The notes beneath the pieces were generated by a model. It had not been told where the DNA came from. It made no database searches and saw nothing but the letters and a program-made list of their open reading frames with translations. This document shows positions 1 through 64,000 of a stretch of DNA of 64,000 bases, piece by piece (the first letter of the stretch is position 1; each line of letters opens with the position of its first letter). The DNA is from Terriglobia bacterium. GTDB taxonomy: Bacteria; Acidobacteriota; Terriglobia; Terriglobales; Acidobacteriaceae. The stretch covers positions 62,001 through 126,000 of the forward strand of contig JAIQGF010000011.1 in the NCBI GenBank assembly GCA_020072845.1, written 5' to 3'. A program made the position numbers and the translations under genes.

Positions 1-566
1 ACGCGCGGCGTGGTCACAACGCGGCCGGCGCGCCATTTGTCATCCAGGATGGTGAGGTCGGAAAACGTGGTCAGGTCCTTGCCGTTGTCGCGCGCGCGCG
101 TGATGCCCAGCGCCTGCGTTAGCCGGCCGGGACCGGTGGTCAACAACCGCAAGTCCGTTACGCGCGGCTCGCGTTCCGGCACAGAAAGCCCGCGCGCTGC
201 AAACATCTGCGTCAATCCAACAACCGGTTCCAGCGCGCGAAACAGCACGCACCCCGCTTTGCCTTCCGCCATGCAGGAGACGTTCAGGCAATAGTGATTG
301 CCGTAGATCAGGTACACGTAGGCGAAGCCGGGCGCGCCGAACAGCACCAGGTTGCGCGCGGTGGGCCCGGAGGCGGCGTGCGCGGCGGGATCGTTCGCGC
401 CCATATAGGCCTCGACTTCCACGATGCGTCCCGCCAGCAGCTTGCGTCCATGTTTGCGGACCAGGACCTTGCCCAGCAGTTCGCGCGCGACGCGGCGCGG
501 GTCGCGGTCGTAAAACCGGCGCGACAGCGTGCGCGCGCGCGTGATGTCGAATCCCGGATCGCGCAT
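1..566 (-). CDS. DNA-3-methyladenine glycosylase, AAG/MPG family (3' end outside window)
   Basis: Base-excision repair glycosylase that removes alkylated purines (family knowledge). Read on the minus strand from ATG 566, the protein begins MRDPGFDITRA and has the family signature RIVEVEAY at about residues 47-54; Glu52 corresponds to the catalytic Glu of human AAG. YLIYGNHYCLNV follows, then LTTGPGRLTQALGI, both typical of Pfam AAG. About 188 codons are visible and the last part lies left of base 1. The gene is followed upstream by a short ACGGAT-type repeat and then the peroxiredoxin on the same strand. High confidence in the family; the exact start is the first ATG in a conserved frame. Confidence 0.9.
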   Translation of the reverse strand, partial: MRDPGFDITRARTLSRRFYDRDPRRVARELLGKVLVRKHGRKLLAGRIVEVEAYMGANDPAAHAASGPTARNLVLFGAPGFAYVYLIYGNHYCLNVSCMAEGKAGCVLFRALEPVVGLTQMFAARGLSVPEREPRVTDLRLLTTGPGRLTQALGITRARDNGKDLTTFSDLTILDDKWRAGRVVTTPR

Positions 567-574
567 ATAAGACT

Positions 575-606
575 AGCCACGGATTTCCACGGATGGACAC
601 GGATCA
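575..606. repeat. Short ACGGAT-type degenerate repeat
   Basis: The spacer between the glycosylase and the peroxiredoxin carries CCACGGAT, TCCACGGAT and ACACGGAT in tandem. It is the same unit that forms the large inverted array at 3484-3647. Confidence 0.6.
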
Positions 607-618
607 GCGATCCGCGGT

Positions 619-1077
619 TCAGCTTTGTTTCAACGCTGCCAGCACCTCGGCGGCGTGCCCCGCAGCCTTGACGCCGCGGAACTCGTGCTTCAGCTTGCCG
701 TCGGGCCCGATCACGAACGTGCTGCGCTCGATGCCCATCACCTTTTTCCCGTACATATTTTTTTCTTTCAGCACGCCGTAGGCCCGGGCGAGCTTCTTCT
801 CCGCGTCGGAGAGCAGCGTAAACGGCAGCTTGAATTGCTCCTGGAATTTCTTCAGCGCGCGCGGCGAGTCGGGCGAGCTGGCCACCACCTCGACGCCGGC
901 TTTCTTGAACTTGGCGTATTCGTCACGAAACTCGGACGCTTCCACGTTTCAACCGGGAGTGTTGGCCTTCGGGAAGAAATACAGGACTACGGTCTTGTCG
1001 CGAAAGTCTTTCAGCGACGTGCTCTTTTCGTCCTGATCGGGCAAATTAAACTCGGGGGCTTTATCATTGACTTGCAT
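619..1077 (-). CDS. BCP-type peroxiredoxin, candidate selenoprotein (UGA at the peroxidatic position)
   Basis: Thiol/selenol peroxidase of the PrxQ/BCP family that reduces peroxides, probably with thioredoxin. Read from ATG 1077 (GGAGAA upstream), the first 42 codons end ...FFPKANTPG. An in-frame UGA at 951-949 follows as codon 43, then NVEASEFRDEY continues in the same frame to a normal stop. Without the UGA the product is 152 aa, the usual length for BCP. The UGA lies exactly where BCPs have the catalytic Cys (TPGCTVEA...). The residue five positions later, Cys in two-cysteine BCPs, is Ser here, so this would be a 1-Sec type. Frame, length, downstream motifs (GIERSTFVIGPDGK) and ribosome-binding site are intact, which argues against decay. 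No selA, selB, selC or selD is in the window. Alternatives are a nonsense mutation or a sequencing error. Confidence 0.75.
916..931 (-). promoter_or_regulatory. Candidate bacterial SECIS-like hairpin downstream of the UGA
   Basis: On the mRNA strand, nucleotides 18-33 after the UGA can fold as GTTTCG-TGA-CGAATAC: six pairs with one bulged U and a 3-nt loop. The loop starts 24 nt after the UGA and has G as its second base. This fits the loose bacterial SECIS rules (apical loop roughly 16-37 nt away with a G in the first two loop bases). Hairpins this small are common, so this is supporting evidence only. Confidence 0.4.
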
Positions 1078-2509
1078 GATAGTTCTCCGGCGAAAAAGTA
1101 TCTTACACCGCGCCTTGCTCTTGGCGTTGTGCCTCGTCCTGTCGTTGGGCGCGGCGGCACAGCGCACCGCGCGCAAGGCCAAGGGTCCGCGCGCGCTGGC
1201 CCTGGTGGAATGGCCCGCGAACGGCGGCAGCCCGCGCGTCATCCCGGTGACCATCCTGGTGGACGGCCGCTACTACGATGCGTCCATCTACAAGGCGGAC
1301 CCTGTGCCCATGGCGCTGGAGGCCGGTAACGTGTACGAGGTGGAGCAGAGCGGCGCATCCATCGGGATGGTGACGCTCACTGCTGCGCGCCAGGCGAAAA
1401 ATGGCGCGTGGCTCGCCGATGCGCGCTTCCAGACCAACGAACAGTTGGCGGCGGCGCACAGGCCGCGCGATGTTGCTCCACAATCGGCGACCGTAGGTGA
1501 AGGTCCACCGACGTTGCGCCGCGGCGGGCGGCGTTCCGGACGCGACCGGACGCCCCAGCCGACCAGCACGCCCGAACCAAAGTCGGAGCCGCAGCCTCCC
1601 GGAGATGATGGACCGCCCGTGCTGCATAGACCCGCGAGCGAAGAACCGTCGCCGGACGCAACCAAGCCAAGCGATACGGAGAGCAAGCCAACCGATAAGG
1701 CGAATGCGCCACCAGTTCCGCCATCACCGCCGAGCCCGTCGAGTTCGCAGCGGCCGGAGGATTCCGAACATCCGGTGCTGCGGCGCGGGCGTCCAACCGC
1801 CGAGCAGGCGGAGAATCTTCCCGGCGCGGTGGACGCGAAGGCGGCGCCGAAGTCGCCCGCCGCGCCCGCAGGTCCCAGTGCAGCCGCGGCCAAGGCCGCT
1901 GCGGCGCGCCCCGGACGCGTGCTGCCGGCAATCTCCGATGCCGCAGGTCCGGAACCGCACACCTACCTCCTGCCCTGGAACCTGGACGAGCAGGAGCGGC
2001 TGAAGAATTCCATGATCCAGTTAGCGAGCGCCGCGTTGCAGGACTTCGCGCGCACGCACGGCGGCACGCATCCCGGCCCATTGCAGGACGTGCAGGTGCG
2101 CGCTTTCGATCTCACCACCCGCAACGAACCGCAAGTCGTTCTGATGGCGCGCGCCCTTGACGCGCCGGCCGCACCGGTGCGCCGCGCAGGCCCGCGTCCG
2201 GGAGCCAAACCACGCGCGGCAACGCCACCACCGCCGCCGGCAGGCGCGGGATTGACCTACTGGATCACCGTGGCGGCGCGCCAGGATTACAACGGCGAGC
2301 TACGCAAGCTGAAAGTGTGGGCCACCGACAGCAAGCACCTCGATGCCTATCCGCGCGCCGAGCTGATTGACGCCGTGGACGCCGATGGCGATGGCCGCGG
2401 CGAGCTGCTGTTCCGCGAGATATCCGATAACGGCCAGGGTTTTGCCCTGTATCGCGCCACCCCCGACTCCCTCACGCAGCTCTTCAACAGTGCAGAACTG
2501 GAGCACTAG
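1076..2509 (+). CDS. Secreted proline-rich protein of unknown function
   Basis: Not a recognised family. ATG 1076 gives a basic n-region (RRK), a hydrophobic stretch and an AAAQ-like cleavage site, so export is likely. A folded N-terminal part (about 30-120, ending VTLTAARQ) is followed by a long Pro/Ser/Lys/Glu-rich low-complexity linker (about 130-280). A C-terminal domain (about 300-477) contains VDADGDGRGELLF, which looks like a Ca-binding VCBS/FG-GAP-type loop. A TTG start at 1067 is possible but less likely. The start codon overlaps the divergent peroxiredoxin start (CATG serves both strands), so each promoter must lie inside the other gene or be shared. Confidence 0.7.
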   Translation: MIVLRRKSILHRALLLALCLVLSLGAAAQRTARKAKGPRALALVEWPANGGSPRVIPVTILVDGRYYDASIYKADPVPMALEAGNVYEVEQSGASIGMVTLTAARQAKNGAWLADARFQTNEQLAAAHRPRDVAPQSATVGEGPPTLRRGGRRSGRDRTPQPTSTPEPKSEPQPPGDDGPPVLHRPASEEPSPDATKPSDTESKPTDKANAPPVPPSPPSPSSSQRPEDSEHPVLRRGRPTAEQAENLPGAVDAKAAPKSPAAPAGPSAAAAKAAAARPGRVLPAISDAAGPEPHTYLLPWNLDEQERLKNSMIQLASAALQDFARTHGGTHPGPLQDVQVRAFDLTTRNEPQVVLMARALDAPAAPVRRAGPRPGAKPRAATPPPPPAGAGLTYWITVAARQDYNGELRKLKVWATDSKHLDAYPRAELIDAVDADGDGRGELLFREISDNGQGFALYRATPDSLTQLFNSAELEH

Positions 2510-2516
2510 CGGGGTA

Positions 2517-2544
2517 TTCACATCCCTTCACGCGCGTGTACAAT
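2517..2544 (+). promoter_or_regulatory. Sigma-70-like promoter of the metallo-hydrolase
   Basis: TTCACA at 2517-2522 and TACAAT at 2539-2544, spaced 16 nt, lie 30 bp before the start codon of the following gene. Both boxes are one mismatch from consensus. Confidence 0.55.
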
Positions 2545-2573
2545 GCTCCGCGTTTCTAACGTGAGGAGCGTCC

Positions 2574-3485
2574 ATGCGGAAACTTCTGTGGTGCCTGATA
2601 GTGCTCGCGTTCGTGGCCGCCGCGCAGGGGCAGGATTTCAGCAAAGTCCAGATCAAGGTCACCAAGGTCGCAGGATCGGTGTACATGCTGGAGGGCGCGG
2701 GCGGAAACATCGGCGTTTCCGTGGGCGAGGACGGCATTGTCATCGTGGACGATCAGTTCGCCCCCCTAGCGGAAAAGATCCAGGCGGCGCTGCGGCAGAT
2801 TACCGACAAGCCGGTGCGCTTCGTGATCAACACCCACTGGCATTTTGACCACACCGGCGGCAACGCCTATTTCCAGAAGCAGGGTCCGATCATCGCGCAG
2901 GAAAACGTGCGCGAGCGCATGAAGAACGGCGCCAACCTGCTCGGCACTGAGGTGAAACCCGCGCCCAAGGAAGCGCTGCCCATCATCACCTTCAACGACC
3001 GCGCCACGGTGCACCTGAACGGCGAGGACATTCGCGCCATCCACTTTCCCCACGGGCACACCGACGGCGATGCGGTCATCTTTTTTCCGCAGTCCAATGT
3101 CGTGCACATGGGCGACGACTTCGTCACCTACGGTTTTCCGTTCATTGACCTGGCGAGCGGCGGCGGCGTACGAGGCATGATCGCGGCCGTCGAAAAGGTG
3201 ATGGCAACGGTTCCGGCGGACGCCAAGGTGATTCCGGGACACGGCCAGCTCTCGACCGTGGCCGACATGAAGCCGTTCGTCGCCATGCTGAAGGACTGCA
3301 TGGCGCGCGTGCAGAAGGGCATCGATCAGGGGAAAACGCTGGAGCAACTCAAGCAGCAAAAAGTTCTCGCGGGTTACGAGATCTGGGGCGGCGAAGGCAA
3401 GTTCATCACCACCGACAAATTCATCGAGACGCTGTACAACGACCTGAAGGGCAACAAGACGGGCGAGTTTATCAAGCACAACTAA
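2574..3485 (+). CDS. Secreted MBL-fold metallo-hydrolase
   Basis: Metallo-beta-lactamase-fold hydrolase with signal peptide (about 1-20, cleavage near AQGQ). The zinc motif is NTHWHFDHTGG (His88, His90, Asp92, His93). A later metal His lies in HFPHGHTDGD, another in VIPGHG. At 303 aa it matches the periplasmic acidobacterial/SoxH-like MBL proteins rather than true beta-lactamases, which are shorter. The substrate cannot be told from sequence. GAGG precedes ATG 2574 at good spacing and a promoter is visible upstream. The gene converges on gatB across an inverted repeat. Confidence 0.85.
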   Translation: MRKLLWCLIVLAFVAAAQGQDFSKVQIKVTKVAGSVYMLEGAGGNIGVSVGEDGIVIVDDQFAPLAEKIQAALRQITDKPVRFVINTHWHFDHTGGNAYFQKQGPIIAQENVRERMKNGANLLGTEVKPAPKEALPIITFNDRATVHLNGEDIRAIHFPHGHTDGDAVIFFPQSNVVHMGDDFVTYGFPFIDLASGGGVRGMIAAVEKVMATVPADAKVIPGHGQLSTVADMKPFVAMLKDCMARVQKGIDQGKTLEQLKQQKVLAGYEIWGGEGKFITTDKFIETLYNDLKGNKTGEFIKHN

Positions 3486-3647
3486 CCACGGATCGCCACG
3501 GATTAGCACGGATCAAGACAAGTCAGAAGTAAGAACGGCCACTCGAAAACTACGCGGATTCTCCGCCGCTTTTACTCCTGATTTCTTACTTCTTAATTCT
3601 GACTTCCGATCTTCTGATCCGTGTTTATCCGTGGCGATCCGTGGTTA
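3484..3647. repeat. Inverted array of ACGGAT and AGAAGT units between convergent genes
   Basis: The left arm reads AACCACGGATCGCCACGGAT followed by AGTCAGAAGTAAGAA. The right arm is the near-exact reverse complement (TTCTTACTTC...ATCCGTGGCGATCCGTGGTT). Both strands would form one long imperfect hairpin over about 160 bp. No ORF lies inside. It may act as a bidirectional terminator for the metallo-hydrolase gene and gatB. Confidence 0.7.
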
Positions 3648-5135
3648 AACAAGTTTTTTCTCCAGCAGCTCATTCACCAGCGCCGGATTCGCCTGGCCCT
3701 TCGACGCCTTCATCACCTGGCCGACAAAGAAGCCCTTCATCGTTGTCTTGCCGGCGCGATACTGCTCCAACTGCTTGGGATTGGCGGCGAGCACGTCGTC
3801 AATCATCTTTTCGATGGCGGCGGTGTCGCTGATCTGCTGCGGTTTTTCCTGCTCGTAGATGGCGGGAAAATCCTGTTTGCGCTCGAACGCCTTGTCGTAA
3901 AGGTCCTTCAGGATTTTGCCGGAGATGGCGCCGGATTCCACCAAGTCGGCGGACATGGCGACGCCCTGCATGGAAATCGGCGACTGCTCGATTTCCAGCC
4001 CCTGCGCCTTCAATCGGCCGAGCAGGTCGCCGATCACCAGGTTGGCGACGCGCTTGGGATTCTTGGCGGCGCGGGCGGCGGATTCGAATTGGTCGGCCAT
4101 CCTCTGCGTCCGGGTGAGCGTGGAGGCGTCGTCCTCGGTGAGCCCGTACTCGCTCACCATGCGCGCCCTGCGGGCTTCGGGCAATTCGGGCAACGTGGCG
4201 CGAATCTGCTGCTGCCACGCGGCGTCCACCACCAGCGGCAACAGGTCGGGCTCGGGGAAATAGCGGTAATCGTGCGCCTCTTCCTTGGAGCGCATGCTGT
4301 ACGTTTTGCCTTCGTTCGAGTTGAACAGGCGCGTCTCCTGCGCAATGCGTCCGCCGGACTCGATCACGGTGATGTGGCGCCCGATTTCATATTCCAGCGC
4401 CTGGCGGATGAAGCGAAACGAATTCACGTTCTTGATCTCGGTCTTGGTGCCGAATTTTTCCTGGCCGGCAGGACGCACGCTGATGTTGGCATCGCAGCGC
4501 AGCGAGCCTTCCTCCATGTTGACGTCGCTGACGCCCGTGTAAAGGATGATCTCCTTCAGGCGCGTCAGGTATGCGTGCGCCTCCTCGGGCGAGCGGATGT
4601 CGGGCTCGCTGACGATCTCAAGCAGCGGCACGCCGCAGCGGTTCAGGTCCAGATAGGTGCGCTCGTAGGAATCGGGAAAGCCTTCGTGCAGGCTCTTGCC
4701 CGCATCCTCTTCCAGGTGGACGCGGGTGATGCCGATCTTCTTGGTTGTGGCGCGGGCGCCCTCGCCCGCGGCTGCCGGCACTTCAATCCACCCGAACTCC
4801 GCCAGCGGCTTGTCGTATTGCGAAACCTGGAAACCTTTGGGCAGGTCGGGATAAAAGTAATTCTTGCGCGCGAAGATGGAGCGCTCATTGATGCGGCAGT
4901 TCAGCGCCATGGCGGCAAGAGTCGCGAATTCCACCGCCTTCTTGTTCAGCACCGGCAGCGCACCCGGCAGGCCGAGGCAAACGGGACAGACATTGGTGTT
5001 CGGCGGGTCGCCAAAACGAGTCGAGCACGAACAAAAGATCTTGCTGGCGGTCAGCAGTTGGACGTGAACTTCCAGGCCGATGACCGGCTCGTAGCGGGCG
5101 CGAACGCCAGCGCGTGTGTCCTGGGTGGTGAACAT
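3645..5135 (-). CDS. gatB: Aspartyl/glutamyl-tRNA amidotransferase subunit B
   Basis: Subunit B of GatCAB, which amidates Glu-tRNA(Gln)/Asp-tRNA(Asn) made by non-discriminating synthetases. The 496-aa length is right. [13 protein letters not shown] near the N-terminus, the zinc cysteines [41 protein letters not shown] and the C-terminal YqeY-like helical domain (ending [20 protein letters not shown]) are all present. gatA and gatC are not in the window. YqeY, a homologue of the C-terminal domain, is encoded a little upstream on the same strand, separated by the RAYT element. Confidence 0.96.
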
Positions 5136-5172
5136 TCGAACGATAGTTTACAACCGATATAAGTGGGCTGGC

Positions 5173-5305
5173 GATGTATCAGGGCACGACTGATGTATCA
5201 GGGCACGACTGATGTATCAGGGCACGACTGATGTATCAGGGCACGACTGATGTATCAGGGCACGACTGATGTATCAGGGCACGACTGATGTATCAGGGCA
5301 CGACT
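5173..5305 (+). repeat. Seven perfect 19-bp tandem repeats (REP half-sites)
   Basis: The unit GATGTATCAGGGCACGACT starts at 5173, 5192, 5211, 5230, 5249, 5268 and 5287 with no visible mismatch. The last copy continues into the palindrome at the left end of the RAYT element. The array is therefore an amplification of one end of the REP inverted repeat. Confidence 0.95.
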
Positions 5306-5902
5306 TCAGTCGTGCCGACCGGAGCTACCAACGACCGGGCTTTAGCCCCTGCGAACGGATTCCCGTCCAACTCGTAGCCGGGGTATGCCGAACCGTACTC
5401 CCATTGTTCGGGCGAAGTGACCAGCCCCGCCCTGACGGGATTTTCCCGAATGTACGTGCGGCGTGCGAGGAATGCCTCGGAACTAAAGATTCTGACCTCC
5501 GAGAAACCACGCTGCCAAACCGCGCCCTGAAATTGCAGTTCGTGAGATGCTCGGTACGAAAAGCCGCCTTTCATGAGCTGAACAGCGCGTTCAATGGTAA
5601 GGTCTGACCCCACAGTGATCAATGCGTGCAGGTGATCCGGCATGACGACGAAGTCGTGCAAGGCGTATTTATGCTGAGCACGATAATGATAGAGAACATC
5701 AACGAGCAGACGCGCCATGCGGTGACTTTGTAGCAAGCGCCGGTGTCCCCATGCGGCAGTCGTCACGAAGAAGGTGCGATTCGCTTGAAGAGGCTGGCTA
5801 GGATCGGCATTGCGAGTTGGGATTGCCATGAGTGCCTCAGGGGCTAAAGCCCTGTAAGATCGACGACGTTTCGGCACGACTGAAGTCGTGCCCTGATACA
5901 TC
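5287..5902. mobile_element. RAYT element bounded by 30-bp perfect inverted repeats
   Basis: Bases 5287-5316 and 5873-5902 are perfect 30-bp reverse complements. Each carries the hairpin GGCACGACT-TC-AGTCGTGCC followed by GATGTATCA. A second nested inverted pair, GGGCTTTAGCCCCTG (5337-5351 and 5838-5852), lies inside. Between them is one tyrosine transposase gene. This is the arrangement expected for a REP/REPIN-RAYT unit inserted between gatB and yqeY. Confidence 0.85.
5293..5829 (-). CDS. REP-associated tyrosine transposase (RAYT, IS200-like Y1 family)
   Basis: Single-strand HUH transposase domesticated with REP sequences. The motif MPDHLHALI gives the HUH histidines, and the C-terminal part QRGFSEVRIFSSEAFLARRTYIRENPVRAGL is typical of RAYTs. 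The start is taken at ATG 5829 (MAIPTRNADPS); an upstream in-frame extension would only translate the REP hairpin. The product is about 178 aa. The last residues (GTTEVVP) and the stop codon are read from the left terminal REP palindrome, so the coding end is fused to the repeat. Confidence 0.9.
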   Translation of the reverse strand: MAIPTRNADPSQPLQANRTFFVTTAAWGHRRLLQSHRMARLLVDVLYHYRAQHKYALHDFVVMPDHLHALITVGSDLTIERAVQLMKGGFSYRASHELQFQGAVWQRGFSEVRIFSSEAFLARRTYIRENPVRAGLVTSPEQWEYGSAYPGYELDGNPFAGAKARSLVAPVGTTEVVP

Positions 5903-5914
5903 GATCTGAATGTG

Positions 5915-6367
5915 CTATTTCCCTGCCAGCTCCTTCTTCACCGTCTCGCTCACCACTTTCCCGTCCACGCGGGCGCCGGCGAACTTGGCCATGACGTTTT
6001 TCATCACCGCGCCCATGTCCTTCATCGTGGACGAGCCCATTTCAGCAATCGCTGCCCGAACCGTGGCGGCGATCTCGTCCTCGCCCACCGCCTTGGGCAT
6101 GTAAGTTTCGATGAGCACGATCTCGGCGGCCTCTTTGTCGGCGAGGTCCTGCCGGCCGCCCTTGGTGAACTGCTCGACAGAGTCCTTGCGCTGCTTGATC
6201 AGCGTGCCCAGCACCTGCAGCGCTTCGCGGTCGTCGAGGGGGGCGCGCTTGTCGATTTCCTTGTTCTTGAGCGCGCTTTTGACCATGCGCAGGGTGGAGA
6301 GGCGGCGCTCGTCGCGCGCCTTCATCGCCCCGACCATATCTTTCTGAACTTGCTCGCTGATGCTCAT
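5915..6367 (-). CDS. yqeY: GatB/YqeY domain protein
   Basis: 150-aa stand-alone YqeY protein. It has STLRMVKSALKNKEID near the N-terminus, ETYMPKAVGEDEI in the middle and STMKDMGAVMKNVMAKFAGARVDGKVVSETVKKEL at the end. ATG 6367 begins MSISEQVQKDM; the longer upstream reading has no family match. YqeY is homologous to the tRNA-binding tail domain of GatB and is thought to bind tRNA. It lies upstream of gatB on the same strand but is separated from it by the RAYT element. Confidence 0.93.
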   Translation of the reverse strand: MSISEQVQKDMVGAMKARDERRLSTLRMVKSALKNKEIDKRAPLDDREALQVLGTLIKQRKDSVEQFTKGGRQDLADKEAAEIVLIETYMPKAVGEDEIAATVRAAIAEMGSSTMKDMGAVMKNVMAKFAGARVDGKVVSETVKKELAGK

Positions 6368-6561
6368 GGTGGCTCCTGCGGATGGTGCATCGTGCCGATC
6401 GAAAAATTTCCGCGCTACTCGGCCGAAATCGGTGTCGCCATCGCCCGAGCGCCCATTATAGTGGTGCGTGGGCTTGCGCCGGGGTCTTATGATTCGCGCC
6501 GTGCCGCCCGGGCGATGCGCCGGGAAAATTTCATCGCCGGCCAATCACCAGGACATCAGAG

Positions 6562-6715
6562 TCTGAGTGAGAACCCAATTTCGTAGACGGCGGTGGTCAA
6601 AGTGGGCCGAAAATCCAGCCGCAGAGCGGCGGGATTCGTTAGCCCAGCGCGGCAGCGCTGGGGATAGTGGAAGAAAATTGTCGAGCGCCAGCGGCGCGAC
6701 ACAGGTCTCACACAA
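6562..6715. repeat. Dispersed hairpin element, copy 1
   Basis: Part of the 424-bp gap between yqeY and the aminotransferase. The core GCGGGATTCGTTAGCCCAGC holds the hairpin CCCAGCGC-GGCA-GCGCTGGG at 6643-6662, and GAGCGCCAGCGGCG follows. Related copies are at about 12047, 41620 and 49984. The flanking arms (GAGTGAGAACC on the left, GGTCTCACACA on the right) pair only partly here. The rest of the gap has no recognisable gene. Confidence 0.75.
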
Positions 6716-6791
6716 TCTCATCAGCTTCGAAGCGTAGCTCATCAGCAATCATCCGGCGGAATCATTCCGTCATTACACGAGGACGGCAATC

Positions 6792-7982
6792 ATGTTACGC
6801 AAGAATCGGCTCTTCACTCCGGGGCCGACGCCTCTTCTGCCGGCCGCGCAGATGGCCATGGCGGCGGCCAACCTTCATCACCGGACCGCGGACTTTCGCG
6901 CGCTCTATACGCGCCTGCTGGCGGACCTGAAAACCTTTGTCGGCACGCACCATGACGTGGTGCTGATGGCGTCGTCGGGCAGCGGGGCGATGGAAGCCTC
7001 GGTGGCCAACCTGACTTCGCCCGGCGACAAGGTGCTGGTGCTGACCGCGGGAAAGTTTGGCGAGCGCTGGACCGAGCTGGCCAAGGCGTACGGCCTTGCC
7101 GCCGATGTTGTCAGCGCACCGTATGGCCAGACTTTCGCGCTCGATGCCGTGCGCGCGCGGCTCACGCCCGACACGCGCGCCGTCTACATGCAGGCGACGG
7201 AAAGCTCGACCGGCGTGCGTCACGACGTCGAAGGGGTGGCGGGTCTGGTGCGCGAGTCCGCTCACGACACGCTGCTGGTGGTGGACGCGATCACCGGCCT
7301 GGGCACCACCCGGTTCGACGTGGACGGGTGGGGCATTGACGTCATCATCGGCGGCTCGCAGAAGGCGGTGATGGTGCCGCCCGGACTGGCCTACTGCGCC
7401 GTGAGCCCGCGCGCGTGGTCGCGCATGGAAAACGCGAAATCCCCGCGCTATTACTTTGACCTGCGCAAGGAACGCAAGGCCGGCGCCAAGGGCGAGTCGG
7501 CGTTCACGCCGGCCATCGCGCTGGTGGCGGCGCTCGCCGCCGCCATGGATTACATCCGCGAAGCCGGCGCGGGCAATCTGGCCGCCGGACGTGACGCGCT
7601 GATCGCCAACGCCGCGCTCTGCGCCGAGATGACCCGGGCCGGAGCGCGTGCGCTGGGATTGAAGCTGTACGCGAGCGTGCCGTCCAACGCGCTGACCGCG
7701 ATTGCGGCGCCGGACGGGCTTGACTCCGGCGTAATCGTCAAAGCGTTTCGCGACAACTTTGGCGCGGTGGTGGCCGCCGGCCAGGGCGATGTGATGAAGT
7801 CCGCCCTCTTTCGCATTGCCCACCTCGGGTACTACGATTATCTGGACACCATCGGCATCATCGCGGCGCTGGAGCAGGTGATGGCGCGCATTCGCCCGGT
7901 GGAATTTGGCACGGCAGTGGCGGCGGCGCAAACGGTGTACGCCGAGCGCTGCGGCGCAAAACCCGCAGCAAGCGCTGTGTAG
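6792..7982 (+). CDS. Class V aminotransferase (alanine-glyoxylate/serine-type), probable serine pathway enzyme
   Basis: PLP-dependent fold type I enzyme of the SGAT/AGT family, 396 aa. FTPGPTPLLPAA is the N-terminal signature and ASSGSGAMEA binds the cofactor phosphate. VDAITGLGTT supplies the Asp that contacts the pyridine nitrogen, and Lys191 in IGGSQKAVMVPPG is the Schiff-base lysine. GAGG precedes ATG 6792. It is 140 bp upstream of serA on the same strand. Family knowledge allows alanine-glyoxylate, serine-pyruvate or phosphoserine transamination; the serA context favours use as the phosphohydroxypyruvate/phosphoserine step (inference). Confidence 0.85.
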   Translation: MLRKNRLFTPGPTPLLPAAQMAMAAANLHHRTADFRALYTRLLADLKTFVGTHHDVVLMASSGSGAMEASVANLTSPGDKVLVLTAGKFGERWTELAKAYGLAADVVSAPYGQTFALDAVRARLTPDTRAVYMQATESSTGVRHDVEGVAGLVRESAHDTLLVVDAITGLGTTRFDVDGWGIDVIIGGSQKAVMVPPGLAYCAVSPRAWSRMENAKSPRYYFDLRKERKAGAKGESAFTPAIALVAALAAAMDYIREAGAGNLAAGRDALIANAALCAEMTRAGARALGLKLYASVPSNALTAIAAPDGLDSGVIVKAFRDNFGAVVAAGQGDVMKSALFRIAHLGYYDYLDTIGIIAALEQVMARIRPVEFGTAVAAAQTVYAERCGAKPAASAV

Positions 7983-8014
7983 GGCTTATTCTTGTGCGCG
8001 GCCCGAAACAGCCG

Positions 8015-8095
8015 TTAGTCGTTGGTCGTTAGTCGTTCGCAACTCCTTTCGGCCATCGACCATCGACCATCGACCATCGACCATCGACGACTAGC
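8015..8095. repeat. GTCGTTAGTCGTT / CCATCGACCATCGAC degenerate repeats
   Basis: The spacer before serA holds TAGTCGTTGGTCGTTAGTCG followed by four to five copies of ACCATCG. The GTCG and CGAC parts are partly complementary, as in the other inverted arrays. Confidence 0.6.
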
Positions 8096-8123
8096 GCCAT
8101 AACAGACCATAGCGGCAGGTGTT

Positions 8124-9755
8124 ATGAAAATTGTTGTAGCGGAAAAAATCTCTTCTTCTGCCATCGATATCCTGCGCGAAGAAAAGCGCTGGAACATCGT
8201 CACTCCCGACCAGCTTGACGGCCGGCTGGCCAGTGAGATCGCCGATGCCGACGCGCTGATCGTGCGCTCCGCCGTGCAGGCGGACGCCGCCCTGTTGGAG
8301 CACGCGCAAAAGCTGCGGGTCATCGGGCGCGCGGGCGTGGGCGTGGACAATGTGGACCTGGAGGCCGCGACCCGCCTCGGCATCGCGGTCATGAACACGC
8401 CGGGCGCCAACGCCGTGGCGGTCGCCGAGCACACCATGACGATGGCGCTGGCCATGGCGCGCCACCTCTGCCGCGCCGACGCGCTGATGCACGCCGGCAA
8501 GTGGGAAAAGAAATCGCTGCAAGGCACGGAGCTGCGCGGCAAAACCCTCGGGATCGTTGGCCTGGGCCGCATCGGCATGGAGGTATCGCGCCGGGCTCGC
8601 GCCTTTGGGATGAAGCTGGTGGCGCACGATCCGTTCGTGTCGCCGGAAGTGGCGCGTCAGGCGGAGATCGAGCTGACCACGCTGGAAAAGGTTCTCGCCG
8701 CCGCCGATTACGTCACCTTGCACCTGGCGCTCACGCCGCAAAGCGCGGGCATGATCAACGCCGAGACCCTGCGCCTGATGAAAAAAGGCGCGCGGCTCAT
8801 CAATTGCGCGCGCGGCGAACTGGTGGACGAAGCGGCTGTAGCGGCTGCCTTGTCGCATGGACATCTCGCCGGGGCGGCGCTCGACGTCTTTGCCGAAGAG
8901 CCGCTGAAGAATTCACCGCTGCTCACCGCCCCGAATGTGATTCTCACCCCGCATATCGGCGGTTCCACGCATGAAGCGCAGGAGGCGGTCGGAGTGCAGA
9001 TCGCCGTCCAGGTACGCGAATTCCTGCGCCGCGGCGTGATGCAGAACGCGGTCAACGTTCCATCGGTTTCCGACGCAGAGTACGCCGAGCTGCGACCCTA
9101 CATGACGCTGGCCGAGCGGCTCGGGGCGTTCATCGCGCAGGCGGCCGAGGGCGGGCTGGAGGAAATCGGGATGCAATTCAGCGGCCCCATCGCCGACGGA
9201 AAAACCAAACTGGTGCGCAACGCGGCGCTGGTCGGCGTGTTGAATTCCGTGCTCGCGGAAAAGGCCAACCTGGTGAACGCGTCGGCGATGGCGGAGGAGC
9301 GCGGCATCCGCGTGCGCGAAACCGCCAAGCCCAAGGTGTCGGGCGGAAGCGCGGGCAGCGTCATTACGGTCCATCTGAAGACCTCCCAGGACGAGCACGC
9401 GGTGAAGGGCACGGTGCTGCACGGCGTGTCGCCACGGCTGCTGTCGGTGGACGGAATTGATGTCGAGGCCCCGCTGGAGCGCAATCTGATTTACCTGCGC
9501 AACCGCGACGTGCCGGGCGTGATCGGAAAAATCGGGACCATCCTGGGCGAGGCGAAAATCAATATCGCCAACTTTTCACTCGGTCGCGCCGAGCAGGCAG
9601 CGCGCGCGGCCGCGGCGCCGGCCAGCGGTGGACATGGCTCCGGCGGCGAGGCGGTGTGCGTAGTGCACGTGGATTCGCGGGTGCCGGACGCGGTGCTGCA
9701 CAAGCTGCGCGGCATCGCCGCCATCACCCTGGCGCGGGCCATCCGGCTGGGATAA
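8124..9755 (+). CDS. serA: D-3-phosphoglycerate dehydrogenase
   Basis: NAD-dependent oxidation of 3-phosphoglycerate to phosphohydroxypyruvate, first step of serine synthesis. The long 543-aa form has a substrate domain with RAGVGVDNVDLEAATRLGI and the Rossmann motif GLGRIGMEVSRRA. The catalytic Arg lies in NCARGELVDE and the catalytic His in PHIGGST. An intervening ASB domain (about 320-450) and a C-terminal ACT domain beginning RNRDVPGVIGKIG complete it. The ACT domain carries an odd Ala/Gly-rich insertion (AARAAAAPASGGHGSGG) between its first helix and the next strand. It follows a class V aminotransferase gene. Confidence 0.96.
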   Translation: MKIVVAEKISSSAIDILREEKRWNIVTPDQLDGRLASEIADADALIVRSAVQADAALLEHAQKLRVIGRAGVGVDNVDLEAATRLGIAVMNTPGANAVAVAEHTMTMALAMARHLCRADALMHAGKWEKKSLQGTELRGKTLGIVGLGRIGMEVSRRARAFGMKLVAHDPFVSPEVARQAEIELTTLEKVLAAADYVTLHLALTPQSAGMINAETLRLMKKGARLINCARGELVDEAAVAAALSHGHLAGAALDVFAEEPLKNSPLLTAPNVILTPHIGGSTHEAQEAVGVQIAVQVREFLRRGVMQNAVNVPSVSDAEYAELRPYMTLAERLGAFIAQAAEGGLEEIGMQFSGPIADGKTKLVRNAALVGVLNSVLAEKANLVNASAMAEERGIRVRETAKPKVSGGSAGSVITVHLKTSQDEHAVKGTVLHGVSPRLLSVDGIDVEAPLERNLIYLRNRDVPGVIGKIGTILGEAKINIANFSLGRAEQAARAAAAPASGGHGSGGEAVCVVHVDSRVPDAVLHKLRGIAAITLARAIRLG

Positions 9756-9756
9756 G

Positions 9757-9974
9757 TCTTCAGGCCCCAGTCTTCAGTCTTCAGTCTTCAGGCTTCAGTC
9801 TTCAGTCTTCAGGCGTCAGACCGGCATTTCCTGACGACTGACGACTGAAGACTTTCCTAACGACTGAAGACTGACGACTGAAGACTTTCCTGACGACTGA
9901 AGACTTTCCTGACGACTTTCCTGACGACTGAAGACTGACGACTGAAGACTTTCCTGAAGACTTTCCTGACGACT
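9757..9974. repeat. Inverted array of CAGTCTTCAG / CTGAAGACTG units
   Basis: The whole spacer between convergent serA and the site-2 protease consists of CTTCAGTCTTCAGTCTTCAG-like units on the left and GACGACTGAAGACTTTCCT-like units on the right. The right part is the reverse complement of the left and runs right up to the protease stop codon. Confidence 0.85.
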
Positions 9975-11103
9975 ATTCTGCCTGCTCTTGATCGTGCTTG
10001 AGGCGCTTGGTTTCGGCGAGCAGCGACATGCTGTGCATCAGGTTCTGCAGCGTGATGATCCCGACCAGGCGGCCGCTGTTCACCACCGGCAGCACGGTCA
10101 CACCTTGCGACGTCAATTTGCGGAAGGCGGAGGCCAGCGTGTCGCCCGACTGGCAGACCGAGAAAACACGGTTCATCACCGACTGCACATAGCCGTTGCC
10201 GCTGGCGCGGAGGGCAGCGAGAACCTTCTGGCGCGAGATTACGCCCACCATGTCGCAGCCGCGAACCACCGGGAAATCGTCCTGCAGCGTGTGCACCGCC
10301 TTGTGCAGCGCGTCTTCCAGCGTGTCGGCGGGCGAGAGGGTGGAAAAGTCGGTGAGCATGACGTCTTCCAGCCGCACCTGCTCGAGCACGGACTGAAAAA
10401 CGGCGGAGCGGTCTTCCAGTTGCGCGGCCACGAAAAGGAAAAATCCCACCAGCATCAGCCAGGTATTCCAGATGCCGCCCAGAATGAACGCCATGGCGAA
10501 TCCCTGGCCGATCGACACCGCCCGGCGTGTGGCCCGCACCTGGTCCATGCGGCGGGCGAGCAGGGCGCGCACCATGCGGCCGCCATCGGCGGGATAGGCA
10601 GGCAGCAGATTAAACACCCCGAGAAAAATATTGATCCAGAACAAGCTGCGCGGCAGGTTGCCGGAATAGATGAAAGGCTGCTTCCACAGGGCGGCTTCCG
10701 GGGCGACGCTCAGCACCACTGCGGCCGAAAGGAACGCCATCAGCAGATTGATCAGCGGGCCGGCGAGGGCGATGCGCAGTTCGTGGTTGGTATCGAGCTT
10801 TTGCCGCGAGGGCTCCTGCAGCAGGTTGACGCCGCCGATCGGCAGCAGCACCACCGAACTCGCCGGCAGTCGCTGTTGCAAGGCGGCCAGCATATGCGCC
10901 AGCTCGTGCAGCAGCACCGACGCCAGCACCAGGCCGACCAGCGCCAGCCCGCGTCCTACGCCGGCGGCGCCCAGGCCGCTGGCTTCCGTCATCCACACGT
11001 ACATCAGCAGAAAGACGAACGTCAGGTGGACGCGAACATCGATGCCGAAAACGCGACCCGCCGAAACCGACCAGCTCCTCATCAGTAGCACACCCGGAAT
11101 CAT
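9973..11103 (-). CDS. Site-2 protease (M50/Rip-type) with CBS pair
   Basis: Intramembrane zinc metalloprotease. HELAH (66-70) sits in a membrane helix and is the HExxH zinc site; LLPAYPADGGRMVRALL is the second metal motif (the NPDG equivalent) in a later helix. Several hydrophobic segments precede a C-terminal pair of CBS domains (about 235-360, containing DFPVVRGCDMVGVISR and LPVVNSGRLVGIITLQNLM). This order matches the Rip3/SpoIVFB-like group. Such enzymes release membrane-bound regulators; the target is not visible here. ATG 11103 is used, and ATG 11082 is an alternative. Confidence 0.9.
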   Translation of the reverse strand: MIPGVLLMRSWSVSAGRVFGIDVRVHLTFVFLLMYVWMTEASGLGAAGVGRGLALVGLVLASVLLHELAHMLAALQQRLPASSVVLLPIGGVNLLQEPSRQKLDTNHELRIALAGPLINLLMAFLSAAVVLSVAPEAALWKQPFIYSGNLPRSLFWINIFLGVFNLLPAYPADGGRMVRALLARRMDQVRATRRAVSIGQGFAMAFILGGIWNTWLMLVGFFLFVAAQLEDRSAVFQSVLEQVRLEDVMLTDFSTLSPADTLEDALHKAVHTLQDDFPVVRGCDMVGVISRQKVLAALRASGNGYVQSVMNRVFSVCQSGDTLASAFRKLTSQGVTVLPVVNSGRLVGIITLQNLMHSMSLLAETKRLKHDQEQAE

Positions 11104-11127
11104 TGTAAATGGTGGAAGGGAGTTGCT

Positions 11128-11252
11128 GGAGGTCTTTCGGTCATTCGGTCGATCGGTCTTTCGCTCGATCGGTCAATCGTCATTCGCTATTGCAATCCGG
11201 CGTCCCCTCCGGCTGATAGACCGACAGACCGATAGACCGATAGACTCGCAGG
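11128..11252. repeat. Inverted array of CGGTC(A/T)TTCG and GATAGACCGA units
   Basis: In the divergent spacer between the site-2 protease and rsmD, CGGTCATTCGGTCGATCGGT is followed after about 45 bp by the complementary GACCGACAGACCGATAGACC. The array ends directly at the rsmD start, so it also occupies the promoter region. Confidence 0.7.
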
Positions 11253-11822
11253 ATGCGCGTCATCGCCGGACAATATCGCAGCCGCCCGCTGCGCTCGCTG
11301 CGCGGCATGGACATCCGGCCTACGTCGGATCGATTGCGCGAGACCTTGTTCAACGTGCTCACCGCCGGGCGTCCCCAGGCGCTGGCCGGAAGCGTGTGGC
11401 TCGACCTGTTCGCCGGAACCGGGGCGGTGGGAATCGAAGCGCTCAGCCGGGGCGCGCACGCGGTGCACTTTGTCGAGTCCTCGGCGCGCGCCGCCGCGGT
11501 CATCCGGGAAAACTTGCGCGCGCTCGGCATCGGCGGAGGATTTGAGATCCACGAGCGCGCGGTGCTGCGGGCGTTGCGTCTGCTCGACAGCCAGGCGGTC
11601 GAGCCCGACTACGTTTTCCTCGATCCACCTTATCGCAAGCAGGAAACGTACGCCGAGACGCTCCGGTTCCTTTCGCAATCGCGGCTGCTGCGCCCGGCGA
11701 GCACGGTGATCGCCGAACACGAAAAGAAATTCGATCCCGGCGAGCGCTTCGGAGCGCTCCAGCGCTACCGCCTGCTGCAACAGGGAGACGCGGCCCTGAG
11801 CTTTTACCGGCTGAGCGCGTGA
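11253..11822 (+). CDS. rsmD: 16S rRNA (guanine-966-N2)-methyltransferase
   Basis: SAM-dependent methylation of 16S rRNA G966. The product is 189 aa. It starts MRVIAGQYRSRPL and contains RPTSDRLRETLFN, the SAM motif LDLFAGTGAVGIEALSRGA and the catalytic DPPY in DYVFLDPPYRKQ. All are canonical for RsmD. Confidence 0.95.
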   Translation: MRVIAGQYRSRPLRSLRGMDIRPTSDRLRETLFNVLTAGRPQALAGSVWLDLFAGTGAVGIEALSRGAHAVHFVESSARAAAVIRENLRALGIGGGFEIHERAVLRALRLLDSQAVEPDYVFLDPPYRKQETYAETLRFLSQSRLLRPASTVIAEHEKKFDPGERFGALQRYRLLQQGDAALSFYRLSA

Positions 11823-11823
11823 G

Positions 11824-12200
11824 AAAGCAGTTGGTATTTGGTGGTTGGTAATTGGTAGTTGGTAATTGGCAGTTGGGAGGACTGGTTTCAAAAGTCATTC
11901 TTGGGACGGGCACGGCTTCATTAGGCTGCTGATAAACTCCAATTGAAGCTCGTTTTGAAAGGGCGCGGCGAAACCTGTCCCGGGCGGAGCCGAGGGAGCC
12001 GCGCCGCAGAAGCCCTTTATTATTGTCATTCCGAGGGACCTCAGAGTTTGTGTGAGAACCCCTTTCGGGAAGCGCAGTGGTCCAATCGCGCCCATAATCC
12101 AGCCGCGGAGCGGCGGAATTCGTTAGCCCAGCGCGGCAGCGCTGGGGAAAGTGGAACAGGATTATCGAGCGCCAGCGGCGCGGCACAGTTCTCACACACG
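11824..12200. repeat. Gene-free spacer: TGGTAATTGG array and dispersed hairpin element, copy 2
   Basis: The spacer between rsmD and the unknown protein has three parts. At 11830-11880 there are tandem GGTAATTGGTAGTTGG-like units. Near 12020 is a short stretch resembling the TCATCCCGAGCGGAGCGAGG family (ATTGTCATTCCGAGGGACCT). At about 12047-12199 is the second hairpin element, whose core hairpin is CCCAGCGC-GGCA-GCGCTGGG. Its arms GTGTGAGAAC and GTTCTCACAC are perfect reverse complements, and an inner ATAATCC/GGATTAT pair also matches. I see no gene. Confidence 0.75.
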
Positions 12201-12280
12201 CTCTTCAGCCCCGCGGAATCTCGGCTTTCTTCCATCCACGGAAGTTTGCGCGCGCGATGTTTCCTGCCACCGTCGTACCG

Positions 12281-12832
12281 CTACATCAACAACTCGTCGG
12301 TGCGGCGCACGATGGGATGCTGGCGCTCCGCCAGTTCGTTTTTCACCTGGTTCAGCCCGAAGACGCACTCCTCGAAGCGCGCCGAGAGTTTGGCGAACAG
12401 GGGCGCCGCTTTGGCGTACTCGAACCACTCGAACTTGGAGACGATGTAATAGCTCTCCTTGCCGGCGCGAATCAGGTCCACAAAATTTTCCAGCCGCTGG
12501 CGGCGCAGGCGCCGGCGATTGATCGCCTCCGGGAACATGCCGGTGAAAAACAGGGTGTAGTCGCCAATGTGCTTGCGCACGGCGCGCTCGCGGTCAAACG
12601 AGGGCGCTTCGCCGAATACCGGGTCGGCCTCCAGCAGCATGGTGCCCACATCGTCGAGCGGGCGCCCGCCGGCGTCGCGAATGCGGTGCAACTGCTCGAT
12701 CTCGGTGAATTCGGTGAGCATGTTGGCGATGTACCCGCTCACCTGCGGATCGCGCAAGCCGATGGTGTGGTGAAAATGTTCGCTGACCAGCTCGAGAAAA
12801 AACTGCTGCAGTGGATGCGATTCGGGAATCAA
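12281..12832 (-). CDS. Conserved-looking protein of unknown function
   Basis: No family recognised. A TTG start at 12832 (MIPESHPLQQFF...) with GGAAGGG upstream gives 183 aa. The longer frame upstream runs through the divergent promoter region and into the antisense of the S9 peptidase, so it is not used. The protein is soluble, mainly charged-helical, and rich in Phe/Glu/Arg (EHFHHTIGLRDPQVSGYIANML, ESYYIVSKFEWFEYAK). It has no signal peptide or membrane segment. It is divergent from the S9 peptidase. Confidence 0.65.
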   Translation of the reverse strand: MIPESHPLQQFFLELVSEHFHHTIGLRDPQVSGYIANMLTEFTEIEQLHRIRDAGGRPLDDVGTMLLEADPVFGEAPSFDRERAVRKHIGDYTLFFTGMFPEAINRRRLRRQRLENFVDLIRAGKESYYIVSKFEWFEYAKAAPLFAKLSARFEECVFGLNQVKNELAERQHPIVRRTDELLM

Positions 12833-13007
12833 GGTTCGGCCCTTCCCGGTGCCTGTTGCGGTAGATACCGCAATTAGCTCACAGACGCAAGTGACTTTTG
12901 GCACGCTCTCGGGTGACTCCGTTCCCCACGCGCTTTCTGGCAGCCAACCCCGTCGGGGAGTGCCAAAGAAGTTGTTCGCCGCGCCAGCTCTCCGGTAATC
13001 TTCACGG

Positions 13008-15029
13008 ATGCAACGATGCTGGGGACGCTCGCTGGTTTTCCTCTTGTTCGCGGCCACATGGTGCGCCGCGGTACCGGCCGTGGCGCAGAAGAGCGCGGCT
13101 GACGCAGTCATGGACCAGGCTTTCGCGGTGCGGCGATTCCGCCAGGCGGCCATCTCGCCGGACGGCAAGCGCGTCGCCTGGGTGGAGTCGCTCAAAGCAG
13201 CGGACGGTACGCCGACCGCCGACGCGGCCATCTACGTCGCGCCCCTGAGCGATCCGGCGGCCCGAAAACGGATCACTGCGGCCGCCGGCGCACCGCACCG
13301 CGAGCACGACATTGCGTGGTCGCCCGATGGCAGCGAACTGGCGTTTCTTTCCGATGCAGAAAGCTCCGGGCAATTGCAGCTTTGGGTTGCCGGCGTCACC
13401 TCCGGTTTGGCGCGCCAGTTGACGCACTTCGCCGGGTATCTGGCCGATCCCCAGTGGTCGCCGGACGGAAAGACGCTGGCGTTCTTGTTGATCGAGAACG
13501 CGCCGCGGGCGGCCGGGCCGCTGGTGGCGATGGAGCCGGCGGTCGGCGTCATCGAGGAAACGGCTCACGAACAGCGGCTGGCCACGGTGAGCGTGGCGGG
13601 CGGCGCGGCGCAACTAATATCGCCTCCCGATATGTACATCTACGAGTACGACTGGTCGCCCGACGGCAAGACTTTCGCGGCGACGGCGGCGCGCGGCTCC
13701 GGCGATAACAACTGGTGGATCGCCCAGCTCTACACCCTGCCGGCGTCGGGCGGCGAGATGAAATCCATCCTCCAGCCGCCGCTGCAGATCAACCTGCCGC
13801 GCTGGTCGCCGGACGGCCGCAGCATCGCCTACATCGGCGGATTGATGAGCGACTTCGGTTCGATCGGCGGCGACGTCTACACCGTCCCCGCCGGTGGCGG
13901 CGCGCCGCGCAATCTGACTGCGGGCATGAAGGCGTCCGCGTCGTGGATCGCGTGGCTGGCGTCGGGAAAAATTCTTGCGGTGGAAATCGCCGACGGGCAA
14001 TCCGCCATCGCCACCGTGGATCCCGCCAGCGGCGCGGCCAACACGTTGTGGACGGCGGCGGAGTCGGTGCACGCCCAGGGATGGAGCCTGGCGGCGTCGG
14101 TGGCGCGCGATGGAACCACTTCGGCGGTAATCCGCAGCTCGTTCGCGCATCCCTACGAAGTGTGGGCCGGGCCCCTGGGCGCGTGGAAGCAGGTGACCAA
14201 CGCCAACCAGTCGCTCCATCCCATGTGGGGTGAGGCCCGGAGCCTGCACTGGTCAAGCGACGGCATGCGCGTGCAGGGCTGGCTGCTCTATCCGCGCAAT
14301 TTCGACCGCGCCCGCAAGTACCCGCTGGTCGTGGTGGCGCACGGCGGGCCCGCCAGCGCCTGCCTGCCCACTTGGCCGGGTTGGCCGTTTGAAGCGCCGC
14401 TGGCCAGCCAGGGCTACTTCGTGCTCTGCCCGAATCCGCGCGGCAGCTACGGTCAGGGCGAAGCCTTCACCCAGGGCAACGTGAAGGATTTCGGCTACGG
14501 CGATTTTCGCGACATCATGGCCGGCGCCGATGAGGTTCTGAAGCAAGCCCCGGTGGACCCCGAGCGCATGGGCCTGACCGGTTGGAGCTACGGCGGCTAC
14601 ATGACCATGTGGGGGGTAACGCAGACGCACCGGTTTCGTGCCGCGGTGGCTGCCGCCGGGCTGTCCAACTGGCTGAGTTACTACGGCGAGAATGACATTG
14701 ACCAGTGGATGATCCCCTACTTCGGCGCCTCCGTGTACGACGATCCCAAGGTCTATGAGCGGAGCGCGCCTATCACTTTCGTCAAGCAGGCAAAAACCCC
14801 GACGCTGGTGGTGGTGGGCGAGCGCGATGGCGAGTGTCCGGCGCCGCAATCGTTCGAGTTCTGGCACGCGTTGAAGACGTTCGGAGTGCCCACCGAACTG
14901 GTGGTCTATCCCGGCGAGGGCCACATATTCAGCCGGCCCGAACACCAGCGCGATGTGGTGCGCCGCATGCTGGACTGGTTCGCCAAGTACATGCCGGAGG
15001 AGAAGTCAGAACTAAGAAGTCAGAAGTAA
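13008..15029 (+). CDS. Secreted S9 family prolyl oligopeptidase-like peptidase
   Basis: Exported alpha/beta-hydrolase peptidase (DPP4/acylaminoacyl-peptidase type). It has a signal peptide (about 1-26, cleaved near AVAQ) and a beta-propeller of TolB/WD40-like blades marked by repeated WSPDG motifs. The C-terminal catalytic domain has nucleophile Ser527 in GWSYGGYMT, Asp in VVVGERDGECP and His in YPGEGHIF. The product is 673 aa, normal for the family. The last codons (EEKSELRSQK and stop) are read from the AGAAGTCAGAAGT repeat that follows. Confidence 0.92.
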   Translation: MQRCWGRSLVFLLFAATWCAAVPAVAQKSAADAVMDQAFAVRRFRQAAISPDGKRVAWVESLKAADGTPTADAAIYVAPLSDPAARKRITAAAGAPHREHDIAWSPDGSELAFLSDAESSGQLQLWVAGVTSGLARQLTHFAGYLADPQWSPDGKTLAFLLIENAPRAAGPLVAMEPAVGVIEETAHEQRLATVSVAGGAAQLISPPDMYIYEYDWSPDGKTFAATAARGSGDNNWWIAQLYTLPASGGEMKSILQPPLQINLPRWSPDGRSIAYIGGLMSDFGSIGGDVYTVPAGGGAPRNLTAGMKASASWIAWLASGKILAVEIADGQSAIATVDPASGAANTLWTAAESVHAQGWSLAASVARDGTTSAVIRSSFAHPYEVWAGPLGAWKQVTNANQSLHPMWGEARSLHWSSDGMRVQGWLLYPRNFDRARKYPLVVVAHGGPASACLPTWPGWPFEAPLASQGYFVLCPNPRGSYGQGEAFTQGNVKDFGYGDFRDIMAGADEVLKQAPVDPERMGLTGWSYGGYMTMWGVTQTHRFRAAVAAAGLSNWLSYYGENDIDQWMIPYFGASVYDDPKVYERSAPITFVKQAKTPTLVVVGERDGECPAPQSFEFWHALKTFGVPTELVVYPGEGHIFSRPEHQRDVVRRMLDWFAKYMPEEKSELRSQK

Positions 15030-15140
15030 GAACTAAGAAGTCTGTCAGACGAGCGGTTACCTACCCTTCGAAAAGCGCCCTTCGGCTTCGCTCAGGACAG
15101 GCTCCGGCCGGGGCACCCACATTAGGGTAACGACGGAAAC
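15003..15140. repeat. AGAAGTCAGAAGT array and CTTCGGCTTCGCTCAGGAC element
   Basis: AGAAGTCAGAACTAAGAAGT repeats overlap the end of the S9 peptidase gene. They are followed by a unit with CTTCGGCTTCGCTCAGGACA flanked by GTTACC and GGTAAC. The remainder up to 15300 shows no gene. Confidence 0.6.
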
Positions 15141-15300
15141 CGTGGTCCACCCGCCTCAGCAATGTCCAACTTACGTGCCGTTGCTGCACGCCGCCCCGGC
15201 CGCACCTTAAGAGTCATGAGCGCAGTTACTTTTGTACTGTTGGCGTGGGTTTCACGGTAGGTATCTTCTGAAAGAACACTCCTTTTGTGGGAAACCGGCG

Positions 15301-17175
15301 ATGCCAGTTGCGATCGGACAACAAAGCGAGACACTCCGACAAGGCACATCGGGTACCAGTTTGCCGTCTGGATTGCCGCGGCTCAACCTCGTGGTTGTCG
15401 GGCTTGCGGTTGTACTTGCCATCACCGCCGCTTACTACAACAGCGTGAATAACGGCTTTCACCTGGATGATCAGTACGGCCTGATTCTCAACCCGTGGAT
15501 CCGGAGCCTGCACAATATTCCGCGTTATTTTGTCGATCCGTTCACGTTGACCATACATAGTGCGAACGCCGATTACCGGCCGGTCCTGCAAGCGACCTAC
15601 GCGTTGAATTATGCGATCTCGAAATACAAACCCTGGTCCTGGCACCTGCTGAACCTGCTGCTGCACGCGTGGGTTACCGTCAATGTGTTCGCCCTGGGGC
15701 GCATTCTTTTTGGCCGCACACGGATCCTGCCGCTGGCGTGGCTCAGCGAACCGGAAGGCGATGTTGTCGCCTGCGCCGCCAGCTTGCTGTTTGCGGTGCA
15801 CCCCATCACCACCGGCATCGCCAATTACATGTGGGCACGCTCAAGCCTGCTGGTCGCCGCTTTTGCACTGCCGGCGACCGTGCTCTACTTGCGGGCATTG
15901 CGCGGCGGCTCCTCGTTCCAAGGTGTCCTGCCTCCGGCTTTGCTGTACGGCTTGGCACTGTTCACAAAGGTAGAGGCCATCAGCCTGCTCGGCGTGCTGT
16001 ATCTGGCGGAACTCCTGTTCTGCCGGCAAGCGGAAAAAATGTCGCGGCAACAGCGCCGATACCAGAACCGCAAAGCGGAGGGAAACGGCGGCTGGTCCTT
16101 GCCCGCGTTACTACCAACGTCGTCTGGTTGGGCGCGTTTCGTCCCCTTGCTGGCGGTTTCGCTGGTCTACTTCGGCATCCGTTTCTTCGGCTTGCCTCGC
16201 TTTAATCTCTGGGGCGACGGAGGAGTGAGTACTCCGACCATGTATCTGCTGACCCAGTTCCGCGCGTGGTGGTATTACATCGGCGAGTTTTTCGCCCCGG
16301 TTTGGATGGTCGCTGATTATGGTTCCTATCCCCTGTCGACTTCCCTGCTGGATGCCCGGGTTCTATATGCCGTCAGCGGTTGGATCTGCGTGCTGGCGCT
16401 GTTGCTCTATGCTGCGCGGCGCGCGCCGGCAATTACTTTCCTCGGGCTGGCTTTTTTCGTGCACCTCTCGCCGCACTCGAGCTTCATTCCCTTGGCTGAA
16501 ATGGTGAACGAACATCGCCCCTACCTGCCCTTGGCTGGAATTTTCCTGATGGCGGCGCTGGGCCTTTTCGTGCTCCTGCGCCAGCTCTCTGTTAAGCCGT
16601 GGGCGTTCGCCGTTGTGGTGTTTCTGTTCATGGTGCCGCTGGCAGGTCTCACCCATGCCCGCAACCAGGTTTGGGTGGATGAGATCACGTTGTGGGCTGA
16701 CACCGTGGCGAAGAACCCTGAATCCGCTCGCGCCCAGATGAATTATGGCATTGAGCTGATGTCACGCGGCGAATACGAGAGCGCCGAACGACGATTCCGC
16801 GAGGCCGTTCGCCTGTCGCCCCTGTGGAATCTGGCGCATGTCAACTTGGCGATTGACCTTGCCGCGCGCGCTGACCTGGCGGGAGCGCGGCGGCACTACG
16901 ACGAAGCGGTTCGTGTCGCTCCTGATGAGCCGAATGGCTATTACTGGCGCGGCTTGTTCCTCGCGCAGCAAGGAGACACGGCAGGAGCAATCGAGGACTT
17001 GAAGCGGGCGGTTGAGCGATCCACCGTGCCGAGCCGTGAGCTCCAGGCGTTGGCGGAAGTCCTGCTGCGCGCGGGACGCGTACAGGAAGCTGCCACCGCG
17101 ATCCAGCGCGGCGCTGCGATCGACCCGCAAGGATTTCAGCCGCTTCGGCAACGGCTCGCGGCGATGGGAAAGTGA
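15301..17175 (+). CDS. TMTC-like polytopic membrane protein with C-terminal TPRs
   Basis: Integral membrane protein of about 624 aa. The N-terminal part has many hydrophobic helices with the GT-C-type acidic motif NGFHLDDQYGLILNP after the first helix, and ALNYAISKYKPWSWHLLNLLLHA as in the O-mannosyltransferase TMTC/DUF1736 group. The C-terminal about 130 residues are TPR repeats (ARAQMNYGIELMSRGEYESA, NLAHVNLAIDLAARADLAGA, NGYYWRGLFLAQQGDTAGA). A lipid-linked sugar transferase role is possible from family resemblance only. ATG 15301 is chosen; an upstream start at 15232 is possible. Confidence 0.75.
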   Translation: MPVAIGQQSETLRQGTSGTSLPSGLPRLNLVVVGLAVVLAITAAYYNSVNNGFHLDDQYGLILNPWIRSLHNIPRYFVDPFTLTIHSANADYRPVLQATYALNYAISKYKPWSWHLLNLLLHAWVTVNVFALGRILFGRTRILPLAWLSEPEGDVVACAASLLFAVHPITTGIANYMWARSSLLVAAFALPATVLYLRALRGGSSFQGVLPPALLYGLALFTKVEAISLLGVLYLAELLFCRQAEKMSRQQRRYQNRKAEGNGGWSLPALLPTSSGWARFVPLLAVSLVYFGIRFFGLPRFNLWGDGGVSTPTMYLLTQFRAWWYYIGEFFAPVWMVADYGSYPLSTSLLDARVLYAVSGWICVLALLLYAARRAPAITFLGLAFFVHLSPHSSFIPLAEMVNEHRPYLPLAGIFLMAALGLFVLLRQLSVKPWAFAVVVFLFMVPLAGLTHARNQVWVDEITLWADTVAKNPESARAQMNYGIELMSRGEYESAERRFREAVRLSPLWNLAHVNLAIDLAARADLAGARRHYDEAVRVAPDEPNGYYWRGLFLAQQGDTAGAIEDLKRAVERSTVPSRELQALAEVLLRAGRVQEAATAIQRGAAIDPQGFQPLRQRLAAMGK

Positions 17176-17622
17176 CGCCCGCGGCTCTGGCAGCCGTTTC
17201 TGAGCAGAACTGCTTGCCAAACCACCCACGGTCGATGTCTGCCGCGGCAAGCCCACCGAACTTCAACTTCGTCATATGTGCAACTTTCTGCAACTATGCA
17301 AAATCGTGCATCTTGACAGCTTGTTACCGCAAGAGCAGAATCCGTGGCGCTCAGCGTAATGGATTTTCGATAACTACTCTTCCTTTGGTCGGCCGAACGA
17401 ACCCAGACTGAACCTCCCCCCGACAGTTGGCTCAATCATGGGCCGAAAAAATCATTAGGCGGATTTTGAGAAAGCGCCTTTGCGGCGGCGGCTACAGCCA
17501 TCCCACAAAGGTATCGCGGGTCCCGCGGAACGGTCGTGCGCGCCGAAGCCGCCGAAAGCCTGCGCAGCATCGCCATCCGCATCGGACTCCTTTCCTCTAG
17601 TACCACGGATACAGAGGAAGCT
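17176..17622. other. Gene-free spacer with one possible promoter
   Basis: No convincing gene or repeat is seen. TTGACA at about 17314 followed 17 nt later by CAGAAT could be a plus-strand promoter for the protease gene. AGAGGAAG at 17612 is its ribosome-binding site. Confidence 0.4.
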
Positions 17623-19164
17623 ATGAATAACCGGCTCCTTTTCTCCTTAGCAACTATTCTTCTCAGTTGCCTGGCAGCGGCTTCCGATCGCAGTGTTGCC
17701 AAGATCGACGGTCTGCGGCTGCGTTTCGCAGCCCCTGCCGGGATTGCACTGGAGAAGACGAGTGGTTCAGCCTGGTGTTTATCCCCTGACTGCAGCGTAC
17801 TGGTAACCAATCATCATGTAGCCGCCGGCCTCAGGCAGCGAACCAGAGTCAAAGGCGTGGGCATCGCCAGAAAGACTTCTGCTACCAGCAGTGCCGACGT
17901 TGACGCTACTACGCTGAATATCTGGTCGGGCAAGATCAAGCTGACCAGGGTCAGGGACCTGGCGATACTTGAGATGCGCCGCCCGCTGGCGGAGAAAGGC
18001 ATGCACAGCACGCCGGTGTTTGGAGGCCGGCTAAAGCCTGGGGAAAAGATTGCGGCAGTCAGTTATCCCCGGGGTCGATTCCAGGTGGTCGCAGGAGAAT
18101 TCACGGGCGAGTTCTCCGACGGCACGCTGCTGTTTACCCTTCACGAACCACTGGAGATGGGTAGTAGCGGGGGGCTGATACGCAATGCCGACCAGCAAGC
18201 GGTTGCGACCGTCGCCTTGGTAGCAGAGAAAGACCACCGCCTGGTGGTCGGCATACCGATGTGGTCGCTCGCCGACTTTGTGCGTAAAGCGAAGCCTTCA
18301 CTGGCCAGCCTGTTCCCCGGCGATATGTACCGCCCATCTGTACTGGCAGAAGGGTCTCCCGAGCCAATACAGATCGACGAGAGCATCCGCATGCAGCTTG
18401 ATATAACTGGGCAGAATCCTGAATTGCCGTTATCGCCTGCCACCAGCCTTGTCTGGCCAGTGTCTCCGCGCGAGGTTCCCCTGCTTCCCCGGACGCCAGA
18501 GGTCGAAGCACTGCGCTCCAGGGTTGAGGCAATGGCCGGTTCAATGAAGAACTTCGTGGCCCTGCAATCGTTGACCATGCAGGAAAAGAAAATAATCTGG
18601 GAGCATGAGATTCAGGTCGTGGGCGGCCAGCAGCGCTTCCGTTCACCCAACGGCGAAGTCACGGATCAGATACCATTGCCGTCCCACCCTGGTGTGGTCC
18701 CGGGTCAAGAATGGTATGGCCTCCTGGTTTCGCTGATGGACGCCAAGTTGCACATCCGCTATGCGGGAAGAACAACACTGGGTGACCGGCCGGTAGAACG
18801 CTTTGAGTTTTCAGCGACCGCCGACGAGAACCTTTGCCATCCTCGGGTATACGCAGCCAACGATGACCGGTTCTGGGACGGGAGCGTCTCCTGCTTCGGA
18901 GAGGTCCTGGCGTCCCTATCCGACTTTCGTTTGCTGCGGGTTACGCTGGAGATGCCGATGCCCCCAGCCTCCGGCTTCGAGCACATACGCTTAACGGTGG
19001 TATATGGACAGCTTCCAATGGGGACGGTACCAGCACACGAGCTTCTGGAAGCCCGGCTTGGCTCGGGGCAATTGCTGCATTCGGAAGCCAACTTCGTTAA
19101 CTACCGCCTGTTCCAGGTCAATTCAACAATTCGCTGGAATACAAGCGCGCAGGATATCCGATGA
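17623..19164 (+). CDS. Secreted trypsin-like serine protease with unknown C-terminal domain
   Basis: Chymotrypsin-fold protease, 513 aa, exported (signal peptide about 1-20). The triad is visible: His65 in TNHHVAAG, Asp in RDLAILEM and Ser182 in MGSSGGLI. There is no PDZ domain. The C-terminal half (about 300-513) starts MAGSMKNFVALQSL and contains VGGQQRFR, GLLVSLMDAKLHIRYAGRTTLGDRPVERFEF and ASLSDFRLLRVTLE. In layout it resembles the secreted protein at 52055-52999. ATG 17623 is chosen for its AGAGGAAG ribosome-binding site and signal peptide. Confidence 0.8.
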   Translation: MNNRLLFSLATILLSCLAAASDRSVAKIDGLRLRFAAPAGIALEKTSGSAWCLSPDCSVLVTNHHVAAGLRQRTRVKGVGIARKTSATSSADVDATTLNIWSGKIKLTRVRDLAILEMRRPLAEKGMHSTPVFGGRLKPGEKIAAVSYPRGRFQVVAGEFTGEFSDGTLLFTLHEPLEMGSSGGLIRNADQQAVATVALVAEKDHRLVVGIPMWSLADFVRKAKPSLASLFPGDMYRPSVLAEGSPEPIQIDESIRMQLDITGQNPELPLSPATSLVWPVSPREVPLLPRTPEVEALRSRVEAMAGSMKNFVALQSLTMQEKKIIWEHEIQVVGGQQRFRSPNGEVTDQIPLPSHPGVVPGQEWYGLLVSLMDAKLHIRYAGRTTLGDRPVERFEFSATADENLCHPRVYAANDDRFWDGSVSCFGEVLASLSDFRLLRVTLEMPMPPASGFEHIRLTVVYGQLPMGTVPAHELLEARLGSGQLLHSEANFVNYRLFQVNSTIRWNTSAQDIR

Positions 19165-19276
19165 ATGCAGAAACCTGAACGGGTGCCGTGGAGATTGTGC
19201 CCTCTCTGCAGCCGGGAGCAGATAGAGGCCGGGGCGATTATCCACCTCGACGTCGGGGTCACGCCGCGTATGCGCC

Positions 19277-20737
19277 TCAACCTTCGATTCCGGGCAGCCG
19301 CGTCATTCCTGCTTTTCGGCCGTACACCTCAAACGCGGCACGGAGCTGCGATTCCCGTTCCCGGGCGGCGTCGGACCGTCGGTAGTTCGCCAGCAGTTGC
19401 GCCACCCGTTGCCGCGCGCGGGAGAACGTATCGCGCGGCTTGCCCTCCTCGTCGGCGCCCGGCGGATTCCGGTCGATGACCTCCGACGGCAGGTACTGCT
19501 CGCTGCGAAATAGCCGCCGTGTTTCCGGCAGCTTCAGGAATTCGCCTTTCGGCCCGGCGGCGGCGAACATCGCCAGCGCCAAGGTTTCGGTGCGTGCCTC
19601 GATGCCCCGCAACAAGCGTTGCACCGACCCAATTGCCTCGGCGTCCACCACCAGCTTCTCCGCGCTGTGACACGCCAGAAAATCCAGCATGCCCGCGCCG
19701 GAAATCATGTTGATGCCCGCCAGCGCACCCAGCGTGGCCGTCATCGCGCTCTCCATGCCCGCTTGCGCGTCCACCAGCTTGGCATCACTGGCCACCAGGT
19801 AGGCATGCGTCGGCAAACCAAAATGTTTGCCGATTTGCGCGCACGCCATGTCAATCATCACGGTTTCCACGGCGCCCATGGGCGTGGTCGCGGTGCGCAT
19901 ATCAACAATCGCCGGCGCGCCTCCCCAGACGATCGGCGCACCCGGGCAGGCAAGCTGGTGAATGCAGATGCCGCTGATGCATTCGGCCGCATGTTGCACC
20001 ACCGCGCCCGCCAGCGTGACCGGCGCCGCCAAACCGGCCAGCGGCATGGAGACGATTTCCGCCGGCACGCCTGCCCGCGCCAACTCCACCAAATTTTGCG
20101 CGCCGAATTCCGACCAGTTCAGCGGCGGAGTCGGGCAGACATCGAACACGGCCCGCGGCCTTTTCCGCAGCGTCTCGCGGCTCCCGCCGTCAGCCGCCAG
20201 CAAATCCAGCATCGGCTGCACACCCGCGGCGCTGAACGCACCCGTGACCACCGGCTTGTCCGAGTACCACAGGACCACCAGCAGCCGGTACAGATCTCCA
20301 ATGTCGCGTGCAACGTCGCTGCAGACCACCGCGGTCGATTGCGCCGCGTACTGCGGCAGCATCTCGGTGACCTGCACCAGGTGAGCCATGTCGGCCGCTT
20401 CCGCCGGCCGCGGACGCTGCGTCTCCGGGTCAAGCACGTTCAGACAAGACGAGCCGGGATCGAAGTGCACATCGTCGCCGCCGTAGTGCACCGCCGGACG
20501 GCCGGCACGATCGTAGAGGAAGAACTCCTTCGGGGCAGAAGCCAGCAACGACTCCGCGACCGGCCGCGGGATCCGCGCCGTCCCGTTCTCGACCTGCGCG
20601 CCGGCGCCGCGCAACATCTCGATGACCGCAGGCGTTTCCACGCGGATGCCGGTCTCGGCCAGCAGCTGAAACGCTTCGTCTGCGATGCGGCCGACGAACT
20701 CCCGGTCCAGCAGTTCGAGTTTCGGTCTCACCGGCAT
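19277..20737 (-). CDS. MttB-family (non-pyrrolysine) methylamine/betaine:corrinoid methyltransferase
   Basis: Member of the trimethylamine/glycine betaine methyltransferase family (COG5598), 486 aa, which transfers a methyl group from a quaternary or tertiary amine to a corrinoid protein. Motifs seen include AFQLLAETGIRVETP, GGDDVHFDPGSSCLNVLDPETQ, GAFSAAGVQPML, CPTPPLNW, WGGAPAIVDMRTATTPMGAVE and GAGMLDF. There is no internal TAG, so it lacks pyrrolysine like MtgB-type enzymes. ATG 20737 overlaps the end of the corrinoid protein gene by 10 bp, which indicates translational coupling. The substrate is unknown. Confidence 0.87.
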   Translation of the reverse strand: MPVRPKLELLDREFVGRIADEAFQLLAETGIRVETPAVIEMLRGAGAQVENGTARIPRPVAESLLASAPKEFFLYDRAGRPAVHYGGDDVHFDPGSSCLNVLDPETQRPRPAEAADMAHLVQVTEMLPQYAAQSTAVVCSDVARDIGDLYRLLVVLWYSDKPVVTGAFSAAGVQPMLDLLAADGGSRETLRKRPRAVFDVCPTPPLNWSEFGAQNLVELARAGVPAEIVSMPLAGLAAPVTLAGAVVQHAAECISGICIHQLACPGAPIVWGGAPAIVDMRTATTPMGAVETVMIDMACAQIGKHFGLPTHAYLVASDAKLVDAQAGMESAMTATLGALAGINMISGAGMLDFLACHSAEKLVVDAEAIGSVQRLLRGIEARTETLALAMFAAAGPKGEFLKLPETRRLFRSEQYLPSEVIDRNPPGADEEGKPRDTFSRARQRVAQLLANYRRSDAARERESQLRAAFEVYGRKAGMTRLPGIEG

Positions 20738-21387
20738 GCGCCCAGCTTGGCTGCCATGAAATCCCGCGCCAGCGTCACCGCTTCTGAGGCATTCTTGGCG
20801 TAACCGTCGGCGCCGATCTCGTCCGCCCATCGGCGTGTTACCGGCGCCCCGCCGACCATGATCTTCACCCGTGGCCGCAGTCCTTCGCGGTCGAGCGACT
20901 CCACCACATTTCTTTGCACGGTCATGGTGGTGGTCAGCAGGGCGGAAACGCCCACGATGTCGGCATCCACTTCGCGGATTTTGGCCGCGAAAGCTTCGGT
21001 CGCAACGCTGACTCCGAGATCGTGCACCTGGAATCCGGCCGCCGACAGCATGATCGCCACCAGCGATTTCCCGATTTCGTGAATATCCCCTTTCACCGTG
21101 CCCAGCACCACCGTTCCGCGCGTCTTGCGCTCGCTGCCACGGCGCCGCATCTCCGGTTCCAGCACGGCCACCGCCGCCTTCATCGCTTCGCTCGCCGCCA
21201 TCACGTCGGGAAGGTACATTTCGTGGCATCCGAATCGTTGCCCGACGTAATCCATGCCGGGCACGCAAGCCTGATCGAGCGCCTGCGCGGGCTCGATGCC
21301 TTGTTCCACGGCTCGACGCGCCACCTGGGCGGCATGGTCCGGCAGGCCGTCAATGATCGCTTGCCGCAGCTCTTCCAGAAGCTCCAT
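20728..21387 (-). CDS. Corrinoid (B12-binding) methyl-carrier protein, MtbC/MtgC-like
   Basis: Two-domain corrinoid protein, 219 aa. The N-terminal helical cap (about 1-90, with GMDYVGQRFGCHEMYLPDVM) is followed by a Rossmann cobalamin domain. The axial-His motif reads GDIHEIGKSL where the family usually has GDxHDIGKN, so the His is kept but the following Asp is Glu and the Asn is Ser. VHDLGVSV and VGGAPVTRRWADEIGADGYAKNA complete the B12 site. It forms a two-gene unit with the methyltransferase. No reactivase or second methyltransferase is in the window. Confidence 0.9.
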   Translation of the reverse strand: MELLEELRQAIIDGLPDHAAQVARRAVEQGIEPAQALDQACVPGMDYVGQRFGCHEMYLPDVMAASEAMKAAVAVLEPEMRRRGSERKTRGTVVLGTVKGDIHEIGKSLVAIMLSAAGFQVHDLGVSVATEAFAAKIREVDADIVGVSALLTTTMTVQRNVVESLDREGLRPRVKIMVGGAPVTRRWADEIGADGYAKNASEAVTLARDFMAAKLGACR

Positions 21388-21395
21388 TCGCCGCC

Positions 21396-21560
21396 TTACC
21401 CCGCGTCCGAAATCTCGCCCGCAACCTGCCGAACGTTCTTGGCGTGCAGCAGTTCCACGATTGCCCGGTACAGCCGCGCGCGCATATCAAAGCGTTCGTG
21501 CGCGCGCGTAATGTATCGCACCGTGATGTTCACGCCCAGGTTGGGCTGTGTCCCATCCGC
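21396..21560 (-). pseudogene. C-terminal remnant of a mechanosensitive-channel-like gene
   Basis: A 54-codon frame with no usable start and a TAG directly upstream encodes GVNITVRYITRAHERFDMRA and then RLYRAIVELLHAKNV, ending in TAA 8 bp before the corrinoid gene. It looks like the cytoplasmic C-terminus of MscS-family proteins. The upstream side is replaced by GGTGGTGGGTGGTAGCTGG-type repeats, so the rest of the gene appears lost. The family assignment is from memory of similar sequences and is tentative. Confidence 0.45.
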
Positions 21561-21652
21561 CTAACCAGCTACCACCCACCACCTGCCGGCTACCCCGCTT
21601 CCCTCTCCCCTGAAACAGCTATTTACTTTTTCGCCGCAAAATAAGACCATAT

Positions 21653-21661
21653 TAGAATCCG
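21653..21661 (+). promoter_or_regulatory. TAGAATCCG -10-like element
   Basis: TAGAAT ends 6 bp before ATG 21665, which would place transcription initiation at about the start codon (a leaderless message). The same TAGAATCCG string occurs at 38949 and 39894. Confidence 0.4.
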
Positions 21662-21664
21662 GTC

Positions 21665-21895
21665 ATGTTTGGGAAGCAGTCTATAGCCGTGTTGGTGCGG
21701 TTCCTCGTCGTCGTGCTGTTCTTGAGCGCGGCCGTGAGCTTGGGCGCGCGCGGGCGTGCGCGCGGGTACCAGGCAGGCGGTGGCGCTCATCATGCGCAGC
21801 CGAAACTACGCGCCAAGCAGCCAAAAGACAAGCAGAAGAGGCCCACGCCTCCGCCCGAAACCAAACCCGACCCCCTGACCGCAGTGGCCCGCTAG
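21665..21895 (+). CDS. Small basic proline-rich protein, probably exported
   Basis: 76 aa and not recognised. A hydrophobic segment (LVRFLVVVLFLSAAVSLG) is followed by an Arg/Lys/Pro-rich tail (QPKDKQKRPTPPPETKPDP). A -10-like box lies immediately upstream and there is no ribosome-binding site. Base use agrees with coding, but the length makes this a weak call. Confidence 0.4.
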   Translation: MFGKQSIAVLVRFLVVVLFLSAAVSLGARGRARGYQAGGGAHHAQPKLRAKQPKDKQKRPTPPPETKPDPLTAVAR

Positions 21896-21936
21896 ACCCT
21901 TTCCCGCCCACGGAACACTTCGAATTGCGGAATTCC

Positions 21937-23223
21937 TCACTCGTAGCGCAGCGCTTCGACCGGATCCAGCTTGGCCGCCTTCCACGCCGGATAGATGCCG
22001 AAGAACAGGCCGACACTCATGGAACAGCCGACGCCCAGCACGATCGCCCAAGGCGGAACGGCGGAGGGAAGTTTCGGCATGGTCAGATTGATGATCACGC
22101 TGATGCCGACTCCGATCAAAACGCCGATCGCGCCGCCCGTGCCGGTGAGCGTGACGGCCTCGATCAGGAACTGGCGGATGATGTCGCCGCGGCGGGCGCC
22201 GACGGCTTTGCGCACGCCGATCTCGCGGGTGCGCTCGGTCACCGACATCAACATGATATTCATGACCCCGACCCCGCCCACCAGAAGTCCGATGGAACTG
22301 ACCACCACCGTGATCAAGCCGATGGCCCCCATGATCTGGCGGAACTGTGCTGCCATGGCCTCGGCGGAAGAGACGCTGAAGTTGTCGGGCTTGTCGAAAG
22401 GAACCTTGCGGAAGCGGCGCAGCAGGCCGCGCACTTCGTCTTCGGCCGCCGCCTTCTGTCCGGGAAAGGCTTCGACGCCGATGAAGTGCTCGTCGTACGT
22501 GGGATGGTGCTTGCGGTAGCTGTGATACGGGACTTGGATGGTCTTGTCGGCGGACTCGTCGCGGAAAAACTGTCCCTTGCGTTTCTCCAGCACGCCGATG
22601 ACGCGGTAGGAAACGCCGTCGACGATGATTTCCTTGCCGATGGGGTCTTCGCCGGGAAACAGGCCGTCCTGCAGGTCGTAGCCGATGACGGCGACATCCA
22701 CGCGGTGGAGGTCTTCGCCGTCATTGAAGAACCGGCCCTTGAGCAGGTGCCCGTTGTACACCTCGGTCCAGGACGGCAGCGTGCCGTTGTGATCGATCTC
22801 AAAGACCTCGTTGCCCTTGTAGCGCGCGCTCACCGGGCCGGTGCGGCGGTCATAGCGCTGGAAGACTTCGACGGTGGTGTTCTTGACCGCCGGGCATTCC
22901 TCCTTGATGGCAAGAGCGTCCTCCAGCGTGAGCGGCTTGCGCATGCGTTCCTCCGCGCTGCGGCGGCCGACGTGAAATCCGATGTCCCAGCGGAAGACAA
23001 ACAGCGTGTTGGTTCCGTAGTCCTCGAGGAACGCACGCACATCGCGGTCCAGACCGACCACGATGGAACCGACGGCGATCAGGGCGGTGACACCGATGAC
23101 GACGCCGAGCACGGTGAGCATGGAACGGGTTTTGTGGGCGCGCAAGGTGGACAAGGCCATGCGCGCGTTCTCGCCCAATGCCAGGCGGTGCAGGAAGACC
23201 GGTTTGTGGCTCACGGCGCTCAT
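21937..23223 (-). CDS. ABC transporter permease (MacB/FtsX type)
   Basis: Permease of about 428 aa. The N-terminal cytoplasmic stretch and first helix (LSTLRAHKTRSMLTVLGVVIGVTALIAV) are followed by a large periplasmic MacB-PCD domain and three C-terminal helices of the FtsX domain. Those include VMNIMLMSVTERTREIGVRKAVGARRGDI, the coupling motif, and FFGIYPAWKAAKLDPVEALRYE at the end. It pairs with the next permease. No ATPase gene or membrane-fusion gene is adjacent, so the ATPase must be elsewhere. ATG 23223 is used; a TTG 6 bp upstream is possible. Confidence 0.92.
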   Translation of the reverse strand: MSAVSHKPVFLHRLALGENARMALSTLRAHKTRSMLTVLGVVIGVTALIAVGSIVVGLDRDVRAFLEDYGTNTLFVFRWDIGFHVGRRSAEERMRKPLTLEDALAIKEECPAVKNTTVEVFQRYDRRTGPVSARYKGNEVFEIDHNGTLPSWTEVYNGHLLKGRFFNDGEDLHRVDVAVIGYDLQDGLFPGEDPIGKEIIVDGVSYRVIGVLEKRKGQFFRDESADKTIQVPYHSYRKHHPTYDEHFIGVEAFPGQKAAAEDEVRGLLRRFRKVPFDKPDNFSVSSAEAMAAQFRQIMGAIGLITVVVSSIGLLVGGVGVMNIMLMSVTERTREIGVRKAVGARRGDIIRQFLIEAVTLTGTGGAIGVLIGVGISVIINLTMPKLPSAVPPWAIVLGVGCSMSVGLFFGIYPAWKAAKLDPVEALRYE

Positions 23224-23228
23224 CGTCA

Positions 23229-23325
23229 AAAAGTTGAACGCAGAGACACAGAGGCGCAGAGGGTTTCAGAAGAGCCAATCCTCGGGCGACTCTGTGTCTC
23301 CGTGACTCTGTGTTTTTCGTTCACG
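23229..23325. repeat. Inverted array of GCAGAGACACAGAGG units
   Basis: The spacer between the two permease genes reads AACGCAGAGACACAGAGGCG, then after about 30 bp the complementary CTCTGTGTCTCCGTGACTCT. It can form a hairpin across the intercistronic gap. The same unit occurs at 43360-43430. Confidence 0.75.
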
Positions 23326-24565
23326 TTTCAAACCTCAGCGCTTCGATCGGGTCCAGCTTGGCGGCCTTGCGGGCCGGATAAATTCCAAAAAACAGGCCCA
23401 CCGCGGTGGAGACGGTGAGGGCAATGATGACGGCGGAGATGGGTACGGCCATGGGAACCGAGGTGGTGTTGCGCAGGATCACGGCGCCGGCCCAGGCCAC
23501 GGTGACCCCGATGGCGCCGCCCACGGCGGACATGACCGACGATTCCACCATGAACTGCACGAGGATGTCGCGGCGGCGGGCGCCAATGGACTTGCGCACG
23601 CCGATCTCGCGGGTGCGCTCGGTGACGCTGGCCAGCATGACATTCATGATGACCACGCCGCCGATCACCAGGAAGACGCTCACGATCCCCACCATGCTGG
23701 AGGCCAGCACCGCCGTCAGGTTCTTCCACAGGCCCATGATGGTATCGGAGGAAATGATGCCGAAGTTGTCTTCGCTGCCGGGAGCGAGGTGGCGGCGCGC
23801 CCGCATGAGCGCGCGCGTCTCGTCCTTCGTCTGCTCCATCCATTCCGCGCCCCGGCATTGAATGTTGACCGACAGGCTGCGGTCGTGCCCGTTGTGCTTG
23901 AGATACGTCAGAATGGGTATATAGACAAAATTGTCCTGGGACTGGCCGAGCACGGTGCCGATCGCCTTGGCGACGCCGACAATTTCGTATTCGCGCCCGT
24001 CCACGGAGACCAGCTTGCCGATGGGATCGAGGCTGGGGAAAAGCCGGTTGGCGGTTTCGCGGCCGATGAAGGCGGTCATGGAGCGGTGATCGTTATCGCC
24101 ATCGGTGATGTAGCGCCCGCTCTCCGGCTCCTCGATGTCCATCTGCCCGATGTTGGCGGTGACACCGCGGATGGAAACGTCGTCGAGGCTGTCGGTGCCG
24201 CTCTTGACCTTGCCGTTCTTCCTTACCTCGACTCCCACCTGGTTGGGGAGCTGCAAGCCGTCATGCATCGCCTCGTAGTCTTCCCAGGTGATCTTGCGAT
24301 TGCGGCGCTGCGCCTTCACGAAATCGGCGGCGTTGGTGATGATGGGAAACTGGTGGACCAGGAAGACGTTGGAACCCATGTTGGCGACGCGGTCGGCGAT
24401 GTAGCGGTTCGTCCCCTCGATCAGCGCGACCACCAGGATGAGGGTGGAAACCGACAGGATGATGCCCAGCAGCATGAGAAAGGAGCGCAGCTTATGGGCG
24501 CGCATGGTTTGTAGCGCGACCACAGCCGGCTCGCGCAGACGAATGCCGCTGTGCATCCTGCTCAC
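23321..24565 (-). CDS. ABC transporter permease (MacB/FtsX type)
   Basis: 414 aa, homologous to the neighbouring permease. It has LQTMRAHKLRSFLMLLGIILSVSTLILV at the N-terminus, a periplasmic MacB-PCD domain, VIMNVMLASVTERTREIGVRKSIGARRRDILVQF and a C-terminal FFGIYPARKAAKLDPIEALRFE. It is upstream of the first permease on the same strand. The two probably form a heterodimer in an efflux or lipoprotein-type exporter (inference). Confidence 0.92.
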   Translation of the reverse strand: MSRMHSGIRLREPAVVALQTMRAHKLRSFLMLLGIILSVSTLILVVALIEGTNRYIADRVANMGSNVFLVHQFPIITNAADFVKAQRRNRKITWEDYEAMHDGLQLPNQVGVEVRKNGKVKSGTDSLDDVSIRGVTANIGQMDIEEPESGRYITDGDNDHRSMTAFIGRETANRLFPSLDPIGKLVSVDGREYEIVGVAKAIGTVLGQSQDNFVYIPILTYLKHNGHDRSLSVNIQCRGAEWMEQTKDETRALMRARRHLAPGSEDNFGIISSDTIMGLWKNLTAVLASSMVGIVSVFLVIGGVVIMNVMLASVTERTREIGVRKSIGARRRDILVQFMVESSVMSAVGGAIGVTVAWAGAVILRNTTSVPMAVPISAVIIALTVSTAVGLFFGIYPARKAAKLDPIEALRFET

Positions 24566-24743
24566 AATCCAAGATACGCAAATCCGGGCGCCAAGGTTTC
24601 GTCAAACCGCCGGAGTGGTCATGCGTCACACACCATTGTGATACGGGCGTTTTGTGCTTGGGATTGCCGCCGCCGGCGCATATGGTAGAAAGAGCGCCAT
24701 TCGGTTATCGTTGGGCAATTCCCATTCGATGAGGAGCGTATTA

Positions 24744-26387
24744 GTGGAAACCCACCCCAAGGGCTCTCGGGCCAAAGTGTTGCTTACCTCCGTATTCGGG
24801 CCCTACGCCCAGGACGACGAGTTCGGCAGCCGCGCCATCAACCCCATGGAGCTCTACCACAACCAGGTGACGCGCGCCCAGGGCAGTTTCTCTCTGCGCA
24901 TGTTCCATCGCTCCTGGGGCATCACCATGATCCAGCACAATATCTCCGCGCCGTGCACCGTGCTGGACTTCCCGACGCTCGAGCATTTCCAGCGCGAGGT
25001 AACGGACGAGCAATACGACATCGTGGGGATCTCGGCCATCATCCCGAACATCGGCAAGGCCCGCGAGATGTGCCGGATCGTCCGCCAGCTCTCGCCGAAT
25101 TCGAAGATCATTGTCGGCGGCCACGTGGCGGGAATTCCGGGCGTGGAGAAGATGCTCGACGCCGACCACATCGTGAAGGGCGAGGGCATCGCGTGGATGC
25201 GCCGCTATCTCGGCGAGGATCCCAGCGCGCCCATAAAGCATCCGCCGATCATGTCGGCCTTTCAACTGCGCGTCATGGGCTTGCGCGTGCCGGAATCCAG
25301 GAAAACCACTGCCGCCACCATCATTCCCTCGGTCGGTTGTCCCATGGGCTGCAACTTCTGCACCACTTCGGCGTTCTTCGGCGGCAAGGGCAAGTCGGTC
25401 AATTTCTATGAAACCGGCGACGAGCTGTTCGAGGTGATGCGGCAGTCCGCGGACGCCTTGCACACCCGTTCGTTCTTCGTCATGGACGAAAATTTCCTGC
25501 TCAACCGCCCCCGCGCCATGCAACTGCTGGCTCGCATGAAGCAGGAGAACAAGCCCTGGGCGCTCTACGTGTTCTCCTCCGCCAACGCGATCCGCAAATA
25601 CACCATGGAGGAGCTGGTGCAACTGGGCGTCTCCTGGATTTGGATGGGTCTGGAATCGGAAGTGTCGGGCTACGCCAAACTCAACGGCGCCGACACCCTG
25701 GCCTTGACCCGCGAGCTGCGCCGGCACGGCATCAAGACGCTGGGCTCGACCATTGTCGGCATGGAGCACCACACCCCGGAGAACATCCGCGCCGAGGTCG
25801 AGCACGCCATCGCCCACCAGACCGATTTCCACCAGTTCATGCTCTACACCCCCGTCCCGGGCACGCCGCTGTTCCAGCAGATGACCGACGAAAACCGCAT
25901 GCTCGACGTCGACCTCGCCGACATCCACGGGCAGTACAAGTTCAACTTCCGGCACGCCGCCATCTCGCGCGACGATTCCAAGAAGTTTCTCGACTGGGCC
26001 TTCTGGCGCGATTTCGAGCGCAATGGCCCCAGCGTGTTCCGCATCTGCCAGACCATGCTGCAGGGCTGGATGCGCTACAAGAACTACCCCGACCTGCGCG
26101 TCCGCGCCCGCTTCGAGTGGGAAGTGAAGCAGTTGAAGAGCGCTTACAACGCCTCGCTGTGGGCGATGGAAAAGCGGCTGAAACACGCCAATCAGCAGGT
26201 CAGCCAGCAGATCCGCACGCTGCGCAAGCAAGTGGAGAAGGAATTCGGCCTCGCCGCCCGCAGCACCCGCGCCTTCCTCGGCCCGGTGCTGTTGTGGGCT
26301 TCCAAGCGCGAAGACAAGCGCCTGGCCAGGGGCCAGACCTACGAGCCGCCGACGATTGTGGAGAGAACGAACTGGGTGGAAGCGTGA
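24744..26387 (+). CDS. B12-binding domain radical SAM protein
   Basis: About 547 aa from GTG 24744, which follows GAGGAG at ideal spacing; an ATG 15 bp upstream would remove that site. The N-terminal part is a B12-binding-like Rossmann domain (YDIVGISAIIPNIGKA, IIVGGHVAGIPG). The radical SAM motif CPMGCNFC (Cys199, 203, 206) binds the 4Fe-4S cluster. LESEVSGYAKLNG and GSTIVGMEHHTPENI are typical of SPASM-less B12 radical SAM enzymes. The C-terminal region (about 430-520) is a basic helical tail. Likely chemistry is methylation or radical C-C bond formation on a lipid or peptide; the substrate is unknown. Confidence 0.85.
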   Translation: METHPKGSRAKVLLTSVFGPYAQDDEFGSRAINPMELYHNQVTRAQGSFSLRMFHRSWGITMIQHNISAPCTVLDFPTLEHFQREVTDEQYDIVGISAIIPNIGKAREMCRIVRQLSPNSKIIVGGHVAGIPGVEKMLDADHIVKGEGIAWMRRYLGEDPSAPIKHPPIMSAFQLRVMGLRVPESRKTTAATIIPSVGCPMGCNFCTTSAFFGGKGKSVNFYETGDELFEVMRQSADALHTRSFFVMDENFLLNRPRAMQLLARMKQENKPWALYVFSSANAIRKYTMEELVQLGVSWIWMGLESEVSGYAKLNGADTLALTRELRRHGIKTLGSTIVGMEHHTPENIRAEVEHAIAHQTDFHQFMLYTPVPGTPLFQQMTDENRMLDVDLADIHGQYKFNFRHAAISRDDSKKFLDWAFWRDFERNGPSVFRICQTMLQGWMRYKNYPDLRVRARFEWEVKQLKSAYNASLWAMEKRLKHANQQVSQQIRTLRKQVEKEFGLAARSTRAFLGPVLLWASKREDKRLARGQTYEPPTIVERTNWVEA

Positions 26388-26465
26388 TCGGTCGACAGTC
26401 GACGGCTGACGGTCGACCCTGCGCGATTTTCCCGTCGACCGTGGACCGTCGACCGTAGACTCCCA
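26388..26465. repeat. Inverted array of GTCGACGGTCGAC units
   Basis: GGTCGACAGTCGACGGCTGA on the left and CCGTCGACCGTGGACCGTCG on the right surround a short spacer between the radical SAM gene and ddl. The same unit is found at 57319-57385. Confidence 0.75.
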
Positions 26466-26508
26466 AACGCCCATTGCCTTCCCAGCGCACTCGATTTATG
26501 TTCCCATC

Positions 26509-27690
26509 ATGGCAAAAAAGATTCGCGTAGGGGTTCTGTTCGGCGGGCGCAGCGGCGAGCACGAGGTGTCGCTGCTGTCGGCGGCCTCGGTCGTGGAAGC
26601 CATCGACAAGAGCAAGTACGAGGTCGTGCCCATCGGCATCACCAAAGACGGCCGCTGGCTCACTTCCGATCACGCCGAGCGCCTGCTGCGCGGCGAGCAC
26701 AAAGAGGAGCGGCATTTACGCGCCGGTGACCCCGACTTCACCCCCGGAGCCGCCGTGCTGGCCAAAGGCGAGTCGGTGATGGTGCCGCCGGTGCCGGGAC
26801 ACGATCTGGAGCCGTTCGAGATGGACCTTCCCCACCGCCGCGCCAGCGACCGCGCCATCAACGTGGACGTCATTTTTCCCGTGCTGCACGGCACCTTCGG
26901 CGAGGACGGAACCATCCAGGGGCTGCTGGAACTCGCCGACATTCCCTATGTCGGCGCGGGCGTGCTCGGCTCCGCCGCCGGCATGGACAAGGACGTCATG
27001 AAGCGCCTCTTCCGCCAGGCGGGTTTGGAGATGGTGAAGCACGTCACCGTGCTGCGCTCGCAATGGGAGGGCGATCCCAAGAAGGTGCGGCGCGAGATCG
27101 AGAAGCCGCTGAAATACCCGGTGTTCGTGAAGCCCGCCAATCTTGGCAGCTCGGTGGGAATCTCCAAGGTGCACGACCGCGGCGAACTGGCTGCGGCCAT
27201 GGACGAAGCGGCCAAGTTCGATCGCAAGATCGTCGTCGAGCAGGGCGTGGGCGGAAAATCCGGACGCGCCCGGGAAATCGAGTGTTCAGTGCTGGGCAAC
27301 GACCAGCCGCAGGCCTCGGTCGCCGGCGAGGTGGTTCCGGCGGCCGAATTCTACGATTACAACGCCAAGTACATCGACGAAGGCTCCAAGCTCATCATCC
27401 CGGCCAAGCTCACGCGAGCGCAGCAGAAAAAAGTGCAGGAGATGGCGGTGAAGGCGTTCCTCGCCGTGGATTGCTCCGGCCTGGCGCGCGTGGATTTCCT
27501 CATGGACCCGAAGACGGACCGCATCTTCGTCAACGAGATCAACACCATGCCCGGCTTCACCTCGATCAGCATGTACCCCAAGCTGTGGGCCGCGTCGGGT
27601 ATATCGTATCCCGACCTGATTGACCGCCTGATTCAGCTTGGCCTCGAGCGCTTCGAGGAGAAGAAGAGGAACAAGTACACCAAGGATTGA
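26509..27690 (+). CDS. ddl: D-alanine--D-alanine ligase
   Basis: ATP-grasp ligase making D-Ala-D-Ala for peptidoglycan, 393 aa. [19 protein letters not shown] is the N-terminal motif and [19 protein letters not shown] binds substrate. [15 protein letters not shown] is the ATP loop. [18 protein letters not shown] and [21 protein letters not shown] hold the metal and substrate residues. The Tyr in the omega loop (YNAKY) fits a D-Ala rather than D-Lac ligase. It converges closely on the SpoIIE-type phosphatase gene. Confidence 0.96.
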
Positions 27691-27712
27691 GCGTTGCGTG
27701 ATATTGCCAAAC

Positions 27713-28882
27713 TTAAACCATCCTCACCGCCATGCAGGTGATGTCGTCGTGCTGGCTGGCCTGGCCGCCGAAAAGTTTCAGCTCGAACGTCAAGCTATCC
27801 ACCAACCCCTGCGCCCCCTTGGCGGAGCAGCGCTCGACCAGCGGGATGAGACGGCTTTCATCGTATTCTTCGCCGCGCTCGTTGACCGCTTCCACCACGC
27901 CGTCGGTAAAAATCACCAGCATGTCACCGTGGCGCAGGATGCTGCTGCCGCATTCGTAGGCGTATTCACTCTGAATGCCGAGGGGAATGCCTCCCACGTC
28001 GAGGCGCTCCAGCGTTCCTGAGGCGCGCCAAAGCAGCGGCGCATTGTGGCCGGCGTTGGTGTAGATCAGCTCGCCGGTCGCGGGATTCAGGCGCGCCAGG
28101 AAGGCGGTGGTGAAGCGCCGGCCGTCGAGGCTGTGCGCGCACGAGTAGCGGTTCACGCCGCGCACCAGGTCGAGCAGCGAGCGCGCGGTGGTCGCCAGGG
28201 TGCGCAGGCTGGCCTGGAAGGTCGCCATCAGCAGCGCCGCAGGCAGGCTCTTGCCGGCCACATCGGCCACCACCAGCAGCACGTTCGGGCCGTCGCCATC
28301 AAATTGCATCGGGACAACGTCGTAGTAATCGCCGGCGACGGTGTTGGCTGGACGCGACCAGAACGCCACCTCCAGGCCCGCGATCTGCGGCGGGGTTGCG
28401 GGGACCAGCCAGCGCTGGATTTCGCGCGCGATCTCCAGGTCGCGCTTCATGGTGACGCGGTCGGCGATTTCCAGCACCAGCAGCAGAAGCAGCAGCAAGC
28501 CGCCCCAGAATGCCGGGCCGCCCCCGAATACGTTCACTCCCTTGTCGTTGACCTGGACCACGAACACAGGAGTCAACAGCAACACGACCGCCACCAGCAG
28601 GATTACCCGCCGCGCCGGCGACAGCTTCATCAGCACCGCCCAGCAGAGTTGCTTGGTCAGCGCCCAGAACCGCTGGCCGCGCCGCATGCCTTCCACGTTG
28701 TCGCGTTTGAGCTCGCGCGAGTAGAGCCCGTAGCTGGTGCGCGCCTCGTGTACGAACTGCGACCAGAGCTGGTTGAGCTCCAGGCCTTCGCTCACGCTCG
28801 CCCAGAAATCCCTGGCGCGCTGCTGGAAGCGCGGCGGCGGCGGGACGGGAGGCGTGCGCGGAGGCGTGGCGGTGGAGGACAT
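27713..28882 (-). CDS. Membrane-anchored PP2C/SpoIIE-type serine phosphatase (RsbU-like)
   Basis: 389 aa from ATG 28882 (MSSTATPPRTPP). A Pro-rich start and an amphipathic stretch are followed by two hydrophobic segments (VILLVAVVLLLTPVFVV and FWGGLLLLLLLVLEIA). The SpoIIE domain starts at EIAREIQRWLVPATPP. Its metal motifs are GDYYDVV, VADVAGKSLPAALLMA, GHNAPLLW and IFTDGVVEAVN. Such phosphatases usually dephosphorylate an anti-sigma antagonist. No partner kinase or STAS protein is adjacent. Confidence 0.88.
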   Translation of the reverse strand: MSSTATPPRTPPVPPPPRFQQRARDFWASVSEGLELNQLWSQFVHEARTSYGLYSRELKRDNVEGMRRGQRFWALTKQLCWAVLMKLSPARRVILLVAVVLLLTPVFVVQVNDKGVNVFGGGPAFWGGLLLLLLLVLEIADRVTMKRDLEIAREIQRWLVPATPPQIAGLEVAFWSRPANTVAGDYYDVVPMQFDGDGPNVLLVVADVAGKSLPAALLMATFQASLRTLATTARSLLDLVRGVNRYSCAHSLDGRRFTTAFLARLNPATGELIYTNAGHNAPLLWRASGTLERLDVGGIPLGIQSEYAYECGSSILRHGDMLVIFTDGVVEAVNERGEEYDESRLIPLVERCSAKGAQGLVDSLTFELKLFGGQASQHDDITCMAVRMV

Positions 28883-28992
28883 GGGGGGCACGGCAATTAT
28901 AAAACCTGCGCAATTGGTAATGGGGCGGCTAGTGACAGACGGTATCACTCTCGATTTTCGTTATCAGAATGCGGCTGTGGGCCATACGTAGG

Positions 28993-30045
28993 TCAACCCT
29001 TGACCGGATATTCATCGGAGATGTCGAAGCTCACCTTGTAGAATTTTACTTTCACGAGTTCTCCGAGGGGTAGCGCGGCGTAATTAAGCTTGTCGTCAGG
29101 CTCGTTCACAATGATGATTCCCCTGGCCTTCTTGTTCAGGTTCTTTTGCACCCAGCCGATATACTTAAGCGCCTGGCCGACAACCTCATGTCCGATGCGC
29201 CCTTTCTTCAGCTCAATGACGACGTGAGCTCCGCTCTTGTCTTTGCATAGCAGGTCGATTCTGCCCGCTTCGCGCGTGTCATATTCCTTTCCGACGAGCG
29301 TCAGGCCTTTCTCAACAAGGAAGATGTTCGCAGCCAGGTAATCGCGGAGGTCGTTTTCCATTCTGATTGCCCCATAATCCTTGATGACCTCTTCCGGACC
29401 ACCCTCCTCACCCGCGTTCCCTCCGAAGGCAAACCACAGGAGATTGTTCACTGTGGTGTATTTCTCCAATTTGAAAGCGTTCTTTACTGCCCGAAAAATC
29501 ACGTAGTCCCTCAAATAGTCCAGCGTGCGGTCGAGGAAAGCATCCTTGTTCGTTACCTTGAACAGTTCGAGGGCATCGTCGAGCGCCTGCTCGTCCTGCT
29601 CGGAACTGACACCGATACCCTCTTTTGTTTGTGCGGTCACAAACGGGTATTCGCGCGTATTTGAGACGACGAGAAACTGCGACATGGTCTGCAGGCCGAT
29701 GAGCTGCATCTTGAAGAAGTCGTTCACCCGTTGAGGAAAGGGCTGGGCACCGTGGATGAGAGAGCGCAACTTGGCGTTAAACGTCTCAAGGCCGTTTTTT
29801 CGATAGAGCAGATTGGACAGGTTGCGATTCCTGGAAAAACACTTCATGTTGCTAAAAAGCTCATCCAAAGTGTCCGGGCTGAGGTCTTGCCCGTTCTTGA
29901 AGCTCTCGTCATTGAGAACGGCGGCAGTGAGGACTTCGGCCTTCTCTTCGTCCGCCGCCCAGTCGAGCGCCTTGGGCGTGTTGAGGCTTGCTTTTGCGGC
30001 ATTCAGGCTGTTGATTTGCTCTTCGGTGAATTGGAATTTGTTCAT
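28993..30045 (-). CDS. NucS-like PD-(D/E)XK nuclease with unknown N-terminal domain
   Basis: 350 aa. The C-terminal about 120 residues match the catalytic domain of endonuclease NucS/EndoMS: MENDLRDYLAANIFLVEKGLTLVG, then GRIDLLCKDKSGAHVVIELKKG with the Asp and Glu-x-Lys of the PD-(D/E)XK site, then GQALKYIGWVQKNL. The N-terminal about 230 residues (LFSNMKCFSRNRNLSNLLYR, FFKMQLIGLQTMSQFLVVSNTREYPF) are unlike the NucS DNA-binding domain and not recognised. The gene is visibly poorer in GC than its neighbours and has more AAA/AAT codons, which suggests acquisition. A repair or defence role is possible; no partner genes are adjacent. Confidence 0.75.
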   Translation of the reverse strand: MNKFQFTEEQINSLNAAKASLNTPKALDWAADEEKAEVLTAAVLNDESFKNGQDLSPDTLDELFSNMKCFSRNRNLSNLLYRKNGLETFNAKLRSLIHGAQPFPQRVNDFFKMQLIGLQTMSQFLVVSNTREYPFVTAQTKEGIGVSSEQDEQALDDALELFKVTNKDAFLDRTLDYLRDYVIFRAVKNAFKLEKYTTVNNLLWFAFGGNAGEEGGPEEVIKDYGAIRMENDLRDYLAANIFLVEKGLTLVGKEYDTREAGRIDLLCKDKSGAHVVIELKKGRIGHEVVGQALKYIGWVQKNLNKKARGIIIVNEPDDKLNYAALPLGELVKVKFYKVSFDISDEYPVKG

Positions 30046-30089
30046 AAACGTGGTCCATTAGGAAACAACTAAGTGTTTTGACGATTTAA

Positions 30090-31862
30090 TTACTGCGCCG
30101 GCCGGCGCTTGCGGCGCGAGTTCGACGACTTGCCCTTATGCTGGGTCACCGGCTTCTTGCCTCCCTCCGGCGCAAGCTCGTCGGCGGTGACGAATACGGG
30201 CTCAATGTCCACCGGCACGTTGGCGAGTTTGGTCAATTGCCGGGCGATGTTGGGACGGATCACCGCCAGCGCCAGCATCTTCTGCGCGCCGGCGTAGTCG
30301 CCGGTTGCTTCCACCGTCAGCAGGTCATGGGTAAGGTCACTCACCGCCTGCTTGATTTTCATGAAATCCACGGCGAAGGTGCCGTCGGGCTGCTGCACGA
30401 AGCCGCCGCGGTCAACGATGTAGTTGAACTGCATCGCCATGCCCTTGCCATGGGCATCGCCGCTGCCGAAACGCAGCGCGCGGAATGACGACGCCAGGAA
30501 GGTGGTGTAGAGCTGGCGCTCGGCCGCCGGTCCGCTTCGCAGCACACTGGTGAGGTTGAGCTCTTTGGCGTGGTCCATCATGTACTGTAGCGCCCACAGG
30601 CCGGTGGCATCGGCCTTGGCTTCTTCGATCGCGCTGTACAGCTCTTTGAGCTGCTGGCGGGGATTGGAAGGCTGCCCGTTGACCGTGATCTGGTGCGGGC
30701 CGAGGCCGTGCATGAGCTCGTGCGCCAGGGTGTGGGTAAAGAACTGTTCGAAGCTGACGTCGGCGCGCTCCCGCTCCGTGACCATGCGCGAGGCGATGGG
30801 GATAAGCACGGTGCGGAACTTGGCTTGCTGCACGTTTTTCAGCATCACGCGCTTCGAGCCCTTTTGCTGCACTACGCGCTCATCGTTGGGCAAGTTGTAA
30901 GCGGTCGTGGTGATGCCGTGCGCGCCGTCGCCGCTGGCGATGATCTGGTTGACCACGCGGATGGGAGCGCCGGCGCCCAGTTTCGGGTTGCGGTATTGCG
31001 CGTCCTCGGGAAGATTGTTCTCCACCGTCTGCAGCGCTTGCCCGAAGGCGGCAAGCTTGGCCGATTCGGCATCGTCGCGGAGGTTGATGTACGCCTCGTA
31101 CGCGGCCTTATAGCCGAACAGTTCGTCGGTGTAGGTCTCGTAGGGGCCGATGGTGACGTTGAGCGGCGCGTCCAGGTCCATCCAGGCGACGTCGCTCTCG
31201 TAGTAGTCGTTGGAGAGGAAGGCGTCGGCGCGGCTGATGAGAAAGCGCTGGAGCGTGGCGTTGTCGGTGAGCGCGGCGGCCTCGCGCAGGAGCGCGGCGC
31301 ATTTTGCGAGGTCGGCGCCGTACTCCAGGTGATAGGGCATGAGGCTGATGTACGCGCCGCGCTGACGAATCACGGTGAAGAAGCCCTTGGCCTGCTCCTG
31401 GTTCTCGGGCGGAAGCGCGGCGGCCCATTTTTCGAAGTCGGCCTTGGTCATGCTTTCGGGATAGAAGTTGGCGCCCAGCGGCTTGCGTGCGGGCACGCCG
31501 GGGGTGAACGCGCGGTATTCGTCCAGCTCGGACCACGGGCCCTTGTTGATCCAGAAATACTGCAGGCGCGCCTGGCCCAGCGGAGTCTTGTCGGCCTGCA
31601 GTTTCTTGTAGAGGGCGAGGTCGCCGCTCCAGAGCTGCTTCATGAAAATGGGGTTCAGGAGGCGCGCTGCCTCGATCAGCTTGACCAGCGCTCTCTGGTC
31701 GCCGGACGAGAGCTGGCTGGCATCCACGCGCAGCGGCGTGGGCGCAAAGCGCGCGGTCATGGCGTTGAGCTGCGGCAGGTCGGGAATCTTTTCACCGGCG
31801 TTTTGCGCGCCGGCGGTGATGGCGGCGAACAGAAGCCCGAACACGACGACACGAATTCTCAT
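30090..31862 (-). CDS. Secreted M49 (dipeptidyl-peptidase III)-like metallopeptidase
   Basis: 590 aa from ATG 31862, with signal peptide (about 1-20, ending TAGAQ). The metal site appears as HTLAHELMHGLGPH with EEAKAD about 50 residues later. This matches the M49 pattern (HELLGH...EECRAD) in altered form. Other family-like stretches are YFWINKGPWSELDEYRAF, NVTIGPYETYTDELFGYKAAYEAYI and YNLPNDERVVQQKGSKRVMLKNV. A basic tail (KGKSSNSRRKRRPAQ) ends the protein. A longer upstream frame would be antisense to the foldase gene and is rejected. Confidence 0.82.
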   Translation of the reverse strand: MRIRVVVFGLLFAAITAGAQNAGEKIPDLPQLNAMTARFAPTPLRVDASQLSSGDQRALVKLIEAARLLNPIFMKQLWSGDLALYKKLQADKTPLGQARLQYFWINKGPWSELDEYRAFTPGVPARKPLGANFYPESMTKADFEKWAAALPPENQEQAKGFFTVIRQRGAYISLMPYHLEYGADLAKCAALLREAAALTDNATLQRFLISRADAFLSNDYYESDVAWMDLDAPLNVTIGPYETYTDELFGYKAAYEAYINLRDDAESAKLAAFGQALQTVENNLPEDAQYRNPKLGAGAPIRVVNQIIASGDGAHGITTTAYNLPNDERVVQQKGSKRVMLKNVQQAKFRTVLIPIASRMVTERERADVSFEQFFTHTLAHELMHGLGPHQITVNGQPSNPRQQLKELYSAIEEAKADATGLWALQYMMDHAKELNLTSVLRSGPAAERQLYTTFLASSFRALRFGSGDAHGKGMAMQFNYIVDRGGFVQQPDGTFAVDFMKIKQAVSDLTHDLLTVEATGDYAGAQKMLALAVIRPNIARQLTKLANVPVDIEPVFVTADELAPEGGKKPVTQHKGKSSNSRRKRRPAQ

Positions 31863-31933
31863 GCGCGACCTCGGCGAATTGGAAGCATAGCAAAAACCCT
31901 GTCCGGCGCTGGCCCGCCGCTGCCCCGCCCATG

Positions 31934-31939
31934 TAAAAT
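31934..31939 (+). promoter_or_regulatory. TAAAAT -10-like box upstream of the SurA-like gene
   Basis: ATGTAAAATTCAAG lies 36 bp before the foldase start in the divergent spacer. No convincing -35 is seen. Confidence 0.35.
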
Positions 31940-31974
31940 TCAAGTTCAGTCCCGAGAAGGGGTTGTCGTTTTCC

Positions 31975-33093
31975 ATGAGACCCAGCATGAACAGATCCGC
32001 AGTCCTGTTGGCGGGCGTGTGCATGGTGTGCGCCGCCGCTTTCGCCGCCGACACCGTGATCGAGGAGATCATCGCGCGTGTCAACGGCGCCATCATCACC
32101 CGTTCCGAGTTGATTAAAAGCCTTGAGCAGACGAAACAGGAAGTGCGCGAGAAGTTCGGTACCGGCGCCGCCGCCGACCAGGAGCAGTCCAAGCGCAACA
32201 AGGACATCCTGCGCGACATGATCGACCAGCAATTGCTGGTGCAGAAGGCGCAGGACTTGGGCATCACCGGAGACACGGAGGTAATCAAGCGCCTGGACGA
32301 GATTCGCAAGTCCATGAACCTGGACAGCATGGAGGCTTTGCAGAAAGCGGCCGAGTCGCAAGGCGTCTCCTATGAAGACTTCAAGCAGAACCTCAAGAAC
32401 CAGATCGTCACTCAGCAGGTCATCCAGCGCGAAGTCGGCTCCCACGTCCAGATCAAGCCGGAAGAGATAAGGCAGTTCTACGATGAGCACCAGAAGGAAT
32501 TCACGCGGGCGGAGACGGTGCGCCTGAGCGAGATTCTGATCTCGACCCAGCAGCTCAGCGTGGACAAGAACAATCCCGCGCAGCCCGACGCCCAGCGCTT
32601 GCAAGCGGCGCAAAAGAAGGCCGACGAAGCGCTGGCGGCCATCCGCAAGGGCGAGTTCTTTGAGGAGGTGGCGAAAAAGTATTCCGAGGGGCCGTCGGCG
32701 GAGCAGGGAGGCGACCTGGGCGAGTTCAAGCGCGGCACCATGGCCAGGGAACTGGAAGACCGCACCTTCGCCATGAAGCCCGGCGACGTCACCGATGTGA
32801 TCCGCACCAAGCAGGGATTCGTGATCCTGAAGGTGACCGAGCACACGCCGGCGGGCGTGCCTCCGATGAAAGCGGTGGAGCCGAACATCCAGGAAGCGCT
32901 CTACTACGAGAAGCTGCAGCCGGCCCTGCGCGAGTACCTCACCAAGCTGCGGGAAAATGCTTTCATCGATATCAAGCCGGGCTTCGTGGATTCCGGCGCC
33001 AGCCCCAACCAGACGGCGCCGGTCATGACCGCCACGGAGCAGGCCGGGGCAAAGGCGAAGCTGATAAAGAAGAAAAGGTTCATTCTGTTCTGA
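31975..33093 (+). CDS. SurA-like periplasmic peptidyl-prolyl isomerase/chaperone
   Basis: 372 aa, exported (signal peptide ending AAAFAA). The SurA N-terminal chaperone region (EEIIARVNGAIITRSELIKSLEQ) is followed by one parvulin domain (about 165-285: VRLSEILIS, FFEEVAKKYSEGPSAEQGGDLGEFKRGTM, IRTKQGFVILKVTEHTPAG). Escherichia coli SurA has two parvulin domains; this has one. The role is outer-membrane protein folding. ATG 31975 or 31987 are both possible. It is divergent from the M49-like gene and ends at an intrinsic terminator. Confidence 0.88.
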   Translation: MRPSMNRSAVLLAGVCMVCAAAFAADTVIEEIIARVNGAIITRSELIKSLEQTKQEVREKFGTGAAADQEQSKRNKDILRDMIDQQLLVQKAQDLGITGDTEVIKRLDEIRKSMNLDSMEALQKAAESQGVSYEDFKQNLKNQIVTQQVIQREVGSHVQIKPEEIRQFYDEHQKEFTRAETVRLSEILISTQQLSVDKNNPAQPDAQRLQAAQKKADEALAAIRKGEFFEEVAKKYSEGPSAEQGGDLGEFKRGTMARELEDRTFAMKPGDVTDVIRTKQGFVILKVTEHTPAGVPPMKAVEPNIQEALYYEKLQPALREYLTKLRENAFIDIKPGFVDSGASPNQTAPVMTATEQAGAKAKLIKKKRFILF

Positions 33094-33121
33094 GTTTGAT
33101 CAGTTTCGAGTTTCAGTTTCA

Positions 33122-33153
33122 GAAAAAAAGCCCGGCAGTGCCGGGCTTTTTTC
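33122..33153. terminator. Bidirectional intrinsic terminator
   Basis: A-run, then AAGCCCGGC-AGT-GCCGGGCTT, then a T-run, between the convergent foldase and M13 peptidase genes. The stem is perfect and has U-tracts in both directions. Confidence 0.92.
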
Positions 33154-33171
33154 GTGAAGCACGAGCGGCTA

Positions 33172-35241
33172 CTACCAGACGCGGCAGGCGTTTTCGCGCA
33201 CCATCGGCTGACCGGCTTTGCAGCCCCAGGTCTGCTGGAATTCCGGCATGTTTGACACCACGCCGTTCACTCGGTACTTCCCGGGCGAGTGCGGGTCGGT
33301 GAGCGCGCGCAGCCGCGACTGCGCGGGCGAAGCGTTCTGGCACCACACCTGCGCGTAGGAAATAAAGAAGCGCTGTTCCGGCGAGAGGCCGTCAATCGGC
33401 TTGGGCGTGTGCTTTTCCTCCGCCATCTTGTTCCGCAGCGCCATCAGGGATATGCGGATGCCGCCGTTGTCGGCGGTATTCTCTCCCAGCGTGAGCCGGC
33501 CCTTGAGGTGAACGTCGTCCACCGCGACGAACTGGTCGTATTCGTCGGAGACGCACGAGGTGCGCTTCTCGAATTCGGCCTTATCGGCTTCGGTCCACCA
33601 GTTGCGCAGGTCGCCGGCAGCGTCATACTTGCTGCCCTGGTCGTCGAAGCCGTGCGTCAACTCGTGCCCGATCACGGCGCCGATGCCGCCGAAGTTCACC
33701 GCGTCGTCCATTTTGTTGTCGTAGAACGGCGGCTGAAGAATGCCCGCCGGAAAGTTGATGTTGTTCTGCGTCGGATTGTAATAAGCGTTCACCGTGGGCG
33801 GCGACATGCCCCACTCCAGCTTGTCGGTGGGCTTGCCGATTTTATTCAACTGGCGATGACGCTCGAAGTTGTCGGCGCGTTCCAGATCGGTGAAGAAGTC
33901 GCCGCGGACGATGTCGAGCTTGGAATAATCGCGCCACGTGTCGGGATATCCGATTTTATTGCTGATGCCCGCCAGCTTGACGGCCGCGGCTTTCTTGGTC
34001 TCCGGCGTCATCCAGGAGAGCATCTGCAGGTCTTCGCCCATGGCCTTCTCGATGGCCTGCACCATCTTGAGCGTGCGCTGCTTGCCTTCCACGCCGAAGG
34101 TCAAATCCACGTAGGGCTGTCCCAGCGCTTCGCCCAGCCGGAAGTCGGTGATCCGCACGCAGCGCTTCCAGCGCGCCTGCTGCTCCTGCTGGCCTTCCAG
34201 GTAGTGATTGAAGAAACCGAAGTTCTCGCTCACGAACGGAGCGGAGAGCCAGGGCGCATAGACACGCACCAGATGCCAGCGCAGGTAGGTTTTCCAGTCG
34301 CTGAGCGGCACGCTGTCGAGCTGCGCGTTGACCTGCTTGAAGAAGTCGGGCGCGACCACGTTGACCTTGGTGATTGCCGGAGCGCCGGTGGCGGCGAAGT
34401 ATTGGGCAAACTCGAAGGCGGGCGCCAGCTCCGCCAGTTGTTGTGGCGTCATCGGGTGGTCGCGGTTCTCGGGCTTGCGCATGGCGACGCGGTCCAGGGC
34501 GGGCTTCGCCAGCATGGTCTCGATCTGCATCACCGTTTTCGCCTCCGCGGACGCCGTCTCCGGCTTGTCGCCGAGAAGCTCGAACATCTTGCCGACGTGC
34601 TCCACGTATTTCTGCCGGGTCTCGACTGACTTGGCGTCTTCCTTCAGGTAGTAATCGCGATCGGGAAGGCTCAGGCCGCCCTGGTAAACACCGGCAATCA
34701 CCATGGTCGAGTTGTGCATGTCCGTCTCCTGACCGAAGCGGAACAGCGCGCCCACGCCGATGCTCTGCAGATGGGCGATGGTCTTGATCAGGTCCTGGCG
34801 GCTGGCAATCTTGTTGATCGCATCGAATTCGGGCTGCAGCGGCTTGGCGCCCAGGTCGTTGGCCTTCTGCTCCTCCATGCAGGAGGCGTAGAAATCGCCG
34901 ATCTTCTGCATCACCGCGCTGCGCTTGGGGTCGGGCTTGGCGGCGACTTCCAGGATGGCGCGCAGCACATCTCGATTGCGCTCCTGGAGTTGGCTGAAGC
35001 GTCCCCAGATGGCCTGGTCCGGCGGAATGGGGTTCTTCACCATCCAGCCGCCGCAAGCATATTGGTAGAAGTTGACGCAGGGGTCGGCCGTCTTGTCCAG
35101 GGCGGTGATGTCGAAGGCGGGAATGCTGGGCAGGTCCGGCGGCAGCGCCAGGCCGGTGGGGTTGGCAGGAGTTTTGGTCTGCTGCGCCAGCGAGACGGCA
35201 GCCAGCAGCAGGACAACAGAAAGAAACCGAAGAGTGCGCAT
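33172..35241 (-). CDS. M13 family (neprilysin/PepO-like) secreted metallopeptidase
   Basis: 689 aa with signal peptide (about 1-19). The zinc motif is VIGHELTHGFDDQGSKYD with the third ligand in GENTADNGG. The Asn-Ala-Tyr substrate motif is VNAYYNPTQNNINFPAGILQPPF. The chain ends in the conserved CRVW of the family. The N-terminal M13_N domain contains DPCVNFYQYACGGW. ATG 35241 is used because the signal peptide starts there. The function is cleavage of peptides in the periplasm or outside the cell. Confidence 0.95.
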   Translation of the reverse strand: MRTLRFLSVVLLLAAVSLAQQTKTPANPTGLALPPDLPSIPAFDITALDKTADPCVNFYQYACGGWMVKNPIPPDQAIWGRFSQLQERNRDVLRAILEVAAKPDPKRSAVMQKIGDFYASCMEEQKANDLGAKPLQPEFDAINKIASRQDLIKTIAHLQSIGVGALFRFGQETDMHNSTMVIAGVYQGGLSLPDRDYYLKEDAKSVETRQKYVEHVGKMFELLGDKPETASAEAKTVMQIETMLAKPALDRVAMRKPENRDHPMTPQQLAELAPAFEFAQYFAATGAPAITKVNVVAPDFFKQVNAQLDSVPLSDWKTYLRWHLVRVYAPWLSAPFVSENFGFFNHYLEGQQEQQARWKRCVRITDFRLGEALGQPYVDLTFGVEGKQRTLKMVQAIEKAMGEDLQMLSWMTPETKKAAAVKLAGISNKIGYPDTWRDYSKLDIVRGDFFTDLERADNFERHRQLNKIGKPTDKLEWGMSPPTVNAYYNPTQNNINFPAGILQPPFYDNKMDDAVNFGGIGAVIGHELTHGFDDQGSKYDAAGDLRNWWTEADKAEFEKRTSCVSDEYDQFVAVDDVHLKGRLTLGENTADNGGIRISLMALRNKMAEEKHTPKPIDGLSPEQRFFISYAQVWCQNASPAQSRLRALTDPHSPGKYRVNGVVSNMPEFQQTWGCKAGQPMVRENACRVW

Positions 35242-35372
35242 CTGGGACCTCACGATGGATTCTGCGAAACCTACGAGTTTACGGTCGCGGGTACGGCGGG
35301 CGCAAGGACGCCGCGCCCAGGCTGACAAATCTTCACCTGCGCCGGCGTTCTGATTCTGTCGCACAACCCCGG

Positions 35373-35756
35373 TCACCAGATGCGCTTGATACCGTAGCTG
35401 TCAAACACGGTGTCGTTGCTGACGATGGGAAGTTGCTCTGCCTGCGCCTGCGCGATCAACATGCGGTCAAACGGATCGCGGTGGTGCTCGGGAAGCGCTC
35501 CCGCCCGCAGCCCGTGTTCGATTGAGATGGGTAGCACCAGGAAGCCCTCCTCCTCGATTTCCTGCGGCAAGCGATCAAGCAGGTTCTGAATGTCGAGCTT
35601 CCCGCGCTTGTTCTTGATTGCCATCTCCCAGGCGGAGGCTGCGGAGACGAAGATTTCGTTGTCGGCCGCCGTGATTGCGCGGCGTGCTCTAGCCGACAGT
35701 GCCGGATCGTCTGACAACCACCAAAGCAGCGCATGCGTGTCGAGCAAGGCTTTCAC
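35373..35756 (-). CDS. PIN-domain toxin (VapC-like)
   Basis: 127-aa PIN ribonuclease of a type II toxin-antitoxin pair. MKALLDTHALLWWL carries the first Asp, SAASAWEMAIK the Glu, and DPFDRMLIAQAQ with SNDTVFDSYG the remaining acidic residues. Its ATG overlaps the antitoxin stop (ATGA) by 4 bp. Confidence 0.92.
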   Translation of the reverse strand: MKALLDTHALLWWLSDDPALSARARRAITAADNEIFVSAASAWEMAIKNKRGKLDIQNLLDRLPQEIEEEGFLVLPISIEHGLRAGALPEHHRDPFDRMLIAQAQAEQLPIVSNDTVFDSYGIKRIW

Positions 35757-35983
35757 TCGTAACCCCAGTCCTTCAACTCCTCGGGAGTCATGGGGTCGAA
35801 GAACGAGGGCTTCATGGAGATGCGGCCCTTGTATTTTCCGGGAACGCGCTTCTTGCGGCTGCTGCCGATCGCAACCAGTTTGGCAACCGGGGTCTTGCCG
35901 CGCGCAATCACCACTTCTTTGCCGTTTTGGGCTTCGGCAATGAGGCGAGACAGGTTGGTTTTGGCCTGATGAACCGTGTACAT
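35753..35983 (-). CDS. Phd/YefM-type antitoxin
   Basis: 76 aa. MYTVHQAKTNLSRLIAEAQNG is the Phd/YefM DNA-binding start and the tail (FFDPMTPEELKDWGYE) would bind the toxin. It is the first gene of the pair. The AGCTAAGTATATTAGCTAAG inverted motif just upstream (about 35986-36006) is a likely autoregulatory operator. Confidence 0.9.
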   Translation of the reverse strand: MYTVHQAKTNLSRLIAEAQNGKEVVIARGKTPVAKLVAIGSSRKKRVPGKYKGRISMKPSFFDPMTPEELKDWGYE

Positions 35984-35985
35984 AC

Positions 35986-36007
35986 TTAGCTAAGTATATT
36001 AGCTAAG
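35986..36007. promoter_or_regulatory. TTAGCTAAG direct/inverted motif, probable antitoxin operator
   Basis: TTAGCTAAG occurs twice around TATAT immediately upstream of the antitoxin start. TTAGCTAA is itself a palindrome, and the position fits Phd autoregulation. Confidence 0.5.
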
Positions 36008-36023
36008 TCACCCAAGGGCAAGC

Positions 36024-37097
36024 TCAGAAGACCTTGAAGTGAATGGTGAGGTACTTCTTGGGATTTTCGCGCACCGCCTTCAGCAGGTTGCGGGTCTCCA
36101 CCAGCATCTGGTCGGTGTTGTTGTAGACCTTGGGATCGGTGAGGAACAGTCCGGCGGTGCCCTTGTCGGAATCGATCTTGTCGGCGATCGAGGAGAGCTT
36201 GGTCATGGTGTTGTCGAGCTTGCGGGCGAACTCCGGATCGGCGGCAAACTTGCCGAGCGCGCCCTTGCCGGCGTTGATGTCGCTCATCAGCGTGTTGGCC
36301 TTGGCGATGGTCGCATTGGCGTTATCGAACAGCGACGGATCCTTCAGGAACTTGCCCACGCTGCCCTTGCCCTGGTTGATCTCGTCAATGATCTTGTCGA
36401 GGCTGTCCAGGGAAGCTTTCGCCTTGTTGTAAAGCTCGTCGCTGTTGATGAGCTTGCCGACGCTGCCCCTGCCTTCGCTGATCTGCGTCACCATCTGCTG
36501 CACTTCGGTCAGCGTGTTGTTGAGGCGATCATAGAGCTTCTCGTCGTAAATCAGCTTGCCGATGGAACCGTTGCCGCTCTCGATTTGGGTGAGGATGCGG
36601 TCCACGCGCCGGACCAGGATGTCCACGTTTTCTAGCGTGCCCTGGCTGGCGCGCACTACGTCCTGCAATTGCGGGCTGACCTTGGTGGGGAGCGTGTCGC
36701 CGTTCTGGGCGGGGGCGCCGGTGGCGGCGCGGCTGTCAACGTCCACAAAGGTTTCGCCGAGCACCCCGGCGGTGGAGAGGCTCGCGACCGAGTCCTTCTT
36801 CAGCGCGCCGTTGTACTTCGTGCTCAGCTTCAAGCTGGCCTCCACCGGTGTCAGGCCGTGACTGGGGACCACCGTGATGGCGGTGACGTTGCCCACGTCC
36901 ACGCCCTCCAGTCGCACGGGGGCGCCGACCCGCAGTCCGCCGGCGTTGTCGAAGTACGCCTTGACCACGATTTTCTTGGTGAACATCCCGCTCGGGCCGG
37001 TCATCAGGAAAACCAGAACCGCCAGCGTAATGCTGGCGAAGATCACGACCAGACCCACGCGCAATTGCGCCCATCTCACCTGTCGCTGGCTAGGCAA
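36024..37097 (-). CDS. MlaD/Mce-family lipid transport substrate-binding protein
   Basis: About 357 aa. One N-terminal membrane helix (LRVGLVVIFASITLAVLVFLM) precedes the Mce domain (VKAYFDNAGGLRVGAPVRLEGVDVGNVTAI...LGETFVDVDS). A long helical tail built of similar units follows (GNGSIGKLIYDEKLYDRLNN, GRGSVGKLINSDELYNKAKA, GKGSVGKFLKDPSLFDNANA, GKGALGKFAADPEFARKLDN). The role is phospholipid or hydrophobic substrate traffic across the periplasm. MlaE/MlaF genes are not adjacent. The start is uncertain: TTG 37097 (MPSQRQVRWAQL) is preferred, with GTG or an upstream TTG possible. Confidence 0.85.
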   Translation of the reverse strand: MPSQRQVRWAQLRVGLVVIFASITLAVLVFLMTGPSGMFTKKIVVKAYFDNAGGLRVGAPVRLEGVDVGNVTAITVVPSHGLTPVEASLKLSTKYNGALKKDSVASLSTAGVLGETFVDVDSRAATGAPAQNGDTLPTKVSPQLQDVVRASQGTLENVDILVRRVDRILTQIESGNGSIGKLIYDEKLYDRLNNTLTEVQQMVTQISEGRGSVGKLINSDELYNKAKASLDSLDKIIDEINQGKGSVGKFLKDPSLFDNANATIAKANTLMSDINAGKGALGKFAADPEFARKLDNTMTKLSSIADKIDSDKGTAGLFLTDPKVYNNTDQMLVETRNLLKAVRENPKKYLTIHFKVF

Positions 37098-37175
37098 GTC
37101 TCCCCCATGGCAGTCCCGATGTCGGGAAGCCCGCAATCATAGCAGAAGGGGGAGGAAAACGAATAGGCGACCTGC

Positions 37176-37181
37176 TAAAAT
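37176..37181 (+). promoter_or_regulatory. TAAAATCC -10-like box
   Basis: TAAAAT lies 28 bp before ATG 37210 and belongs to the TA(A/G)AATCC series seen elsewhere in the window. Confidence 0.35.
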
Positions 37182-37209
37182 CCTGCCGCACTCCTCAAGG
37201 AGGCCGAAC

Positions 37210-37437
37210 ATGGCTCTGAAACGATTTCTTGTGTTTGCCTTCGATCCCGCCGCGGCCGCCGGCGGCTGGCGCGATTTCAAGGGCGATGCCGAAACCAAGG
37301 AAGAGGCCGAACACATCGCGGAACAGCAGCACGGCCGAATCCAGATTGTCGATACCTCCTACCAGGAGAAGGTCGCGGGCGCCACCGCAAACCTGGTCTA
37401 CACGCTCTACCGCGAGTACGAATACCAGCAGCACTAG
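37210..37437 (+). CDS. Small acidic protein of unknown function
   Basis: 75 aa, soluble. It starts MALKRFLVFAFDPAAAAGGW and ends NLVYTLYREYEYQQH. A perfect AAGGAGG ribosome-binding site precedes the ATG, and a -10-like box lies upstream, so it is almost certainly expressed. No family recognised. Confidence 0.75.
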   Translation: MALKRFLVFAFDPAAAAGGWRDFKGDAETKEEAEHIAEQQHGRIQIVDTSYQEKVAGATANLVYTLYREYEYQQH

Positions 37438-37507
37438 TCAGTCGCGAGTCCCGTGTCCCGAGTCCCGAGTGTCAGTCTCGCGACTCGGGACTCGCGTCTC
37501 GGGACTA
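37437..37507. repeat. Inverted array of CGAGTCCCGAGTC units
   Basis: GTCCCGTGTCCCGAGTCCCG on the left and CGCGACTCGGGACTCGCGTC on the right fill the spacer between the small convergent gene and the hydantoinase. The array forms a strong GC-rich hairpin. Confidence 0.8.
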
Positions 37508-38896
37508 GGTCCCCGAGTACGCGGCGCGCTTGAGAAAATTCCCCGTGCCCGGCTTGCCGTGGAACTTCTCGCCCTCCACCACCACCCGCCCGCGTGACAT
37601 CACCAGGTCCGGCATGCCGGTGACGGTGATCCCTTCAAACATGCTGTAGTCCACCCGCATGTGGTGCGTCTTGGCGCTGATGGTGTGCTTGCGCTTGGCA
37701 TCGAAGAGCACCAGGTCGGCATCGCTCCCCACGGCGATCGCGCCCTTGCGCGGGTAGAGGCCGAATAGTTTCGCCGGCGTGGTGGAGACGAGTTCGACGA
37801 AGCGGTTGACGCTGAACCGTCCCGAGGCAACGCCGCCGGAGTACACCAGGCTCATGCGGTGCTCGATGCCGGGGCCGCCGTTGGGAATCTTGGTGAAATC
37901 GCTCTTGCCCATTTCCTTCTGCTCCTTGTAGCAGAACGGGCAGTGGTCCGTGGAGACCACTTGCAGTTGATCGTGCTTCAGCCCCTCCCAGAGTTTTTCC
38001 TGGTGCCATTTTTCGCGCAACGGCGGCGTGAACACGTACTTCGCGCCTTCGAAGCCCGGAGCGTCGAAATTGTCGAGCGAGAGATATAGATATTGTGGGC
38101 AGGTTTCGGCATACACCGGAAGGCCGCGGTCGCGCGCTTCGCGCACCTTCTCCAGCGCGTCGTTGCAACTGAGGTGGACGATGTACATCGGCGCGCCCGC
38201 CATTTCCGCCAGCGCGATCGCGCGGCTCACTGCTTCCGCTTCCGCCGTGGTCGGGCGAGTGAGCGCGTGGTATTTGGGCGCCGTTTTTCCTTCCGCCAGC
38301 GCCTGCTGCACGATCACGTCAATGGCGCTGCCGTTTTCCGCGTGCATGCAGACCATGCCGCCATTCTTCGCGGTGGCACGCAGGGCCTTGAAAATGCTGC
38401 CATCGTCGAGCATCAGCACGCCGGGGTAGGCCATGAAAAGCTTGAACGTCGGCACGCCCTCGCGCACCATCTGGCCCATTTCCTCAATCCGCGCGTCCGG
38501 CAGGTCGGTGATGATGCAATGGAAGCCGTAGTCACAGTGCGCCTTGCCGTCCGCCTTTTTCATCCAGGTATCGAAGGCGGTGCGCAGGCTCTGGCCCTTG
38601 CCCTGGATGGCGAAGTCAATCAGCGTGGTAGTGCCGCCATAGAGCGCGGCGCGCGTGCCGGTGGCGAAATCGTCCGAGCTGGTGGTGCCGCCGAACGGCA
38701 TGTCGAGATGCGTGTGGACATCAATGCCGCCGGGGAAGACGTACTTCCCTTTCGCGTCGATGGTTTTCTTGCCCTGCCCGCGCGGCAGCGACGCGGCGAT
38801 GGCGCTGATCTTGCCGTCGCTGATGCCGATGTCCGCTTTGTAGGTATCTACAGCGGTTGCAATAGTGCCGTTGGCAATGATGGTGTCGAATGCCAT
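37505..38896 (-). CDS. Dihydropyrimidinase / D-hydantoinase
   Basis: Cyclic amidohydrolase, 463 aa, hydrolysing dihydropyrimidines or hydantoins. The metal motif is GGIDVHTHLDMPFGG. Further ligands are in PTFKLFMAYPG (the family carbamylated-Lys region), VCMHAENG and YIVHLSCNDAL, and the catalytic Asp is in VSTDHCPFCYKEQK. AVGSDADLVLFDAKRKHTISAKTHH matches the C-terminal sandwich domain. The gene encoding an F420-type LLM oxidoreductase is nearby but on the other strand. Confidence 0.93.
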   Translation of the reverse strand: MAFDTIIANGTIATAVDTYKADIGISDGKISAIAASLPRGQGKKTIDAKGKYVFPGGIDVHTHLDMPFGGTTSSDDFATGTRAALYGGTTTLIDFAIQGKGQSLRTAFDTWMKKADGKAHCDYGFHCIITDLPDARIEEMGQMVREGVPTFKLFMAYPGVLMLDDGSIFKALRATAKNGGMVCMHAENGSAIDVIVQQALAEGKTAPKYHALTRPTTAEAEAVSRAIALAEMAGAPMYIVHLSCNDALEKVREARDRGLPVYAETCPQYLYLSLDNFDAPGFEGAKYVFTPPLREKWHQEKLWEGLKHDQLQVVSTDHCPFCYKEQKEMGKSDFTKIPNGGPGIEHRMSLVYSGGVASGRFSVNRFVELVSTTPAKLFGLYPRKGAIAVGSDADLVLFDAKRKHTISAKTHHMRVDYSMFEGITVTGMPDLVMSRGRVVVEGEKFHGKPGTGNFLKRAAYSGT

Positions 38897-39176
38897 GTGA
38901 GGCCTCCGTGGCCGAAGCTGGCTGGCTTAGCAGCGCGCCATTGTATGCTAGAATCCGTGTTTTTTTGTGCGTGCTGCGTTGTTAGCGCTGCAGTCGGCTT
39001 AAGGACGCTGCTGCTTACGAATCGGTAGTGGCAGCCGTGGCCGTTATAACGGTCTGTCAGTCTTTCAGGTTGCATTTGCACTCAACGGCTGAAAGACCGG
39101 CTGACTGAACGACCGTCGATTTGACGTGGGCTGTTCTGTCGCGCTATCGTAGCCATATCGGCTACGGAGGTGCGCC
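38897..39176. other. Divergent spacer with TAGAATCCG motif and CTGAAAGACCG inverted repeat
   Basis: TAGAATCCG lies at 38949-38957 in the same context (GGCTTAGC...GCGC...ATTGTA) as the one before the LLM gene. At 39054-39117 GGTCTGTCAGTCTTTCAGG is followed by its complement GGCTGAAAGACCGGCTGACT. No gene is seen. Confidence 0.55.
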
Positions 39177-39464
39177 ATGAAATTTCTGAGTACGCGCGAG
39201 CTGCGGAACCGCCCAGGCCATGTCCGCAAATTAGTGCAAAAAGAGGACCTGGTACTTACCGCGAACGGCAAGCCGGTGGCGTTGATGGTCGGCATCAACG
39301 AAGACGATTTTGAGGAAACGACCTTGGCAATCCGGCAGGCGCGAGCCCTGCGAGCCGTCTCGCGGATGCGGAAGCACGCCGCTACGCTCCCGCCGGAAGT
39401 CAAGTCGCCATCCGCCATTGAGGCCGAGATTCGAGCCGTTCGCGCCAAGCGAAAAACCAAATGA
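39177..39464 (+). CDS. Phd/AbrB-like antitoxin
   Basis: 95 aa. MKFLSTRELRNRPGHVRKLVQ followed by DLVLTANGKPVALMVGI is a Phd/YefM-like DNA-binding fold. The basic helical tail presumably neutralises the PIN toxin encoded next, whose ATG overlaps by 4 bp. Confidence 0.85.
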   Translation: MKFLSTRELRNRPGHVRKLVQKEDLVLTANGKPVALMVGINEDDFEETTLAIRQARALRAVSRMRKHAATLPPEVKSPSAIEAEIRAVRAKRKTK

Positions 39465-39865
39465 GGGTAGTGGTTGACACCAACGTGCTGGTGTCCGCTT
39501 TCATGAACCCGGACGGCGCCCCGAGGCGGATTGTAGATCTCCTGCTTGCGCGCACGTTCGTGGTCCTCATCGATAATCGCATCTTGGAAGAGTACCGAGA
39601 GGTCCTGGTACGGTCCCGTTTTGCATTCGATCCTGGCGATGTTTGGCTTCTGCTCGATTTTGTGGAGCACGCTGGAGAGTACGTCGCTGCAGAAGCTCTG
39701 AACTTGGTCCTCCCTGATTCCACCGATCTTCCGTTTCTCGAGGTGGCCGTGAGTGGCCGCGCCGATGCGCTGATTACCGGCAACGCGAGGCACTTCAAGC
39801 CCAGACGAGGCCGCCACTCCGTGAACATCTCCTCGCCCGCGGACTTCCTCCGCCGCCTCACCTAA
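39461..39865 (+). CDS. PIN-family toxin (COG1569 type)
   Basis: 134 aa. RVVVDTNVLVSAFMNPDGAP has the first Asp, ILEEYREVL the Glu, and DSTDLPFLEVAVSGRADALITGNARHF the other acidic residues. It belongs to the putative PIN toxin family distinct from the VapC at 35373. Translation is coupled to the antitoxin. Confidence 0.9.
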   Translation: MRVVVDTNVLVSAFMNPDGAPRRIVDLLLARTFVVLIDNRILEEYREVLVRSRFAFDPGDVWLLLDFVEHAGEYVAAEALNLVLPDSTDLPFLEVAVSGRADALITGNARHFKPRRGRHSVNISSPADFLRRLT

Positions 39866-39893
39866 CGTTCTGGCTTAGCGGCGCGCATTGTAA

Positions 39894-39902
39894 TAGAATC
39901 CG
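39894..39902 (+). promoter_or_regulatory. TAGAATCCG -10-like box of the LLM oxidoreductase
   Basis: TAGAAT at 39894-39899, 33 bp before ATG 39932, with GGGGAGGG as ribosome-binding site. Confidence 0.45.
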
Positions 39903-39931
39903 CGCCTCTTGGGGGTTCTGGGGAGGGTCCG

Positions 39932-40942
39932 ATGAAATTCGGCATCACGTTCAAGCCCGACATGACCGTGGACCGCATCCTGAGCCTGACGCGCCAGGCG
40001 GAGGCGGCGGGCTTCGAGTACGGCTGGATCTTCGACTCGCACGTGCTGTGGATGGATTGCTACCCGCTGATGACGCTCATGGCCGCGAATACCCGCAAGA
40101 TGAAGATCGGGCCATGCGTCACCAACCCGGCGGTGCGCGACATCACCGTGACCGCCAGCCTGTTCGCGACCCTCGACCTGATCTCCGGCCGGCGCATGCA
40201 GCTCGGCATCGGCCGTGGCGACAGCTCGCGGCGCGTGCTGGGGAAGAAACCGGTGTCGCCGAAAGAGCTGGGACGGGCCATCGAGCAGTTCCGCGATCTG
40301 ACCTCAGGCAAGGAGATTGATTACGATGGCCAGCCCACGCGCATGTCGTGGTCGCCGGGCGCGCCGCCGGTGTGGATCGCCGGCTACGGGCCCAAGGTGC
40401 TGAACCTGGCGGGACGCATGGCGGATGGAATCATCCTGCAATTCGCCGATCCCGACCTGATCGAATGGTGCGTGGGGTTCGCGCGCCAGGGCGCGAAGGA
40501 GGCGGGACGCGACCCGAATACGATCGAAATCATGGCGGCGGCGCCGGTGTGGGTCTCCGACGACCTCAACACCGCGCGCGAGCACGTGCGCTGGTTCCCG
40601 GCGCTGGTGTCGAACCACGTGATGGATTTGCTGGCGAAGTATCCCCAGGACCAGTTGCCGCCGGCGCTGACCTCCTACGTGCAGAACCGCGGGGGATACG
40701 ACTACCTGCACCATTGCGAGGTAGGCAGCGACAACGCGGAGTTCGTGAGCGACGACGTCGTGGACCGCTTCTGCATCGTGGGCCCGGTGGAGGCGCATCG
40801 CGAAAAGCTGCGGCGGCTGGCTTCCCTCGGCGTCACCCAGTTCAACATCTATCTCATGTGCGGCGAGGAAGAGAAGACGCTGGAGATCTACCAGCGCGAC
40901 ATCCTGCCGCATTTTGTCGGCGCGAAGCGGGAGGCGTCGTAA
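39932..40942 (+). CDS. LLM-class F420-dependent-type oxidoreductase
   Basis: Luciferase-like monooxygenase fold, 336 aa, resembling the TIGR03842 group. MKFGITFKPDMTVDRILSLTRQAEAAGFEYGWIFDSHVLW, split over two strands, starts the TIM barrel. Further family stretches are GPCVTNPAVRDITVTASLFATLDLISGRRMQLGIGRGDSSRR and PPVWIAGYGPKVLNLAGRMADGII. The F420 preference is from family knowledge; F420 synthesis genes are not in the window. Confidence 0.87.
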   Translation: MKFGITFKPDMTVDRILSLTRQAEAAGFEYGWIFDSHVLWMDCYPLMTLMAANTRKMKIGPCVTNPAVRDITVTASLFATLDLISGRRMQLGIGRGDSSRRVLGKKPVSPKELGRAIEQFRDLTSGKEIDYDGQPTRMSWSPGAPPVWIAGYGPKVLNLAGRMADGIILQFADPDLIEWCVGFARQGAKEAGRDPNTIEIMAAAPVWVSDDLNTAREHVRWFPALVSNHVMDLLAKYPQDQLPPALTSYVQNRGGYDYLHHCEVGSDNAEFVSDDVVDRFCIVGPVEAHREKLRRLASLGVTQFNIYLMCGEEEKTLEIYQRDILPHFVGAKREAS

Positions 40943-40947
40943 GCTGC

Positions 40948-41637
40948 TCAGTGTGCCGATGTTTCCAGATATCTCGCGTTCGAATCATCAGCGATTTGAA
41001 AATCGGCAGGAACGGGCGCTGCCGCAAGCGCGGCACGCAAGCATCTTGAGATGTATGCAAAAGCAGATAATACAATTACAAGTCCAACACTCACTTCGAC
41101 AAATCCGGCAACCAAGAACCCGGCTAGAACCAATGCCCCGACCAACACTCCAGACATCCTGTGCGTTTGCGTTCGCCAATTCACGAATTTAGCCATTTCG
41201 ACCGGCCACTTGAAATTCCAGTAAATATTGAAGAACGGTATGAAATGAAAACGGACAGCGCGTTTCGGTGAGATGGGATGAGACCACCCCTTGACGTCAT
41301 TAACGATCGAGTGAAAGGTAGAGATCGAGCTTAGAACGTACGCGGTCGCCATCACGTCGGCGATGACCGCCAGCGCCAAAGCGTAGCCGCCGGCTGATCG
41401 CTCTTGCGGTGTACCGTTAGCCAGTCCTTTCTGGACACCTGCCACAATCTCCAACACAAAAATCGAAATGGCAATTACAAAGCCACCGCGCAGCTTAGGT
41501 AACTGCGCACATAGCCGGTCCGATTCGGATTCGCCCTGGCCCGTCATGTTGCGCCACACGCTATAACCGAGATTCAACTCCGTCAAGGAAAGATCGCACG
41601 TAGTATTGTTCGTGCGTCCCTGCGGTGTCTGTGTCAT
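40948..41637 (-). CDS. DUF4328-like integral membrane protein
   Basis: About 229 aa from ATG 41637. Five hydrophobic segments are visible: GGFVIAISIFVLEIVAGV, ALALAVIADVMATAYVLSSI, FHFIPFFNIYWNFKWP, SGVLVGALVLAGFLVAGF and VGLVIVLSAFAYIS. The motif PFFNIYWNFKWPVEMAKFVNWR is typical of DUF4328. Function unknown. The start codon sits at the inner edge of the arm of hairpin element copy 3. Confidence 0.65.
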   Translation of the reverse strand: MTQTPQGRTNNTTCDLSLTELNLGYSVWRNMTGQGESESDRLCAQLPKLRGGFVIAISIFVLEIVAGVQKGLANGTPQERSAGGYALALAVIADVMATAYVLSSISTFHSIVNDVKGWSHPISPKRAVRFHFIPFFNIYWNFKWPVEMAKFVNWRTQTHRMSGVLVGALVLAGFLVAGFVEVSVGLVIVLSAFAYISRCLRAALAAAPVPADFQIADDSNARYLETSAH

Positions 41638-41780
41638 AGCTCGATTTCGCGCGTTGCAGTGGTCCAAAAGCGAACCGAAACCAGCCGCGGAGCGGCGAAA
41701 TTCGTTAGCCCAGCGCGGCAGCGCTGGGTAAAGTGGACCAAAAAGCGTGAGCGCCAGCGGCTGACACAGACACCTGCGGG
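41620..41780. repeat. Dispersed hairpin element, copy 3
   Basis: The core AATTCGTTAGCCCAGCGCGG with its CCCAGCGC/GCGCTGGG hairpin is conserved. The outer arms here are GGTGTCTGTGTCA and TGACACAGACACC, unlike the GTGTGAGAAC arms of copy 2. Inner segments GGTCCA and TGGACC also pair. The left arm contains the start of the membrane protein gene. Confidence 0.75.
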
Positions 41781-41787
41781 ACTGGAT

Positions 41788-43338
41788 TCAATCCATCGGC
41801 GCGCCGCCCGCCACGTGCCGCGGTTTCTTCATCAGCAGGATCAGCGGGATCACGCACAAGAACATAATTCCCAACAATCGAAAAGCGCCGACAAACGACA
41901 CCATCGCCGCCTGCTGCTGCACCATGCCGAAGATGGCAGCGTAGGCCTGGCGGGTGGCGGTGTAGGCGTCCATGCCGCGGGCCATGAAGCCGGCGCGGGC
42001 GGCCGCGATCATCTGCTGCGCCGCGGGGCTAAACGGGGTGACGTTGGCGCCCAGGATATTGGTGTTGCTCTGCGTGCGCCGGGCGACGATGGTGGTCACC
42101 ACGGCAATGCCGACGCTGCCCCCGATGTTGCGCATCAGGTTGAACACGCTGGTGGCGTTCCCCATGCGTTCTTTCGGAATCGGATCGTGCGTAATCGTCG
42201 TCAGCGGCACGAACAGGAACCCCATGGCGACGCCCTGGATGAATTGCGGCCAGAACACGTCCCAGTAGCCGGCGCTCAGGTTGATGTTGCCCAGGTCCCA
42301 CATCGAGTAAGCCGCCACCAGGAACCCCAGAAACAGCAATTTCCGCGGCTCCACCTTCGACATCAGCACGCCGATAAACGGCATGGCAATGAACGCGCCC
42401 AGGCCGCGCGGCAGCATCGCCCATCCGGCTTGCAGCGAGGGATATCCCAGCAGCGTTTGCAGAAAAATCGGGATCAGCACAATGCTCCCGTAGAGCACGA
42501 ACCCGAGCACGGTCATGAGAAAGACACCGGTGGCGTAGGTGCGGACCTTGAAGACGCGCAGGTCCACAATCGGGTGGCCGGCGCGCAGCTCGCGAATGAC
42601 GAACAACACCAGGCCGACGGCGGTCATGACGATCAGCACGCGGATGAAACCGGAGGAGAACCAGTCCTCTTCCTGGCCCTTATCGAGCAAGACCTGCAAG
42701 GCGCCGATGCCGAGCGCCAGGTAGCCAATGCCCCACCAGTCCACGCGCGTCTTGCGGCCGATGTAGTGGGGATCGAAGATGAAGAGCTTGGACATGACCA
42801 TGGCCGCGATGCCGACGGGCAGATTGAGATAAAAAATCCAGCGCCAACTGTAGTTGTCGGTGATCCAGCCGCCAATCACCGGGCCGAGCATGGGCGCCAC
42901 CACGATGCCAAGTCCCCAGAAGGCCATCGCTTTGCCGCGATCTTCCGGCGGAAACGCTTCCAGCATGATGGCCTGCGACAGAGGTTGCAGTCCGCCGCCG
43001 GTCGCGCCCTGCACAATGCGGAAGACGATCAGGAACGGCAGGCTGGGCGACAAGCCGCACAGAACCGAAGAGACCGTGAACCCGACGATCGAGGTCATCA
43101 GGATGCGCTTGCGCCCGAACTGGTTGGAGAGCCACCCGGTCATCGGCAGCACGATCGCGTTGGCCACCAGGTAGGAGGTCAGGACCCATGTGGCCTCGTC
43201 CACGGTGGCGCCGACGTTGCCCGCTATGTGCGGCAGCGACACATTCACCACCGTGGTGTCCAGCACCTCCATGAAGGTGCCCAGCATCACCGAGATGGCG
43301 ATGATCCACGGATTGACGGCTGTCTCGCGCTGGGGCAT
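41788..43338 (-). CDS. DHA2 (EmrB/QacA) family drug:H+ antiporter
   Basis: 14-helix MFS exporter, 516 aa from ATG 43338. PWIIAISVMLGTFMEVLDTTVVNVSLPHIAG is helix 1 with the family motif D1 (LDTTVVNVALP). GWLSNQFGRKRIL is motif A, and GLGIVVAPMLGPVIGGWI is the antiporter motif C. Last gene of the TolC-HlyD-MFS operon; drives multidrug export with the HlyD and TolC proteins. Confidence 0.95.
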   Translation of the reverse strand: MPQRETAVNPWIIAISVMLGTFMEVLDTTVVNVSLPHIAGNVGATVDEATWVLTSYLVANAIVLPMTGWLSNQFGRKRILMTSIVGFTVSSVLCGLSPSLPFLIVFRIVQGATGGGLQPLSQAIMLEAFPPEDRGKAMAFWGLGIVVAPMLGPVIGGWITDNYSWRWIFYLNLPVGIAAMVMSKLFIFDPHYIGRKTRVDWWGIGYLALGIGALQVLLDKGQEEDWFSSGFIRVLIVMTAVGLVLFVIRELRAGHPIVDLRVFKVRTYATGVFLMTVLGFVLYGSIVLIPIFLQTLLGYPSLQAGWAMLPRGLGAFIAMPFIGVLMSKVEPRKLLFLGFLVAAYSMWDLGNINLSAGYWDVFWPQFIQGVAMGFLFVPLTTITHDPIPKERMGNATSVFNLMRNIGGSVGIAVVTTIVARRTQSNTNILGANVTPFSPAAQQMIAAARAGFMARGMDAYTATRQAYAAIFGMVQQQAAMVSFVGAFRLLGIMFLCVIPLILLMKKPRHVAGGAPMD

Positions 43339-43359
43339 GGAAGACTCTTGCAAGGGAAC

Positions 43360-43436
43360 AAAAAACACAGAGACGCAGAGACACAGAGGTCACAGATCAA
43401 AGAGCCTCTGTGGGCTCTGTGTTCGTCATTTTTTAT
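43360..43436. repeat. Inverted array of ACACAGAGACGCAGAGACAC units
   Basis: AACACAGAGACGCAGAGACA on the left and AGCCTCTGTGGGCTCTGTGT on the right lie between the HlyD and MFS genes. They can form an intercistronic hairpin like the one at 23229. Confidence 0.75.
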
Positions 43437-44672
43437 TCATTTCACCATCACCGTGGTCACCACCGACATGCCGGGGCGCAGCCCGCCCAACTCCTGGCCG
43501 GGCTCGAAAACAATTTTCACCGGCACGCGCTGCACCACTTTGACGTAGTTGCCGGTGGCGTTTTCCGGCGGCAACAGGCTGAAGCGCGCGCCGGTGCCGC
43601 CGCCGATCGAATCCACGTGGCCCTTGAAGTCGCGGTTGTAAGCGTCCACATGAATGGTGGCGCGCTGGCCGACTTTCATCTTCTCCAGTTGCGTCTCCTT
43701 GTAATTGGCGGTGACCCAGATGTCGTCCAGCTTGACGATGGACATGAGCGGCTGCCCGGCCTGCACCACCTGGCCCAACTCCACGTTGCGCTTGCTGACG
43801 ATGCCGTTCCCCGGCGCGGAAATCGTGGTGTAGTCCAGATTGAGCTGCGCCTGCTCGACGGCGGCTTGGTACTTCTGGGCGTTGGCCCCGGCAGCGCCCG
43901 CCCGGGCCTCCGTCATCGCCACCTGCTGCGGCGCCGTTTCTGCCCCGCGGACCTGCGCCTCGACTTGCGCAACGTGGTTCTGGGCGCTGGCCTCGGCGGC
44001 GCGCGCCGCGTCCAGCGTAGCGCGCGCGGCCTGCTCGCTCGCAACCGCGGTGTCGTACTGCTGGCGTGACACCTCATCCTTCGCCACCAGTTGACGGAAT
44101 CGCTCCAGGTCCTGTGCCGCCTTGGTGTCATTGGCTTCCGCCTCGCGCCGGCGCGCCTCCGCCACAATCACTCCCTTGTGCGCCGCCCCCAGGTCGGCGC
44201 GTGCCATGTCGAGAGTGCTGCTGGTGCTGGTATGCACGATCGGCACCGCAGTTTGCGCGGCGCGATGTCCGGCAAGTGCGTCCGCAAGATCGGCCCGCGC
44301 CTTCGCCAGTGCCACCTGGTAGTCCTTGGGATCGAGTTGCACCAGCACCTGCCCGGTTTTCACATACTGGTTGTCATCCACGTGGACCGCGATCACCGTG
44401 CCGCCCACGCGCGCGCTGATTTGCGCAATGTGCGCGTCCACCTGGGCGTCGTCGGTGCCTTCGCGCGCCGCGTAATATCGCCAGATCAGGATTCCGCCAA
44501 CCACGATGGCTGCCAGGACCAGCAACAGCATCAGCGGGGCCCCGGGATGCTGCTGGGAATACGATCGCGCTCGCCGCCGCGCCGCCGGCTCTTCGGTCTC
44601 CTCCGGAAACGGCTCGCGGGCTTCTTCCACGATCGCCGGATCCCTTCTCGACTCCTCGTTCGAGTCCGCCAC
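43437..44672 (-). CDS. HlyD/EmrA-type membrane fusion protein
   Basis: 411 aa from GTG 44672 (MADSNEESRRD). It has a basic cytoplasmic start, one helix (MLLLVLAAIVVGGILIW), a lipoyl half-motif (ISARVGGTVIAVHVDDNQYVKTGQVLVQLD), a long alpha-hairpin of Ala/Glu/Arg, the second lipoyl half (ISAPGNGIVSKRNVELGQVVQAGQPLM) and a beta-barrel (GQRATIHVDAYNRDFKGHVDSIGGGTGARFSLLPPENATGN). The start overlaps the TolC stop by one base. Confidence 0.94.
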   Translation of the reverse strand: MADSNEESRRDPAIVEEAREPFPEETEEPAARRRARSYSQQHPGAPLMLLLVLAAIVVGGILIWRYYAAREGTDDAQVDAHIAQISARVGGTVIAVHVDDNQYVKTGQVLVQLDPKDYQVALAKARADLADALAGHRAAQTAVPIVHTSTSSTLDMARADLGAAHKGVIVAEARRREAEANDTKAAQDLERFRQLVAKDEVSRQQYDTAVASEQAARATLDAARAAEASAQNHVAQVEAQVRGAETAPQQVAMTEARAGAAGANAQKYQAAVEQAQLNLDYTTISAPGNGIVSKRNVELGQVVQAGQPLMSIVKLDDIWVTANYKETQLEKMKVGQRATIHVDAYNRDFKGHVDSIGGGTGARFSLLPPENATGNYVKVVQRVPVKIVFEPGQELGGLRPGMSVVTTVMVK

Positions 44673-46144
44673 TAGTGCTTCCCTCCAAGAAAATCTTTCA
44701 CCGCGCGCTCGGCGACTCCGAGCGACCGGGCCAGGGTCAGCTTGGCCACGTTGTAGGCGAAAGTGCTGTTGATGTAATTCTCGTTGGTGGCGGCGAGCGC
44801 TTCCTGCGCCTGCACCACTTCGACGGTGTTGGTGACGCCGGCGCGGAAGCGGTCGCGTGACTGCTCCAGTGCCTCTTCGGCCAGCTTGCTGGAGCTTTGC
44901 GCCACCTGCACCTGCTCGGCGGCGGATTGCAGATCGAGAAACGAGGTGCGCACTTCAAATTCGATCTGGCCGCGGAGATCGCCGAGCGTCGCCTCCCGCT
45001 GGCGGATCAGCGCGTCGGCCTGCATCACCTCGCCTTTCACCTTGCCGCCCTGGAAGATGGGGATGTTCAGCGCCGCCGCCGTGGTGTAGGTTGGGTGGTT
45101 CTCCGACGGACGCTGCCCCATGATGCCGTAATCGGCGTTGAACTTGATGGTCGGCAGCGCCTCGCCGATGGCCGCTTTGCGGGTAAGTTCGGCGGCTCGC
45201 ACCTGCGCCTGCGCGCGATGATAATCCGGACGGTTGCGATACGCCCGTTCCAGCGCCTGCTCCAGGGTGAGCGGCGCCGCGGGCGTGACCGGAATTTTTT
45301 CCGTCAAGCTAAATTCCTGGCCTGCGGGAAGGCCGATGATCCGCCCCAGCGTCAGCTTCTGCTTGGCAAAGTCGTTGCGCGCCGCCACGAGCCGCTGCTG
45401 CTGCACCTGCATTTCCACCTGCGAGCGCAGCACGTCAATGCCCGGAACCATGCCGGCGTTCTTCATGTCGAGCGCCTGCCGGTAGAGCGCCTGCGCGGTT
45501 GTGAGCTGGGCTTCGACGGAAGCGATGCGCGCCTCTCCGGCCAGCGCCTGCATGTAGGTGCCGCCAACCACCAGCACGATGAGGTCGCGCGCGTTCTGCA
45601 GATCGAGTTGTGCGGCGCTCACGTCCTCGGTGCGCGCCCGCAGCAGGTTGAGTGCGTGCAGGTCGAAGAAGCTGCCGCTGGCCAGAACGCGGGCGTCGAA
45701 CACCGCGAACGGCCCGATGATCGGCCCGGTCCCGGCCGGAGGGGGAATGCCGTACGCGGCAAGGTTGATCTCCTGCACCGATTCGGCGACCCGCCCGGTC
45801 ACGGTCGGCAATACGTCGGCCAGGGCGCGATACCGTGCGCCGCGCGCGCCCGTGGTCGCCTGCTCCGCGAGCAGCAGCGACAGGTTGTACTTCAGCCCGC
45901 GATCGATGGCGTCGAGCGCGCTCAGCGGCAGCACTTCCGGCGTGGCTTTGCCCGACGCCACGCTGCCGAACAGCGGATTCTGCGACTGCGTGAGCGCTGC
46001 CGGCATGCTTGCCGCCGGGCCCGGCGCGCTCGCATTCATCGGGATGGACGCCGGCAATCCTTGCGCCAGCGCACTCAGGCTGCCCGCCACCAGACCGGCA
46101 ACCACCGCGAACTTATGAATAGAACCACAAAGATCGCCGCTCAA
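44672..46144 (-). CDS. TolC-family outer membrane efflux protein
   Basis: About 490 aa. A TTG start at 46144 follows AGAGGA at 6 bp and gives a signal peptide (IHKFAVVAGLVAGSLSALAQG). Two OEP repeats follow, with ALDAIDRGLKYNLSLLLAEQ and LEQALERAYRNRPDYHRAQAQVRAAEL, typical of TolC. A much longer upstream frame exists but runs through non-conserved sequence antisense to lpxI. First gene of the efflux operon. Confidence 0.92.
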   Translation of the reverse strand: MSGDLCGSIHKFAVVAGLVAGSLSALAQGLPASIPMNASAPGPAASMPAALTQSQNPLFGSVASGKATPEVLPLSALDAIDRGLKYNLSLLLAEQATTGARGARYRALADVLPTVTGRVAESVQEINLAAYGIPPPAGTGPIIGPFAVFDARVLASGSFFDLHALNLLRARTEDVSAAQLDLQNARDLIVLVVGGTYMQALAGEARIASVEAQLTTAQALYRQALDMKNAGMVPGIDVLRSQVEMQVQQQRLVAARNDFAKQKLTLGRIIGLPAGQEFSLTEKIPVTPAAPLTLEQALERAYRNRPDYHRAQAQVRAAELTRKAAIGEALPTIKFNADYGIMGQRPSENHPTYTTAAALNIPIFQGGKVKGEVMQADALIRQREATLGDLRGQIEFEVRTSFLDLQSAAEQVQVAQSSSKLAEEALEQSRDRFRAGVTNTVEVVQAQEALAATNENYINSTFAYNVAKLTLARSLGVAERAVKDFLGGKH

Positions 46145-46438
46145 CGCTGTTCCTCTTTCTTGTCCGGCGCCGGGATGTTGCGCCCGCGGCGCTCGGCCAC
46201 TGCTCTGCGGATGCTCGGATCGGGAACCTGGAGCCGTGGCAGGGAGTCGCACGGACGCCAAGCCGGCGCCCGTACAGGCGGCGTCCGCCTGCGCCGCCGA
46301 ACCAAACAGGGTAAATGGTTCTCCGCGGGAGCGCACGTTTTTGAGATGCGCCGCCGGAGCGGCACGTCTTCCGCCGGTGCGTTGAATTAGAAGCGGGCTT
46401 CCCGCCGCGCGTCGCCCGCGAGTACACTGCTGCCATCC

Positions 46439-47314
46439 ATGGCTGCGGAAAAAATTGGGCTCATCGCCGGCAACGGCAGCTTTCCCCTGCTGGTGCTGGA
46501 CGCCGCGCGCGCCCGCGGACTCGACGTGGTGGTCGCCGCCATCCGCGAAGAAGCGTTTCCCGACATCGAGCAACACGGCGCGCTCTCGGTCCACTGGCTG
46601 TCGCTGGGGGAACTGTCGAAGCTCATTGAAATCCTGAAGCGCGAGGGCGTGCGCCGCGCGGTGATGGCCGGACAGGTAAAGCACAAGCAGATTTTTTCCA
46701 GCATTCGGCCCGACTGGCGGCTGGCCAAGGTGCTGCTTTCACTCACCACGCGCAATACCGATTCGCTGATCGGCGCCGTGGCCAAGGTCCTGAGCGACGA
46801 GGGCATCACGCTGATGAATTCCACCGAACTCCTGGAGCCGCTGCTGGCGCGCGCCGGCGTGCTGACGCGCCGTGGCCCCGGCGAACAGGAGCAACAAGAC
46901 ATCGAGTACGGCCGGCGCGTCGGCCGCCACCTGGCGCAGTACGACATCGGACAGACGGTGGTCATCGCCGGCGCCGCCTGCGTTGCCGTGGAAGCCATGG
47001 AGGGCACCGATGCGGCCATCGAGCGCGCCGCGCAGATTATGGCTACTCTCCAGTTGTGTCATCCCGAGCGGAGCGAGGGACCTGCTTTTGAAAATTCGCC
47101 CACCCTCAGCCGCAACCTGACGGTGGTGAAGGTGGCGAAACCGGGCCAGGACATGCGCTTCGACGTGCCCGTGGTCGGAGTGAAGACCATCGAGACCATG
47201 CGCTCGGCGGGTGCGACCTGCCTTGCCGTGGATGCCGGCAAATGCCTGTTGATTGACGGCGAGCGGGTGATCGAAGCGGCAAATGCAGCCGGCATTTGCG
47301 TCGTGGCGGCTTAG
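46439..47314 (+). CDS. lpxI: UDP-2,3-diacylglucosamine pyrophosphatase LpxI, carrying a repeat-derived insertion
   Basis: Hydrolyses UDP-2,3-diacylglucosamine to lipid X in lipid A synthesis (LpxI, DUF1009). The 291-aa protein starts KIGLIAGNGSFPLLVLDAARARG and has AVMAGQVKHKQIF, LSLTTRNTDSLIGAVAKVL, GQTVVIAGAACVAVEAMEGTDAAI and RFDVPVVGVKTIETMRSAGATCLAVDAGKCLLID. Between the AMEGTDAAI motif and LTVVKVAKPGQDM lies CHPERSEGPAFENS (about residues 207-220). This is the translated TCATCCCGAGCGGAGCGAGG dispersed repeat, in frame. It sits at a surface-type linker, so activity may survive. Confidence 0.93.
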   Translation: MAAEKIGLIAGNGSFPLLVLDAARARGLDVVVAAIREEAFPDIEQHGALSVHWLSLGELSKLIEILKREGVRRAVMAGQVKHKQIFSSIRPDWRLAKVLLSLTTRNTDSLIGAVAKVLSDEGITLMNSTELLEPLLARAGVLTRRGPGEQEQQDIEYGRRVGRHLAQYDIGQTVVIAGAACVAVEAMEGTDAAIERAAQIMATLQLCHPERSEGPAFENSPTLSRNLTVVKVAKPGQDMRFDVPVVGVKTIETMRSAGATCLAVDAGKCLLIDGERVIEAANAAGICVVAA

Positions 47315-47628
47315 GCTGTTTTCGATGCTTTGCCGCGGGCCCTGCCGTTGTGGACTGGCTGCTTCGGGTGCAATTCCTGGCGGGCTTTGGTCAGATCGTG
47401 CGCCGCCTGGAGTTGCATCCAGAATTCGGCGGAATTGCGAAAATAGGCGGACAACAGCAGCGCGGTCTCGGCCGTGATGCCGCGCTTGCCGCGGATCAGT
47501 TCATTGATGCGGTTGAGCGAAATGCCGAGGTCGCGAGCGAGTTGCGCCTGCGTGATCCTGCCTGGCTCGAGAAACTCGCGCAGGAGAATCCGGCCGGGGT
47601 GAGCGGAAATGCGGTGTGATGGCAACAT
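47311..47628 (-). CDS. higA: HigA-type antitoxin (XRE family)
   Basis: About 105 aa from ATG 47628. HPGRILLREFLEPGRITQAQLARDLGISLNRINELIRGKRGI is the VapI/HigA helix-turn-helix start, split over two helices. It is the second gene of a reversed toxin-antitoxin pair (toxin first), as usual for higBA. The stop overlaps the lpxI end on the other strand. The basic Lys/Arg tail is unusual. Confidence 0.9.
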   Translation of the reverse strand: MLPSHRISAHPGRILLREFLEPGRITQAQLARDLGISLNRINELIRGKRGITAETALLLSAYFRNSAEFWMQLQAAHDLTKARQELHPKQPVHNGRARGKASKTA

Positions 47629-47638
47629 GGTTCCTCGC

Positions 47639-47929
47639 TCAATGGTAATCGGTGCACTGGACATCGCTGCAATGGCCCGCATGGAAACGAAACACAATTC
47701 GGTACTGATCGTTGATGCGAATGCTGTAGAACCCATCCCATTTGCCGCGCAACTTCTCCAGGCGATTGGCGGGCGGAACTCGCAGGTCATCCAGCGTGTG
47801 ACTGGCGTTCAGCATGTCGAGTTTGTCCCGAATTCGGTCCCAAAGCTGGCTCGCAATCTTCCTCGCGGCTTTCGAGTTCACGCCGTGATAAACATCATGG
47901 GTAGCTTGATCTGCGAACGAGATGATCAC
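47639..47929 (-). CDS. higB: HigB-type toxin (RelE superfamily)
   Basis: About 96 aa from GTG 47929 (MIISFADQATHDVYHG), the usual beginning of HigB killer proteins. LRVPPANRLEKLRGKWDGFYSIRINDQYRIVFRF carries the catalytic core of the mRNA interferase. A frame start at GTG 47947 would lie inside the operator and is less likely. The first gene of higBA. Confidence 0.88.
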   Translation of the reverse strand: MIISFADQATHDVYHGVNSKAARKIASQLWDRIRDKLDMLNASHTLDDLRVPPANRLEKLRGKWDGFYSIRINDQYRIVFRFHAGHCSDVQCTDYH

Positions 47930-47939
47930 AGCAACTTGA

Positions 47940-47962
47940 GTATACACGGATACCGTGTATAC
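47940..47962. promoter_or_regulatory. Perfect palindrome upstream of higB, probable HigA operator
   Basis: Arms GTATACACGG and CCGTGTATAC with a 3-bp ATA spacer lie 11 bp upstream of the chosen higB start. The other half faces the DinB-like gene, which starts 18 bp away. Confidence 0.7.
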
Positions 47963-47979
47963 GGAGATTAAATTTCATT

Positions 47980-48453
47980 ATGGCAGCCGAAATTCAACGT
48001 ATCGCCGAACAACTGCGCCGCGCTGTAGACGGCGAAGCCTGGCACGGGCCCGCCGTGATGCAGATCCTGGCCGGCGTGGACGCGCGCACCGCCGCTGCCC
48101 ATCCCCTCGCGGAAGGGCACAGCCTCTGGGAAATTCTCAACCACGTCACTGCCTGGACGCGCGCGGTCCAGCGCCGTCTCAACGGGGAAGCGGTGGAGCT
48201 CACCGGCGCCGACGACTGGCCGCCGGTCAGCGACACCAGCGATGCCTCATGGCAGGCGGCGGTGGCCTCGTTCCGCGCCGCCCAGCAGGATTTGCTCGCC
48301 AAGCTGAAGTCCATGAGCAACGACGAGCTGGGCATGTTCGCGCCGGGTCAAAAGTACAGCTACTCATTCATGTTGCACGGCCTGGTGCAGCACCATCTCT
48401 ACCACGCGGGGCAAATGGCGTTGCTCAAGAAGTCTTCAGTCGTCGGTCGTTAG
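47980..48453 (+). CDS. DinB/YfiT-like metal-dependent four-helix protein
   Basis: 157 aa. His in HSLWEILNHVTAW and the pair in HHLYHAGQMALLKK form the typical DinB-superfamily metal triad. Such proteins include thiol transferases; substrate unknown. The last residues (SSVVGR) and stop are read from the following CTTCAGTCGT repeat, so the native C-terminus was replaced or extended. Confidence 0.85.
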   Translation: MAAEIQRIAEQLRRAVDGEAWHGPAVMQILAGVDARTAAAHPLAEGHSLWEILNHVTAWTRAVQRRLNGEAVELTGADDWPPVSDTSDASWQAAVASFRAAQQDLLAKLKSMSNDELGMFAPGQKYSYSFMLHGLVQHHLYHAGQMALLKKSSVVGR

Positions 48454-48727
48454 TCTTCAGGAACGTAGCTTTGAGTTGAAGACCGCCACGAACGATTTGT
48501 GCTGACGACTGAAGACCGAAGGCTGAACTCTGACCTCCGAGGATATTCTTGCTGACGACCGAAGACTGACGACTGAAGACCGAAGGCTGAACTCTGACCT
48601 TCGAGGATATTCTTGCTGACGACCGAAGACTGACGACTGAAGACTGAAGACTGACGACTGAAGACTGACGACTGACCTTCGAGGATATTCTTGCTGACGA
48701 CCGAAGACTGACGACTGAAGACTTATT
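48440..48727. repeat. Array of GACGACTGAAGAC and CGAGGATATTCTTGCTGACG units
   Basis: The spacer contains four copies of a larger unit, (C/T)CGAGGATATTCTTGCTGACG, separated by GACTGACGACTGAAGACCGA-like units, and starts with complementary CTTCAGTCGTCGGTCGTTAG. It is the same short unit as the 9757-9974 array. The array runs up to the next start codon. Confidence 0.8.
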
Positions 48728-49822
48728 GTGAGCGTTGCATTACAAAACACGAAAGTTGCCGTCATCGGCGCCGGGGCATTCGGGCGCAACCATGCGCGCG
48801 TCTACCACGAGCTGCAAAAACGCGGCGACGCGGTCGAACTGGCGGCGGTCGTGGACACCGACCTTACCCGCGCCCAGGCCCTCGCCGCACAATTCGGCGC
48901 GCGCGCCTGCCGCTCCGTCGCCGAGTTGCTGGATAGCGCGCACGTGGACGCCGCGTCGGTGGCGGTGCCCACCCTGCACCATGCCGAGGTTGCGCAGGCG
49001 CTGCTGCGGGGCGGCGTTGACGTGCTCATCGAGAAACCGCTTGCTTCAACCCTGGAAGAGGCGGATGCACTGATCCACGCCGCGCGCCAGGCCAATCGCA
49101 TCGCCCAGGTCGGCCATTTGGAGCGCTTCAATCCCGCGGTCGCCGCCACCGTGCCCATCGTCACCCAGCCCATGTTTTTCGAGGTCCATCGCCTGAGCCC
49201 GTTCGGGCCGCGCGCCCTCGACGTGGACGTGGTGCTCGATCTGATGATCCACGATCTCGACATCGTGCTTTCGTTCGTCCATTCGCCGGTCAAGGAAGTG
49301 CGCGCGGTCGGGCTGCCCATCCTCTCCGACAAGGTGGACATCGCCAACGTGCGCATCGAGTTCGAGAGCGGCTGCGTCGCCAACTTCACCGCCAGCCGCG
49401 TCTCCACCGAGCGCGTGCGCAAGCTGCGCTTCTTCCAGCCGCGGCAATACGTGTCGGTGGATTATTCGCGCCAGGATGTGCTGGTGATCAGCGTGGACCC
49501 GCAGTCGCCTGAAGCCACGGCGGCGCGCGCCGAAGGCAAGGAAATCAGCACCGGCATCTTCAATATGGAAGCGATCCAGCGAGCCATCGCCGCGCGGGCG
49601 AAAAAGGCGGTGGGGATTCCGCCGCAGTTCAAAATTGACAAACCCAAGGTCGTGCAGCAGGAGCCGCTCAAGGCGGAGCTGTATTCCTTCCTCGACGCGG
49701 TCCGGCGGCGCACCCCTCCCGTGGTCTCGCTGGAGGACGGACGCCGGGCGCTGGCCGCCGCGCTGCAAATTCTGGAAGCCATCCGCTCGCACTCCGAGCG
49801 CGCCAAGCTGAGCCATTTGTGA
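48728..49822 (+). CDS. Gfo/Idh/MocA family NAD(P)-dependent oxidoreductase
   Basis: 364 aa. VAVIGAGAFGRNHARVYHEL is the Rossmann motif, VAVPTLHHAEVAQALLRGGVDVLIEKPLASTLEEA contains the EKP signature, and GHLERFNPAV the substrate loop. The start is a GTG (MSVALQNTK). Its closeness to lpxI suggests a lipid A sugar step such as GnnA (inference, weak because gnnB is not adjacent). The last codons are duplicated downstream as part of an 86-bp repeat and the stop lies in ATTTGTGATTT repeat sequence. Confidence 0.9.
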   Translation: MSVALQNTKVAVIGAGAFGRNHARVYHELQKRGDAVELAAVVDTDLTRAQALAAQFGARACRSVAELLDSAHVDAASVAVPTLHHAEVAQALLRGGVDVLIEKPLASTLEEADALIHAARQANRIAQVGHLERFNPAVAATVPIVTQPMFFEVHRLSPFGPRALDVDVVLDLMIHDLDIVLSFVHSPVKEVRAVGLPILSDKVDIANVRIEFESGCVANFTASRVSTERVRKLRFFQPRQYVSVDYSRQDVLVISVDPQSPEATAARAEGKEISTGIFNMEAIQRAIAARAKKAVGIPPQFKIDKPKVVQQEPLKAELYSFLDAVRRRTPPVVSLEDGRRALAAALQILEAIRSHSERAKLSHL

Positions 49823-50190
49823 TTTGGCGATTTGTGATTTGGCGATTTGTGATTTTAGCGATTTGGTTCCGCTCGCACTCCGAGCGCGCCAAGCTGAGCC
49901 ATTTGTGATTTGGCGATTTGTGATTTGGCGATTTGTGATTTAGTGATTTGTGATTTTAGCGATTTGGTTCCGCTCGCACTCCGTTCCAGCCGCGGAGCGG
50001 TGGCATTCGTTAGCCCAGCGCGGCAGCGCTGGGGAAAGTGGAACAGAATTATCGAGCGCCAGCGGCGCGGCACAGTTCTCACACACACACTCGCCAGCCC
50101 TGGGATGTCACGCGTCAGGATAGCGGTCCACGGTCGCATGCTCGCAGCCAGTTCAAATCACTAAATCACAAATCACTAAATCACTAAATG
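49782..50190. repeat. Direct duplication of the oxidoreductase 3' end, ATTTGTGATTT arms and hairpin element copy 4
   Basis: TCCGCTCGCACTCCGAGCGC begins at 49782 (inside the gene) and again at 49868, and a shortened copy starts at 49969; the period is 86 then 101 bp. Between them run GATTTGTGATTTGGCGATTT units. At 49984-50091 is hairpin element copy 4 (core CCCAGCGC/GCGCTGGG), lacking its left arm. At 50155-50188 AAATCACTAAATCACAAATC closes the array in inverted orientation and provides the miaA stop. No gene lies inside. Confidence 0.85.
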
Positions 50191-51090
50191 GCTGGCCGCT
50201 TCTTGCTGAACTCGCGCTTCATCTCCGAATCCGGCGAGCCACTCCACCTCCGGCTCCCGCCGGAACCATGTCATCTGCCGCTTGGCGTAGTTGCGGTGCG
50301 CCTGCTGCGCCGCCCAGATCGCCAGCTTCAGGTCAATTTCTCCGCGCAGATGCTGCGCCGCCTGCTTGTAGCCGAGGGATGATAGCGCCCACGCGCCGGG
50401 ATATTTTTCCAGCAGGCGCCTGGTTTCCTCCACTAGGCCGTTGTCGAACATGCGGCGCGCGCGCTCGTTGATGCGGCTATAGAGCGCGTTACGCTCCGGG
50501 TTCAATCCGAGGCGGAGAATACGAAATCCCGTAAGCGGGTCGCGGCCCTTCTTCCATAGCTCGCTCATCGGCTCGCGCGACGCCAGGCAGACTTCGATGG
50601 CCCGCACCACCTTGGGCGTGTCGTTGGGGTGAATGTTGGCGGCGGCTTGGGGATCGAGGCGCTGGAGAATGCGGTGCAGCCACTCCGCGCCGCGCTGTTG
50701 TTGCCGCGCCCGCAGGCGCTCACGCAATTCCTCCGAACGCTCCGGACCGGGGAACAGGCCTTCCAACAGCGCGCGCAGGTACAGACCGGTTCCGCCCACC
50801 ACGATCGGGGTGCGCCCGCGCCGCTTGATGTCGTCCAGCACCTGGCGCGCGCGGCGGGCGTACTCGCCGGCGGTCATGTAGTGCTTCGGATCAATGGCGT
50901 CGAACAGGTGATGCGGCGCGCGGGCGCGTTCTTCCGCCGGCGGTTTGGCGGTTCCGATGTTGAACTCGCGATAGATGGCGACCGAATCGCAGTTGACGAT
51001 CTCGCCGCTGAAGCGCTCGGCCAGCGCCAGCGACAGCGCGGTTTTGCCGCTGCCCGTCGGGCCGACGACGGCGACCAGCAGCGGCGCCAT
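50176..51090 (-). CDS. miaA: tRNA dimethylallyltransferase
   Basis: Adds dimethylallyl to A37 of tRNAs reading UNN codons. The product is 304 aa. VAVVGPTGSGKTALSLALAE is the P-loop, NCDSVAIYREFNIGTAKP the DSxQxY-like region (here DSVAIY), HLFDAID, VGGTGLYLRALLEG and ALSSLGYKQAAQHL are all MiaA signatures. The last residues (SHLVI) and stop come from the AAATCACTAAATG repeat. It directly follows the small membrane protein gene. Confidence 0.95.
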   Translation of the reverse strand: MAPLLVAVVGPTGSGKTALSLALAERFSGEIVNCDSVAIYREFNIGTAKPPAEERARAPHHLFDAIDPKHYMTAGEYARRARQVLDDIKRRGRTPIVVGGTGLYLRALLEGLFPGPERSEELRERLRARQQQRGAEWLHRILQRLDPQAAANIHPNDTPKVVRAIEVCLASREPMSELWKKGRDPLTGFRILRLGLNPERNALYSRINERARRMFDNGLVEETRRLLEKYPGAWALSSLGYKQAAQHLRGEIDLKLAIWAAQQAHRNYAKRQMTWFRREPEVEWLAGFGDEARVQQEAASHLVI

Positions 51091-51216
51091 TCAGCGCGCG
51101 CTCCACGCGATGATGCCGGCCCAGCGCGCCAGGATCATGATCGCCAGCATCACCGCGATCACAATCAGCCCGATGGTCTCGGCGCTCACCACCCGGGATT
51201 TCGGCTCGTCAGCCAC
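51091..51216 (-). CDS. Small single-helix membrane protein
   Basis: About 41 aa from GTG 51216 (MADEPKSRVVSAETIG). One transmembrane helix (IGLIVIAVMLAIMILARWAG) follows a short polar start. Its stop codon directly abuts the miaA ATG, so the two are probably cotranscribed. Too small for a family assignment. A longer start at 51315 would translate repeat-like sequence. Confidence 0.55.
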   Translation of the reverse strand: MADEPKSRVVSAETIGLIVIAVMLAIMILARWAGIIAWSAR

Positions 51217-51229
51217 GCCGATATTGTAG

Positions 51230-51300
51230 CCATTTACTGATTCGCTGATCTGCCGATTCACCGGCTTACCGATTTTCCACTTGCTGCGTTTACTCAAGCC
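51230..51300. repeat. Degenerate GATTCGCTGATCTGCCGATT units
   Basis: ACTGATTCGCTGATCTGCCG and ATTCACCGGCTTACCGATTT form a short imperfect array in the spacer before the YbjQ gene. Confidence 0.45.
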
Positions 51301-51389
51301 AATCACCCAATCCACAATCGCACGTGCGATAAACTACGCGTTCCCGGCTGAGGGAAACAGTCGTTGACTGCGCGATTTTTGGAGGTTCC

Positions 51390-51755
51390 ATGGCAACTAC
51401 CGCTCGTTCCACCGGCCGCGTCTTACACAACATGGTGACCACGGCATTCGAACTGGACGGCTACCGCATCGTGCGCAACCTGGGCGTGGTGCGCGGCATC
51501 ATCGTGCGCTCGCGTTCGCTTTTCGGCACCATCGGCGCCGGCCTGCAGACGCTGGTCGGGGGCAACATCACCCTGCTGACCAATCTCTGCGAAAAGACGC
51601 GCGGCGAATCCTTCGGGGTCATGTTGCAGCACGCCGCCGACCTGGGGGCCAACGCCATCATCGGCGCGCGCTACGACGCCACCGAGATCATGCAGGGCGT
51701 CACCGAAGTCCTGGCCTACGGCACCGCCGTCGTGGTGGAGAAGCAGCAGCCGTAA
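51390..51755 (+). CDS. YbjQ/UPF0145 family protein
   Basis: 121 aa. MVTTAFELDGYRIVRNLGVVRGIIVRS, GGNITLLTNLCEKTRGESFGVMLQHAADLGANAIIGARYD and VTEVLAYGTAVVVE are the family's pentamer-forming fold, often annotated heavy-metal-binding, with no proven function. TGGAGG precedes the ATG. Confidence 0.93.
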   Translation: MATTARSTGRVLHNMVTTAFELDGYRIVRNLGVVRGIIVRSRSLFGTIGAGLQTLVGGNITLLTNLCEKTRGESFGVMLQHAADLGANAIIGARYDATEIMQGVTEVLAYGTAVVVEKQQP

Positions 51756-52054
51756 TCTGCCTTTCCGTCATCGCGAGCGAGTGCGCCGTTTTGGTCCGCG
51801 CGAGTCGAGGACCTCGTGTTTTGCGCCTCGCGCGCGCATTGCATCCACCGCTCGCCATGCTTGTTACCACGAACCGGATTCTCAATTGCCGTATCCGGGT
51901 GTCATCCCGAGCGAGGGAGGGCCCCGCGCGCTGTCTCCCGCGCGGGAAACCCGAGTCGAGGGATCTCGGTTTCCCTATCGGCCACACCAACGATGAGCTC
52001 TGTTTCGGTTCGTAAGAAGACGGACCCGAGGATCAGGAGTCCTGTTTCTGCAAA
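51756..52054. repeat. Two copies of the TCATC(C/G)CGAGCGAG dispersed repeat
   Basis: CGTCATCGCGAGCGAGTGCG with CGAGTCGAGGACCTCG, and TGTCATCCCGAGCGAGGGAG with CGAGTCGAGGGATCTCG, are two divergent copies of the same family found inside lpxI. No gene is seen in this gap. Confidence 0.65.
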
Positions 52055-52999
52055 CTATCTCGGCTCCGGCGCGTCCGTGATAATGCGCGCCTTGGCGGAG
52101 AACTTGCGGCAGTTCTTAAACGTGAGCACGTTCCGGTTGCAAAACGTCATGCCACGTTCGCAACTCATCAATTCGGAGCGAACCGGCAGGAAAAACTTGC
52201 CCAGCTCGGCGATGTCGACTGCGTCATACCTTATGTCGTTCGCCACCAGCACGTAGTGCGTCCAAGATTCGACCTCGTCCTTGCTCGACTCGCGCGTCAG
52301 GCGGCGCAGTTGGCCGGTGGTTTTGTCCACCCACAGAGTGCCGTGATACCCGGGCAGCGATTCCCTTCCATTGATCCGCCACGCCCAGGACACGTTGTGC
52401 CCGCTCGCAATGCGGTAGTCATAGACCAGCACCGGCGTGGATCCCATCTGCTGCTCGCCACGATAGCGCAACTCTGGACTGCTCATCGGGTGCAGGATGC
52501 TTGTCACCACGGGCGAGAACTCGCCCTCCGACCACATGCCGAAATTGGCGGGGATGCTGGCTGCCGGATGGCCGTTGACGGCAATGTTGCCGAAACGCTC
52601 CTCACCGTCGGCATAAGTCACCTCCGCGGTCACCACGTCCACCGCCTCGCGGTAGCTCGGACGTCCGACGTTCATCACCGCCACCGGCTGGCTGCGCCTC
52701 GTCTCCTGCTCGCAAATGAAGTTGGGCAGGGTCTGCCGCATCGACATCGCAGACTCGCACACCTGTGCCAACGGCGCCAGTTCCGGGTGGTTGGATGAAA
52801 TCCAAGCGCACCCCGCCCCGATGTGCACCGTGCTGGCAACCGTGGCGGCTTGCTGGCTTTGCACAATGCTGCCCCGGGTCTGCGCAGTGGCCGGTACGGC
52901 CTGCGCAAACACCACCAGCAACCCGGTGATCGTCAGGTGTGTCAAGTATGTTTGTGCCGTATTGGTCTTAGGTTTGTTAATGAATAAATTTCCCCGCAC
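52055..52999 (-). CDS. Secreted protein of unknown function
   Basis: 314 aa. An N-terminal hydrophobic segment (LTITGLLVVFAQAVPATAQ) acts as signal peptide. The mature part begins with a short Cys-containing section (GCAWISSNHPELAPLAQVCESAMSM). LPNFICEQETRR, VTAEVTYADGEERF, WSEGEFSPVVTSIL and YRGEQQMGSTPVLVYDYRI then VDKTTGQLRRLTRESS follow. This is a domain commonly met in acidobacterial secreted proteins, and similar in plan to the C-terminal part of the protease at 17623. The end is Cys-rich (CERGMTFCNRNVLTFKNC). Confidence 0.75.
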   Translation of the reverse strand: MRGNLFINKPKTNTAQTYLTHLTITGLLVVFAQAVPATAQTRGSIVQSQQAATVASTVHIGAGCAWISSNHPELAPLAQVCESAMSMRQTLPNFICEQETRRSQPVAVMNVGRPSYREAVDVVTAEVTYADGEERFGNIAVNGHPAASIPANFGMWSEGEFSPVVTSILHPMSSPELRYRGEQQMGSTPVLVYDYRIASGHNVSWAWRINGRESLPGYHGTLWVDKTTGQLRRLTRESSKDEVESWTHYVLVANDIRYDAVDIAELGKFFLPVRSELMSCERGMTFCNRNVLTFKNCRKFSAKARIITDAPEPR

Positions 53000-53020
53000 C
53001 GACGGACCCCGTAAGCTGCC

Positions 53021-54157
53021 TTATTCCAGGTCGTGCTTGTCCGGGTTGTAGAAAAAGCGGAAGCGCAGCGCCAGGTACGGGCCGCGGTATTCGTTGGGCA
53101 GCGGCGGAAACGGATTCGAGCCGGTGATGCCGCCCCAGGCGGCGCGGTCCAGCGAAACATCGCCCGAGGGACCTGTCAGCCGCATGCCCGCCACCGAGCC
53201 GTCCTTCATGATGGCGAACTCGATCGCCACTCTTCCTTTTTTCATCAGCGGGGCGCGGGCGACTTCCGGAATCAGTTGGTACCAGTTCTGGCGGACGTCG
53301 TGCAGCACGCGCGCCAGGTAGGGACCGAAATCCACGCCCATGGTGTCGCTGAGGATGTCCATGTTGCTCTTGATGCCGCCGCCGGTGGGAAAGGCGGTGC
53401 CGTAGTCGCCGCCGGCGCCGCCGTACCCGCGCGAACCAGCCGCCGCGCGTGCTGCCTGCTCAATCGCCGATCCCGCCGACATGGCGCCGCCAAACGCCTG
53501 CTTCGCCGTCAACGCCGGCGCGCGTAGTTGCGCCGTTTCATTCTGGCTGGGCGGAGGTTGCGCGCCGCGCCCCGCATTGGGCGCCTGCTGCGGCGCGGCT
53601 TGCGCCATCGCGGGCACCGCCGGCTGCTCCGGATTTCCGGGAGGCTGCGGCGGTCCGGGACGGCGCGCGTCGCGCAGTTCGTCCAGCGTCTTGCGGTCAA
53701 TCTGCGGCGCGCGCGAAGTGGCGATGCGGTCCTTATCGGAAATGATGTTGGACTTCGGCCGCGTGGTGACCTTCTGCTCGTCCGGAGGCATCTCGAGGAA
53801 GGTGGCCTGGCGCTCGCGCAATAGATCTTCCGCGGACCGCACCGCGATCAGGCGGTGCATCGGAAAATACTTGGGTCCGGCGACGATGACGATCAGCACC
53901 AGCAGGTGAGCCACCACCGAAATCCAGAAGGCTTCCCGCAGCCGCGAACGCGACAGGTCATCCTGGAGCTGGATCAGGAGAACCGGCACTGCTACCGGAT
54001 GGTCCGTCGGCAGGTCTTCGAAATCGAAAGGAAGCCTGGCCTGGACCGTCTCCGGATGCCCATTGCGCGGCGGCGCCGGAGGTGTATTCACCGGAGCCGT
54101 ATTCACCGGAGGCGTATTCACCGGAGGCGTATTGAACGGAATTAAGGTCAGCGCCAT
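53021..54157 (-). CDS. TonB-like energy-transducing protein
   Basis: 378 aa. The start has tandem NTPPVNTPPVNTAP residues encoded by 18-bp repeats, then a cytoplasmic section and one helix (FWISVVAHLLVLIVIVAGP). A Pro/Gln/Ala-rich periplasmic linker (about 150-235) follows. The TonB C-terminal domain contains LARVLHDVRQNWYQLIPEVA, KGRVAIEFAIMKDGSVAGMRLTGPSGDVSLDRAAWGGI and PFPPLPNEYRGPYLALRFRFFYN. The unusually long cytoplasmic part before the helix is atypical. ExbB/ExbD are not adjacent. Confidence 0.87.
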   Translation of the reverse strand: MALTLIPFNTPPVNTPPVNTAPVNTPPAPPRNGHPETVQARLPFDFEDLPTDHPVAVPVLLIQLQDDLSRSRLREAFWISVVAHLLVLIVIVAGPKYFPMHRLIAVRSAEDLLRERQATFLEMPPDEQKVTTRPKSNIISDKDRIATSRAPQIDRKTLDELRDARRPGPPQPPGNPEQPAVPAMAQAAPQQAPNAGRGAQPPPSQNETAQLRAPALTAKQAFGGAMSAGSAIEQAARAAAGSRGYGGAGGDYGTAFPTGGGIKSNMDILSDTMGVDFGPYLARVLHDVRQNWYQLIPEVARAPLMKKGRVAIEFAIMKDGSVAGMRLTGPSGDVSLDRAAWGGITGSNPFPPLPNEYRGPYLALRFRFFYNPDKHDLE

Positions 54158-54359
54158 GAAGACAAAAGTTTCCCTGCGAGCCGCGCGCCCGCATTAGAGA
54201 TTAGACGCTCAGCCGCCGCAAACTGCTGCGGACCTTTTCAGCCACAGGTCAGAGGATAACGGTACTCTCTATTCTCTCACCTGATGCGCCGGAACGCACG
54301 CGCAGTCAATTACTTAACCCGGTGCGGGGGTGCGAGTTTCGCGGCGTGCTGGGGACCTG

Positions 54360-54415
54360 GGCCGCAAAAGGCCTTGCGCCTGAAGCCTAAAGCCTGAAGC
54401 CTGGAGCCTTGTGTT
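54360..54415. repeat. AAGCCTGAAGCCTAAAGCC units
   Basis: GCGCCTGAAGCCTAAAGCCT followed by GAAGCCTGGAGCC lies directly before the GH3 gene and leaves no room for a clear ribosome-binding site. Confidence 0.6.
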
Positions 54416-54426
54416 ACGCTTCGCTC

Positions 54427-56346
54427 ATGCTCAAAAGATTGGCCCTGGTGACTGCGCTGCTCGTCTTCTTCGCTAGCGGCGCGATGGCCAGGGGCCGCAA
54501 GGCGCGCTTCTCCGCCTTCGGCCCGGTGCAACTGGACCGCGATGGCGACAAGTGGGCGCAGAGGACGCTGAAGAAGCTGACCCTGGAAGAAAAGATCGGG
54601 CAGATGTTGCTGGTCTGGGCGCGGGCCGAGTTTCTCAACCTCGACAGTCCGGAATTCACCCGGCTGCGCGACATGATCCGCAAGTATCACCTCGGCTGCT
54701 TTGGGCTCACCGTGCCGGTGGATGGCCCGTTCGTGCTGCGCAACCAGCCCTACGAAGCGGCCATGCTCACCAACCAGTTGCAGCTCGACTCCGCGCTGCC
54801 GCTGCTGATCGGAGCGGACTTCGAGCGCGGCCTCTCCATGCGCCTCTACGGCGCTACCGTGTTTCCCCATTCCATGGCCTTCGGCGCCGACGGCAACCCC
54901 GCCGACGTCGAGACCTCAGGCCGGATCACCGGCGTGGAAGCCCGCGCCATCGGCGTGCACTGGAACTTCTTCCCCGATGCCGACGTCAATTCCAACCCGG
55001 CGAATCCGGTGATCAATACCCGCTCCTACGGCGAAGACCCGCAGCAGGTGAGCGCACTGGCGGCGGCCTACATCAAGGGAGCGCATGAAGCGGGAATGCT
55101 GGTCACGGCCAAGCATTTCCCCGGACACGGCGATACCGCCACCAACTCGCACCTGAGCCTGGCGGAGGTCAATGGCGACCTGCAGCGGCTGCAATCGGTT
55201 GAGCTCCCGCCCTTCCAGGCCGCCATCAACGCCGGCGTGGACGCGGTGATGATCGCGCACGTTACCGTGCCGGCCTTGGAGCCCGACCCCAACACGGTGG
55301 CGACCACCTCGCATGCGGTCGTTACCGGCCTGCTGAAAAACAAAATGGGATTCCAGGGGCTGGTGGTCACCGATGCCCTCGACATGAACGCCCTGATGCG
55401 GATTTACGCCCGCTCGCCGAATCCCTCGGGCGCCGCGGCGGTGGCGGCGGTGAAGGCCGGCAACGACATGGTTCTGATCCCGCTGGACATTGACGGCGCC
55501 TACAACGGTTTGTTGCAGGCGGCGCGCAGCGGCGAAATCCCGGAGGCGCAGATCAACCAATCGGCCCTGAAGGTGCTGCGCGCCAAGGCCTCGCTGGGCC
55601 TGCACAAGGCCCGCCTGGTGGACCTCGACAAGGTGCCGGAGCTGGTGGCGCTGCCCGGCAACCTCGCTTTCGGGCAGCACGTGGCCGACGCGGCCGTCAC
55701 CCTGGTCCGTGACAACCGCAAACTGCTTCCGCTCAAGCGCCAAATCGCGGGAACCGCGGCCATCGTCAATCCGTATCTTAAGGTGGAGGAAACCCGCAAC
55801 CGGGTGATGGCCGTCATTTTTACCGACGACCTCCGCTTCGAGTACGGCCGCGTCTTCGAGCGCGAGTTACGCGCGCGCGTGCCCGATGCGCGGGTCTTTT
55901 ACGTGGATCGGCGCATCGCAGCCGCCTTGACGCCGCCGATTGTCGCTGCCGTCGAAGAGGCGCAGGTAGTGCTGGCGCCGGTGTTCCTGGGCCCGATGGC
56001 CAGCAACGAGATGAAGAATTCGCTCGGTTTGCCGCGCGATATGAATGCGCTCATCGAGGCCATCCTGCAGCGCGTCCCGGAGCGCACCGCGATGATTGCC
56101 TTGGGAAACCCGTACCTCGCCGCCGAGTTCCCCACGGTGCAGAATTATCTGTGCACGTTTTCGTTCACTACCGTGTCGGAACTCAGCGCCATCCGCGCGC
56201 TGTTCGGCGAGATCGCGATTCGCGGCCGCCTGCCGGTCACCATTCCCGGCATCGCACAACGCGGCGAGGGTATTGACCGGCCGCAGCAGGTTGGCCGAGG
56301 AGGGACTAAATTCAATGTCAGGACAAAAACTGTTTCCGCCCCGTAA
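54427..56346 (+). CDS. Exported GH3 family beta-N-acetylhexosaminidase-like enzyme
   Basis: 639 aa with signal peptide (LALVTALLVFFASGAMA). The GH3 barrel has LTLEEKIGQMLLVW, the NagZ-type motif KHFPGHGDT at about residues 229-237 and the nucleophile Asp in VVTDALDMNAL. In NagZ enzymes the motif continues DSH, where Asp and His act as acid/base; here it is NSH (Asn240, His242), so the Asp is replaced. A second GH3_C-like domain (about 420-610) is present as in two-domain forms. Likely substrate is GlcNAc-containing glycan such as peptidoglycan fragments. Confidence 0.85.
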   Translation: MLKRLALVTALLVFFASGAMARGRKARFSAFGPVQLDRDGDKWAQRTLKKLTLEEKIGQMLLVWARAEFLNLDSPEFTRLRDMIRKYHLGCFGLTVPVDGPFVLRNQPYEAAMLTNQLQLDSALPLLIGADFERGLSMRLYGATVFPHSMAFGADGNPADVETSGRITGVEARAIGVHWNFFPDADVNSNPANPVINTRSYGEDPQQVSALAAAYIKGAHEAGMLVTAKHFPGHGDTATNSHLSLAEVNGDLQRLQSVELPPFQAAINAGVDAVMIAHVTVPALEPDPNTVATTSHAVVTGLLKNKMGFQGLVVTDALDMNALMRIYARSPNPSGAAAVAAVKAGNDMVLIPLDIDGAYNGLLQAARSGEIPEAQINQSALKVLRAKASLGLHKARLVDLDKVPELVALPGNLAFGQHVADAAVTLVRDNRKLLPLKRQIAGTAAIVNPYLKVEETRNRVMAVIFTDDLRFEYGRVFERELRARVPDARVFYVDRRIAAALTPPIVAAVEEAQVVLAPVFLGPMASNEMKNSLGLPRDMNALIEAILQRVPERTAMIALGNPYLAAEFPTVQNYLCTFSFTTVSELSAIRALFGEIAIRGRLPVTIPGIAQRGEGIDRPQQVGRGGTKFNVRTKTVSAP

Positions 56347-56953
56347 ACCAGCCGGTTGGCCCACCCTTGTCCCGCGCGCTTTTCGCGGGACAGGGTGGGT
56401 TGTTGCGCATACCCTTCTCGCCTTCGCCGCGCTGGCCTTTCTCGCCAGTTGCACCGTCCACGAGGACCGCACCGCCAGCGGCGAAAAGAAGGTGGACATC
56501 AGCACCCCCTTCGGCAACCTGAACGTGAACACCGACGTCGACGTGAAGGACACCGGGCTGCCGGTCTATCCCGGGGCTCAACGTGTTACCGACGGGGAAA
56601 GAGACAAGCACGCCGCCAATGTCAACCTTTCGGTCGGCGGCATCGGGCTGAAGGTGGTGGCCATCAAGTACCGCAGTGACGATCCGCCTGACAAGGTGCT
56701 GGCGTTTTATCGTCCCAAGATGAAGGATTTCGGCGGTAAGTTCCTGGAATGCCAGCAGCAGGGCTTCGTCACTTACAACCACGTTGACGACAGCAAAGAG
56801 ATTACCTGCGACAAAGGCTCGCACAACGGCACGAACATCGAATTGAAGGCGGGCACGCCCGACCGGCAGCACATCGTGGCCGTCAAGCCCATCGATTCCG
56901 GCAGCGAGTTCGCGTTGGTCTACGTGATGAAGCGGGGCAAGGAAGGCATGTAA
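56315..56953 (+). CDS. Lipoprotein of unknown function with repeat-extended signal peptide
   Basis: 212 aa from ATG 56315 with GAGGAGG upstream. The lipobox is FLASC (Cys near residue 46) after a hydrophobic stretch (TLLAFAALAFLAS). The mature part contains VYPGAQRV, ANVNLSVGGIGLKVVAIKYRSDDPPDKVLAFYRPKMKDFGG and YVMKRGKEG, a type often seen in Acidobacteria. Residues about 15-30 (WPTLVPRAFRGTGWV) are encoded by a palindromic repeat, making the n-region unusually long. Confidence 0.8.
   Translation: MSGQKLFPPRKPAGWPTLVPRAFRGTGWVVAHTLLAFAALAFLASCTVHEDRTASGEKKVDISTPFGNLNVNTDVDVKDTGLPVYPGAQRVTDGERDKHAANVNLSVGGIGLKVVAIKYRSDDPPDKVLAFYRPKMKDFGGKFLECQQQGFVTYNHVDDSKEITCDKGSHNGTNIELKAGTPDRQHIVAVKPIDSGSEFALVYVMKRGKEGM
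56358..56400. repeat. Long palindrome CCCACCCTTGTCCCGCG inside a signal peptide
   Basis: CCCACCCTTGTCCCGCG and CGCGGGACAGGGTGGG form a near-perfect stem (one bulged T) with a CGCTTTT loop. It resembles a REP-type dispersed repeat and lies within the coding sequence of the lipoprotein. Confidence 0.8.
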
Positions 56954-57069
56954 GCTTGATTGCGGAATTGGAGAATTGCGGAATCGGGTAATTGAGACCG
57001 GTTCCGCTTTTTCAATTCCGCAGTTCCGCAGTTACTCAATTCCGCAATTCCTTCCCACGGTTATCCACT

Positions 57070-57317
57070 TTGACAACATCACACTGGCGCTTTCCGGTTG
57101 ACCCATCAACCGCGGTAGCGCAACTTGGGAACCGGGCAATACCCAAGTCCGCCGCCATTGGGCCGTACACAACCATGTCGGAGGCGGCGGCAACATTTAG
57201 GGCCCCAGTGCGCCGAGTCCGACGGGACCAGCCGTAAAATTACCTCGGTGCTGTTCTCTGGAGCCTTAAGGAACCGGCGCATGTCTCGGGGGAGAACCGC
57301 GCCGGTTTTTATTTTTT
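57070..57317 (+). ncRNA. Structured RNA candidate ending in an intrinsic terminator
   Basis: Four stems are visible: ACTTGGG/CCCAAGT (57123-57148), CCGCCGCC/GGCGGCGG (57149-57190), GCGCCGAG/CTCGGTGC (57210-57251) and AACCGGCGC/GCGCCGGTT (57272-57307) followed by a T-run. An upstream CCGGTT at 57094 could pair with AACCGG of the last stem, as in an attenuator. TTGACA at 57070 may be a -35 box. It matches no RNA family I can recognise, and there is no ORF with coding character. It could be a small RNA or a leader of the oxidoreductase gene 110 bp downstream. Confidence 0.5.
57272..57317 (+). terminator. Strong intrinsic terminator
   Basis: AACCGGCGC and GCGCCGGTT form a 9-bp stem enclosing a nested TCTC-GGGG-GAGA hairpin, followed by TTTTTATTTTTT. 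No plus-strand gene ends nearby, so it terminates the candidate RNA or a leader. Confidence 0.85.
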
Positions 57318-57427
57318 CGGTCGACGGCTGACGGTCGACAGTCGACGGCCAAGTTACATTCGCCGTCGACCGTCGACCGTCGACTTTCTTCTGCGATAAA
57401 ATCCCCAGTAATTCCTGATCATTTCCT

Positions 57428-58387
57428 ATGAAAGCCGCTGTCATTACGCGTTATGGCGGGCCCGAGGTGCTCCAGATCCGCGACGTTCCGGACCCGCAGC
57501 CCAACCCTGGCCAGGTGCTGGTGCGCGTGGAGGCCGCGGGCGTGAATTTTGCCGACATCATGGCGGCGCGCGGCGGCTATCCCGGAACCCCGGAGCCGCC
57601 CCTGGTTGCCGGGCGCGAGTTCGCCGGACGTCGCCAGGATACTGGCGAGCGCGTCATGGGATACACCCAGAGCAAGGCCTTCACGGAAACGATCGCAACC
57701 TCCCCGGACCTGATGTGGCCGGTGCCGGAGCAATGGTCTGCGACCGAGGCGGCGGCCTTCCCGGTCAATTACTTCACCGCTTATTTCGCTTACTGGAAAG
57801 CCGGATTGCTGGGCGAAACCGCTCGCCGCAAGCGCGTGCTGATCCATGCCGTCGCCGGCGGCGTGGGCACGGCGGCAGTCCAGATCGGCGGCGTGCTTCA
57901 GGTGGAGATGTACGGCACCTCGTCCTCGGATGAAAAGCTGGCCGCGGTGCAAAAGCTCGGTCTTCAGCACCCGATCAATTACCAGCGTGACGATTACGAA
58001 GAAAAAATTCGCCAGCTGACCGGCGGCGAGGGTGTGGACGCCGTCTTTGAGATGCTGGGCGGCGAGCATGTCGCCAGGAGCGTCCGCTGCCTTGCGTTTC
58101 GCGGCCGCGTCATCACCTACGGCGCCGCCACCGGCGAGCGCGCCTCGCTCGATCCGCGAATCCTGTACGACAAGCAAACCAGCGTGCACGGCTTGTGGCT
58201 GGCGAAAATGTCGCAGCGCCCGGAACTCATGCGCCCGGCCTGGGCACTATTGCAACAGTGGATTGACGCCGGGCGCCTGCATCCCGTCGTCGGCCACGTG
58301 CTGCCGCTGGAGAAAATCGCCGACGCCTACCGCCTGTTGCTGGAGAGAAAGAATTACGGGAAAGTGGTCTTGGTGATCGGTGGCTAG
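57428..58387 (+). CDS. Zinc-type/quinone oxidoreductase (MDR family)
   Basis: NAD(P)H-dependent medium-chain reductase, 319 aa, close to NADPH:quinone reductase. MKAAVITRYGGPEVLQIRDVPDPQPNPGQVLVRV starts the GroES-like domain, AAGVNFADIMAARGGYPGTP matches the quinone reductase signature, and VLIHAVAGGVGTAAVQIGG is the nucleotide-binding motif. No zinc ligands are seen. The start ATG follows a TAAAATCC box. Confidence 0.92.
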   Translation: MKAAVITRYGGPEVLQIRDVPDPQPNPGQVLVRVEAAGVNFADIMAARGGYPGTPEPPLVAGREFAGRRQDTGERVMGYTQSKAFTETIATSPDLMWPVPEQWSATEAAAFPVNYFTAYFAYWKAGLLGETARRKRVLIHAVAGGVGTAAVQIGGVLQVEMYGTSSSDEKLAAVQKLGLQHPINYQRDDYEEKIRQLTGGEGVDAVFEMLGGEHVARSVRCLAFRGRVITYGAATGERASLDPRILYDKQTSVHGLWLAKMSQRPELMRPAWALLQQWIDAGRLHPVVGHVLPLEKIADAYRLLLERKNYGKVVLVIGG

Positions 58388-58407
58388 AAGCTGCTGATAG
58401 GTGGCTA

Positions 58408-58812
58408 ATGAACTTGGGGGTCGCAGTGCCATTCCGAAAATTGATCTTCTGCGCAGCCATTTTGCTGCTGATCGCCAGCACCGCTACCGCCGCCGACATA
58501 CCGCAACTCAGCGCCGACGCCGGCCCCTGCTGGGCAGAGTTCACCGTCACCGACGCCGCCCACAAGCCGGTTTATCTCGCCAAGATCAACACCATCGTGC
58601 GCTACGGATTCATGAGCAAGCGCAAGACCGAGCTGGAACTCTCCACCGATTCCAACGGCAGAGGCAAGTTCACCGGCCTGCCGCACGACGTCAAAAAGCC
58701 GCTCGCATTCACCATCACCTACCAGGACCAATCGAAAACCGTGACCCACGATCCGGCCACCAACTGTCACGCCGCCTTCGATGTCGCGTTGGACGGAACA
58801 GCTGCCAAGTGA
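58408..58812 (+). CDS. Small exported protein of unknown function
   Basis: 134 aa. The signal peptide (LIFCAAILLLIASTATAAD) is followed by a beta-rich domain with two Cys (GPCWAEFTV near the start and TNCHAAFDV near the end) that may form a disulfide. The fold may be Ig- or carboxypeptidase-regulatory-like (TDSNGRGKFTGLP), which is only a suggestion. Confidence 0.7.
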   Translation: MNLGVAVPFRKLIFCAAILLLIASTATAADIPQLSADAGPCWAEFTVTDAAHKPVYLAKINTIVRYGFMSKRKTELELSTDSNGRGKFTGLPHDVKKPLAFTITYQDQSKTVTHDPATNCHAAFDVALDGTAAK

Positions 58813-59089
58813 TCCGCGTCGCTAGATACGCCAAGAAGCGCCGGCCGCCTGTATGAATTCCGGTGAACTTGGGCCGAAGGGCGCGCTTGACACGGTAGTG
58901 AAACGGGTGTGAAATGAGCGGCACTTTGAAGGTCGGTGCCGCCAGATTCTGCCCCCCAGGCATTCGGACCCAGAAGCTCTCGGGAAAACTTATGAGCGGA
59001 TTGCAGGCCGGACAAAATTTGTCTGGCGGTGCACGTTTCGCTGGTGGGCGGGTTATCAGGAAACAGTTTTGCATCTCACAGGAGTGGCT

Positions 59090-61027
59090 ATGAATTCCAG
59101 CATCCCAGGAAAGAATGCCCAGCCGAGGTGGTCCGTATGGCTGGTTCTTTTCACCCTAACTGCAGCGGCAGTTGCTTCGGCCCAACAGAAAAAGCCGGCG
59201 GCACCACCGGCTGCTGCACCCCACGCAGCCGCTCCGAGCAGGCCAGCTCCGAGCGCGCCGCGCTCGGCCCCCGCGCAGAACCCGGGCGCCAACGCGAATC
59301 GCGGTATGGGCGGTGGGGGCGCCAACGCCAATCGTGGAATGGGTGGCCCGGGCGCCAACACGAATCGCGGCATGGGAGCGGGCGCCAACGCCAATCGTGG
59401 GGCAGGCACGTACTCCAATCCCGGACAGGCGGGCGCCAATCGCGGAATGGGCGGAACGGGCGCCAACACGAATCGCGGCATGGGAGCGGGCGCCAACGCC
59501 AATCGTGGGGCAGGCAGTTACTCCAATCCCGGACAGGCGGGCGCCAATCGCGGAGCGGGCGCCAACGCGAATCGCGGGACGGCAGGCGCCAATAATCGCG
59601 CGGGTGGGGCGGCAGGCGCGAACAACCGCGCGGGTGGCGCCAACGCAAATCGTGGGACGGTGGGCGCGAACAATCGCGCGGGTGGCATGAACAATCGCGC
59701 GGGCGGTGCGAACGCGAATCGCGCGGGTGGCGCCAACAACCGCGCGGGTGGCATGAACAACCGCGCAGTTGGCGGAGTCAACCGGCATCAGCCGGCAGGA
59801 AGCAGGCAAGTGGCCCTGAGGAATGGCGGGCACGCGACTTTCCGTAAGGACGGCCATGTCCGTTCCATCCAGACAGCTCACGGAATGAGGATCGAGCACG
59901 GAGTGCGCGGCGGGCGGCGCGTTGAGAGTATGCACAACGGGCGCCGGGTGGTGAGCTACGGACGGCACGGCGGATACAGCCAGCGTGCCTACTATAGCCA
60001 TGGCGGCCGGGCCTATTCCCAGCGCACCTACTATCGAGGCGGACACTACTACGCCTATGGGTATCGTAACTACTACTATGGAGGCCATCCATACTACGGT
60101 TACGCTCCCGCCTATTACTATCGTCCCGCCTACTATGGATGGGCCTACAATCCCTGGCCGTCGCCGGTTTATTACAACTGGGGTTGGGCCGGGCAGCCGT
60201 GGTACGGCGCTTACGGCGCCTACTACTATCAGCCGTATCCGTCATATCCGTATGCCTCACTTTGGCTCACCGACTACGTGATTGCCGCGAATCTTCGCGC
60301 TGCTTATGAGGCCCAGCAGGAGAACGGTGCTCTCGTTCCCCCGGCAATTGCGAATGCGTCAGCCGACGAAATCGCTGCCTTGTGGTCCACCGATCCGCTG
60401 GTTGCTGCCCAGCTCCGGGCTACCTACGGGGTTTACATGTTGGGTGGCGGAGCTCCGCAAGGCGGTAAGAACGTAACCCTGACTAACGACCTGAAGCAGG
60501 CGATCGCCAACCAGATCAAGAACGAGATCGCGGCGGAAAAAGAAGCGGCGGCTAACGGCCAGCAGGATGCCGCTCCGGGCGGAGACCAGGTGCCGGCGGC
60601 GCTCGATCCCAACGTACTCGTCTTCGTGGTATCCAGCGACGAGAATCTAACCACCTCGGATGGTGACGAGTGCACGCTGACTCCTGGCGACGTGGTTTCC
60701 CGGGCCAGTGACCAGCCGGACGGCGACAACATGGTGGACGCGCTCGTCAAGGCCAGTAAGAAAGGTGAGTGCCCGCTTGACGCTATCGTGGGCATATCCG
60801 TCGACGAGCTGCAGGAGATGCACAATCAACTGCGGATTCAGATGGATGATGGGCTTAAGGAGTTGGCCGCAAAGCAGGGCAAGAACGGACTGCCGGCCGC
60901 GCCCGATACCCACACTCAGCCTGGAGAAGTCCCGGAACCCACGCCGGACAAGAACGTGGCCAGCGATCTGGAACAGCAACAGAAGGAAGCTGACCAGGCG
61001 GAGGCGGAAGCCAAGCAGCCCAACTGA
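59090..61027 (+). CDS. Exported Asn/Gly/Ala-repeat and Tyr-rich surface protein
   Basis: 645 aa from ATG 59090 after GGAG. The signal peptide ends near VASAQQ. Residues about 70-235 are tandem units of GANANRGMGG, GANNRAGG and TYSNPGQAGANRG, encoded by DNA repeats such as GCGGGCGCCAACGCCAATCG. A His/Arg/Gly section with VALRNGGHATFRKDGHVRSI follows. A Tyr/Gly/Pro-rich segment (RNYYYGGHPYYGYAPAYYYR) comes next. The globular C-terminal part (about 390-640) contains LWSTDPLVAAQLRATYGVY, VLVFVVSSDENLTTSDGDECTLTPGDVV and a Glu/Gln-rich coiled end. A surface or matrix protein is likely. Confidence 0.8.
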   Translation: MNSSIPGKNAQPRWSVWLVLFTLTAAAVASAQQKKPAAPPAAAPHAAAPSRPAPSAPRSAPAQNPGANANRGMGGGGANANRGMGGPGANTNRGMGAGANANRGAGTYSNPGQAGANRGMGGTGANTNRGMGAGANANRGAGSYSNPGQAGANRGAGANANRGTAGANNRAGGAAGANNRAGGANANRGTVGANNRAGGMNNRAGGANANRAGGANNRAGGMNNRAVGGVNRHQPAGSRQVALRNGGHATFRKDGHVRSIQTAHGMRIEHGVRGGRRVESMHNGRRVVSYGRHGGYSQRAYYSHGGRAYSQRTYYRGGHYYAYGYRNYYYGGHPYYGYAPAYYYRPAYYGWAYNPWPSPVYYNWGWAGQPWYGAYGAYYYQPYPSYPYASLWLTDYVIAANLRAAYEAQQENGALVPPAIANASADEIAALWSTDPLVAAQLRATYGVYMLGGGAPQGGKNVTLTNDLKQAIANQIKNEIAAEKEAAANGQQDAAPGGDQVPAALDPNVLVFVVSSDENLTTSDGDECTLTPGDVVSRASDQPDGDNMVDALVKASKKGECPLDAIVGISVDELQEMHNQLRIQMDDGLKELAAKQGKNGLPAAPDTHTQPGEVPEPTPDKNVASDLEQQQKEADQAEAEAKQPN

Positions 61028-61235
61028 GGTGGCAGGCAGCCCTGAACCGCAATCGGGGTACGCTGTTTACGGTTGGAAACGGGAGCGTCGTGCAACAGGG
61101 GCACGGCGCTCCCCGCTTTTTGCGGCAAGAAATAAACCCTAAGCGGGCGCAACGCCCCTCTCACCCGAAAATAAGAATGCCGGCCAAACCTCGGCCGGCA
61201 ATCACCAGATCACCCAATCAGCAAATCGGCAAATC
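61028..61235. other. Convergent spacer with GCCGGCC hairpin and AATC repeats
   Basis: GCCGGCCAAACCTCGGCCGGC at about 61181-61200 can form a hairpin, without a clear T-run. ATCACCAGATCACCCAATCA and GCAAATCGGCAAATC units follow up to the CsgG gene end. No gene is seen. Confidence 0.5.
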
Positions 61236-62216
61236 TTACTGCGTCACGGTCTTCACCACGTCGCCCACTTTGAATCCCTGTCCCGAGACCACCTTCCCCA
61301 CCGCGGAAACGTCGTCCACATCGCTGATCTGGATCTTGCCGACTTCGCTGCTCATGCGGCGCAGCACCTTCCCCGTGGTCGGGTCCTTGATCTCTCTGGA
61401 GACGCGCTCGACGCTCATCTGATCGCCGACCTTGATCCCGGCCTTGGCGCCGACGTTCAGCACTAGCTTGCCAACATCGACGAATGCCACTACGCCTTCG
61501 ACCTTGATGACGCGCGCTTCCAGCTTGGACGCGCCGGCAATGATTCCCGTGCTCATCTGGTCCACGGCCTTCTTGATCGCCTCGCCGATGATCGTGTTCT
61601 CGAAGTCGCTGCTGCCGAAATCCACGCCCCCAGCGCCGAAGCCGTGCCAGTTCCCGCCGCCGCCCGTCAGCGAGGTGCTGCTGCGCGACGACTCGCCCTT
61701 GCCGTCGGCCACCGCCAGGATTTCCGCGGTATCGATGTCCACGATGCGGGCATCCAGCGTCACGATGGCCTTCGACTCCTTGTGCTTGAAGCCGCCCAGG
61801 CCGAAGCCGCCAAACCCGCCGCCACCGCCGCCCACTCCCTGGTTCTTCGTCTCGTTGCCGAACTGGGTGATGTTGCCGACGATGATGGCGTCCACGCCCA
61901 GCAACTTGCCGATCTTGGCGGCGCTGTTGGGATTGAAGCGGTCGCTGTTGGAAAAATTCTGTTCTTTCAGAATCATGTCCATCTTCGCGCGCTCAATCAC
62001 GCTGTAGGTGCCGTCTTGTACCAGGCGCTTGACTAGCAAAGCGGTGATGCCCGCGCCCGCGTCAACTTCGGTGCCACCAAACGCGGCGCTGACGGCGGTG
62101 CGGACGGTGGAATAGTCGAAGTCGAATACCGCGACACGTTTCTTGCGTTCCGCCGCGAATCCGGAAACGGAGAGGACAACCAGCAGCGCGCAGAGTGAGA
62201 GAACCTTGGACTTCAT
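61236..62216 (-). CDS. CsgG-like exported protein
   Basis: 326 aa from ATG 62216 with GGAGG at ideal spacing. Signal peptide (VLSLCALLVVLSVSGFAAE) without a lipobox. CsgG-type N-terminal domain: KRVAVFDFDYSTV, ALLVKRLVQDGTYSVIERAKMDMILKEQNFSNSDR and AAKIGKLLGVDAIIVGNITQFG. A Gly-rich loop (VGGGGGGFGGFGLGG) lies where CsgG has its membrane hairpin. A C-terminal extension (about 230-326) ends in GFKVGDVVKTVTQ. It may form or regulate an outer-membrane pore; curli genes are not adjacent. Confidence 0.87.
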   Translation of the reverse strand: MKSKVLSLCALLVVLSVSGFAAERKKRVAVFDFDYSTVRTAVSAAFGGTEVDAGAGITALLVKRLVQDGTYSVIERAKMDMILKEQNFSNSDRFNPNSAAKIGKLLGVDAIIVGNITQFGNETKNQGVGGGGGGFGGFGLGGFKHKESKAIVTLDARIVDIDTAEILAVADGKGESSRSSTSLTGGGGNWHGFGAGGVDFGSSDFENTIIGEAIKKAVDQMSTGIIAGASKLEARVIKVEGVVAFVDVGKLVLNVGAKAGIKVGDQMSVERVSREIKDPTTGKVLRRMSSEVGKIQISDVDDVSAVGKVVSGQGFKVGDVVKTVTQ

Positions 62217-62444
62217 GACGTAGCCTCCACAGCCAAATCTTCGGATCGCCTCAAAGCGAGTGGGCGGCGGGGACGGGGGGAACTTCGTCCGCGCCACAGA
62301 GAGAACCCCGAAATCACTGCACGCAATTCTCCACGAACTGAGGATTTTTGCAAGCGGTAGAAACGATCGGTCGGCGAATTGGCAGGACGAAGATCGTGGC
62401 GCGATGAATAGAAAAGCCAGGCCGAAGGCAGCCGGGCTACGGGA

Positions 62445-63140
62445 CTACTGCTGTTTTTCCAAGGATGCGGAGACGTTGATTGCGCCTGCCGTCGTTTTAA
62501 TTTTGCGTGCCCAGTCTTTGTACCCCGACTTCTTGACGACGATTGAGTGCTCGCCCGCCGGAAGATCCACTGCTGAAGGCGTACTACCGACAAAACTTCC
62601 ATCCACTTCAATGTCTGCGCCGACGGGATCGGAGCTGATCTGAAGTTTTGCGCCGGCAAATTCGGGCGGTTTGGCCGCTGCGGCATCCTTTGCGCTTCCC
62701 GTAGGTTCCTGGTGCTGCATGGCAGCTCTCTTGGGCCAGTCAGCCTTGATCGCGTTGCAGGCATCCTGGACAGAACTGCCGAGAGAACGGGTAGATCGGC
62801 TGACAATGGAATCGCCGTCGCCATTGAACACGGCTACTTTGTTGTCCCTTCGGACCCATCCCTTGCCACCTTCGTGATCCAGCACAACGACGTAGTCTGC
62901 TTTCTCTTTCTTGTTGTTGATTATTACGTCAGGACAACGTTCGCCGAAGGTTTTCACGATTTCGGCGGTTTGGGGCCGCGCGCCGCCTTTTACCTGTCCG
63001 CCAAATGTACCGCCTGACCCTCCGCTACTGCCTTGGATTTCCCATGATTGAGAATCAGTGACGAAAACCCGAGGCTTATCTTGTGCTGCTGCACTCGTCA
63101 CAAGAACAGCACCAGCAATAATAATTGCGCTGAGTCGCAT
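62445..63140 (-). CDS. Exported PEGA-domain protein
   Basis: 231 aa with signal peptide (LSAIIIAGAVLVTSAAAQ). A middle domain contains ERCPDVIINNKKEKADYVVVLDHEGGKGWVRRDNKVAVFN. The C-terminal PEGA domain reads KLQISSDPVGADIEVDGSFVGSTPSAVDLPAGEHSIVVKKSGYKDWARKI, split between strands. It lies upstream of the CsgG-like gene on the same strand. PEGA proteins are usually cell-surface. Confidence 0.87.
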   Translation of the reverse strand: MRLSAIIIAGAVLVTSAAAQDKPRVFVTDSQSWEIQGSSGGSGGTFGGQVKGGARPQTAEIVKTFGERCPDVIINNKKEKADYVVVLDHEGGKGWVRRDNKVAVFNGDGDSIVSRSTRSLGSSVQDACNAIKADWPKRAAMQHQEPTGSAKDAAAAKPPEFAGAKLQISSDPVGADIEVDGSFVGSTPSAVDLPAGEHSIVVKKSGYKDWARKIKTTAGAINVSASLEKQQ

Positions 63141-63208
63141 TGAACCCCCCGTCGGCAACGCGCAATTATCCAATCTCTGAATCGAGATTCAAAGTGACGG
63201 AGGGGGTG

Positions 63209-63242
63209 CAGAAACAAAAGCCCGGCCGCCACCGGCCGGACC
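63209..63242 (-). terminator. Intrinsic terminator of the MoeB-rhodanese gene
   Basis: On the minus strand CCGGCC-GGTGGC-GGCCGG is followed by GCTTTTGTTTC, 28 bp after the moeB-like stop codon. Confidence 0.85.
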
Positions 63243-63269
63243 AACTACCAACTCCTCTAACTCCTGTCT

Positions 63270-64000
63270 TCAGTACTTCGGCATCCTCGGGTCCACCTTG
63301 TCCGCCCACGCGTTGATCCCACCGGCGAGGTTCTTCACCTTGGTAAAGCCGGCCTGGCGGAGGAAGTCCACCGCCTTGGCGCTGCGCCCTCCCATCTTGC
63401 AGTGGGCGACGATCTCGCGGCTGGAATCCAGCTCGTGGACCCGCTTGGGCAGATCGTTCAGCGGAATCAGGTGTCCGCCAAGATTGCAGATCTGGTACTC
63501 GTGCGGCTCGCGCACATCAAGAACAAAGAGGTCCTCGCCGGCATCCTGGCGGCGCTTCAGTTCTTCCACGCTGATTTCCGGCATCTTCGCTTCGCCCACC
63601 GGCTTCTCCTCGCCTCGGATTCCGCAGAATTGGTTGTAATCGATCAACTCGGTGATGGTGCGGTTCTTTCCACAGACCGGGCAATCGGGGTTCTTGCGCA
63701 GCTTGAGCTCGCGGAACTTCATGCTCAGCGCATCCACCAGCAACAGGCGTCCGATCAGCGGCTCGCCCGCGCCCAGGATCAGCTTGATCGCTTCCGTCGC
63801 CTGCATCACCCCCACCAGTCCGGGCAGGATTCCCAGCACCCCGCCTTCGGCGCACGAAGGCACCAGTCCCGGCGGAGGCGGCTCCGGATACAGGCAGCGA
63901 TAGCACGGGCCTGCTGCGGTGGCGAACACGCTCACCTGGCCTTCGAAGCGGAAGATGGAACCGTACACGTTCGGTTTGCCGCTGAGCACGCAAGCGTCAT
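63270..64000 (-). CDS. MoeB/ThiF adenylyltransferase fused to rhodanese domain (5' part outside window)
   Basis: Activates the C-terminus of a ubiquitin-like sulfur carrier (MoaD/ThiS/CysO type) and supplies sulfur. The visible part has zinc cysteines in CYRCLYPEPP and CPVCGKN, the E1-like GVLGILPGLVGVMQATEAIKLILG and a C-terminal rhodanese domain with its active Cys in EIVAHCKMGGRSAKAVDFL. The N-terminal ATP-binding section lies beyond base 64000. Confidence 0.94.
   Translation of the reverse strand, partial: DACVLSGKPNVYGSIFRFEGQVSVFATAAGPCYRCLYPEPPPPGLVPSCAEGGVLGILPGLVGVMQATEAIKLILGAGEPLIGRLLLVDALSMKFRELKLRKNPDCPVCGKNRTITELIDYNQFCGIRGEEKPVGEAKMPEISVEELKRRQDAGEDLFVLDVREPHEYQICNLGGHLIPLNDLPKRVHELDSSREIVAHCKMGGRSAKAVDFLRQAGFTKVKNLAGGINAWADKVDPRMPKY

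Follow-up and report, generated by a model that had tools for sequence, protein, structure and literature searches.

The question raised by this locus is whether a UGA codon standing at the catalytic position of a bacterial peroxiredoxin gene is read as selenocysteine (Sec). The gene lies in a stretch of 64,000 nucleotides from a Terriglobia bacterium of the Acidobacteriota (contig JAIQGF010000011.1, positions 62,001 to 126,000; hereafter the window), and had been put forward from the letters alone as a candidate selenoprotein. Our analysis bears this out: the gene almost certainly encodes a cytoplasmic Sec-containing peroxiredoxin of the BCP/PrxQ type, in which Sec would be inserted under the direction of SelB and an mRNA hairpin, and which would be reduced by an outside thiol. 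The computational observations that carry this reading are a UGA at the catalytic codon, Sec machinery in the host, the alternation of Sec and Cys at that codon among relatives, selection on the frame after the UGA, and a bacterial SECIS (bSECIS) hairpin found across the Sec forms as a group.

The gene and its predicted product

The gene occupies positions 619-1077, as first proposed, and is on the minus strand, which had not been specified. With TGA read as Sec (U), the frame begins with an ATG at 1077 and runs through 42 codons, the UGA (codon 43, 949-951), 109 further codons and a terminating TGA (619-621), giving 152 codons and a stop. This agrees with the original prediction of 42 open codons up to TPG, a single UGA, and an open frame from there to the usual end of BCP. 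The mechanical list of open reading frames cuts the gene into two pieces, 949-1254 and 619-945, making it a clear case of a selenoprotein broken in two by such a list. A Shine-Dalgarno-like GGAGAA upstream of the ATG (1083-1088, minus strand) is found in four of four members of the genus and probably functions as such.

The predicted product has 152 residues, none of them Cys, and a mass of 16,976 when Cys is substituted for Sec. It contains an AhpC/TSA domain (PF00578, 140.5 bits, 3.4e-41), passes the model for thioredoxin-dependent thiol peroxidase (NF006960, 153 bits; cut-off 140) and has the PxxxTxxC motif of BCP/PrxQ proteins with Sec in place of Cys (PxxxTxxU). The UGA comes directly after TPG and, in an alignment with solved BCP structures, falls on their Cys, so that it does replace the peroxidatic Cys of TPGC, as had been claimed; P36, T40, residue 43 and R118 are invariant in a five-row alignment. 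The protein thus shares its fold family and active-site motif with the Cys peroxiredoxins of this type (NF006960; 5enu, 5iph), but differs from them in having Sec for the peroxidatic Cys and no Cys at residue 48 or 97.

In BCP/PrxQ proteins a resolving Cys five residues past the peroxidatic Cys is typical, though not universal. It is absent from the window protein, where residue 48 is Ser (codon TCC, 934-936), again in line with the original prediction. Two solved BCPs in the alignment also lack a resolving Cys five residues on, and its presence is therefore not a condition of membership. The protein is not PrxU by the NCBIfam model NF040737, since its score of 54.1 bits is below the curated cut-off of 270. 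No signal peptide was seen by eye, and the enzyme would reside in the cytoplasm. Its nearest named relative is from a 'Terriglobia bacterium', with 88% identity.

Downstream of the gene lies a methylpurine-DNA glycosylase gene (PF02245; 3-566, minus strand), and upstream a divergent open reading frame (1076-2506, plus strand) that matches no Pfam family and may begin at an ATG overlapping the start of BCP. A short intergenic stretch resembling CACGGATTTCCACGGATGG appears by eye to recur in the window at about 570-605, 3490-3510 and 3620-3640. The window also holds four Acido-Lenti-1 RNAs (RF01687), all on the minus strand, at 6617-6662, 12101-12146, 41683-41728 and 49988-50033.

Selenocysteine machinery in the host and its relatives

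The earlier suggestion that the genome be searched for selA, selB, selD and tRNA-Sec was followed up, and all four, the set that accompanies a bacterial selenoprotein, are present in the host genome (4.23 Mb in 27 contigs, rated 100% complete). The tRNA-Sec scored 66.8 bits and was called by ARAGORN as tRNA-SeC with anticodon tca (UCA); in the survey of relatives below, the threshold for this RNA was 58.5 bits, chosen to shut out matches to tRNA-Ser, and SelB was taken when over its cut-off. SelB scored 364.7 bits, SelA 563.7 bits and SelD 352 bits. The SelD gene (L127; G000:C11:217393-218031, minus strand) has an in-frame UGA of its own in the motif AAGUASKLSP, which we take to be the catalytic Sec/Cys site of SelD.

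Among relatives, the machinery was surveyed in genomes whose BCP has Sec (Sec forms, 51 genomes) or Cys (Cys forms, 58 genomes) at codon 43. Both tRNA-Sec and SelB were found in 41 genomes with Sec forms, one of the two in eight, and neither in two, which are rated 82% (G119) and 73% (G083) complete. The corresponding numbers for Cys forms are 29, 4 and 25. At least one of these components is thus found in 49 of 51 genomes with Sec forms compared with 33 of 58 with Cys forms (Fisher p 1.1e-6, a value that ignores shared ancestry). Many genomes that decode Sec still use Cys in BCP.

The host has a second likely selenoprotein (L131; G000:C8:215931-216494, plus strand), an AhpC/TSA protein whose start resembles a signal peptide and whose in-frame UGA falls at TGGU. 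All 13 of its matches at E<=1e-25 have exactly one TGA (21 genomes searched, its own included), the position of the TGA having been read in L131 only, and the protein is over the cut-off of none of the NCBIfam models. A relative of this TGGU protein in another genome (G073:C44:180675-181390) ends 97 nt from a tRNA-Sec gene on the same contig.

Sec peroxiredoxins had been described as known from other bacteria, and the accessible parts of two reviews confirm this: their tables of established selenoprotein families include peroxiredoxin (Prx), entered under COG1225 (Bcp) with the motif TxxU, and cite for it the enzyme of Eubacterium acidaminophilum, in which the family was first shown (PMC9312934, PMC13188914). 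By these tables the window protein has both the domain family and the TxxU position in common with the known Sec peroxiredoxins, and, the enzyme family being already known to use Sec, it would be a further member. It differs in its Acidobacteriota host, in the replacement of the resolving Cys and in having no Cys at all. A Sec-containing BCP of Acidobacteriota was not found named in the literature searched, a body from which most subscription papers were outside reach. One survey counts four selenoproteins in three families for Acidobacteriota, the families not being visible in the accessible part (PMC1794560), and another study reports three known selenoproteins, not named in the part seen, for one test genome of this group (PMC12013277). 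The less usual parts of the present case are the Cys-free form and the suspected Sec-to-Cys reversions discussed below.

Codon 43 and the downstream hairpin

All 120 genomes searched gave some match, and codon 43 was read in the best match of 109, the window gene included. Left out were two genomes with weaker matches, which had no stops (G019, G084), one with a fragment lacking codon 43 (G113), and eight with distant matches only, the best at E 1.5e-22 or weaker (G059, G073, G076, G078, G080, G085, G094, G116). Among the 109 orthologues codon 43 is TGA in 51, TGC in 51 and TGT in seven; an in-frame UGA thus stands where 58 homologues have Cys. In the 51 TGA rows codon 43 is the sole in-frame stop within the aligned region, and the distance from there to the following stop is 106-132 codons. 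The alignment of relatives that had been called for yielded TGA or a Cys codon and no stops scattered elsewhere. Of the three outcomes named beforehand as refutations, none was encountered. Named records contributed 80 loci, 14 of which repeat sequences already counted; the 66 further orthologues have TGA in 15 cases and TGC or TGT in 51. Outside this count, a paralogous BCP-like gene (L125, G107:C155) has TGA at the position that aligns with codon 43 (FTGGU), unlike the best BCP match of the same genome, which has Cys there.

The ratio dN/dS in six pairs from four genomes of the genus is 0.064-0.172 past the UGA and 0.045-0.204 before it. The frame after the UGA is under purifying selection, and the low ratio there indicates that it is translated as protein. 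The figure of about once in 150 given earlier for a random nonsense mutation at this codon is simply the count of codons. An isolated stop in a single gene is always open to suspicion of error, but it is scarcely credible that this UGA is a nonsense mutation in a pseudogene, or a TGC or TGT misread in assembly; this explanation was rejected on the selection after the UGA and on the recurrence of TGA at codon 43 in the two sets of orthologues, its presence in many separate assemblies arguing against sequencing error. We give just as little credence to the idea that UGA is reassigned in the host (for example to Trp), or generally read through, with no special meaning at codon 43. Such reading would likewise keep the frame open, but the BCP gene itself ends in TGA and the 58 orthologues without TGA have Cys codons as their sole alternatives, never Trp, which led us to reject it; the UCA anticodon of the host tRNA-Sec speaks against it as well.

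If the UGA is read as Sec, a bSECIS would be expected just 3' of it. The window has an upper stem-loop at 921-938 (minus strand) that consists of a stem of seven pairs with one bulged U, capped by an apical GUU loop (931-929) 17 nt past the UGA. The 36 nt past the UGA fold at -10.0 kcal/mol, and the isolated 21-nt hairpin at -6.7. Loop, stem, spacing and the folding energy over 36 nt are within the limits of the bSECIS model, as given in the accessible part of its description: a loop of 3-9 nt with G in the first two positions, a stem of 4-16 bp, a spacing of 16-37 nt and a minimum free energy of at most -7.5 (PMC13188914). As far as the bacterial consensus is given there, the hairpin in the window agrees with it in a 3-nt loop starting with GU, a 7-bp stem and a 17-nt spacing, and differs in the single bulged base on the 3' side of the stem. 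Another candidate for the SECIS, a hairpin with an AGCG loop immediately at the UGA, was considered and rejected, as its loop is too near the UGA and it is the next hairpin that the relatives share. In the best known SECIS, that of E. coli fdhF, the bulged U sits in the 5' strand of the stem.

Taken alone, the window's hairpin is not significantly more stable than expected from random synonymous codons (z -1.73, p 0.083), and the fold of the 72 nt past the UGA is no better than that of shuffles (z -0.57). It took a comparison of Sec with Cys forms to bring out the bSECIS signal. Against random synonymous codons the hairpin has a mean z of -1.83 in Sec forms, with 30 of 51 at p<=0.05, compared with a mean z of -0.10 and none of 58 in Cys forms. 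The apical loop opens with G in 48 of the 51 Sec forms and in 19 of the 58 Cys forms; Gly49 is encoded by GGG in 28 of 29 and 4 of 26, respectively, and Ala47 by GCG in 41 of 48 and 7 of 51. The covariation score of the Sec forms (40 distinct rows) is above that of 500 of 500 shuffles, which keep relatedness, the hairpin structure itself being read off the same sequences; in the Cys forms the score is ordinary, 365 of 500 shuffles being as high. The occurrence of further pair types in the Sec set is no better than in shuffles (219/500). Stabilization by synonymous codons and covariation of the hairpin are thus properties of the Sec forms as a group, and not of the Cys forms. One Cys form, L059, has TGT at codon 43 and yet the same hairpin fold; it groups near a Sec row, the grouping being weakly supported, and may be a recent Sec-to-Cys revertant. 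Gly42, the residue preceding Sec (954-952 in the window), is encoded by GGT in 29 of the 51 Sec forms and in 4 of the 58 Cys forms, perhaps an effect of UGA context.

We infer that SelB, together with Sec-tRNA(Sec), would bind the hairpin just 3' of the UGA and so place Sec at codon 43. Translation would terminate at the final TGA of the gene, which is outside the hairpin context.

The resolving cysteine and Sec/Cys exchange

In the proposed catalytic cycle, the selenol would reduce peroxide and be converted to selenenic acid. Since the window protein lacks any Cys, reduction of this acid would call for an external thiol (thioredoxin or one of low molecular weight) and would not proceed through an internal disulfide. 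The original prediction that the enzyme would depend on a single selenol holds for the window protein, but does not extend to the Sec forms as a group. Cys48 is present in 54 of the 58 Cys forms, compared with 22 of the 51 Sec forms. The other 29 Sec forms comprise 16 with no Cys at all (the window protein included), seven with Cys97, and six with Cys90 or Cys67. The 16 Cys-free enzymes would need an outside reductant. An initial description of all 29 as having lost the resolving Cys was refined because Cys97 is a possible other resolving site in seven; half of the Cys forms (29 of 58) and 11 of the 51 Sec forms have Cys at this residue, and the two solved BCPs in the alignment have Cys at about residue 97, consistent with a role as a second resolving site. 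In the further orthologues Cys48 is absent from six of 15 Sec forms and six of 51 Cys forms, five of the latter six being Gammaproteobacteria.

The history of these residues was read from a tree of the 109 proteins, built after masking residues 43 and 48; directions of change on it are parsimony readings, taken without a known root. At least ten of the 12 Sec/Cys changes that the tree requires are forced by well-supported branches; residue 48 changes ten times. L088, which has Cys43, Asn48 and no other Cys, falls in a 100/98 clade whose other three rows have Sec and Asn48. Similarly, L091 and L106 (Cys43, Gln or Arg48, Cys97) fall in a 100/95 clade whose other six rows have Sec and Arg48. These placements suggest reversion from Sec to Cys in the two clades. 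In the accessible part of a 2026 review, Sec-to-Cys changes are described as rare and mainly found in FdhA and SelD (PMC13188914); an earlier survey, likewise seen in part, lists 12 Sec peroxiredoxins with apparently five Cys-to-Sec and no Sec-to-Cys events (PMC1794560).

For the class as a whole, it may be that the uptake of Sec frees BCP from its resolving Cys, so that peroxidases with a single selenol and no Cys arise, and that Cys revertants keep the loss as a scar. We regard this as a serious possibility, falling a little short of an even chance. Somewhat less probable, in our judgment, is that the proteins do contain Sec but that Cys48 was lost for reasons unconnected with Sec chemistry, the change reflecting pairing in the bSECIS stem or drift in a few clades. 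In the hairpin, codon 48 forms pairs with codons 51-52, and the two sides vary together (TGC is matched by CGC in 21 cases, TCC by CGT in nine or CGC in six, and AAC by CGT in three); the Cys forms lacking Cys48 among the further orthologues, mostly from one class, fit this explanation too. Tests of Sec against loss of Cys48 on independent pairs are likewise not significant: ten pairs gave 2.4 changing in the same way, 0.0 in the other and 7.6 without difference (median p 0.5), and a repeat with six pairs gave 1.7, 0.3 and 4.0, residue 48 being alike in most pairs. On the other side, TGC fits the stem in 21 Sec forms, so that the RNA does not force the loss of Cys48, and by parsimony a Sec branch is involved in nine of the ten changes at residue 48, all but the one on the long and doubtful branch L124.

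Whichever of these accounts for residue 48, the relatives of the window gene constitute a natural experiment, in which one enzyme of closely related soil bacteria has switched between Sec and Cys in at least ten supported instances, in the presence as well as in the absence of a resolving Cys. The 51 Sec and 58 Cys genes also make a good alignment from which to define the bSECIS of Acidobacteriota. The questions opened are what a thiol peroxidase gains from Sec, whether the resolving Cys becomes dispensable under Sec, and whether the exchange can be undone. If Sec does free BCP from its resolving Cys and revertants keep the scar, these enzymes would represent Sec-to-Cys reversion in a peroxiredoxin, and the cost of giving up Sec would be directly testable.
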